Source of the DNA: Sunxiuqinia sp.
GTDB taxonomy: Bacteria; Bacteroidota; Bacteroidia; Bacteroidales; Prolixibacteraceae
Length of the DNA stretch: 35,832 nt
Assembly (NCBI GenBank): GCA_003246935.1
Contig: QKCF01000487.1
Span: 1 to 35,832, forward strand
Direction: 5' to 3'
This document shows positions 1 through 35,832 of this stretch, piece by piece. How positions within the stretch are numbered: position 1 is the stretch's first letter; each line of letters begins with the position of its first letter. Position numbers and translations under genes: made by a program. Under the pieces are notes generated by a model. That model worked only from the letters and a program-made list of their open reading frames with translations, made no database searches and was not told the DNA's origin.

Positions 1-320
1 CAAATATAGGCAAATAATATTGATTCCTTTATGCTTTCGCTAAAATAAACTCATACTTTAGTATTCCACTAATATCTGAGTTCCCACAAACACTAAAAAA
101 TTATTTTCTTTTCTTTTTGTCATTTTCTTTCACAGTGGTACTCTTGCGTGTTTCCGTGTACTTCTTGTCTCCCATGAACGAATTCACAACCGGCATAATC
201 TGACTATGTTAGAACGAAACCTTTTGCCGTTCTAACTTTCGCTGATTGCAAAACAAGTCAGTCTTCGTAATACATGCCTGATGAATGTTAATTATCATGC
301 TTGATTCCTTTCATGGATAT
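1..320. other. Left-edge stretch without a recognisable gene
   Basis: This stretch lies downstream of the mobC-like gene, where a relaxase gene would normally follow. I see no relaxase. On the minus strand there is only an open stretch of 31 codons (101-196) ending in a lysine-rich tail, and a 29-codon stretch just before it in the same frame, separated by a stop codon. A perfect 9-bp inverted repeat (GTTAGAACG at 208-216, CGTTCTAAC at 228-236, 11-nt loop) has no T-run on either strand, so it is not a plain terminator. The relaxase was probably lost by deletion, but this is inference. Confidence 0.4.
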
Positions 321-692
321 TCACCGGAGGTGCTTTTGCAAAAGAATAAGGCAGTCTCGCATCCTGCCAAAAACCTGTTTTAACAACTGTCCGTCCTCAT
401 CATCCATTCGATAACTAAAGAAAGAGTTCATGCGCTTGGAGAGCTGATTCAAGTTCACACCAATCTTGTTGAGCTCATAGTCCAGACTTTTTAGCTGCTC
501 TGCAGTCTCTGCATCCAGAGAAATCTGTTTACGATCCACAGACCGGAAAATCCGGTTTCTCAGGTAATCACTTCGGCAAGCATACTTCCCCCGTTTAACC
601 CAGGAGTCAAGCCGAAGCTTTTCTTTCGAAGTCATCAATAGTTTGACAACGATTTCCCGCTTTTCCTTATCCGGAAATCTAGGTCGTATAGA
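321..692 (-). pseudogene. MobC-like mobilisation accessory protein, 5' end damaged
   Basis: The protein resembles the small MobC/relaxosome accessory proteins of Bacteroidota mobilisable elements, which bind oriT and help the relaxase nick it. The visible family hallmarks are the segment WVKRGKYACRSDYLRNRIF (a ribbon-helix-helix-like N-terminal region) and LNKIGVNLNQLSKRMNS (the typical MobC C-terminal stretch). The first usable start is a TTG at 636-638, followed directly by ATG, giving about 105 residues. The same frame stays open for 18 further codons upstream to 692 and reads like family sequence (RPRFPDKEKREIVVKL), then meets a stop without any ATG, GTG or TTG. The normal N-terminus therefore seems to be lost, and I call it a relic, although translation from TTG or ATG cannot be excluded. 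No relaxase follows. Confidence 0.65.
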
Positions 693-720
693 TTATTTGT
701 ATTCAGGTTCTTTGAATTTT

Positions 721-820
721 AGAGGGGAATGCAGGAAACCTTTCGGGGAACGGCTCCCGGCGTGCCGGGACAAGATGAAAAGGTTTTATGGACATAAAAA
801 CACATCTCGCATTCCCCTCT
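721..820. repeat. oriT-like inverted repeat behind mobC
   Basis: AGAGGGGAATGC at 721-732 is matched perfectly by GCATTCCCCTCT at 809-820. Between them lies a 6-bp hairpin (TCCCGG 755-760, CCGGGA 765-770, 4-nt loop). The structure sits just upstream of the mobC-like gene, where origins of transfer of mobilisable elements usually lie. No nick-site consensus was recognised, so the oriT role is inferred from position and shape only. Confidence 0.35.
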
Positions 821-905
821 TTCTATAAATATTTTCCCTCTGATTTTTCTTTTTCAGTTCCTCTTCGAACGGGTCACTCCAACTGATTTGATCGATTCCA
901 AACAT
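786..905 (-). CDS. Doubtful 39-residue ORF
   Basis: An ATG at 903-905 opens a 39-residue frame beginning MFGIDQISWSDPFEEEL and ending at 786. The acidic-then-basic sequence looks like the genuine start of a protein, but the ORF runs into the 809-820 inverted-repeat arm and stops inside the repeat. It could be the truncated head of a gene of the former mobile element. No function can be named. Confidence 0.2.
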   Translation of the reverse strand: MFGIDQISWSDPFEEELKKKNQRENIYRKRGMRDVFLCP

Positions 906-1054
906 TTTTATTCGCGTTTAAGGTTTTGCTTTTGAAAGCGAATGGCGGACAGTCACCGATAAGCAGCTGCCCGATCGCCGGAACAAAGTTTGGAAGACTC
1001 GAGTGACAAAATTGTATAGTTGTTGCCAGGCGGTGTATTTTATATAGTTAAGTA

Positions 1055-1080
1055 AAAAAAAGGGCGCTGAGCGCACCCTA
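1055..1080 (-). terminator. Rho-independent terminator, minus strand
   Basis: Read on the minus strand, AGGG-CGC pairs with GCG-CCCT around a short loop and is followed by eight Ts (1055-1062). No intact gene now ends here. It probably served a gene of the lost mobile element. Confidence 0.5.
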
Positions 1081-1212
1081 GATTTTAAGGCGATACAGTT
1101 TAATTTGTCTTCCTTGACAGATGAAAATTGCATTTAAACAGTTGGATTCGATGGACTTTGGAGGATGGAAAAAATTTTACCTCAAAGAAAGAAAACAGGC
1201 AAAAAAAGAAAG

Positions 1213-1375
1213 AAAGCCGATAGTCCAGCTGGCCGGGCTCAAATTGCAGGGCTGATCCGTCCGGTGATCTTCACGCTAAAGAAAAGAAGTGGTTCAAGAT
1301 AGCAGTCCAATTCCGGACGGATCACTTGCTATAGCCTTGCAGTTTGGGTGAAAGGCCGGCTAAATTGGCTTTTCT
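1213..1375. repeat. Large nested inverted repeat
   Basis: The core is a perfect 12-bp inverted repeat, TGATCCGTCCGG (1253-1264) and CCGGACGGATCA (1313-1324), with a 48-bp loop. Outside it the arms keep matching imperfectly: CAAATTGCAGGGC against GCCTTGCAGTTTG (11 of 13 pair), then AGCC...GGCC against GGCC...GGCT. The whole could fold into a hairpin of about 160 nt. It may be a structured RNA, a recombination site or a MITE-like remnant; nothing identifies which. Confidence 0.45.
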
Positions 1376-1800
1376 TTTGGGTTTGACTGATCCGAATACC
1401 TTTTCAAAGGTATGGAAAGTGTGGGCGGGCTAAAGGCAAGTATAGCGCCGGAGCGGAGAGAAGGGGTTTCTCTTGCCGTGAGGTGCAAAGCGGGTCCGGA
1501 GTGAAGATGAGTGAAAGAGCGACCAGTTCCGTTGGGCACAGCCAGCGGAGAAAGGAAGCGCCGAACGAAACGTAACGATGGTTCGGCTGCACTGGGGAAA
1601 TTGCTTACAAAAGCAATATCCATCAACTAAGAACAGCTAATTTGATCTAACAAAAATAGGAAAGTTGCCGCTGCAGTGAAACCCCTAGGTTATCAGGCTT
1701 GGCCTGGCTCCGGTGGATGAAACGAAAGCCGGCATCTTTCTTTTGCCACCTAGGCTTGTGAGTGCAGCGCCTAGCTGGCGGAGCGATCAGGCCGCAGGTC
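1376..1800. other. GC-rich non-coding stretch, hairpin-dense
   Basis: About 425 bp, visibly more GC-rich than the PULs, with no convincing gene. Short perfect hairpins crowd it: ATACCTTT/AAAGGTAT at 1396-1413, AGAGAA/TTCTCT near 1460, GCCGAAC/GTTCGGC near 1560-1590, CTAGGC/GCCTAG near 1750-1775, and two CCTAGG palindromes. The two minus-strand ORFs that cross it have compositions I would not expect of proteins. I regard it as residue of the mobile element. Confidence 0.4.
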
Positions 1801-1805
1801 AACTT

Positions 1806-1833
1806 CAAAAAAGCCGACTATGAAAAGCCGGCT
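1806..1833 (-). terminator. Terminator of the last PUL 1 gene
   Basis: On the minus strand AGCCGGC (1827-1833) pairs with GTCGGCT (1812-1818, one G-T pair) across an 8-nt loop and is followed by TTTTTT. It lies about 40 bp past the stop of the GH32-like lipoprotein gene and closes PUL 1. Confidence 0.75.
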
Positions 1834-1872
1834 CATCATATTTATCTTCAATTCATTTTAATAGCTCGAAAT

Positions 1873-3513
1873 TTACTCACAAACAATATCTGATGGTTTT
1901 CTCAATCTGATGTTGCTGAATGTCACATCGCTATTCGCAGCAAAAATCCCCCAATGAAAACCGCTCATTTTATAAATGCGGGTAGTTAGCATAGCCTCGT
2001 TGTTGATATATACCGAAACCATAGAGTTCTCAACAACAATACGAACATAGCAGTTAGTATTTGGATCTAGAATATATGGAACATCATCATCGGCAGGAGT
2101 TTCAGGAGTTAGTTCTGTACGTTTGGTTTTATCAAAGCTAAAACGGCCTTGAGAAGGAACGAAACGTAGGCTGTAAAATTCGTTCCAGCCATCGCATGCC
2201 CCAAGCATAAAGCCAAAATCTTTTCCAGACCATGCGTAAGAAACATCCGCCGTGATAATATACTGATCCAAGTCGATTGGTTCAAAAATGACATTATATA
2301 CATCCCAGTCACCGGGACTTACGATGTGATATGAGTTATTGTCTCCTATTTGGGATACATCGCCCCACTGACTGTCTTTCTCAATTTGCTGTTCCTCTTG
2401 AAAAAGATAGTTTTCAACCGTATGAGGAATTGTTATTTTCAGATCTCCATCGGGCAATTGAATAAATTTGTGCACATTTAAATTTCCGCCCCACTTTTTT
2501 ACAGCCTCATCAGTATCTCCGTCATTAACATTAGTCCATCCAAACAGGTATCTGTCGTACTGGTCAGCAGCTGTCTTCGCTCCATAGGTACCTTTCCCCG
2601 TAAACCGAGAATATCCGCAGGGTTCTGACCAAGGACCAAACATAGAATCACTTTTTCTGTAGTAAATATTTTTGCTATTGTAATCTGAAAATAACAGGTA
2701 GAAATAGTCTCCTTGTTTAAATAATTCAGGACATTCCATCATGAAGAAATTCGAACTGTCTCCGTCATATAATACGCCCTCGTATGTCCAGTTAAAAAGA
2801 TCAGATGAAGAGAAATAGGGAATTACACCTTTCCATTCACCATTAACATCTTTACGAGCAGACAAGACCATGTAATATTTCGAGTTATCCGGGTTGTAGT
2901 ACACAAAAGGATCTCGCCAGTTATCCTGCTCATCATAACTCAGACCAGATGGAGCATAAATAGTAGTGAATGAACTAACCTTCTCAAACGGCTGATTTAT
3001 ACTGTTAGTTGAAGCCATCATAATCCCTTCTTTTCTTGTAACACACTCTGAAGGGAAGTTTGGATTATGTCCTGTATAAAAAGAATAGTAAGTACTTTTC
3101 TTCTTAACGATACATCCTGTACCTAAAGCAAAATCTTGATCACACCCTTCAGTACTACACGTAAGTGCGGTCCTCTTTAGTTCTTTGTAGGAACAAAAAT
3201 CAGATGTTTTTGCAGCATACCAAGAATGTCGTTCATTCATACCATCATCCCAGATATCTTTTAAATAGAAAGTATAAAATTTTGAATTGTCTTGGTCATA
3301 AAAAGGCATCACATCTCCAATTCGATAACCATCATTGCACATATAGAAAATCGAATAATCGGTTTCTTCCGGTTTTTGTGTGCAATTCAATGCTGATTTC
3401 AAATGAGGCTTAGAACTTTGAGTTGTATTTTCTTCGTTGTACAATGCCTCTTTTGAGCATCCGAAAACTACAGCAACAACTCCAATAAGCAGAAAAATTC
3501 TTTTTCTTTTCAT
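1873..3513 (-). CDS. GH32-like lipoprotein, GDxMP type (putative fructanase), paralogue A
   Basis: A 546-residue lipoprotein (lipobox VFGC, Cys19), so probably anchored in the outer membrane. The fold is read as a GH32-type five-bladed propeller, residues about 60-370, followed by a beta-sandwich-like C-terminal domain resembling the DUF4975 type, residues about 380-540. Instead of the usual WMNDPNG the first motif is GDVMPFY, with Asp67 as likely nucleophile; NWRDPF supplies the transition-state Asp201 and MMECPELF the acid/base Glu260. All three catalytic positions are therefore occupied. It is a clear paralogue of the 526-residue protein at 7861-9441 (shared IYKM...G.F near the C-terminus). 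It lies behind the terminator at 3604-3649 and has its own candidate promoter, so it is expressed as a separate unit. Endo- or exo-fructanase activity is inferred from context; specificity cannot be read. Confidence 0.75.
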   Translation of the reverse strand: MKRKRIFLLIGVVAVVFGCSKEALYNEENTTQSSKPHLKSALNCTQKPEETDYSIFYMCNDGYRIGDVMPFYDQDNSKFYTFYLKDIWDDGMNERHSWYAAKTSDFCSYKELKRTALTCSTEGCDQDFALGTGCIVKKKSTYYSFYTGHNPNFPSECVTRKEGIMMASTNSINQPFEKVSSFTTIYAPSGLSYDEQDNWRDPFVYYNPDNSKYYMVLSARKDVNGEWKGVIPYFSSSDLFNWTYEGVLYDGDSSNFFMMECPELFKQGDYFYLLFSDYNSKNIYYRKSDSMFGPWSEPCGYSRFTGKGTYGAKTAADQYDRYLFGWTNVNDGDTDEAVKKWGGNLNVHKFIQLPDGDLKITIPHTVENYLFQEEQQIEKDSQWGDVSQIGDNNSYHIVSPGDWDVYNVIFEPIDLDQYIITADVSYAWSGKDFGFMLGACDGWNEFYSLRFVPSQGRFSFDKTKRTELTPETPADDDVPYILDPNTNCYVRIVVENSMVSVYINNEAMLTTRIYKMSGFHWGIFAANSDVTFSNIRLRKPSDIVCE

Positions 3514-3536
3514 GGTTTAATATTTTATGATTTAGT

Positions 3537-3568
3537 AAAAATTAGGCACAAGGGGTCCCGCTGGCAAA
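3537..3568 (-). promoter_or_regulatory. Bacteroidota-type promoter candidate
   Basis: On the minus strand TTTG (3565-3568) is followed after 20 bp by TAATTTTT (3537-3544), close to the Bacteroidota consensus TTTG-N19-21-TAnnTTTG. It lies between the fructokinase terminator and the GH32-like gene starting at 3513, leaving a 5' leader of about 20 nt. This supports independent transcription of that gene. Confidence 0.45.
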
Positions 3569-3603
3569 GTCTTGTTTTTGCAGGCTCTCCTTTATCAAGA
3601 GAA

Positions 3604-3649
3604 TAAAAAAGAGAAGGCTGTCAAGAAGATTAGACGACAGCCTCTCTTG
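3604..3649 (-). terminator. Strong terminator after the PUL 1 fructokinase
   Basis: On the minus strand AAGAGAGGCTGTC pairs with GACAGCCTTCTCTT (one bulge), followed by TTTTTT at 3605-3610. It lies just past the fructokinase stop at 3678 and should end the main PUL 1 transcript before the last GH32-like gene. Confidence 0.85.
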
Positions 3650-3677
3650 TGTAAAAGGATCTAAAATCCGTATCTAA

Positions 3678-4553
3678 CTAAAAAACCAATTCCCTGTTAT
3701 ATTCCGGCATCGCACCATTTTGTGTACACACATAAGCAGATAGATTAACAGCCATTTGATGGGTCTCCGGCAATGGTTTCTCGGACAACAAACCAACGAC
3801 CATTGCAGCGGTGAACGAATCACCAGCCCCCACAGTATCTGCAACCTTAACCTTCGGCGTTTCAATGAAACTGCTTTCTGTGCCGGTTATGAGATAACTA
3901 CCTTCAGTTCCGCAGGTTAATGCAACCAATTTCAGATTGAATTGATTAAGTAGTGTCAAACAATTCTCCTTATCATTCCCATCGAGGCCAAATAAATCGG
4001 CTACAATCTTAATTTCATCATCATTTATCTTCAGAATATTACACTGGGTCAGCGATTGTTCAATCAAAACCTTCGAGTAGAACTGCTGTCGCAGGTTAAT
4101 ATCAAAGATCTTCAGAGCTGAGTCCGGGACAAGACGCACGAAGTCATGAATTGTTTGTCCCGACACTTTACTGCGCTGAGCCAATGAACCAAAACAAACA
4201 GCTTTAGTGCTTGTTGCAATCTTCTCATATTCTGCCTTCATACCAATGAAATCCCAGGCCACAGGTTCGCAAATTTCGTATTGCGGGATACCATCACCAC
4301 TTAGCGTTACTTGTACTGTGCCAGTAGGATAGTCCGCCTTCTGAATATCGTACTGTAATTCTACCACATCCAGTTTCCGGATGATCTCTTCACCCAGCTC
4401 ATCCTTTCCAATAGCACTGATGGCCAAACCGTCAAGTCCTAATTTAGACACGTGAAAAGCAAAATTACATGGGGCTCCCCCCATCTGTTTGTGATCCGGG
4501 AACACATCCCATAACAATTCTCCAATTCCTATTACTAATGATTTTTCTTCCAT
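3678..4553 (-). CDS. PfkB-family fructokinase, PUL 1
   Basis: A 291-residue cytoplasmic sugar kinase of the PfkB/ribokinase family that should convert fructose to fructose 6-phosphate with ATP. The sugar-site segment GGAPCN is at residues 25-30 and the family signature DTVGAGDSFTAA near the C-terminus carries the catalytic base Asp245. Length is normal for bacterial fructokinases. It begins 6 bp after the stop of the MFS porter gene, so the two are co-transcribed, giving fructose import plus trapping. A close paralogue with the same first motifs lies at 19126-20010. Fructose as the substrate is inferred from the GH32 context; related PfkB kinases act on other sugars. Confidence 0.9.
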   Translation of the reverse strand: MEEKSLVIGIGELLWDVFPDHKQMGGAPCNFAFHVSKLGLDGLAISAIGKDELGEEIIRKLDVVELQYDIQKADYPTGTVQVTLSGDGIPQYEICEPVAWDFIGMKAEYEKIATSTKAVCFGSLAQRSKVSGQTIHDFVRLVPDSALKIFDINLRQQFYSKVLIEQSLTQCNILKINDDEIKIVADLFGLDGNDKENCLTLLNQFNLKLVALTCGTEGSYLITGTESSFIETPKVKVADTVGAGDSFTAAMVVGLLSEKPLPETHQMAVNLSAYVCTQNGAMPEYNRELVF

Positions 4554-4559
4554 AGTTTT

Positions 4560-5918
4560 TTAGATAAGTCCTAATTCTTTTTCAATTTGTTCCAAGGATT
4601 TTCCTTTCGTTTCCGGGATCCATATTTTTACAAATACAAAGGCGATTATCGAGAAGATGCCGAAAATCCCAAACAGATAGCTCAATCCCAATCCCCCTTG
4701 GATGACCGGAGCAAAATAAACGGTCAGAAAGGTACACAGCCAGCTAACGGCTGTTGAGAACGACATAGCCACTCCTTTTATGCGGTTCGGATAAATCTCG
4801 GAAATAATCACCCACATTACCGGGGCAAACGAAGCAGCAAAGAAGGAAATGTACACTAACAAAGCAGTCAGCACGCCGGGGCCATACTGCACCGGTTTGG
4901 CAAACTCCCAAGTTAGGTAAGCCAGGGAAACAATCATACCGACAGCCCCCCAAAGTAGTAAGGTTTTGCGGCCTTTCTTATCAACCAGCCACAAGGCAAC
5001 AATGGTCATCAAAAAGTTAACCAGCCCTACGATCATTGACATCATCATGGAATCACCCTTTGCCGCACCGGCAGCTTTGAACATTTCCGGGGCAAACATG
5101 ATAACGGCGTTAATCCCGGTGATTTGCTGAAAAGCAGCTATCAATGTTCCGATTGCCACAACCTTTCCGGTTTTCCCCTTAAACAGTTCCGAAATGGACA
5201 GTTGCTTTTTCTTTCTTTCTTCGGCAATGGTTCTTTCGATCTCAGGAAGTTCATCTCTAACCAGTTGTTCACTTCCGATTTTACGCATAATCTGGGCCGC
5301 TTCATTTTTCTGCCCCTGAGCAACCAGCCAACGGGGACTTTCGGGAAATGAAATCACGATAAATACTAGATACAATAGCCCAAAAAGAGCAGGTACTACT
5401 AACATATACCGCCAGCTATCATCACCCAGCCCAATCAGCAGGTAATCGAAAATGTAGGCCAGCACAATACCGATGGTAATTGCAAACTGGTTCATCGACA
5501 CCAATCGCCCACGGTTGTGTGCGGGTGCAATCTCTGAAATATACATTGGGCAAACCACCGATGTCGCTCCTACCGCCAATCCAGAAAGTATGCGGAAAAT
5601 GATTAATATAGCTGATGACCCGGCCACCGCACAACCCAAAGCCGAGATAATGTAAAGAAAAGCAGTGGCCATCATTACTTTTTTTCGACCGTACTTCTTG
5701 GTGAAATTCCCAGTGAACAAGGCACCGATCAAACAGCCGATGGTCAGCAGGGCTGCCACCGTTCCCAGTCCGCTGTCGGTAAGCGAGAACTCACCCTTCA
5801 GCATATCCACAGCACCGGAGATTCCGGCCATATTTAATCCAAAAAGCAACCCGCCATTTATGGCAACAAAAGTGGTCCAGTACAAAAAGCCTGCATGGAC
5901 TTGATTCGTCTGATTCAT
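4560..5918 (-). CDS. MFS sugar porter (likely inner-membrane fructose importer), PUL 1
   Basis: A 452-residue, about 12-helix transporter of the major facilitator sugar-porter family. Family motifs are clear: GRKKVMMA in the loop after helix 2, PESPRWL before the large central loop (residues about 195-245), QQITGINAV in helix 7, DKKGRKTLLL in the helix 8-9 loop, and PETKGKSLEQIE at the C-terminus. Together with the fructokinase 6 bp downstream and the GH32 gene 10 bp upstream it forms the same trio as the known Bacteroides thetaiotaomicron fructan locus, where the MFS protein imports fructose. Its twin in PUL 2 has identical length and is almost identical in the helices, while the DNA differs at many third positions. 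Confidence 0.9.
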   Translation of the reverse strand: MNQTNQVHAGFLYWTTFVAINGGLLFGLNMAGISGAVDMLKGEFSLTDSGLGTVAALLTIGCLIGALFTGNFTKKYGRKKVMMATAFLYIISALGCAVAGSSAILIIFRILSGLAVGATSVVCPMYISEIAPAHNRGRLVSMNQFAITIGIVLAYIFDYLLIGLGDDSWRYMLVVPALFGLLYLVFIVISFPESPRWLVAQGQKNEAAQIMRKIGSEQLVRDELPEIERTIAEERKKKQLSISELFKGKTGKVVAIGTLIAAFQQITGINAVIMFAPEMFKAAGAAKGDSMMMSMIVGLVNFLMTIVALWLVDKKGRKTLLLWGAVGMIVSLAYLTWEFAKPVQYGPGVLTALLVYISFFAASFAPVMWVIISEIYPNRIKGVAMSFSTAVSWLCTFLTVYFAPVIQGGLGLSYLFGIFGIFSIIAFVFVKIWIPETKGKSLEQIEKELGLI

Positions 5919-5928
5919 TGATTTAGTT

Positions 5929-7512
5929 TTATTTCTTGTGTTTTAATTTCCTAATTCCTTCATTCCAAATGCTACTTAACGGCCATAGTGTTCCTTCACT
6001 TAATGGGATTTCGCCGTGTTCTGAAAAGAGCTTGATTGAGTTGAACGATTCCGTTGGAAAAAACTGTTCAGTCATAACAACCAGTCCGCCTTTGGCAAAC
6101 AGTTCAACGGATGACCGATCGATAATCAGGTGCATATCAAGGATTGGATCATTGTTGATATAAGGTGCGAAATGCTTTCCGGCAAATTCATTATTCGAAC
6201 TGTCCCAGCCAGCTTCTGTACGGTCGATGAAGAACAGTTTGTTCAGATTATCGTAACCGATCAACAGCTTTTGATCATTGGCATTAGATAGAATAATCCC
6301 GAAACGTTCAGCAAAATTTACTGCAGAAGAATTTTTAGTGTCAAAATGAAGACTGACTTCGATCGGAAACTCAAGAGACTTTTTTATTTCCAATTCACCA
6401 GAAACCGTTTCTGGCTTTAACTGTTGCTCTTTTCCCCGTAACGATTGAAGTTCTTCCACCGGCCTCGACACCAACAAGAAATCATTATAAACTTCTACCA
6501 ATTCCAATTCCCGGGCTACTGTCATTGCACCTCGCCATTTGCCAGTAGGAATTTCATTTGCATATTGCCAGTTATTCAACCAGCCAATAAACAATCTACG
6601 TCTGTCTTCAGTCGGAACATTAGACCACGTTACTCCTGCGTAATTGTCTTTGCCGTAATCGACCCATTTTGTTTTGGTCCCTTCGGAAATAAAAGTGTGC
6701 CCGTCAAAATCACCAACAAAATACTGTGTAGCAGATCCGCCGTTCGGCCCTCCTGAACCGATGCTAACTAGCATCACCCATTTGGTGGTATCCCCGGTCT
6801 CCATCGGGAATAAATCCGGGCATTCCCAAACGCCGTTATGCGCTCCAGTACCTTCCCCGAAATTGCTTTCGAAAGTCCAGTCAATGAGGTTTGGTGAAGA
6901 ATAAATACTGACGTGATCCTGCACAGCCAGAATCATCATCCAGCGGTTTGATTCCATGTGCCAAAACACCTTAGGGTCGCGAAAATCCCGGATACCTGGG
7001 TTTGGTAATACCGGGTTGTATTCATATTTTGTCCAACTGCGTCCTTTATCGGTGCTGTACGCTATTCCTTGGTATTCAAAATTATTCACGCCTGTGTCTT
7101 CCAACGGGCGGTTGTGATAAGTGTAAATAGCTACTAGCGGCGGATTTTCTTTCGTTCCCAAACCTGAGGTATTGTTTTCATCAGCAACGGTGCTACCCGA
7201 AAAAATCCAGCCAAGTGAGTCCGGAAACAGCGCGATCGGCATCCGTTCCCAATGTATCAGGTCAGTGCTTTTAGCATGCCCCCAGTGCATTGGCCCCCAA
7301 ATGGTACTGTCGGGGTAATATTGATAAAACAGGTGATATTCGCCGTCATAATAAACCATTCCGTTTGGATCGTTCATCCACATGCTATCCGGTGAAAAAT
7401 GCACTTGAGGACGATACGGTTCATCGTTTAAAACGATCCCATTTGTGTCTTTAGTCACACTAACGCAGGAAAATAAGAGTATTCCGCAAAGTATTACTAA
7501 AAATATTTTCAT
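5929..7512 (-). CDS. GH32 fructosidase lipoprotein, PUL 1
   Basis: A 527-residue lipoprotein (lipobox LFSC, Cys16) of glycoside hydrolase family 32, which hydrolyses terminal or internal beta-fructosyl bonds of fructans and sucrose with retention. The three family motifs are intact: WMNDPNG with the nucleophile Asp48, FRDP with transition-state Asp179, and WECPDLF with acid/base Glu230. The propeller occupies residues about 35-350, with a C-terminal beta-sandwich after about 370. GGSATQYFVGDFDG in the propeller is also typical. It precedes the MFS gene by 10 bp and follows a 348-bp gap, so it may start its own transcript. Exo-acting trimming to fructose is the likely role, but linkage preference (beta-2,1 or beta-2,6) cannot be told. 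Confidence 0.92.
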   Translation of the reverse strand: MKIFLVILCGILLFSCVSVTKDTNGIVLNDEPYRPQVHFSPDSMWMNDPNGMVYYDGEYHLFYQYYPDSTIWGPMHWGHAKSTDLIHWERMPIALFPDSLGWIFSGSTVADENNTSGLGTKENPPLVAIYTYHNRPLEDTGVNNFEYQGIAYSTDKGRSWTKYEYNPVLPNPGIRDFRDPKVFWHMESNRWMMILAVQDHVSIYSSPNLIDWTFESNFGEGTGAHNGVWECPDLFPMETGDTTKWVMLVSIGSGGPNGGSATQYFVGDFDGHTFISEGTKTKWVDYGKDNYAGVTWSNVPTEDRRRLFIGWLNNWQYANEIPTGKWRGAMTVARELELVEVYNDFLLVSRPVEELQSLRGKEQQLKPETVSGELEIKKSLEFPIEVSLHFDTKNSSAVNFAERFGIILSNANDQKLLIGYDNLNKLFFIDRTEAGWDSSNNEFAGKHFAPYINNDPILDMHLIIDRSSVELFAKGGLVVMTEQFFPTESFNSIKLFSEHGEIPLSEGTLWPLSSIWNEGIRKLKHKK

Positions 7513-7860
7513 AATTTACTAATTTAATATTAATGATGATCATCTAAATGTTTTACCTGGGATGTCCCCTATAGGTGCAATAACCTATTTACATTCAGAT
7601 AGCAGCCAGCAATTATAACTGATTGAGAATTACTATACTCAGCAATAATTCAATTACTTCGTGTTTTATTGTCAGACTGATTTTTAAAGTTCAATCAACA
7701 TGGTAGAATAGCACTAATATAAGTCACTAATCCTCTGTTCTAATGAATACTACAATGTTCGAATAAGTCAAAACACATAATTTAAGAACCACTTACTCTA
7801 AGCGTCGAGTACGAGCTGAATTCTTAATTTCGAAGAGAATAAAATTTTATCCTAATAATC
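7513..7860. other. 348-bp intergenic region inside PUL 1
   Basis: This is the only long gap within the PUL 1 gene string. It is AT-rich with no ORF. Close to the GH32 start it holds a 6-bp hairpin (ATAGGT/ACCTAT, 6-nt loop) and a nearby GGG/CCC one, without a T-run. I found no confident promoter; a TTTTG...TATT spacing exists on the minus strand but matches the consensus poorly. A second transcription start for GH32-MFS-fructokinase is plausible. Confidence 0.4.
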
Positions 7861-9441
7861 TTAGTTTTCGGTTTTATAGACAGCGAGATCTGACACATCA
7901 ATACGTCCATTATCCACAAAAATAGTCCATGGATTTTTATCCATTTTGTAAATACGGTTTGTAAAAGCAACATTATTATTTACATAAACCACACAAATGG
8001 ACTTTTCGATAATGATTTTGATATCAAAAATCTTATTATCCGGTACTATTAATGGCGTAAAATTCAATTCATCAGTATATGAACCCGTTGAGTAATGAGA
8101 CTCTCTGTTAAGAAAAAGAGCCGGCATTGAATACCGGTTTGAAGATGTCAGATCAAAAGCAACAGAATAAACCTGAGATAAATCATCACAAGCGCCAAAC
8201 GAAAATCCAAAGCCGGTAGATTGAGATGCATCAATACTAAGTTCAATTTTTACAGGAACTGTATTTCTATTAAATAAAGCATAAGATCTTCCATTCTGAT
8301 AGTTCAGTGTGTATGCCCCTGCTTCTCCTGAAACATCACCCTCTGATTTTAACTTTAGAAACTCTGTCGGAACATTGAACTTATTATCTACAGCTTCAGG
8401 AATTGTAGGGTATAACTTGCCACTGGCTTGTTGAACCAGTTTATGTGTAATTAAACTACCTGCCCAATCAAGTTCATTATTACCATTTACCTCCTGTCCG
8501 GTAGAACACCATCCTGAAATATAACGATCGGTGCCATTAGAGGTTGTTTTTCCAGCATAAAAATAGAGCCCGTCTAAAGTTTCGTGATGTCCTGTTGCAT
8601 CCTCGCATCGTACCCAAGGACCATCAGGAGAGTCGGATATTCTATAAAATGTTTTACGATGCTCATCACGATTAATTCTTGAAAAAACCAAATACCATTT
8701 ATTACCTATCTTAAAAATATCCGGACATTCCAGAATCTCAGCATCAGAATTAAATTCTGTTAGAGGTGATATTAAATCCCAATTTTCAAGGTCTGTTGAT
8801 TTATATCGAACTAATACCCCTTTCCCATCCTTTGTAGAAGTAACCAGCATTACATAGGCAGACTTATTTGGATCATAGTACACACATGGATCTCTAAAAT
8901 TATTTTTATCATATCCATCCGGTGCTTCAAATGTAAATGACGGAACTTTTGTAAAAGTCTTCATATCAGTTGAAGTTGCCAGCATCACTTTCTCCGCTGG
9001 ATATAAGCTTCCATTATGCCCGGTATAATAACCATATAGCTTCCCTTCTGAATTTCTTATAAAACTACCAGTTCCTAAATACGCTTCCTGTGAATCGGCT
9101 GTTTCTGTGGGTATTGCTTGAGTAAATCCTGAAAAAGTGCCATAATCACTTGTTGTTGTGCAATAGATTGGATGCTCTGTAGTTGCACCGTTTCTCCAAT
9201 CTTGCAAATAAAACAAATAAAACTTGTCATCATCCGAATTAAAATATGGCATCGGATCTCCAACATAGCCACTCTGAGGTTTGTAAAATGTAGAATAACC
9301 ACCACTCTCAACAACTGATCTACATGTTGTTGTTGTGTCTACAACTACCGGAACCTCCTCTGTATCTTCTTCCTCACTCTTAGAACAACTTGTACTTAAG
9401 AATAGAATTATCTGCAATAATAATAGTGGTAGAATTTTCAT
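7861..9441 (-). CDS. GH32-like lipoprotein, GDxMP type (putative fructanase), paralogue B
   Basis: A 526-residue lipoprotein (lipobox STSC, Cys19) with an acidic spacer after the cysteine (EEEDTEEVP), typical of surface-exported Bacteroidota lipoproteins. The propeller carries YVGDPMPYF (likely nucleophile Asp62), NFRDP (Asp184) and LECPDIF (acid/base Glu238); a C-terminal beta-sandwich of the DUF4975-like type follows after about residue 370. It is the paralogue of the 1873-3513 protein. It comes straight after the glycan-binding lipoprotein in the susCDE-like string, separated by a strong hairpin, which is where a surface endo-acting enzyme normally sits. I infer that it cuts the polymer outside the cell to make oligomers for SusCD. 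Endo action is position-based inference. Confidence 0.78.
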   Translation of the reverse strand: MKILPLLLLQIILFLSTSCSKSEEEDTEEVPVVVDTTTTCRSVVESGGYSTFYKPQSGYVGDPMPYFNSDDDKFYLFYLQDWRNGATTEHPIYCTTTSDYGTFSGFTQAIPTETADSQEAYLGTGSFIRNSEGKLYGYYTGHNGSLYPAEKVMLATSTDMKTFTKVPSFTFEAPDGYDKNNFRDPCVYYDPNKSAYVMLVTSTKDGKGVLVRYKSTDLENWDLISPLTEFNSDAEILECPDIFKIGNKWYLVFSRINRDEHRKTFYRISDSPDGPWVRCEDATGHHETLDGLYFYAGKTTSNGTDRYISGWCSTGQEVNGNNELDWAGSLITHKLVQQASGKLYPTIPEAVDNKFNVPTEFLKLKSEGDVSGEAGAYTLNYQNGRSYALFNRNTVPVKIELSIDASQSTGFGFSFGACDDLSQVYSVAFDLTSSNRYSMPALFLNRESHYSTGSYTDELNFTPLIVPDNKIFDIKIIIEKSICVVYVNNNVAFTNRIYKMDKNPWTIFVDNGRIDVSDLAVYKTEN

Positions 9442-9456
9442 AATTTTTATTTTTTA

Positions 9457-9481
9457 GCGGACGGAAAAAAATCCCGTCCGC
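9457..9481. other. Intercistronic hairpin, PUL 1
   Basis: A perfect 8-bp stem (GCGGACGG 9457-9464, CCGTCCGC 9474-9481) fills the 52-bp gap between the binding-protein gene and the GH32-like gene. On the minus strand A-rich rather than T-rich sequence follows, so it is not an efficient terminator. It probably stabilises the upstream transporter part of the mRNA or tunes downstream expression. Confidence 0.6.
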
Positions 9482-9493
9482 ATATTTCAATTA

Positions 9494-10420
9494 TTATTCT
9501 TTTGGATGTGCTTTCACTTCATCCCAATACATCATTTGCGAATCAAAACCATCTTTAATCAAATGAGGCATAACTAGAATATTATTAATCATAGCTGTAC
9601 GCCACTCTGGAATATAAAATGTTAACTCTTGCCATTCGCCAAGATGCTCAGCAGAATATTCAGCATGTAACCAATCTTTGACTCCATCAGCCGACTGTAT
9701 TTCAAGTTGAACATCACCGGCTACCTCTTTCAATATCATCATAGTTATAGTTCCATAAAGAGCAGGGTCAACATCCACTTGATTATCCCCCCACAAGGCC
9801 CCTCCATACCATGGTTCCTGACTAGGGTCCCGAGTAACCATAACACAAGTCGAAGTTGAATTGATGCCATCTGTTACAGGGTTAGCATATCCATTATTAA
9901 CCGAAATGTCGCCAACAGATTCCCAGGTTGGGGATACATCCTCTCCATTGTAAAGTACATATCCTTTAGGAAGTGCTTTCACTTCGTCCCAATACATCAT
10001 TTGCGAATCAAAGCCATCTTTAATCAAATGAGGCATAACTAGAATATTATTGATCATAGCTGTACGACTATCTGGAATTACAAATGTTAACTTTTGCCAT
10101 TCTCCGAGATGATCTGCAGAATAGTCAGCATGTAACCAATCTTTGACTCCATCAGCCGACTGTACTTCAAGCTGAACATCACCGGCTACATCTTTCAATA
10201 TCATCACAGTTATAGTTCCATAAATGGCCGGATCAACATTTACCTGATTGGCGTTCCATAATGCACCTCCAAACCAGGCTTCCTGTTCTGGGCCTCGAGT
10301 AACCATAACACAAGTTGAAGTTGAATTGATGCCATCTGTTACAGGATTAGCATATCCATTATTAACAGAAATGTCGCCAACAGATTCCCAGGTTGGGGAT
10401 ACATCCTCTCCGTTGTAAAG
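9494..10420 (-). repeat. 465-bp direct repeat inside the binding-protein gene
   Basis: Two copies in tandem, period 465 bp (for example the segment starting at 9951 recurs at 10416). By eye about 18 of some 153 residues differ, and long DNA runs are identical. Differences cluster in the middle of the module (GPEQEAWFGG against DPSQEPWYGG, IPDSRT against IPEWRT), which could be the ligand face. Confidence 0.85.
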
Positions 10421-11050
10421 TACAAGAACAGATGTAAGCGCCTCTCCTAGGTTAACAGTAACCTCATAATTAAATACCGACCCCAGATAATTAAGGGAAT
10501 ATGTTACGGGATTCGTAAAATCGACTTCAGCACCTTCTGCAGGAGTTAATGTAGCGCCTTCAGTATATTCAACAACCGGACTCAATGAAGTAACATCAGT
10601 ACCTTCCGGCAAATAAAATACAATCGTCTTATTTTGATCATCAATTGTACCTTCAACCGAATTGATTTTAAAACTTGTAATTTTAGCCCTGACAACATCC
10701 ACAGATACAGTATACTTTTGATATAAATCTGAATTAGTTACCGTATAAACTACGTCAAGTAATTTTCCTTCAGCATTTGCAAAGTCAACAGATTCACCAC
10801 TACCAGGTGTTATTTCTGCTCCATCTGCAACTGTTATTTCCGGAGATAATCCAGTCAAGTCAGAACCTGAAGGAAGAATAACTGAAATGGTTGAATTTTC
10901 CTCATTTATTGTACCTTCTACTCCATTCACAACAAATGAATGAATACTTGTATCCCCTGAAAAATCCAAGCTATCTTGAGCATCCTCTTCACAAGAAAAT
11001 AAAACTACAGATAACAGGATAATGATATATTTATAAATATAAGTTTTCAT
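9494..11050 (-). CDS. Surface glycan-binding lipoprotein (SusE/F-position) with duplicated domain
   Basis: The start is set at ATG 11048-11050 because the signal peptide begins there (lipobox LFSC, Cys20); an in-frame ATG four codons upstream, directly behind susD, is the alternative. The 518-residue product has two Ig-like modules of the SxxVNGVEGTI type (DUF5018-like) at residues about 31-115 and 120-200, then two tandem copies of an approximately 153-residue beta-sandwich-like module at about 210-363 and 365-518. The two copies both begin VLYNGEDVSPTWESVG and end MMYWDEVKA. The gene follows susD by a few bases, the usual place for a surface glycan-binding protein; the equivalent protein of the B. 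thetaiotaomicron levan locus binds levan. There is no catalytic motif. Fructan binding is inferred from context. Confidence 0.8.
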   Translation of the reverse strand: MKTYIYKYIIILLSVVLFSCEEDAQDSLDFSGDTSIHSFVVNGVEGTINEENSTISVILPSGSDLTGLSPEITVADGAEITPGSGESVDFANAEGKLLDVVYTVTNSDLYQKYTVSVDVVRAKITSFKINSVEGTIDDQNKTIVFYLPEGTDVTSLSPVVEYTEGATLTPAEGAEVDFTNPVTYSLNYLGSVFNYEVTVNLGEALTSVLVLYNGEDVSPTWESVGDISVNNGYANPVTDGINSTSTCVMVTRGPEQEAWFGGALWNANQVNVDPAIYGTITVMILKDVAGDVQLEVQSADGVKDWLHADYSADHLGEWQKLTFVIPDSRTAMINNILVMPHLIKDGFDSQMMYWDEVKALPKGYVLYNGEDVSPTWESVGDISVNNGYANPVTDGINSTSTCVMVTRDPSQEPWYGGALWGDNQVDVDPALYGTITMMILKEVAGDVQLEIQSADGVKDWLHAEYSAEHLGEWQELTFYIPEWRTAMINNILVMPHLIKDGFDSQMMYWDEVKAHPKE

Positions 11051-11064
11051 AATAATCTCCATAA

Positions 11065-12747
11065 TTAAAATCCATAATTCTGCACATAACTCCCTTTGCT
11101 AAAATTAATTTGCTGTATAGGAATAGGCACATACTCATTTTTGTTTTTCTCAAATTCAGCACCTTGATAATAAGTATGGTCAGTAGCTTCTCCTAAATAA
11201 TAGGCATTCATTACTGAATCAGCGATACCCCAACGAACCAAATCAAAGAACCGACTACCTTCCATTGCAAATTCAAGACGTCGTTCCCAACGTAATGCTT
11301 TTCTAGCATAAGCTTTATCCCAACCTGCTGCTCCATAAGTATTGATTTCCAAATTCCCTGCAAACGAGATTAAATTGATACTAACTTTTGCCCTATTTCT
11401 TACCTGGTTAATTAAATCGCGGGCCTCATTAAGATCACCACCATCGATTTCAATAAGCGCTTCAGCTCTCATCAATAACACATCTGCATATCGAATAATA
11501 ATATTGTTTTTCGAGTTGGCATACCACGACCCTGTTTTTACATAATATTCACTGGCTGGATCAACATTCTCTTTCAGTGAAGAATAGTACCCATACATAT
11601 TGGGGTTCCTCGACTGATTTTGTTCATAATTTACATCTGTATATTTATAGGGCTTACCAGGAATAGCAACTGTATGGAAAAGTCTTGGATCAACCTGATC
11701 TGTACTCTCACTATAATCTGCGTCATTGAATGTATCAAACATTGGTACCCCATTTACTGTCTTGAACGCATTTACAAGGTTCTGACTTGGCTTATTAAAA
11801 TCCCCTCCGGGTGTAGGAGTAGTCAGGGCATTCCCCATATTTAGCCTGCCGTAGGTAGTTCCGTCTGCTTGCGAATATTGAACAGAAAATAGTGCTTCCG
11901 GACCATTTTCATGGACTCCCGGTAGAAAATTATACGCAAAGTCATTCTCCAGCTTGTATGGTGATGTCATCACATATGCAGTATAATCCAATACTTTTTG
12001 TAAATCAGCCTGATTAATCGACGTTATAGCATGACTGCCATCTTCGTTGTCTTGACGATATGCTTTGTATAGATAAACTTTAGCGAGATAGGCTGCGGCT
12101 GCATATTTGTTTGCGCGTCCTACTTCATCCTGTTCTTCGGGTAGGTTGTTGTATGCAAATTCAAAATCATCGGCAATTTTTTGCCATAGTTCATCATTTG
12201 TATACTTTACATTTGAAAGGGTTGAAATATCTTCAGGAGACATTGTTTCATCGATATAAGGCACCATTTTAAATATGATCTTCTGGATAAAATGCATGTG
12301 TCCACGTAGAAAACGCATTTCCGCCATTCGAACATTTTTATTAGGCATCTCCTCTTCACTAATTTGATTTAGCAGACTTAATGCAAAATTGGCTCTGGAA
12401 ATAGCGACATAATTTCGATACCAAAATACATCCGTATACCAGGTCTCATTTCCTATTGAAGGAGAAGATATTTCAAGAAAGTGTAAAAAATCACCATCAT
12501 TCTGGTCATTCCCTCCTTTATAGGCATCATCGGACCGGACATTCCCATAATTCCATAAACTCAGCGGTCTGTTAATTTCATCATTTCCAATGGCTGCGTA
12601 GGCGGATATTACTTCATTCTCAATCTGTTTGGCTCCGGCAAGATTATCCTCAGTTAATGTACCATAAGATGGAACATCTAAATAGTCATCGCAAGAAGTC
12701 AGATGTAGAGAAAGCAGCAATATGAAAAATATTTGATATGTTTTCAT
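11065..12747 (-). CDS. susD: SusD/RagB-family glycan-binding lipoprotein, PUL 1
   Basis: A 560-residue SusD-family lipoprotein (lipobox LTSC, Cys19, followed by DDYLDVPSYG, the usual family start). It forms the lid over the SusC channel and binds oligosaccharide at the cell surface. Family signatures include RAEALIEIDGGDLNEARDLINQVRNRA and RKALRWERRLEFAMEGSRFFDLVRWG near the C-terminus, read here in separate short stretches, and a C-terminal PIP...QNYGF. It lies 21 bp behind susC. This intact copy is the yardstick by which the PUL 2 susD is seen to be frameshifted. SusD pairs with its cognate SusC, and fructo-oligosaccharides are the inferred ligand. Confidence 0.95.
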   Translation of the reverse strand: MKTYQIFFILLLSLHLTSCDDYLDVPSYGTLTEDNLAGAKQIENEVISAYAAIGNDEINRPLSLWNYGNVRSDDAYKGGNDQNDGDFLHFLEISSPSIGNETWYTDVFWYRNYVAISRANFALSLLNQISEEEMPNKNVRMAEMRFLRGHMHFIQKIIFKMVPYIDETMSPEDISTLSNVKYTNDELWQKIADDFEFAYNNLPEEQDEVGRANKYAAAAYLAKVYLYKAYRQDNEDGSHAITSINQADLQKVLDYTAYVMTSPYKLENDFAYNFLPGVHENGPEALFSVQYSQADGTTYGRLNMGNALTTPTPGGDFNKPSQNLVNAFKTVNGVPMFDTFNDADYSESTDQVDPRLFHTVAIPGKPYKYTDVNYEQNQSRNPNMYGYYSSLKENVDPASEYYVKTGSWYANSKNNIIIRYADVLLMRAEALIEIDGGDLNEARDLINQVRNRAKVSINLISFAGNLEINTYGAAGWDKAYARKALRWERRLEFAMEGSRFFDLVRWGIADSVMNAYYLGEATDHTYYQGAEFEKNKNEYVPIPIQQINFSKGSYVQNYGF

Positions 12748-12768
12748 TGTGTGTGTTTGATTTAGTTC

Positions 12769-15700
12769 TTAAAATGTGATATTCATCCCAACAGTATAGG
12801 AAATAGAAATTGGATAAGCTAAAGCAGGATTTTCAGGATCCAACCCAGTAAAATCTTTGCTTTTAATTGTCAGCAAGTTCTGTCCACTAACATACAATCT
12901 GGCTTTTGACAATTTAAGTTTTGCTAACACATCCTTTGGTAAGGAATACCCTAGTTGAACGAGTCTAAGTTTCAAATAAGAACCATTTTCTACATAATAT
13001 GAAGAAGTTCGCTTTTCATTATTTAAATCGTTGAATGCTAATGCTGGGATATCTGAACCGGTATTTGTAGGGCTCCAGGCATCTAATACACGTGTTCCCT
13101 TATTTGACCCTAATTCATCTACTGCCCAAAAATCGGTAAATCTCTTTACTGAATTATAAACATCAACGCCATAAACACCTTGCATGAAGGCTGTAAAATC
13201 GAAACCTTTCCAACCTAACGCGATATTCAATCCACATTCAAAGTCGGGATGTGGAGTTCCAATCCATGTTCTGTCCTTTTCATCAATAACATCATCATCA
13301 TTCAGGTTTTTCCATTTAACCCGACCAAGTCCTTTCCCTACCTGATTAATATAATTATCCACCTCGTCCTGTGTTTGAAATAATCCGTCTGCTACATATC
13401 CATAAAAAGAATTTAGAGGTCTGCCTAAAATATTATCAGTAGTTCCGTTTCCTCCATAATTATTTACTACACTTTCCGGAAGCTTGGTAATCTTATTTCT
13501 ATATCCTGATAGGTTTGCATTAATGTCATATGAAAAACCAGACGACGTTTCATTTCTGTAACCAAGCGCAATTTCAAGGCCTTTGTTCTCCATTGAAGCT
13601 CCGTTTACCCAATGGTCTCCTCCTTCACCAATTGCACCTAAATATGGTGGGTTTACTAAGATATCTTCAGTATTTTTTAAATAAGCTTCAACACTACCAT
13701 ATATTGACTCATTATAAAATCCAAAGTCAAGTCCAATATTTGTTTGCGTTGTTGTTTCCCATTTAATTCCATCATTTGCTCTTTGAGCTAGCGAATAACC
13801 TGAAGGTAGCATTCCTGAATTAGCACCACTGATGTCGTAAGCCGTTCCAGTATTAACTCCTGCTCCAGTTTCACCAATATAGTTGGCGTAAATCAGAGTT
13901 CTGTTCGCATAATTATTAATCTCTTGGTTACCTGTTTGTCCCCAACCAACACGAAGCTTCAAGTTTGAAATAACTTTCTCTGTTCCATCCATAAAACCTT
14001 CCTGATTGATACGCCATCCGACAGAAAAAGCAGGAAACATTGCATATCGGTTGTCTTTACCAAACCTTGAAGAGCCATCTCGTCTTAACGTTGCAGAAGC
14101 AAGGTATTTATCTGCAAAAGCATAATCAATTTTTCCAAAAAATGAGTTTAACTTATAACCTGTTGCGTTACCTGCTGAATACATCTCTCCCACACCTGCA
14201 TCAGGCCACATATAATCCGGATCTTCAACTTCATAGGTTCTTCTTTCTGTTGAGAAATTGATATCTGAATTATCAATTATTTCTGTACCGAGTAACACGG
14301 TGAACTTGTTTTTATTAATCTTAAAATCGTAATTAGCCGTATTAGTCCAGTTCCATTTTGTTGAATGGCTTTGTATAATTTTTGAAGAAGTAAGGTCAGA
14401 TCCTAATCTTCCGGTAAAACTGTAAGTGAGAACACGTTGATAATAATTAGAATAATCAAGACCAAAACTACTTTTAATATGCAGGTTCTTTATTGGTTGA
14501 ATATCGATGTATGCATTCCCAAATAATCGCCAGTAGTCGTAAGCATTATCTTTATTGGCATCAAGTATTCTGGCAGGATTATCTCTATCTCGCATACGTG
14601 AAGTTACACTTCCCCAATCTCCATCAACTGTTTTTACCGGCATAACAGGAAGAGATAATATTGCCAAATCAAGTACACCACCAGGCGTTTGCAATTCGGA
14701 CGTTTTATTTATAGTTAAGTTTTCTCCTATCGTAAGTAAGTCGCCTAAAATCTTTCGAGTAGTATTGATACGGGAAGAAAAACGTTTAAAGTAAGTTTCA
14801 TTAACGGTTCCTTTATTATCGTAATATCCCATCGAAAAGAAATTATTCGATTTGGCAGTTCCACTACTGATGGACAAATTGTATGATTGTGCAAAACCAG
14901 GTCTTGTTATTTCGTTAAACCAATCTGTATCTGATGACAACATTGTATTGGTGCCGTCTACGGCATCAATATATTTGGGCAATTTCATTCCATTTAACAC
15001 CGGGTTACCCGATTCGTCATACGAATAATCATACATGTAGCCAATTTGGTTTGTATTGGGATCTCCTCCACTATTCATCATTGCCTGCCATTGTGCCTTC
15101 CCAAACTGTTGTGAATTCATCATGTCAATTACTTTTCCGTAATGAGAAAAGGTATGAAAGGAGTCAAAATTAACGCGGGTCTTTCCGTCCTTACCTTGCT
15201 TCGTAGTAATAATGATTACACCATTACCTGCTCTGGAACCATAAATACTGGCTGCTGAAGCATCTCTCAGCACCTGTATACTTTCAATATCAGCCGGGTT
15301 CAACTCGTGCATTCCTCCTTTAGTAGGTACACCATCAATTACATACAAAGGATCGTTATTATTTAATGTACCAATCCCCCTGATTCTAACCGTTGCAGCA
15401 CCGCTTGGACTACCATCTGAGCTAATACTAACACCAGGAATTCTCCCTTGCATGGCTTTTACAGGGTTATTTTCACCTTGCTTCATGAGTTCATCAACTT
15501 TTACAACCGAAACAGCCCCGGTTAAATCGGCTTTCCGTTGGGTTTGATAGCCAGTTACAATAACTTGATCTAATCCGATAGCTTCTTCCTGAAGTACTAC
15601 CTCAATTTTCGTTTTTCCGGCAACAGGTATTTCCTGAACTTTCATCCCGACAAATGAGACTACTAATATTGCATTTTCTGGAAGGCTTGTTAACGAATAA

Positions 15701-16200
15701 TTTCCATTTACATCGGTGATTGTTCCGTTTGTTGTTCCTTTTACTATAACTGTTGCACCGGGAAGTGGCTCACCGTCCTTGTCGGTTACTTGCCCTGTCA
15801 CAGATTTCTGCTGCTGCACATCACCTTGCTGTTTTTGGGATGGAGAGAGGATAATCTTGCGATTTTCTATTTTATACTGAATATTCTGACTGGCAAAGAT
15901 CTGATCAAGCAAATCCGTAATTGACTTATCCTTTGCGTTAATCGTGACTTTCTGGTAGACATCAACAAATTCGTTATTGTAAATAAAAAAGTATCCACTT
16001 TGATCTTCTATCTCTGACAAAACGTTCTTTATTAACGCATTATCCCGGTTAATTGAGAATGTTTTGGATTGGGAAAAAGTCCCGGAAGCCAGTAGCGTAA
16101 AGGTGGATAAGAAGAAAAAGAAGGTCGTTAGTTTCATAATAAACAGAACTTTAGTCCTCAGAATACGATGAAGTATTCCATTCATGTTTGATTTTTTCAT
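12769..16200 (-). CDS. susC: SusC-type TonB-dependent receptor with STN domain, PUL 1
   Basis: A 1143-residue outer-membrane importer. After a long N-terminus the hydrophobic signal begins at an internal Met (MKLTTFFFF, residue 22). Domains in order: STN at about 50-118, a carboxypeptidase-regulatory-like domain at about 133-213 (GEPLPGATVIVKGTTNG), plug at about 225-334 (MQGRIPGV, PLYVIDGVP, ASIYGSRAGNGVIIITTK), then a 22-strand-type barrel to the C-terminus (SYTVGMNITF). The STN domain is the mark of receptors that signal to a FecR anti-sigma factor, and such a pair lies directly upstream. It is the first gene of the structural operon. The substrate is inferred to be fructo-oligosaccharides. 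Confidence 0.96.
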   Translation of the reverse strand: MKKSNMNGILHRILRTKVLFIMKLTTFFFFLSTFTLLASGTFSQSKTFSINRDNALIKNVLSEIEDQSGYFFIYNNEFVDVYQKVTINAKDKSITDLLDQIFASQNIQYKIENRKIILSPSQKQQGDVQQQKSVTGQVTDKDGEPLPGATVIVKGTTNGTITDVNGNYSLTSLPENAILVVSFVGMKVQEIPVAGKTKIEVVLQEEAIGLDQVIVTGYQTQRKADLTGAVSVVKVDELMKQGENNPVKAMQGRIPGVSISSDGSPSGAATVRIRGIGTLNNNDPLYVIDGVPTKGGMHELNPADIESIQVLRDASAASIYGSRAGNGVIIITTKQGKDGKTRVNFDSFHTFSHYGKVIDMMNSQQFGKAQWQAMMNSGGDPNTNQIGYMYDYSYDESGNPVLNGMKLPKYIDAVDGTNTMLSSDTDWFNEITRPGFAQSYNLSISSGTAKSNNFFSMGYYDNKGTVNETYFKRFSSRINTTRKILGDLLTIGENLTINKTSELQTPGGVLDLAILSLPVMPVKTVDGDWGSVTSRMRDRDNPARILDANKDNAYDYWRLFGNAYIDIQPIKNLHIKSSFGLDYSNYYQRVLTYSFTGRLGSDLTSSKIIQSHSTKWNWTNTANYDFKINKNKFTVLLGTEIIDNSDINFSTERRTYEVEDPDYMWPDAGVGEMYSAGNATGYKLNSFFGKIDYAFADKYLASATLRRDGSSRFGKDNRYAMFPAFSVGWRINQEGFMDGTEKVISNLKLRVGWGQTGNQEINNYANRTLIYANYIGETGAGVNTGTAYDISGANSGMLPSGYSLAQRANDGIKWETTTQTNIGLDFGFYNESIYGSVEAYLKNTEDILVNPPYLGAIGEGGDHWVNGASMENKGLEIALGYRNETSSGFSYDINANLSGYRNKITKLPESVVNNYGGNGTTDNILGRPLNSFYGYVADGLFQTQDEVDNYINQVGKGLGRVKWKNLNDDDVIDEKDRTWIGTPHPDFECGLNIALGWKGFDFTAFMQGVYGVDVYNSVKRFTDFWAVDELGSNKGTRVLDAWSPTNTGSDIPALAFNDLNNEKRTSSYYVENGSYLKLRLVQLGYSLPKDVLAKLKLSKARLYVSGQNLLTIKSKDFTGLDPENPALAYPISISYTVGMNITF

Positions 16201-16235
16201 AAATTCGAAATGTTTAATTTTTTAAACTCAATTCT

Positions 16236-16258
16236 AATGTCTGTTGGTAGCAGACATT
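16236..16258. other. Hairpin in the susC leader, PUL 1
   Basis: AATGTCTG (16236-16243) and CAGACATT (16251-16258) form a perfect 8-bp stem with a 7-nt loop in the untranslated leader of susC. On the plus strand it lies directly before the terminator-like hairpin and could be the first stem of an antisense RNA. Confidence 0.5.
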
Positions 16259-16263
16259 TTCCG

Positions 16264-16298
16264 AACAGGAAGGTGGTGGTACACTTTCCTGTTTTTTT
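16264..16298 (+). terminator. Plus-strand terminator in the susC-FecR gap (putative antisense sRNA 3' end)
   Basis: A 12-bp stem (16264-16275 with 16282-16293, one G-T pair, loop GTGGTA) is followed on the plus strand by seven Ts. On the minus strand the T-run precedes the hairpin as A-run, so it does not terminate the PUL transcripts. No plus-strand gene ends here. Bacteroides PULs run by ECF sigma/anti-sigma pairs are known to carry DonS-type cis-antisense sRNAs opposite the susC leader, and this is the position and orientation expected. No promoter was resolved. Confidence 0.6.
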
Positions 16299-16325
16299 CA
16301 AAATTGCTTTTAGTTAGGTATTCAT

Positions 16326-17366
16326 CTAATTCATTTTAAGCTTTATAATTCGTTTCGTATATCTTCCCTGAACGTCTTTCTGAGCAGGTATAATTTCGTA
16401 ACTCAAAGGAGAGGTAAGGCTAAATGTGTGGAGAATCTCATCAACCGATTCGTTAATAAAGGTTCCGGTAAAACGATATTTTTTTAAATCCGGATCCTCA
16501 AGGCGGATTTCTACATTGTACCAATTTTCGAGTTTCTTCATCACATCCATGATGGGATCATCGCTAAATACCATCTTTCCATCAATCCAACCAACATATC
16601 TTTCCAACTCGTAGGCTTTCGTTTTGCTTATCTTGTTTTCTTTTACATCAAAGTGGGCCTTTTCATTAGGATCTAATACCATTAATGCTTTTTCGATTTT
16701 CTGATTGGAACGGCTGATTGCAACTTTTCCCTCAAGCAATACCACATCAATAGTCTCGTCTTTATTATAGGCATCGACATTAAATTCCGTGCCCAGGGCT
16801 TTTACTTCTATCGCACCAGCCTGAACGATAAACGGATGCTCCGGATCTTTAGCTACATCGAAATAAGCCTCACCACTCAATTCAATACGTCGTTGTTTTT
16901 TAGATGTAAACTGATTAGAGAATCGAAGTGTACTCCCTGAATTCAGAAATACCCGTGAACCATCAGGAAGATCAACATGCGTACGAGTTCCCGCAGCGGC
17001 TGTAACTTTCTCATAATATTCACCTGTTGATTTCAATCCGATGAAGAAATAGTTGTAACTACCTGCCAACAAAACAGCCAGCACCAAAACTGCAGCGGCT
17101 TGATAGAGTAATTTTAAACGAATTATTTTCGATGAATTTATTTCCGCTCGTTTATGCACCAAGTTTAAGGCTGAATTTTGATCGACCCGAGATGGGATAT
17201 GGAACTCACCTGTCTTTTTCCACAAAACTTGAATATCCTCAAACTCAATTTGATTTTCCGGACTTTTTGAAATCCACTCCTCAAGGATCCGGGATTCTTC
17301 GGAAGAAATTGTAGTCGTTAACTTTCGGGCTATGATTTCGTAAATTTGGTCTGACTTCGTAGACAT
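16326..17366 (-). CDS. FecR-family anti-sigma factor, PUL 1
   Basis: A 346-residue inner-membrane regulator. The N-terminal cytoplasmic part (about 1-83) would hold the ECF sigma factor; one membrane segment lies at about 86-108; the periplasmic FecR domain at about 115-215 shows LPDGSRVFLNSGSTLRF, LSGEAYFDVAKDPEHPF and ALGTEFNV; a C-terminal DUF4974-like domain with LENWYNVEI...F.GTF follows. It would relay binding of the substrate by SusC's STN domain to the sigma factor. It lies 142 bp behind the sigma gene. This FecR belongs to a different lineage from that of PUL 2: the N-termini (MSTKSDQIYEI here, MDHQQIIKYLAGN there) do not match. Confidence 0.93.
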   Translation of the reverse strand: MSTKSDQIYEIIARKLTTTISSEESRILEEWISKSPENQIEFEDIQVLWKKTGEFHIPSRVDQNSALNLVHKRAEINSSKIIRLKLLYQAAAVLVLAVLLAGSYNYFFIGLKSTGEYYEKVTAAAGTRTHVDLPDGSRVFLNSGSTLRFSNQFTSKKQRRIELSGEAYFDVAKDPEHPFIVQAGAIEVKALGTEFNVDAYNKDETIDVVLLEGKVAISRSNQKIEKALMVLDPNEKAHFDVKENKISKTKAYELERYVGWIDGKMVFSDDPIMDVMKKLENWYNVEIRLEDPDLKKYRFTGTFINESVDEILHTFSLTSPLSYEIIPAQKDVQGRYTKRIIKLKMN

Positions 17367-17508
17367 TTTATTGCATTTTGCCCTACTGACTCCACATACC
17401 AGCCCAAACCCTACACTATCAGGTCATTTTTTTCGATTTTGCCGCATTTGAGCAGACTAACAAAACAATAACTCACTAATTATCAGCCATCAGAATAAGC
17501 CCCAAGCA

Positions 17509-18129
17509 TTAAAAAAATTTTCTTGCAATGCGCAAAAAGAATAAAATCGGATTCGTTGAGAATCTCTTTGAGGATGGAAGAAATTCATTTAGTTCGACAC
17601 GTAACAATTTTAGCGACCTGCCAATAAGTGCCTCGACTCCCTTCACTGAGATTTTCATTTCTTCTGCAATTTCCTTGTTGCTTTTATTTTCAAAGCGACT
17701 CAATTCAAAAGCTTCTTTACACCTTGCTGGAAGTTTCGCCATTGCAACGACAAGCCTCTCTTCAAAATCCTTCCCTATAATCTCATTTTCAGTGGAATGA
17801 TCGGCAATATTAATATTTAACTCTGCATTTAAATGATGCTTCTTATAATCGGAAATATAATCGGAAATCTGGTTCTTCGTCATGACCGTCAGGTAGCCTC
17901 CAAGATTGGCAATTTTACCCATTACAAAACGTCTTTCCCATAACCTGATGAACACATTTTGAACTAGGTTCTGGGCCATATCAGCATCATGAATAAACGT
18001 ATATGAGAAGCGACAGAGATTATCGTAATACCGTCGAAAAATGATGTCGAATGCCTTGCTATTCCCCTCCTTCAGCTCAAGAAGCAGAATATTATCCGGA
18101 CTTGAAATATCGATTTTTTGTTTCGGCAT
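17509..18129 (-). CDS. ECF sigma factor, PUL 1
   Basis: A 206-residue sigma-70-family ECF factor. Region 2 lies at about 20-95 (AFDIIFRRYYDNLCRFSYTF, then LVQNVFIRLWERR), and region 4 at about 125-180 (LPARCKEAFELSRFENKSN, IAEEMKISVKGVEALIGRSL), the latter being the helix-turn-helix for the -35 element. It heads the PUL 1 string and should direct transcription of the susC operon when FecR is relieved. An unusual basic, hydrophobic tail (ILFFLRIARKFF) follows region 4. The fructan PUL of B. thetaiotaomicron is instead run by a hybrid two-component sensor, so this ECF control is a different wiring. Confidence 0.93.
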   Translation of the reverse strand: MPKQKIDISSPDNILLLELKEGNSKAFDIIFRRYYDNLCRFSYTFIHDADMAQNLVQNVFIRLWERRFVMGKIANLGGYLTVMTKNQISDYISDYKKHHLNAELNINIADHSTENEIIGKDFEERLVVAMAKLPARCKEAFELSRFENKSNKEIAEEMKISVKGVEALIGRSLKLLRVELNEFLPSSKRFSTNPILFFLRIARKFF

Positions 18130-18293
18130 TGGTGCAAAAATAAACCGTTTTTTCTTACGAAAGTCGAATTTTTCAGTGAGCCCCTAATTTCACATATACT
18201 ATTTAATAACTCACGAAAAAGAATAATAGGCAGTAATCCACTATTCCTTTTTTGGGCTTCCATCATCAAACAAGAATATAATAGATGACTATT

Positions 18294-18320
18294 CTAACAT
18301 CTGATTTGTTGGTGATCCAT
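18294..18320 (-). pseudogene. Relic 1 of a PUL 2-type FecR start
   Basis: From ATG 18318-18320 the frame reads MDHQQIRC and stops. The intact PUL 2 FecR begins MDHQQIIKYLAGN. The conserved intergenic motif (18340-18374) lies upstream at the same relative place as in PUL 2. This is the decayed start of an anti-sigma gene; the rest is gone. Confidence 0.65.
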
Positions 18321-18339
18321 TGTTTTAGCACACTACCTT

Positions 18340-18374
18340 TTAGTACACGCACATTTGGATACACCCTATATCGA
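18340..18374. promoter_or_regulatory. Copy 1 of the sigma-FecR intergenic motif
   Basis: TTAGTACACGCACATTTGG, then ATACACCCTATATCGA, matches the PUL 2 intergenic region at 33390-33424 at all but one base or so. It separates the sigma tail from the FecR start in each copy. Its preservation beside dead genes suggests either recent decay or a function of its own. Confidence 0.6.
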
Positions 18375-18595
18375 GAAGAAGAAAAGATGAAAAATTTTTA
18401 CAAATCAGTCATTTAATTATAGGCCCTCGATCATGGTTACATTTCTAACGTTGCATTTGAATGCTTCAAATACCGTTCACCACTACACAATACTACAAAG
18501 AAGAATTGAGCGGATGACATTAAAGCCACCCACTCAAATTCTGACCTAACTAAAAAAACAAGTAGCGTTCTTTCAGGCAGCTGAACTTTGTCAAG

Positions 18596-18658
18596 TTAAC
18601 TAATCAGCTCGATAATCGCCTTTACTTCTTCTTTTGAAGCGTTGCCTGCCAGATATTT
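18596..18658 (-). pseudogene. Relic 2 of a PUL 2-type FecR N-terminus
   Basis: The minus strand encodes KYLAGNASKEEVKAII followed by ELIS and a stop, against KYLAGNASEAEVKEI in the intact PUL 2 FecR. The ATG-bearing stretch just upstream (near 18680) is in another frame, so the gene is shifted at the front and truncated after about 20 codons. Confidence 0.8.
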
Positions 18659-18695
18659 AGATTTATGCGTATTCCATCATTTTCGCTTTATACTT

Positions 18696-18730
18696 TTAGT
18701 ACACGCTTATTTGAATACACCCTATATCGA
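18696..18730. promoter_or_regulatory. Copy 2 of the sigma-FecR intergenic motif
   Basis: TTAGTACACGCTTATTTGA, then ATACACCCTATATCGA: a slightly diverged copy of the 33390-33424 motif, lying exactly between the FecR relic and the sigma relic. Confidence 0.65.
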
Positions 18731-18752
18731 AAGAAGAAAAAACGGAAAAATT

Positions 18753-18881
18753 TTACACTACGTAATGCATGATCGTCTCAACCACCACTGCTGGCAGATA
18801 TGCTGCCAATTTCACACTCAAAACTTTCAAGGCACACGTGATATTCGCGTCCACAGATTTGATCGAAATCTGCAGCTCCTT
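18753..18881 (-). pseudogene. Relic of a PUL 2-type ECF sigma factor C-terminus
   Basis: Forty-two codons and a stop survive: the frame reads KELQISIKSVDANITCALK and then VLSVKLAAYLPAVVVE with a final IMHYVV. The intact PUL 2 sigma factor has DELEISVKSVEANITRALK, LSVKLAEYLPAVLVE and IMHYMS. This is the region 4 helix-turn-helix end; everything upstream is lost. Together with the FecR relic and the motif between them it proves a former extra regulator pair between the two PULs. Confidence 0.9.
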
Positions 18882-19125
18882 AGTTGTTGAATAAGGACGA
18901 AAACCTGGAGTAGCTATTCCGGATTTCCATTCACCATCCCTTGATTTAAGGTATATGCAAGAGTTATCACGAATAATATTACTTTAACCTGACTTACTTA
19001 GCATTAGTTATTGCTCCCAAAAACTACTATTAAAAAACAGGATACCCTATCACAAAATTGAAACACAAACAGTTCCCCTTTACTGATTGCTGGGGCATGG
19101 TCGTTCGATCTAAAGTCTAATGTTT

Positions 19126-20010
19126 TTAGCCTCCAAAAGAAAAATCACGTTGAGAATACTCCGGCATCGCTCCTTTTTGCGTACACACAAAAGCTGAGAG
19201 ATTGACTGCCATTTCATGTGTTTGTGTTAATGTTTTGCCTGTCAACATACCAACAACCATAGCAGCCGTAAACGAATCACCGGCGCCAACAGTATCGGCA
19301 ACTTTTACAGTGGGGGTTTCCATGAAACTAACGTCACCTTTAGTTATCAAATAACTACCTTCAATGCCACAAGTTAGCGCCACCATTTTCAGTTTAAACC
19401 GGTAAAGTAACTCTTCACAGTTTTCTTTATCATTGCCCTGCAACCCATACATTTGAGCAACAAGCTTAATCTCGTCATCATTTATCTTTAAGATGTTGCA
19501 TAATTTAAGCGACTCATCCAGCAAGGCCTTCGAGTAAAAATGCTGTCGCAGGTTAATGTCGAAAATTTTTAACGCGGCATCGGGAACCTGACTGACAAAA
19601 TTCCGAATGGTCGCTTTAGAGACTTCTCCCCTTTGCGCTAACGAGCCAAAGCAAACAGCATCTGTTACACCAGCAATCCCCTCATAATCCGGGTTCATTT
19701 CAATAAAATCCCAAGCTACTGGTTCACAAATTTCATATTGCGGAACTCCTTCGCCACTGAGGGTCACCTGCACAGTGCCGGTAGGATGATCAACCTTTTG
19801 AATATCATATCTCAGTTCGACCCCATCCAGTTTCTGAATGATTTCTTCGCCTAACGCATCCTTGCCAATTGCGCTTATAGCCAAACTGTCTAGTCCCAAA
19901 TTAGACACATGGTAAGCAAAATTACAGGGTGCTCCACCCATTTGTTTGTGATCCGGGAACACATCCCACAACAACTCTCCGATTCCGACTACTAATGGCT
20001 TTTTACTCAT
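19126..20010 (-). CDS. PfkB-family fructokinase, PUL 2
   Basis: The start is set at ATG 20008-20010 (MSKKPLVVGIGELLWDVFPD), which aligns with the PUL 1 kinase start and leaves 7 bp to the MFS stop; the longer frame from 20043 would overlap the porter gene. The 294-residue product has GGAPCN near residue 25 and DTVGAGDSFTAA with the catalytic Asp245. It is the clear twin of the PUL 1 fructokinase and the last gene of PUL 2. No convincing terminator follows, so transcripts may run on into the relic region. Fructose to fructose 6-phosphate is the inferred reaction. Confidence 0.9.
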   Translation of the reverse strand: MSKKPLVVGIGELLWDVFPDHKQMGGAPCNFAYHVSNLGLDSLAISAIGKDALGEEIIQKLDGVELRYDIQKVDHPTGTVQVTLSGEGVPQYEICEPVAWDFIEMNPDYEGIAGVTDAVCFGSLAQRGEVSKATIRNFVSQVPDAALKIFDINLRQHFYSKALLDESLKLCNILKINDDEIKLVAQMYGLQGNDKENCEELLYRFKLKMVALTCGIEGSYLITKGDVSFMETPTVKVADTVGAGDSFTAAMVVGMLTGKTLTQTHEMAVNLSAFVCTQKGAMPEYSQRDFSFGG

Positions 20011-20017
20011 AATCTGT

Positions 20018-21376
20018 TTAAATAAGTCCAAGTTCTTTTTCAATTTGTTCCAACGATTTTCCTTTGGTTTCGGGGATCCAGAATTTCACAAAAACAAACG
20101 CGATAACACTGAATATTCCGAAAATACCAAACAAGTAACTCAATCCCAATCCTCCCTGAATAACCGGGGCAAAATAGACAGTCAGGAAGGTACATAACCA
20201 GCTGACTGCTGTTGAGAATGACATCGCTACTCCCTTTATACGATTTGGATAGATTTCAGATATTATCACCCACATCACCGGTGCAAAGGAAGCCGCAAAA
20301 AAGGAAATGTAAACCAGCATAGCTGTCAACACCCCCGGGCCGTACTGCACCGGCTTAGCAAACTCCCAGGTCAGGTAAGCCAGCGAAATAATCATCCCCA
20401 CTGCTCCCCACAACAACAACGTTTTACGTCCCTTCTTATCAACCAACCACAGAGCAACAATCGTCATTAAAAAGTTAACCAACCCGACAATCATTGACAT
20501 CATCATTGAATCGCCTTTAGCAGAGCCGGCAGCTTTAAACATTTCCGGTGCGAACATGATTACCGCGTTGATCCCGGTAATTTGCTGCAAAGCAGCAATG
20601 GCTGTTCCGATCGCAACAATCTTACCAGTCTTGCCTTTAAACAGCTCAGACAACTTCAACTTCTCTTTTGACTTTTCTTCCGAAATCACTTTCTCCATTT
20701 GGGATAGCTCTGTACGAACCAATTCTTCACCACCAATTTTCAGCATCACAGCTTGAGCCTCAGCTTTTCTGTCTTTAGCAATGAGCCAGCGCGGACTCTC
20801 CGGAAACGAGACCATTATAAAGATCAGGTAAAACAAGCTGAATACTGCTGGCACAGCTAACATGTAACGCCAGCTATTATCACCTAATCCAATAAGCAGG
20901 TAGTCGAAAATGTAGGCAAGCACAATACCAATGGTAATAGCAAACTGGTTCATTGAAACCAGCCGACCGCGACTCTGTGCAGGCGAAATTTCAGAGATGT
21001 ACATTGGCCCAACTACCGAAGTGGCACCAACTGCCAAGCCCGAAAGAACACGGAAAATAATGAGTATGGCCGAAGACCCGGCAAAGGCACAACCTAAAGC
21101 TGAGATAATATAAAGCACCGCCGTAGCAAGCATCACTTTCTTCCGACCGTATTTTTCGGTGAAGTTGCCTGTAAAAAGGGCGCCAATTAAGCAACCGAAA
21201 GTTAATAGAGCCGCAACGGTTCCCAAGCCACTATCAGTTAGCGAAAATTCGCCTTTTAGCATATCAACAGCCCCGGAAATCCCAGCCATATTCAAGCCGA
21301 ATAACAATCCTCCGTTAATCGCCACAAACGTGATCCAATACAAAAAGCCGGCATGAACTTGATTAGTCTGTTTCAT
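20018..21376 (-). CDS. MFS sugar porter (likely fructose importer), PUL 2
   Basis: A 452-residue, 12-helix sugar porter, the same length as the PUL 1 porter and nearly identical in the membrane parts (shared QQITGINAVIMFAPEMFKAA, DKKGRKTLLLWGAVGMI and PETKGKSLEQIEKELGLI). Differences gather in the central cytoplasmic loop, residues about 195-245. The DNA differs at many silent positions, so the duplication is not recent and the protein sequence has been held by selection. It lies 82 bp behind the alpha-galactosidase gene and 7 bp before the fructokinase. It should carry fructose released in the periplasm across the inner membrane. Confidence 0.9.
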   Translation of the reverse strand: MKQTNQVHAGFLYWITFVAINGGLLFGLNMAGISGAVDMLKGEFSLTDSGLGTVAALLTFGCLIGALFTGNFTEKYGRKKVMLATAVLYIISALGCAFAGSSAILIIFRVLSGLAVGATSVVGPMYISEISPAQSRGRLVSMNQFAITIGIVLAYIFDYLLIGLGDNSWRYMLAVPAVFSLFYLIFIMVSFPESPRWLIAKDRKAEAQAVMLKIGGEELVRTELSQMEKVISEEKSKEKLKLSELFKGKTGKIVAIGTAIAALQQITGINAVIMFAPEMFKAAGSAKGDSMMMSMIVGLVNFLMTIVALWLVDKKGRKTLLLWGAVGMIISLAYLTWEFAKPVQYGPGVLTAMLVYISFFAASFAPVMWVIISEIYPNRIKGVAMSFSTAVSWLCTFLTVYFAPVIQGGLGLSYLFGIFGIFSVIAFVFVKFWIPETKGKSLEQIEKELGLI

Positions 21377-21458
21377 TGATTTAGTTTTATTTCCTTTGTT
21401 TTTTAGTTTTTGGTTACCACTTTCAGTGTAAAAACGGCGCTACCAAACTGTTCAACGA

Positions 21459-23657
21459 TTATTCATTCACCTCTGAAATTAAGAGTACTACACTGTTCCG
21501 TTGTACATTTATTTCCGGATTAATCCCAATCTCCATCAAAAAGTTACCGGAATAGATGGCTGTTTCATCTAAGGTTGATGAGGTTCCAGGGTACAGGTTG
21601 ATCTCTTTTACGCAATAATTTTTATTTACATCCAATCCTTTCAATCGAATAGGTCGCTTCGTCATTCTTTCCATCCAACGGTTAGAGTGGAGGTAATTAA
21701 ACATCACAGCATTTGACCGGTTATCATCCACATACATAATTGATGCGAATGGATTTTCATAAGGACTAGCCAGACGATACTGTTCACCATGAAGCACGAT
21801 ATCTTTAAATTCATTGTAATTTTCGATTGCTTGCTTGGCAAATTCCAAGTCGGTTTCACTTAAATGACTAACGTCTACATCAAAGCCTAGTTTTCCCATA
21901 CTGGCCACATCAGTTTTAAATTTCATAGGCTGTTTTCCCCAGTTTGTTACGTGACAATCAGTAGTAATTGAGGGGAAAAAGTAGGAGTAATTCCATTGAA
22001 GATAAATGCGTTCAATTGGATCTGTATCATCACTTGGCCAGAATTCAGTAAAGTACTTTAAGAAATTGTAGTCAGCTCGACCACCACCACCTGAGCACAA
22101 CATCATTGGCACTTTAGGGTATTTTTCCCGTATTCTTTCCAGCACGTCATAAAGTCCCCGGACATAGTCTACATATAGATGAGATTGAGGAATATTATTT
22201 TTCTGTAAGTAGGGAGAATAAGCATTATAAATCACAGCATTGCAATCCCATTTTACAAAACCAATTTCCGGATTCTCTGTGAATAAATTATCTACAATCC
22301 CAAATACAAAATTCTGCACTTCGGGGTTGGTCAAATCAAGAACCATCTGATTACGATATAATTTTATCGGACGTTCCGGTTGTTTAATAACCCAATCAGG
22401 ATGTTCTCGATATAACTCACTTTCAGGATTTACCATTTCCGGCTCTATCCATATACCAAACTTGACATTATTTTTTTTAGACTCTTGTACGAGGTAGCCC
22501 AGCCCATGTGGTAATTTCTTAGCGTTAACCTCCCAATCGCCTAATCCTGCATCATCATTATTTCGTGGATACTTATTACCAAACCAACCATCGTCCAGTA
22601 AAAACAAATCCAAGCCCAATTCCTTGGTGTCCTTAAATAATTTGGAAAGCTTTTGCTCATTAAAATCGAAGAAAGTTGCCTCCCAATTATTGAGTAATGC
22701 TAACCGGTCTCCTTCACCATCCAGAACCCTGAATTTTCGTGCCCAACTCTGTATTTGTCTTGATGCACCACCCGCTCCATTTGATGAAACTGAATAGATT
22801 AATGAAGGTGTTTTAAAGCTTTCGCCGGCTTTTAGTGTATATGCCGATTCATAAGGATTGATACCAGCGATCAATTTCAAATTTTGATGGGAATCTATTT
22901 CAAATTCAATTTTATAGTTACCACTCCATGCTAGTTGACCAAGAAGTGTTAATCCGTTATCCTCTTCAGCCGGTTTACCGAAAGAAATCATGAAGTTAGG
23001 AGTCCCCATTAACATGGCTCTTGTACCCAACTTCGTTTCAATAACTTTTGTCCCTTGGCTCAGTTTCTCCTCTACAGGTTGCATTTCTTTCAAGTATTCC
23101 CCTTGGAAATGAGTCAAATAAAAATCGGTATTTGAAAAATAAAGATTGGCAGATGCGTATTTAGTAAGCTCGATCTCTCCTTTTTCATTATTGGTTATTT
23201 CAGTCCATTGCTCCAAAACATTCAAGCTTTCCCACGCCTTAATGTTTAAAACCACTGAGATATCATATACAGGATCGACTAACGAGATTTTGGTAAGCGT
23301 CCAATTTGTATTCTTTTCAACTTCAGTATCTACAAAATGTAGTTCTGTTGACAAATTTCCGTCAGAATGTTTTATCTGAAGTGCTGGTTCAGTCAAATTC
23401 CATGTTCCGGATGGAGTATATGCTGAATTAGAGATTCCTGCATTTGAACTTGGAAAGTAATATTGATTTTCAATTTTCCGATATTCATCTTTTGAAGTTA
23501 GTTTATTTCCGAAATAGACATTCCATAATCGATTCTGGCTATCTGTTTGGAAAACCATCGCAAAATCCTTGGTTTCAATCGGAATTATAGATTGCGCATT
23601 AAGACCTATAACACATAAGGTTAAAATGACTGACGCTATTAGTTTTGAAAGTTTCAT
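21459..23657 (-). CDS. GH36 alpha-galactosidase, secreted
   Basis: A 732-residue GH36-family enzyme with an ordinary signal peptide ending near LNAQS (no lipobox), so probably periplasmic. After an N-terminal beta-rich domain (about 25-300) the catalytic barrel shows LLDDGWFG (about 354-360), GIWIEPEMVNPES (about 401-413), FVKWDCN with nucleophile Asp471, CSGGGGRADY, and WPSDDTDP with the likely acid/base Asp543. It hydrolyses alpha-1,6-galactosides such as raffinose, stachyose and melibiose. Its place between GH32 and the fructose porter is telling: galactose removal from raffinose-type sugars yields sucrose, which the GH32 next door can split. PUL 1 has no counterpart. Confidence 0.92.
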   Translation of the reverse strand: MKLSKLIASVILTLCVIGLNAQSIIPIETKDFAMVFQTDSQNRLWNVYFGNKLTSKDEYRKIENQYYFPSSNAGISNSAYTPSGTWNLTEPALQIKHSDGNLSTELHFVDTEVEKNTNWTLTKISLVDPVYDISVVLNIKAWESLNVLEQWTEITNNEKGEIELTKYASANLYFSNTDFYLTHFQGEYLKEMQPVEEKLSQGTKVIETKLGTRAMLMGTPNFMISFGKPAEEDNGLTLLGQLAWSGNYKIEFEIDSHQNLKLIAGINPYESAYTLKAGESFKTPSLIYSVSSNGAGGASRQIQSWARKFRVLDGEGDRLALLNNWEATFFDFNEQKLSKLFKDTKELGLDLFLLDDGWFGNKYPRNNDDAGLGDWEVNAKKLPHGLGYLVQESKKNNVKFGIWIEPEMVNPESELYREHPDWVIKQPERPIKLYRNQMVLDLTNPEVQNFVFGIVDNLFTENPEIGFVKWDCNAVIYNAYSPYLQKNNIPQSHLYVDYVRGLYDVLERIREKYPKVPMMLCSGGGGRADYNFLKYFTEFWPSDDTDPIERIYLQWNYSYFFPSITTDCHVTNWGKQPMKFKTDVASMGKLGFDVDVSHLSETDLEFAKQAIENYNEFKDIVLHGEQYRLASPYENPFASIMYVDDNRSNAVMFNYLHSNRWMERMTKRPIRLKGLDVNKNYCVKEINLYPGTSSTLDETAIYSGNFLMEIGINPEINVQRNSVVLLISEVNE

Positions 23658-23710
23658 ATTGATCTGATCAGTTTTGTTAAAGCAGGATCTGCCTTTTTGT
23701 TAATAATGGC

Positions 23711-25306
23711 TCATTTAGAATACAATTGCCAAATGGAAATTACGTCAACGAATTCAGCCTTTGCTATGGTAACGGGCCGTCCGTCCGCAAAAACCTTGAG
23801 TTTGTTGAATGGTTGTGTGTTGAAAAATGTTTCGGTCATCACCAATGCTCCACCGTCAATAAAAATTTCGACAGAAGCAGCATCCACAAATAGCTCCAGC
23901 TTTAAAGTTGAACCAACATCATAAGGAGCAGTTGCAATTCCTGAAAACTTGTCAGAGAAACTCATATCACCCGACTTGGTTCGGTCAAACTGAAATTGCT
24001 TATCGACATCCGAATAAGTGAATTGAATTTGCTCGCCCAACTCGTTTTGGAGAGTAAGGCCCAAAGAATCCGGAAGCTTCTCGCCCAACTCAAACTCAAA
24101 TGTCAAGCGACTTTGATTCAGATTAATTCCGTGCAAATCCAGTTCCTTCTCGCCTACAACTTCTATAGCCTCTTTCTTAACCGTCATTGCGCGATTTGTA
24201 ATTAGATCCAATTCTTTAACCGGAGACGATTTTAGCAAGTATAGGTCATCCTTTTTCTCCAACGACAGTAACCGGGGCAAAGTCATAGCACCACGCCACC
24301 TTTCGGTTGGAACAACATTTGCATATTCCCAATTTGTCATCCATCCAAGGAAAATACGACGTCCGTCTTCTTTCGGCACATCCGACCAGGTAACGCCTGC
24401 ATAATTATCACGTCCATAATCAACCCAACTGGTATCCTTTGATGCAGCTATAAATTCATGTCCGTCAAAATCACCTACAAAATATTGTGTGGCGGATCCC
24501 CCGTTTGGCCCCCCCGGATTGATATTTACAATCAGTACCCACTTGGTGTCATCGGTTCCATCAACTTTCAACGGGAAAAGATCTGGACATTCCCATACAC
24601 CCTCATGAGTTCCGGCATCAAATCCAAACTCACTCTCAAACTGCCATTCTTTCAAATCAGGTGATGAATAAATTTTCACCCGGTCATGTGCTGAAAGTAC
24701 TAAATTCCATTTTTGTATTTCATCATTCCAAATCACATTCGGATCACGAAAATCCTTGATTCCCGGGTTATTTAATACCGGGTTAGCCTCGTACTTAGTC
24801 CAGCTTCGTCCCTTGTCTAAGCTATAAGCTATTCCCTGTGATTCAACATCAATAGCCCCTGTTTTTTCAATTTCTATGTTATGATATGTATATATTGCAA
24901 TTAAAGGGGGATTTTCTTCAATACCAAAACCACTGGTATTTTTCCAGTCAACCACGGCACTCCCCGAAAAGATATAGCCGAGACTATCCGGATATAAAGC
25001 GATCGGCATGTGCTCCCAATGCACCAAATCGGTACTAATGGCATGTCCCCAATACATCGGGCCCCAAACGGTACTATCGGGATAATATTGATAAAAAAGA
25101 TGATATTCGCCAGCATAATAAACCATCCCGTTCGGATCGTTCATCCAAGCTGAATCCGGTGAAAAATGGTATTGCGGGCGATATTTTTCTGTATATGGTT
25201 TTGTTAGCTCATCTCCAGCCTCTTTTGTATTTTTGGGCCCTGTCGAACAAGCCCCGGCAAACAACAAAAGTGCTACAAGAAGATGGTATAAATATTTTTG
25301 TTTCAT
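23711..25306 (-). CDS. GH32 fructosidase lipoprotein, PUL 2
   Basis: A 531-residue GH32 lipoprotein (lipobox AGAC, Cys20) with all catalytic motifs: WMNDPNG (nucleophile Asp57), FRDP (Asp188) and WECPDLF (acid/base Glu239). It is a close paralogue of the PUL 1 enzyme at 5929-7512 and differs mainly in the C-terminal beta-sandwich. It follows the inactive GH32 homologue by 44 bp and precedes the alpha-galactosidase by about 50 bp. Expected to release fructose from sucrose-type ends of imported oligosaccharides; the exact linkage preference cannot be read. Confidence 0.92.
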   Translation of the reverse strand: MKQKYLYHLLVALLLFAGACSTGPKNTKEAGDELTKPYTEKYRPQYHFSPDSAWMNDPNGMVYYAGEYHLFYQYYPDSTVWGPMYWGHAISTDLVHWEHMPIALYPDSLGYIFSGSAVVDWKNTSGFGIEENPPLIAIYTYHNIEIEKTGAIDVESQGIAYSLDKGRSWTKYEANPVLNNPGIKDFRDPNVIWNDEIQKWNLVLSAHDRVKIYSSPDLKEWQFESEFGFDAGTHEGVWECPDLFPLKVDGTDDTKWVLIVNINPGGPNGGSATQYFVGDFDGHEFIAASKDTSWVDYGRDNYAGVTWSDVPKEDGRRIFLGWMTNWEYANVVPTERWRGAMTLPRLLSLEKKDDLYLLKSSPVKELDLITNRAMTVKKEAIEVVGEKELDLHGINLNQSRLTFEFELGEKLPDSLGLTLQNELGEQIQFTYSDVDKQFQFDRTKSGDMSFSDKFSGIATAPYDVGSTLKLELFVDAASVEIFIDGGALVMTETFFNTQPFNKLKVFADGRPVTIAKAEFVDVISIWQLYSK

Positions 25307-25350
25307 CGATATTATTTTTTAGTGGAATATTATCGTTTGAAATGCTTTGC

Positions 25351-26823
25351 TTAATATTCAGTTAGTGCTCCTTTAAGTAAGCTCACCTTCCCCTTCTCGC
25401 CAAATATCTGCACTTGAACCGATTCTCCTTCAAAAGCAATCTTTCGCGACAGAGAGATCAAACCGTTCATCGCAAATAATTCGGCCGAGTTCTTGTCTAT
25501 AATTAACGTCATATCCATTAGAGGCTCATTGGTAACATATGGCGCATAATTAAAGCCATCCCAGGTATCGGGGAATTCAGTTTGTATCGTTGGATCGGCA
25601 ATGAAAAAATATCTGCGCTCGACCTGGTAACCTAACATCAGTTCCTTACCTTCATTGTTTCGTATTTTCACCCCAAAAGTCTCCGCCATACCCAAATACA
25701 GGCGATTATTGACGTCAAAGGTCAAATCAATTCTCAACGGGAGTCTCTGTTTTTTCTCAATTTTCACCCCATCTGTCAGCTCGGCTTCCTTTATTAAATC
25801 TCTTTCGTGTTCAATTGATTCAATAGTTTTTACCGACTGAGCAGCCAAATAGTAATCGTTAAATTTTTCTTTAAAAGTCAGCTCTCTGACTAATGAAAAC
25901 ACGCCCGATTCTTTAGGTTCAATATTAAACTTGGTATAGATTGAATTATAAATACTGCCAATTAATACCGGCGCTTTGTTGCTACCCAGATAATCAGACA
26001 GGACTACGGCTTGATAAAGATCACTCCCATGATCAACCCATTTGGGCTTGTTGTGTGATGAGCGGTAAACATATCCGTCAAAATCGCCCACAAAGTATTG
26101 AACTCCACTTCCTTCATTCGGAGAACCACTGTCGGCGCTAATGAACAGCACCCATTTCATTTCGTTTGTTCCCGCAACCTCCATCGGGAAAAAATCCAAC
26201 TTTGTCCATTCTCCCGACTTCAAGTAAACGTCATCGCCAAAACGACTTACATATTCCCAGTTTATCAAATTGGCGGACGAATAGAAACGCACTTCGTAAC
26301 CAGAAAGCACCAACATTGTCCATTTTTGTGCATCATCGTTCCATATCACTTTCAGATCTTGAATCGGTTGATAGTAGTCTTCCAGAATGATCGGTTCATC
26401 AGAATATTGTTTCCAACCAGCACCGTTATCTTCACTGTATGCAAGTGTCAACTCTCCAAATTGATCATCAGAAATACCTAACGCGATTAATGCGGGGTTA
26501 TCCGCCCCGAACTCAGTCGTATGATTCCAGTCTATAACAACACTCTTTAAATTCTGAGTTGAGATTTGTCCTGTTTCAAAACTCATCGGTTTATTCTGCC
26601 AATGAACCAGATCCTGACTTTCCGCCTGTTCCGTTTCATCATCCTTTGTATAACTGTAAAACAGATGATAATTGTCTTCATGGAAAATTAGGGCTATCGG
26701 ATTTTGAACAAGAGAATCGTTCAAACTGAAGTGCAACGGAACAGCTGATTCCTGTTTTTTAGTTGTTGTGCATCCCAAAAGGATTCCCACGATCAGAAGT
26801 AAAAATGTGACCTGACTTTTCAT
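25351..26823 (-). CDS. Catalytically dead GH32 homologue (putative glycan-binding lipoprotein)
   Basis: The start is set at ATG 26821-26823, where a clean lipoprotein signal begins (LLGC, Cys18); the longer frame would add 20 basic residues over a hairpin. The 490-residue product aligns with GH32 along its whole length (NYHLFY, VQYFVGDFDGYVY, a C-terminal ELFAMNGLISLS), but the active site is gone: the WMNDPNG motif is LVQNPIA, with Asn41 for the nucleophile; FRDP is IQDL, with only the Asp kept (Asp156); WECPDLF is WTKLDFF, with Thr207 for the acid/base Glu. The frame is intact with no stops, so it is a maintained pseudoenzyme rather than a pseudogene. It sits right after susD, where a surface glycan-binding protein is expected and PUL 2 has no other. 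Binding function is inferred. Confidence 0.85.
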   Translation of the reverse strand: MKSQVTFLLLIVGILLGCTTTKKQESAVPLHFSLNDSLVQNPIALIFHEDNYHLFYSYTKDDETEQAESQDLVHWQNKPMSFETGQISTQNLKSVVIDWNHTTEFGADNPALIALGISDDQFGELTLAYSEDNGAGWKQYSDEPIILEDYYQPIQDLKVIWNDDAQKWTMLVLSGYEVRFYSSANLINWEYVSRFGDDVYLKSGEWTKLDFFPMEVAGTNEMKWVLFISADSGSPNEGSGVQYFVGDFDGYVYRSSHNKPKWVDHGSDLYQAVVLSDYLGSNKAPVLIGSIYNSIYTKFNIEPKESGVFSLVRELTFKEKFNDYYLAAQSVKTIESIEHERDLIKEAELTDGVKIEKKQRLPLRIDLTFDVNNRLYLGMAETFGVKIRNNEGKELMLGYQVERRYFFIADPTIQTEFPDTWDGFNYAPYVTNEPLMDMTLIIDKNSAELFAMNGLISLSRKIAFEGESVQVQIFGEKGKVSLLKGALTEY

Positions 26824-26842
26824 CTGTTTAAGTTTGCGTTTT

Positions 26843-26897
26843 ATTCGTGGAATTTTAGAAAGATCCATGGAGGGAGTCTTCACTCCGCTCCACGAAT
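26843..26897. other. Intercistronic two-part hairpin, PUL 2
   Basis: ATTCGTGGA (26843-26851) and TCCACGAAT (26889-26897) form a perfect 9-bp stem; inside is a second 5-bp stem GGAGT/ACTCC (26873-26886) with a CTTC loop. It lies between the susD reading frame and the inactive GH32 gene. No T-run follows on the minus strand. As in PUL 1, a strong hairpin thus separates the transporter genes from the enzyme genes, fitting mRNA processing or stability control. Confidence 0.6.
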
Positions 26898-26920
26898 CAA
26901 ATGTCTAATCAGATACTCGA

Positions 26921-28656
26921 TTAATAATTAATATTTTGCGTATAAAGACCTTTGGTGAAGTCAATTTCACGCTGTGGAATCGGGTAATATTCATCCCTTT
27001 TTGCAGTAAACTGGGCATTATTCAAAAAGTCGTGTCGAGTCTTTTCTTTATCTAGATAAGCGTTCAAGGTTGGCTCTGCAATTCCCCAACGCACCAGGTC
27101 GAAGAAACGCGGGCTTTCAAGGGCAAACTCCAAACGACGTTCCCAACGCAATGCCATTCTTGCATTTTCCTGTGTCCATGGAAGATTTACACCATCATAT
27201 TCCGCAATCAAGTAGTTTGATGGAGCAGTCCCATCGGCAAAACGAGTTCTGCCAGTACTTTCGGAAGCACGCTTGCGAACTTGACTTGGTTGATCAATGG
27301 TCGAGCCATATCCTGTTGTCCCAATTCAATGTATGCTTCAGCCTGCATCAACAATACATCAGCATAACGAATGATATCGATGTTTTTGGAAACGCCCATG
27401 AAAGGACCTTGCTTTTTATAGCATGAACAATCAGCAGCCTGCTGTTCTTTCATACTTTGGAAATATCCGTAAACGCCCGGGTCGCGCACCCAGCTATTAC
27501 TGAAAATGTAAGCATCTTCGTTTCGGTATTTGTACGGGTGACCATCAATACCAACCGAGTGGTCTACACGCGGGTCAACCGTAACACCTGTTGGTGTAAT
27601 ATCTGCCGCACTCAAGGCAACATCGTTAAACGTATCAAACTTAGGCAAACCATTAGCATCGGTTGCAAACGCATTCACCAGATTCTGGCTGGGCTGGTGG
27701 AAACCACAGCAGCCGTATTGCGGAGCTCCGTGCGGATAGTTCAAACCATTCTCGAAGTTCAGACGACCAGCTGTGGTACCATCACTAATTGAAAACTGTA
27801 TAGCAAATATTGATTCCGGGCCATTAAAGAAATTCTCAGCGAAGTCTGGTTGCAGATTGTACTCGCCCGAAGAGATGACCATCTGACACAAATCAATAAC
27901 TTCCTGCAAACGGCTTTGATTGATGTTGGTAACCTGGTTTTCTTCATCCTGTTCGTATGCTTGATACAATCTCAGTTTTGCCAAATAGGCTGCGGCTGCA
28001 TATTTATTAGCTCGTCCAACTTCCGTTTGATCCGCCGGCAGATTATCAACTCCATACTGGAAATCTTCAGCAATCGTATTCCACAGTTCATCGTTCGAAT
28101 ATTCGCGGTTTGTTGTCTGAAGAATCTGTTCATTCGTCAGCGTTTCATCGATATACGGAATATATTTGAACAATACTTTCAGCATAAAGTGGCAATGCCC
28201 CCTTAAAAACCGAGCTTCTGCGATCCGGGTTGTTCTAAGATCAAACTCCTCATCAGTTAACTGGTTCAACATGCGCAATGCCGAGTTGGCACGTGAAATG
28301 GCGCTGTAATAGTTTTCCCATGTGTACGGAAGACCTGCATCCCAGCTTTGTGTTGGTTGTGTAATGTTATATTGTTCATAGTTATTAAATATATCCATAT
28401 CACCAACGCCTCCGCCACCTTTATAGGCATCATCAGAACGAACACTACCGTAAACCCACATACTTACAGTTGGTCCAACCATATCGTCATTTCCAACTCC
28501 TGCATAAGCAGCAGTTACCAAACCTTCGGCGCTTTCAACCGACGGGTCTCCTGCTTGTATGAATCCCTGCGGTTCAACCTCCAGATAATCCTTACATGAT
28601 ACAGCCAAAAGACTAATCAGTGCGATTACATATATCTTGATGTTTTTTATATTCAT
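26921..28656 (-). pseudogene. susD: SusD/RagB-family lipoprotein, frameshifted, PUL 2
   Basis: The first frame (28656 down to 27208) gives 482 residues with lipobox AVSC and KDYLEVEPQGF, and is normal SusD up to MARPLINQV. It then runs out of frame for about 20 residues. The true continuation, VRKRASESTGRTRFADG and on through RMALRWERRLEF... to YTQNINY, is in another frame and stays open to 26921. At the switch the minus strand reads CAAGTCAAGT; removing one CAAGT restores a 576-residue SusD that matches the PUL 1 copy (LINQVRNRA). The lost part includes the conserved C-terminal family region. Either the gene is dead, or the repeat is a switchable slippage site, or it is an assembly error. 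It lies 22 bp behind susC. Confidence 0.9.
27279..27288. repeat. 5-bp tandem duplication causing the susD frameshift
   Basis: ACTTG occurs twice in a row on the plus strand. One copy fewer puts the two halves of susD in frame: the span 26921-28656 is 1736 bp, and 1731 is divisible by three. A pure tandem copy of this kind is the product expected of strand slippage. Confidence 0.9.
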
Positions 28657-28677
28657 GATTTCTTAAGTTTAGTTTGA

Positions 28678-31600
28678 TTAGAATGAAACATTTACACCAA
28701 CTGAGAAAGTCCTTGGAATCGGAATTGCATTCGCTGACTCATCCTCATCAAGAGGATTGGTTCTCTCCGGATCAGGTCCTATAAATTCTTTACTTTTCAG
28801 CCAGAATAAATTTTCGGCCATAACATATACTCTTAGCTTTTCCAGGCCGATTTGTTCCAATGTTGCAGAAGGTAAATTATAACCTAACTGAACATTTCTC
28901 AGTTTAAAATAGGATGTATTCACATAGTAATAATCCGATTTTCTAGACTCGTTATTATTATCTGATAAACTTAAGGCCGGAATTTTCGTACTTGGATTTG
29001 CTTTCGTCCAGGCCGAGAACACACCGGGGCCTACGTTTTCCCGTCCTCCTTGCATGGAGTAATTATTATAAATGTATCGGTCTTGACCTGATCTACCTGC
29101 CACACCGGATCCGAAGACCGACATGTCAAAATTCTTGTAATTTAAATCGACATGTAAACTATATTCCAGTTTTGGCAATAAAGTACCCAGGAATTTTTGA
29201 TCGAGGGCGTCAATAACTTCATCACCATTTAGGTCTTTATAACGGATACGACCAGGAGCCGCACCAACCTGGGATGCATGGTTAGCCACCTCAGTCTCGT
29301 TTTGGAAAATACCATCAGTAACATATCCAAATATTGAAAGCTGTGAGTGTCCCACAATTGTTTGCTCTACGTTACCAGGATAAGCCGTTCTTACTTCCTC
29401 AGGTAGTTCGGTAATTTTATCTGCAAAATGGCTGGCGCTGGCACCAATTTCATAGTTAAAATCACTGTTCACTTCTTTGCGATAATTCAAAGCAAATTCC
29501 CAACCGTTGTTTTTCTTGGTTGCTCCGTTCAGAAACTGTTTTTGTCCCTCGCCCAAAGCAGAAGCTACTGGTGGCGAAATAAGGATATCGGTTGTTTTCC
29601 GGGTATACCAGTCGAACGAACCGGTCAATTTACTATCAAAGAACCCAAAATCGAGACCTGCGTTAAATTCATCAGTTGTTTCCCATCTTAAATTCGGGTT
29701 AGCTCCCTGAACTGCAACAAAACCAGATGGCAGATTACCGGAATCCTGACCTCCTAACGCATAAGCAGAGCCAACATTCCAAAACTGATCAAAGAAATCG
29801 TTGTGATTGATTGATGCTACCTGATCGGCAGTTGCCCCGTAGCGTGGTTCAAACAAGCCTAAACTCGCAAACTCACCCACATCTTGGTTACCAACACGAC
29901 CGGCACCAAGACGAAGTTTCAAGTTCGACAACTTTTCCATTCCATCCATGAATGCTTCTTCGCTGATTCGCCAACCAAAAGTGGCTGCCGGGAACAAACC
30001 ATAACGATTGTCTTTACCGAAGCGTGAAGAACCGTCACGACGTAACGTGAACGAAGCTAAAAACCGTTCGTCGTAGTTGTAATCAACTTTACCGAATTGA
30101 GAAAATAAACGGCTATCGCGAGCAGTTCCAAAACTATTACCATTTGTAGTACCGGCACTCAGTACAAAAAAGTCTTCCGTTTGCGTTGAAAAACCTTCCT
30201 TGTACCCTGTAAAATCGCTGTATTTATCAGAGACCGCTTCAATACCAGCCAGAAATCCGAATTTACTTTTTCCTAACTCCAAACTGTAAGTTGCAGTATT
30301 CGACCAGGTAATACTGGTAAAATTCGTATTGAACATTGTTAAATTATTTACGGAACGACTGATAAAACCGTTCGTAAAACTCGGTTCAATATCCTTGTCT
30401 TTAACCATCGAGTAATCAACGCCCACGTTCGTGCGCAAGATCAGGTTTTTTACGGGTTCTGCCTGGGCATAAGCACTGGCAAACAAATAAGAGCGCTTCG
30501 TGTTATCCCACCGGTTCAGATATTGCATATAAACCGGGTTATTTCGGTCAGAATATCCGGCACCAACCGGACCTCCCCAACCTCCGTCCGGTGTGTGAAC
30601 CGGAATCGTAGGAGCTAAAGTAATCGCAGTATAGGGAATTGCCACACCCCCAAGGTCTTCAGCCTCAAGTGTTTCATTTGAAGAAACGACCTGAGCATTA
30701 ATCCCGAATTTCACTTTATCATCCAGCAAACTGGTTTGACCATTAATACGGGCCGTGATACGATCGTAATTGGTATATTTTAACATACCAGTATTCTTAA
30801 TATACCCTACGTTCATCAATACAGAAGACTGCTTTGTACCACCGGAAACTGTCAGGTCGTTACTGATAACATATCCGGTTTCGTAGGTAGCATCCTGCCA
30901 GTCGGTGTCACCTACAGGCATAGACATATCTCCGCCAACATAAGGTCGTGCCGTAACGCTATTCAATACAGGATTATTAAAATCACCATTCCAGTCAAAA
31001 TCATAGATTTCGCCATAACCGCCGGCCGGATCTACACCATCATTGACTGAAGCTTGCCACAGTGCGCGACCACGATCAACAGCATTAACCATTTTATAGC
31101 GTTGAGACTTTTCACTTTGAACCGAGAAGTTTGAGTTGAACTCAACCTTCACTTTTCCGTTTTTATCGGATCCGTTTTTGGTGGTTACAATAACAACACC
31201 ATTCGATGCGCGGGATCCGTAGATAGAAGAAGCAGATGCATCTTTCAATACCTGAACCGACACAATAGAACCGGCACTTAACCCTTGGAAGACTTCAGGG
31301 CGTTTTGTAGGTACGCCATCAATAATATACAGTGGATTATTGTCGCCAAGTGTGTTGACACCACGGATCAGGATACGGCTGTTTGCTGCATTCGGAGTAC
31401 CCGATTTCTCAATAAAAAGACCAGGAACGCGTCCTTGCATCGCTTGCATCGGGTTACCCGAACTTAAGCTCACATTCTCGATCGATTTTAATTCAATCAC
31501 TTCAATCGCACCTGTTAAATCTGCTTTACGTTGTACTTGGTAACCAACTGCTACAACCTCTTCCAGACCGATCGTTTCTTCTTTTAAAACGGCATTAACT

Positions 31601-32184
31601 ACTGCTGAACCAGCAACTGCAATTTCCTGCGACTGCATACCAACAAATGAAAACACCAATATGTCAGTACCACTGACTTTTCCCAAGGTATAATTCCCGT
31701 CAAAGTCAGTAATAGTTCCATTGGTTGTTCCCTTCACCACAACCGTAACACCCGGCAGCGGAGCGCCAGTTTCGTCAGTAACATTACCCGACACCTTATC
31801 CTGCTGTTGCATCTGCACCTGGTCGTCCTTATCAGCAGCTGTTACTGCAATATACCGATCAATAATCTTATAAGTGTAGCCAGTGTCCCTAAAAAGATCT
31901 TCCAGCACCTGATCGATATTTTGATTAGTATAATCCACACTAACTACTTTATCCAAGATATTTTGATCTGATTTCAATACAAAATGATAGCCTGATACTG
32001 TTTCAATTTGCTCGATTACATCTTTTAATGTAGAATTCATATTTAAAGAAATCTTTCCGGTTTGCCCGAAAGAAGCTGCATAGAGATGCATGCTCATAAT
32101 GAAAACGAAGAAGGAAGTAAGCTTCATAATTCGCAAAATTTGGTTAAGTCCCGCTACACGCGGAACAAATTCTGTTTTTTTCAT
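28678..32184 (-). CDS. susC: SusC-type TonB-dependent receptor with STN domain, PUL 2
   Basis: An 1168-residue outer-membrane importer, intact. The hydrophobic signal starts at an internal Met (MKLTSFFVF, residue 20). Domains: STN at about 45-116, carboxypeptidase-regulatory-like at about 130-205 (GAPLPGVTVVVKGTTNG), plug at about 220-345 (MQGRVPGLFIEKSGTP, PLYIIDGVPTK, ASSIYGSRASNGVVIVTTK), then the barrel ending in FSVGVNVSF. The STN domain ties it to the FecR encoded upstream. It is similar in plan to the PUL 1 SusC but much diverged in plug and barrel, so it probably takes a different oligosaccharide. Its partner susD is frameshifted, which leaves the channel possibly without a lid. Confidence 0.96.
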   Translation of the reverse strand: MKKTEFVPRVAGLNQILRIMKLTSFFVFIMSMHLYAASFGQTGKISLNMNSTLKDVIEQIETVSGYHFVLKSDQNILDKVVSVDYTNQNIDQVLEDLFRDTGYTYKIIDRYIAVTAADKDDQVQMQQQDKVSGNVTDETGAPLPGVTVVVKGTTNGTITDFDGNYTLGKVSGTDILVFSFVGMQSQEIAVAGSAVVNAVLKEETIGLEEVVAVGYQVQRKADLTGAIEVIELKSIENVSLSSGNPMQAMQGRVPGLFIEKSGTPNAANSRILIRGVNTLGDNNPLYIIDGVPTKRPEVFQGLSAGSIVSVQVLKDASASSIYGSRASNGVVIVTTKNGSDKNGKVKVEFNSNFSVQSEKSQRYKMVNAVDRGRALWQASVNDGVDPAGGYGEIYDFDWNGDFNNPVLNSVTARPYVGGDMSMPVGDTDWQDATYETGYVISNDLTVSGGTKQSSVLMNVGYIKNTGMLKYTNYDRITARINGQTSLLDDKVKFGINAQVVSSNETLEAEDLGGVAIPYTAITLAPTIPVHTPDGGWGGPVGAGYSDRNNPVYMQYLNRWDNTKRSYLFASAYAQAEPVKNLILRTNVGVDYSMVKDKDIEPSFTNGFISRSVNNLTMFNTNFTSITWSNTATYSLELGKSKFGFLAGIEAVSDKYSDFTGYKEGFSTQTEDFFVLSAGTTNGNSFGTARDSRLFSQFGKVDYNYDERFLASFTLRRDGSSRFGKDNRYGLFPAATFGWRISEEAFMDGMEKLSNLKLRLGAGRVGNQDVGEFASLGLFEPRYGATADQVASINHNDFFDQFWNVGSAYALGGQDSGNLPSGFVAVQGANPNLRWETTDEFNAGLDFGFFDSKLTGSFDWYTRKTTDILISPPVASALGEGQKQFLNGATKKNNGWEFALNYRKEVNSDFNYEIGASASHFADKITELPEEVRTAYPGNVEQTIVGHSQLSIFGYVTDGIFQNETEVANHASQVGAAPGRIRYKDLNGDEVIDALDQKFLGTLLPKLEYSLHVDLNYKNFDMSVFGSGVAGRSGQDRYIYNNYSMQGGRENVGPGVFSAWTKANPSTKIPALSLSDNNNESRKSDYYYVNTSYFKLRNVQLGYNLPSATLEQIGLEKLRVYVMAENLFWLKSKEFIGPDPERTNPLDEDESANAIPIPRTFSVGVNVSF

Positions 32185-32198
32185 AAATTTGAAATGTT

Positions 32199-32242
32199 TG
32201 AGTGAATAATGGCCTTTTACTGAGTGAATAATGGCCTTTTAC
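32199..32242. repeat. Perfect 22-bp tandem repeat in the susC leader, PUL 2
   Basis: A 22-bp unit beginning TGAGTGAATAATGGCC is present at 32199-32220 and again at 32221-32242 without a change. It lies 15 bp upstream of the susC start codon, in the leader that also faces the putative antisense RNA. It lengthens the leader by 22 nt compared with a single-copy state. Confidence 0.95.
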
Positions 32243-32299
32243 AAAGGCTTTTGTTACTTGATGTATGATTCGATGCTGGTAACATCAAATTATACGCTG

Positions 32300-32340
32300 C
32301 AAGCCGGTGATACTAACCCTATTTCCGGCTTGTTTTTTTT
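32300..32340 (+). terminator. Plus-strand terminator in the susC-FecR gap (putative antisense sRNA 3' end)
   Basis: CAAGCCGG (32300-32307) and CCGGCTTG (32325-32332) form a perfect 8-bp stem with a 17-nt loop, followed on the plus strand by eight Ts. No plus-strand gene ends here, and on the minus strand there is no T-run behind the hairpin. Same place and direction as the 16264-16298 terminator of PUL 1, although the sequences are unrelated, which favours a DonS-type cis-antisense sRNA. A promoter could not be fixed. Confidence 0.6.
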
Positions 32341-32402
32341 ACTTAGGTTTTCATCTTGATCATTCTTTATGGTTCTGGTTAAGTTTGTAAATACGTTATG
32401 AT

Positions 32403-33371
32403 TTATTCCCAATAAATTAATGTAGTTTTCCCCGGTCGGGGCACTATCCGGTAATCAAGAGAAGAAGTCATTTTAAAGACTTCCAGGATCTGATCAATTG
32501 GCTTGTTTTTCATGATTGTACCGAAATACAATTCATCGGCCAGTTTTGGATCTTCAATCTGAATTTCAACATTGTACCAACGTTCCATTTTTTTAGCAAT
32601 GTCGCTCAGTTTTTCATTTCGGAAGGTAATCAGGCCTTTTTGCCAGGAGGTATATATATCGGTGTTAACATTCTTAACTGTTAACTCTTTGGATGTTCCG
32701 TTATAGTTAATATTCTCGCCGGGAACCAGGCGGGTGTATTCCTTACCTGATTTGCTTAAAACACCAAGGCTTCCTTCAATAAGTGTTGTATTGACTTCAT
32801 TTTCACCATCATACGCCTGTATATTGAATGAGGTTCCATATACTTTAAAATCGAGCGATTTCGTTTTTACAACGAAGGGGTGCTCCGGATCTTTTGCGAC
32901 ATTAAAGAACGCCTCACCCTCCATTTCCACGACGCGTTCACCTTCTTTAAAATTTCCGGCATAAGCAAAATGAGATCCGGAATTCAGCTGAACCGTTGTT
33001 CCATCCGGCAAAGTGAGGTTCGACATCTGTCCCAGCGGAACATCAACAGCCATATTAGAAGCATAAACCATTTCTGATCCCCTTCCCGACTTTAGCTGTT
33101 TTTGGACAACCATTCCCAATGCAAAAAACAGAACTATAATTGCGGCGTAGCTTGTGTAAGTATATAGTCGACGAAGATTGTCCGTCCTGCGAATCCGGCG
33201 AGCGATCTCCTCTTTCCAAACCCGCTTCGAATCTTCGGCCGATGTTGCCGTAAGAGCATATACTTTTTTGAGGCTGATAAACTCAGCTTTGTGGTCAGAC
33301 GAGGAGATCTCTTTTACTTCCGCTTCGGAAGCATTGCCTGCCAGGTATTTTATGATTTGCTGATGATCCAT
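32403..33371 (-). CDS. FecR-family anti-sigma factor, PUL 2
   Basis: A 322-residue inner-membrane regulator. The N-terminal part MDHQQIIKYLAGNASEAEV is the sigma-holding end, one membrane segment lies at about 72-90, the FecR domain follows (LPDGTVVQL-like LPDGTTVQLNSGSHFAYAGN, EGEAFFNVAKDPEHPF, VYGTSFNIQAY), and a C-terminal DUF4974-like part has MERWYNVEIQ...YFGTI. It would pass the SusC STN signal to the PUL 2 sigma factor, 78 bp upstream. Two decayed copies of its first codons lie at 18294-18320 and 18596-18658. Its lineage differs from the PUL 1 FecR. Confidence 0.93.
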   Translation of the reverse strand: MDHQQIIKYLAGNASEAEVKEISSSDHKAEFISLKKVYALTATSAEDSKRVWKEEIARRIRRTDNLRRLYTYTSYAAIIVLFFALGMVVQKQLKSGRGSEMVYASNMAVDVPLGQMSNLTLPDGTTVQLNSGSHFAYAGNFKEGERVVEMEGEAFFNVAKDPEHPFVVKTKSLDFKVYGTSFNIQAYDGENEVNTTLIEGSLGVLSKSGKEYTRLVPGENINYNGTSKELTVKNVNTDIYTSWQKGLITFRNEKLSDIAKKMERWYNVEIQIEDPKLADELYFGTIMKNKPIDQILEVFKMTSSLDYRIVPRPGKTTLIYWE

Positions 33372-33389
33372 TTTTGTCGCTTTGTACTC

Positions 33390-33424
33390 TTAGTACACGC
33401 ACATTCGGATACACCCTATATCGA
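33390..33424. promoter_or_regulatory. Conserved sigma-FecR intergenic motif, intact copy
   Basis: TTAGTACACGCACATTCGG, then ATACACCCTATATCGA, between the sigma stop and the FecR start. It overlaps the palindrome TGTACT-CTT-AGTACA at 33383-33397. Two further copies survive at 18340-18374 and 18696-18730 beside dead genes. It could be an operator, a promoter or a translational element for FecR; none is proven. Confidence 0.5.
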
Positions 33425-33449
33425 AAAGAAAAAAATCTGAAATAAAAAC

Positions 33450-34061
33450 TTACGACATGTAATGCATGATTATTTCAACCAATACAGCAGGCAGGTATTC
33501 AGCCAGTTTTACGCTGAGAGTTTTCAAGGCTCTCGTAATATTTGCTTCCACCGACTTGACCGAAATCTCGAGTTCATCGGCTATTTCCTTGTTCTTTTTC
33601 CCTTCAAAACGGCTCAGCATAAACACCTGTCGACATTTCTCCGGCAATTCACTGATCGATTGGAAAATTAAAGCCTCCATCTCAGAGAACTCAAGCGCAT
33701 CGAAATCGAATGAATCCAGAACTTCGCTGTTAATCTTCGTCTCCATGTCCTGCAAGTGCCTGTCCTCGTATTTACTAACAACCTTCTTGTGTCGTATAAA
33801 ATTCAAACAGCTCGATTTGGCAAACGTGTACAAAAACGACTTGACACCATTGGAAGACTGAATCTTGGAGCGGTTCATCCAAAGGTTGATAAAAGCTTCC
33901 TGTGCCAGGCTGGCCGCTTTGTCGTGATCGGAAAGAAACTGATTACAAAAGCCAACTACCGGATTATAGTGAGCTTTGAATAGCTGTTCAAAGGCGGATT
34001 CGTTTCCAGCCTTGAACTGGCGAAACAAAAAATCGTTTAGGTCTGAGGGTTCAACTAACAT
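33450..34061 (-). CDS. ECF sigma factor, PUL 2
   Basis: A 203-residue ECF sigma factor. Region 2 at about 15-90 (SAFEQLFKAHYNPVVGFCNQ, AQEAFINLWMNR), region 4 at about 135-190 (LPEKCRQVFMLSRFEGKKN, IADELEISVKSVEANITRAL). It heads PUL 2 and should switch on the susC operon once its FecR is relieved. The C-terminus LAEYLPAVLVEIIMHYMS is the part also found decayed at 18753-18881. Upstream lie a terminator and a GH65 fragment, so this gene starts its own transcript; no promoter was recognised. Confidence 0.93.
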   Translation of the reverse strand: MLVEPSDLNDFLFRQFKAGNESAFEQLFKAHYNPVVGFCNQFLSDHDKAASLAQEAFINLWMNRSKIQSSNGVKSFLYTFAKSSCLNFIRHKKVVSKYEDRHLQDMETKINSEVLDSFDFDALEFSEMEALIFQSISELPEKCRQVFMLSRFEGKKNKEIADELEISVKSVEANITRALKTLSVKLAEYLPAVLVEIIMHYMS

Positions 34062-34161
34062 TTGTAGAAATGTATGTTTTAAGGCTGTAAATATGCCGTT
34101 TTTTCCGAAGAAAACAACCTTAAAGTCCGGTCATTTATCCAACATATTCCCCAAAAAGGAC

Positions 34162-34202
34162 AAAAAAAAGACAAGACAAGGCCTTCAAAAACCAAACTTG
34201 TC
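34162..34202 (-). terminator. Terminator behind the GH65 fragment
   Basis: On the minus strand GACAAG (34197-34202) pairs with CTTGTC (34170-34175) and eight Ts follow (34162-34169). The stem is short, but the T-run and the position right after the GH65 stop fit a terminator of the former phosphorylase gene. Confidence 0.5.
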
Positions 34203-34231
34203 ATCCTTACAATCTGAATGAAATAATACGA

Positions 34232-34519
34232 TTAACGAGTTACTTTGAATACCTCTTTTTCCGGTCCACCACCTGTTATCGTTAAACTTTTCCATTTCGA
34301 AGGCAGACAGGGATTTTTCTGAATCAATCCGTCATCAGTTAAGTGAAGACCCGCAAAGCCGAATAACACCGTCTGAAGCATACCCCCGGCACCAGTCGTA
34401 AAGTATGGATTGTTGCTGGTTGCCGATTCTGCCAATGCTCCAAACGGAGGACGCTTGTTTGGCATATAGGAACGTTTAAACATCTCGTTAGCTTTTTCAG
34501 CATATGCTTTGCTATTATT
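34232..34519 (-). pseudogene. C-terminal fragment of a GH65-family sugar phosphorylase/hydrolase
   Basis: Only the last 95 or so codons survive: NSKAYAEKANEMFKRSYMPN, then PPFGALAESATSNNPYFTTGAGGMLQ is read in short overlapping pieces, with LFGFAGLHLTDDGL and LPSKWKSLTI, which are the C-terminal hallmarks of GH65 (maltose, trehalose, kojibiose-type phosphorylases). Full members exceed 650 residues, so the catalytic domain is missing. Just upstream the frame meets a stop at about 34521, a few bases from the end of the next gene, marking a sharp junction. The fragment shares the strand of PUL 2 and may be the former neighbour of its regulators, cut off when the cassette region arrived. Confidence 0.8.
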
Positions 34520-34525
34520 GTCCCT

Positions 34526-34930
34526 CTATGGTTTAACTTTTCTTTTAACTAATTGAGCAATATCAACTATACAAGGTATTAGAAAAAAACTTATTAAAAT
34601 AAAAAGGGGAAGATCTGGTTTAATTGATTTATCTCCAAAAATCAATTTGAGATATTTTGTTGTCCATAAAATACTCGTCGCAATTGCAATCCAGGTAAGC
34701 AGATCATATTTATTTTCCCTCCTTTTTAAAGTATGCCAACCGCTATAAATTAAATAAAACCCCAAATATTCAAAGCAGAGAAAAGTAAAAAGTAGTTCAC
34801 TCCAAAATAAGAATCCGTCATCAATATTCTTAACGAGAATATTTACCAAGGCGCCCAATCCAATAACAATGAGTAATAATCCGACTAGTATTCTTATCAA
34901 TCCAAAAATCTTGTATATCTTATATTTCAT
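34526..34930 (-). CDS. Small four-helix membrane protein, unknown
   Basis: A 134-residue protein with about four hydrophobic helices (roughly residues 8-32, 42-65, 76-97, 105-125) and a basic C-terminal tail (KRKVKP). I do not recognise the family. It starts at ATG 34928-34930, 36 bp past a folded repeat, and ends 7 bp before the GH65 fragment. Size, unknown function and the flanking repeat fit a gene-cassette cargo. Inner-membrane location is inferred. Confidence 0.7.
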   Translation of the reverse strand: MKYKIYKIFGLIRILVGLLLIVIGLGALVNILVKNIDDGFLFWSELLFTFLCFEYLGFYLIYSGWHTLKRRENKYDLLTWIAIATSILWTTKYLKLIFGDKSIKPDLPLFILISFFLIPCIVDIAQLVKRKVKP

Positions 34931-34965
34931 ATAATTTAAATATTTTGGGATAACATTTCAGGTGT

Positions 34966-35102
34966 TGCATACAACAGTTGGTTCATTTTGCGGAGCGGAT
35001 TTCGGGGAGCGTACATGTCCAGAAAGACTAAACCGCGATGCGAGAATCCGCGGATAGCACACTACAAACCCCGCTATGCAATATGACACTTTGTTGTGTG
35101 AA
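34966..35102. repeat. attC-like folded repeat 1
   Basis: A roughly 135-bp imperfect palindrome. Outer arms: CATACAACA...TCATTTTGC (34968-34991) against GCAATATGA...TTGTTGTGTG (35078-35100). Inner arms: GCGGATTTCG (34995-35004) against CGAGAATCCGC (35041-35051). The outermost boxes are ACAAC and GTTGT. Length, nested arms and position between two small genes resemble integron attC sites, but the strict RYYYAAC/GTTRRRY boxes are off by a base. Confidence 0.55.
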
Positions 35103-35107
35103 GTATT

Positions 35108-35530
35108 TTAGTCAGCATTTGGTACACCGCAAACCATTCCCATAACAATTTTCCATTCTCCATCCACTTTTTCAAAAGCACATGCGTACCACATTCGATT
35201 CTTTTTATCAGAATTATTTATTGACCAGATAACTTTGGCGTTTGTCCAAGCCATATTTCCATCTTTGCTAATATTCACGTTTAATAATTCATTTTCATAT
35301 TCCGAATACAAATAATCGCTTTCAAAAATCCTCTTACATACAGGAGAAAATTCATTCCAACCTTTTAGCCATTGCCCAATTTCAGGGTGTAATAACTGAA
35401 GCTTTTCTGTTTTATCCCAACACTTTGCATAGTTTTCCCTATCTCCTTTAATCAAACTTTCTGAAAGTCTATTCCAAACGTCCTTTATTGCTCCCTCTTC
35501 TTTTCGATAATCAAATAATTTGCGTACCAT
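35108..35530 (-). CDS. NTF2-like/SnoaL-type small protein, unknown role
   Basis: The start is set at ATG 35528-35530 (MVRKLFDYRKEEGAIKDVWN); the longer frame up to 35629 merely reads through the folded repeat. The 140-residue product looks like an NTF2-like (DUF4440/SnoaL) alpha-plus-beta cone: an N-terminal helix with AIKDVWNRLSESLIKGD, then a long strand pair (MAWTNAKVIWSINNS, MWYACAFEKVDGEWKIVMG). Such proteins bind small molecules or act as isolated enzymes; nothing here tells which. There is no signal peptide from this start. It is flanked by GTTGTGTGAA (35093-35102) and TTCACACAAC (35547-35556), an exact inverted pair. Confidence 0.65.
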   Translation of the reverse strand: MVRKLFDYRKEEGAIKDVWNRLSESLIKGDRENYAKCWDKTEKLQLLHPEIGQWLKGWNEFSPVCKRIFESDYLYSEYENELLNVNISKDGNMAWTNAKVIWSINNSDKKNRMWYACAFEKVDGEWKIVMGMVCGVPNAD

Positions 35531-35546
35531 AATATTGGTTTGATAT

Positions 35547-35645
35547 TTCACACAACGATGGTTGTAAAGTTCTACGGCGTTTATATCCGCTATAAGTTCC
35601 AAAGGTTCGTGTATAGCGCAAATACACATGTAAACGCCGTTGTCA
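35547..35645. repeat. attC/attI-like folded repeat 2
   Basis: A 97-bp nested palindrome: ACAACG (35552-35557) with CGTTGT (35638-35643), ACGGCGTTTA (35574-35583) with TAAACGCCGT (35631-35640), and GCTATA (35589-35594) with TATAGC (35612-35617). It lies between the recombinase remnant and the NTF2-like gene and shares the CAAC/GTTGT ends with repeat 1. Confidence 0.6.
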
Positions 35646-35729
35646 GCTATTATTCAAATCAAAGTCATCAATTGGATTCTTAAAATTCTGAAAATCTTTA
35701 TTAGAAAAATGGGTGTAAATTTCAGTTGT
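35643..35729 (-). pseudogene. C-terminal remnant of a tyrosine recombinase (integrase)
   Basis: The minus strand reads TTEIYTHFSNKDFQNF, then KNPIDDFDLNNS and a stop at 35643-35645. TTxIYTH with the catalytic tyrosine (codon 35715-35717), followed by a short K/N-rich tail, is the standard C-terminus of Bacteroidota XerC/XerD-like integrases. Upstream the frame loses resemblance (GFLFAN in place of a GH-x-S-like segment) and meets a stop about 20 codons further on, so the gene is truncated, unless the break is a frameshift and the rest lies in another frame or beyond the window. It ends inside the first boxes of repeat 2. Confidence 0.75.
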
Positions 35730-35832
35730 TTTATTTGCGAACAAAAAGCCGATCAAAACAATCAGCTTTTCTATTCAACAAATTTAGTTGGTATAGGTAA
35801 GCTATGTCAACTTAGTTTATTCTGATTACCCG

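Follow-up and report, generated by a model that had tools for sequence, protein, structure and literature searches.

The question raised by this locus is what is done, directly after a susD gene, by a protein that keeps the fold of glycoside hydrolase family 32 (GH32) and has lost its catalytic residues. The window, i.e., the whole stretch of DNA analysed, comprises 35,832 nt from Sunxiuqinia sp. The gene and the parts of it that matter here are:

25351..26823, minus strand: catalytically dead GH32-fold, lipoprotein-like protein P0001, 490 aa
26701..26703, minus strand: codon of Asn41, which replaces the nucleophile Asp (sequence comparison)
26356..26358, minus strand: codon of Asp156, the retained Asp of the RDP motif, whose Arg is Gln155 (sequence comparison)
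26203..26205, minus strand: codon of Thr207, which replaces the acid/base Glu (sequence comparison)
26374..26748, minus strand: propeller blades I-II, residues 26-150 (approximate borders), relaxed; this part once held the nucleophile and much of the pocket
25849..26373, minus strand: blades III-V, residues 151-325 (approximate borders), the better conserved half of the propeller
25363..25776, minus strand: beta-sandwich, residues 350-487 (approximate borders), where constraint equals that of the active enzyme

The frame is uninterrupted from the ATG at 26823 to the stop at 25351 and translates into 490 aa, whereas the plus strand across 25351-26823 is full of stops. An earlier note on this DNA had described a clean reading frame encoding a full-length GH32 with a lipoprotein signal, and this description holds: both Pfam GH32 domains are matched (N-terminal 6.6e-35, C-terminal 8.5e-10), and a lipobox-like LLGC ends at Cys18. 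In an NCBIfam scan, P0001 and its active neighbour P0002 alike gave only weak matches under the curated cut-offs. By fold and sequence family, P0001 is a GH32, with N- and C-terminal profiles and a model consisting of a five-bladed propeller and beta-sandwich. However, where an active GH32 has a nucleophile Asp, an RDP Asp and an acid/base Glu, P0001 has N41, D156 and T207. Alignment with P0002 confirms both replacements that had been proposed, D57 to N41 for the nucleophile and E239 to T207 for the acid/base. The surrounding motifs had been said to have changed as well; this is correct for the Arg of FRDP (R187 to Q155), but the Asp of that motif survives (D188 as D156).

The gene lies in PUL 2 of the window, in the order ECF, FecR, SusC, SusD, dead GH32, active GH32, alpha-galactosidase-type protein, MFS transporter and fructokinase:

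33450..34061, minus strand: ECF sigma factor (label from sequence)
32403..33371, minus strand: FecR-type anti-sigma factor (Pfam scan)
28678..32184, minus strand: susC of PUL 2 (label from sequence)
26921..28656, minus strand: susD of PUL 2 (label from sequence), frame shifted at 27279-27288
23711..25306, minus strand: active-type GH32 P0002, with WMNDPNG, FRDP and WECPD intact (Pfam, motifs)
21459..23657, minus strand: alpha-galactosidase-type protein, which we take to be a GH36
20018..21376, minus strand: MFS-type protein, presumably a sugar transporter
19126..20043, minus strand: PfkB-type fructokinase (by way of a 76% paralogue at 3678-4553 that scores for PF00294)

P0002 starts 44 bp downstream of the dead gene and, to judge from its intact catalytic motifs, is probably the active enzyme it had been taken for. 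To judge by the genes present, the substrate of PUL 2 may be sucrose, raffinose-type or fructo-oligosaccharides. No other ORF of at least 150 aa that could be a surface glycan-binding protein (SGBP) was found in PUL 2, in agreement with the earlier claim that the locus has no other such protein. The fructokinase/MFS pair is duplicated between PUL 1 (3678-5918) and PUL 2 (19126-21376), at 76% and 88% identity. A short frame at 34232-34483 resembles, by eye, what is left of the C-terminus of a larger glycoside hydrolase or phosphorylase.

The frameshift in the window's susD falls in a 5-bp tandem repeat (27279-27288), and the remainder is readable in a different frame as far as 26921. Of the 21 loci compared, only the window has it; susD is full length in the other 20/20, and thus the frameshift may reflect either an error of assembly or a true mutation at this locus.

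Relatives were sampled as stretches on a 20-kb scale at 40 places, together with locus L015 and the window, which gave 88 GH32 frames of three types nearest to the window's genes. A tree was built from 76 of these; the other 12, two of them fragments, lie outside 400-640 aa and were omitted. Residues were counted in 21 dead-clade and 52 active-type rows, without three odd GH32s (L076-L078). Eighteen of the 21 dead rows were labelled through their best match to the window gene. The other three (L071, L072, L079) are slightly nearer to the PUL 1 GH32 and were added once their slot and residues were seen. In the tree all 21 group together as one clade (group support 100, fork 99), separate from the active enzymes next to them. 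A recent tandem duplication of the active neighbour followed by decay was considered and is rejected, as the tree does not place the dead clade as the sister group of the active neighbours.

Both the nucleophile and the acid/base are absent in 21/21 dead-clade rows, whereas D/R/D/E is kept in 52/52 active-type rows. Eight different residues occur in the nucleophile column (N 11, I 3, A 2, and K, Y, S, E and M once each) and four in the acid/base column (T 17, D 2, A 1, N 1), and the RDP motif keeps its Asp in 16 rows and its Arg in one. A search for homologues next to susCD with the same Asn/Thr replacements had been proposed; dead homologues were found, but the replacements are only partly the same, with Asn in 11/21 and Thr in 17/21. 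The fructosyl pocket residues that are invariant in active rows (Trp, Asn, Gln, the WG loop, FSGS, the RDP Arg and Cys-Pro) are mostly replaced. Other residues, atypical of active rows, are conserved in the clade: F180, S229, G240, P362, L377 and A380 in 21/21, and R404 in 95%. In the beta-sandwich such clade-specific residues lie around N372-A380 and at R404, and further conserved residues fall within 229-283.

Five long GH32-like frames of 726-848 aa (L074:6386, L083:8680, L087:6117, L090:2598 and L091:7053), all among the 12 left out by length, carry Glu in the nucleophile column.

Selection was assessed by Nei-Gojobori counts in nine loci of one genus group (9 of the 21), giving 36 pairs. 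The dead gene has a median dN/dS of 0.132 and the active neighbour one of 0.070, and all 36 dead-gene values lie between 0.10 and 0.21. Random decay, which the earlier note had named as grounds for giving up a functional reading, was looked for: the 21/21 dead-clade frames are open, each of at least 469 aa, and the median dN/dS is 0.13. By these codon comparisons the dead GH32 is a retained pseudoenzyme under purifying selection, and not a gene in decay.

The constraint is unevenly distributed. With domain borders that are approximate, the median dN/dS of blades I-II is 0.229 in the dead gene vs 0.024 in the active one (ratio 9.6), that of blades III-V 0.083 vs 0.042 (ratio 1.95), and that of the beta-sandwich 0.130 vs 0.123 (ratio 1.05). 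The per-site shift in identity between blades I-II and the sandwich, in 14 dead and 14 active neighbours, has a Mann-Whitney p of 4e-18, for sites that are not fully independent. Thus constraint in the dead clade sits on blades III-V and the beta-sandwich and has broken down in blades I-II. Folding may account for part of the conservation of the beta-sandwich.

The position of the gene follows the type of transporter. That it adjoins susD had been claimed for the window and is confirmed there. With a PUL-2-type SusD defined as one of at least 72% identity to the window's SusD, the dead GH32 is the next same-strand gene after susD, i.e., in the SusE position, in 21/21 loci of this type and in 0/20 loci with the other fructan SusD type. 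In those 20 loci the slot after susD is filled by SGBP1, a protein named by its position (12 loci), by an unlabelled protein of 400-490 aa (5 loci) or by an active-type GH32 (3 loci). A Pfam scan of SGBP1 gave no match. Four of the five unlabelled proteins carry DUF4960, and the fifth, in L074, lies 683 bp away and is a beta-helix protein.

Since these loci had been chosen by their GH32, the test was repeated from the transporter side. SusD was searched for in the 140 family genomes (E up to 1e-150), and the best nine candidates were scored per genome. This gave 21 places at 73% or more, the window included, and otherwise, among the scored candidates, only 48-52%. The dead GH32 is next in 20/20 places that can be assessed; in the 21st (G022) the contig ends inside susD. 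In one locus a transposase-like frame, recognised by eye, lies between susD and an intact dead GH32 (L067:8635-9057). In three loci from other families of the order (L092, L093 and L094) an active-type GH32 comes next after susD, without an SGBP1, and it is plausible that this arrangement was the starting point for the dead form.

The earlier note had proposed a structure prediction with an overlay on GH32 enzymes, and the resulting model of P0001, built from seven proteins, has the GH32 fold. It superimposes on the levanase 9h8i with Z 31.2 (3.2 A over 399), the highest value, and on the GH32 subunit of the levan utilisome, 8a9y, with Z 22.4 (4.3 A over 392). Mean pLDDT is 70.8 and is low in blade I. 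However, blade I comes out no better in the active neighbour when that is modelled with these seven proteins, and thus the low confidence there says nothing about loss of the fold.

The lipobox pattern is found in 20/21 dead GH32s (it missed L015). In this phylum an acidic tail after the lipobox Cys is a signal for export to the cell surface. The seven residues after the Cys hold on average 1.45 acidic and 1.85 basic residues in the dead GH32s. The values are 2.65 and 0.35 in PUL-2-type SusD (lipobox in 20/21), 2.89 and 0.33 in SGBP1 (lipobox in 9/13), and 0.94 and 1.27 in active-type GH32s (lipobox in 33/44). The tail of the dead GH32 is nearer to that of the active enzymes than to that of SusD or SGBP1, which argues against a confident assignment to the surface.

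Several known systems bear on the interpretation. By analogy, the closest parallel that has been tested comes from a high-mannose PUL: BT1284, a GH18-like protein in which both catalytic acids are replaced, has homologues in at least 20 species and neither hydrolysed nor measurably bound its glycan (PMC11180146). Both proteins combine a full-length hydrolase fold in a susCD PUL with replaced catalytic acids and substrate-site residues, with an active relative beside them and with occurrence in many Bacteroidales species. They differ in that BT1284 has a GH18 TIM barrel and another substrate and was tested at the bench, whereas the dead GH32 is known from sequence and model.

The B. thetaiotaomicron levan utilisome offers a layout: its GH32 endo-levanase is mounted on the SusC lip beside an SGBP and has a second sugar site running across the propeller top towards the beta-sandwich (PMC7618045). 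Like the dead GH32 it is a GH32-fold lipoprotein of a fructan PUL, the two superimposing with the Z of 22.4 given above. However, the levanase is active and has a separate SGBP, whereas the dead GH32 itself fills the SGBP slot. The SGBP1 and DUF4960 proteins of the sister fructan PULs share this slot but have no GH32 domain, and the SGBP1 tails are acidic, unlike that of the dead GH32. Plant defective invertases, such as tobacco Nin88, are likewise GH32s that lack the expected activity and have been kept in evolution. However, their triad is reported never to be affected (PMC3713406). A plant-type defective invertase keeps the triad and has lost the sucrose-binding residues, and the dead clade, having lost nucleophile and acid/base, falls outside that type. 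Among the titles and abstracts brought up by searches of the open PMC literature, none on a dead bacterial GH32 in the SusE slot was found, which is weak evidence of absence, subscription papers being outside that scope.

The reading preferred here, to which a probability of roughly one half is given, is that the dead GH32 serves a single SusCD lineage as an accessory subunit without catalysis and works from the face formed by blades III-V and the beta-sandwich. The data show directly that the catalytic residues are lost, that the proteins form one clade, that within the genomes examined they are strictly linked to one susD type, that selection is purifying and that constraint has shifted. A GH32-fold lipoprotein, probably of the outer membrane, would have lost catalysis once on the tree and become dedicated to one SusCD lineage with a sucrose-type or fructan oligosaccharide as its likely substrate. 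It would dock beside SusC/SusD, where the SGBP or the GH32 levanase sits in the levan utilisome, and may serve as a scaffold that, by way of blades III-V and the beta-sandwich, brings transporter, active GH32 and passing oligosaccharide into position. Weak sugar contacts on this face are possible, and the old fructosyl pocket would not be used. By analogy with the utilisome, a GH32 freed from the need for an active site could keep its docking and second-site surfaces, and such surfaces fit the shift of constraint. It is this shift, together with the utilisome layout, the BT1284 parallel and the difference from plant invertases, that leads us to place the accessory subunit first, before a lectin that uses the old pocket and then a partner of the active GH32. 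Against it stands the tail after the Cys, which is unlike those of SusD and SGBP1.

The lectin, which is unlikely on the present evidence, would be a surface protein that binds raffinose-type sugars or fructan by their fructosyl ends in the old, remodelled pocket and feeds SusD. A fructosyl-binding lectin or a sensor was also what the earlier note had proposed. What stands of that proposal is a protein dead by its residues, full length and under purifying selection, which lies in the SusE/SGBP slot as the sole SGBP candidate of its PUL. The slot is that of SGBP-type proteins, and a DUF4960 protein, of the type found there in 4/20 sister loci, is reported to bind levan (PMC10076258). Inactivated GH32s crystallise with substrate bound, according to the titles of PDB entries. 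Moreover, in 14 close orthologues the former pocket has replacements in common (Thr207 in 14, Ser294 in 13, Ile295 and Tyr296 in 14), which makes a remodelled binding site conceivable. The proposal as it was put finds less support in the pocket itself. A lectin for fructosyl groups should have retained the -1 subsite, but the greater part of the invariant residues there has been replaced, the pocket Trp, Asn, Gln, FSGS and WG loop being mostly gone, and the replacements vary, with eight different residues in the nucleophile column of 21 rows; the lectin reading is weakened accordingly. Pocket codons of the dead gene show no excess constraint, with a dN/dS of 0.16 (43 codons) close to the 0.13 of the rest of the gene, vs 0.014 in the active gene (49 codons). 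The constraint lies elsewhere, and the lipoprotein tail is not SusD- or SGBP1-like.

Unlikely too, and placed after the lectin, is a lipoprotein pseudoenzyme that belongs to the active GH32 and not to the transporter, perhaps in the periplasm, where it would bind or tune the neighbouring enzyme; a role of this kind has been proposed for the defective invertases of plants. The basic tail, similar in dead and active GH32s, and the active-type GH32 that is the next gene in 18/21 loci make such a partner possible, and the operon linkage also fits it. Tobacco Nin88 is reported to be an indirect activator of cell-wall invertases; however, plant defective invertases are reported to keep the triad (PMC3713406) and the dead GH32 does not. 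The dead GH32 furthermore tracks one susD type and is found in 0/20 loci after the other, although active GH32s occur in loci of both types. In two loci the gene after it encodes another kind of protein, DUF2961 in L069 and an alpha-galactosidase-type protein in L070.

A ligand sensor acting on an ECF/FecR switch through SusC is very improbable. Genes of ECF and FecR type do lie before susC in the window, L015, L055, L066, L069 and L071, but in L056-L065, L067, L068 and L070 genes of MFS and PfkB type are found there instead, and thus the dead GH32 persists without that switch alongside. Residual or altered catalysis with other residues is hardly credible: the RDP Asp is kept in 16/21 rows, but none of the 21 has the nucleophile or the acid/base, and the residues that stand in their places are chemically mixed (N, I, A, K, Y, S, E, M at the first; T, D, A, N at the second). 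Least credible is a decaying pseudogene, for which a dN/dS about 1.9 times that of the active neighbour and the frameshifted susD of the window could be cited, against 21/21 open frames of at least 469 aa, a dN/dS of 0.13 with all 36 pairs at 0.10-0.21, and a full-length susD in 20/20 other loci.

PULs are often read by their enzymes, and a clade that matches Pfam GH32 without the catalytic residues would be miscounted as a fructanase. The two SusD lineages also amount to a natural experiment, with a dead GH32 in the slot of one susCD lineage and mostly an SGBP-type protein in that of its sister. This makes testable the role of SusE-position proteins, and whether dead glycosidases such as BT1284 are parts of transporters. 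More tentatively, glycosidases beside susCD may be converted into non-catalytic structural parts of the transporter, with selection lifted from the catalytic half of the GH32 propeller and the opposite face and beta-sandwich kept for docking. If true, then together with the GH18-like proteins, dead glycosidases as transporter parts would be a recurring class distinct from glycan-binding proteins.

The taxonomic spread was followed in samples of the genus (4 genomes), family (140), order (393), class (395) and phylum (395) and in named genome contigs. The order, class and phylum samples were searched at a cut-off of 1e-60, and those of class and phylum overlap. Dead-type orthologues are found in the window's own family and in L015 (Carboxylicivirga linearis, one locus from the scan of named contigs); among the hits read, no dead-type hit occurs outside these. 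In the order sample 13 genomes besides the window's have a match, and 12/13 loci are active-type, L046 being partly readable. In the class and phylum samples D/D/E is kept by the matched protein in 38 of the 40 loci retrieved besides the window's, among more matches listed; L126 and L127 repeat the genes of L043 and L045, and the two exceptions are L135 and L143, described below. Given active-type residues in nearly all outside loci, the dead form is likely restricted to one family, although weaker relatives under 1e-60 would escape.

Other altered GH32s were seen. Those of L076:9564, L077:9259 and L078:9530 are of another kind, in which the nucleophile Asp and acid/base Glu are kept, the RDP Asp is Tyr, and WMNDPNG and FSGS are changed. 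They lie in PULs of the other fructan type that also hold an SGBP1 and two active-type GH32s. The protein matched in L143 (L143:1450) has motifs similar to these, with Phe for the RDP Asp, i.e., D/F/E. A GH32 from another family of the class (L135:1426) has WMNNPNG, i.e., a nucleophile Asn, with FSGS, FRDP and WECPD intact, and possibly represents an early step of inactivation.
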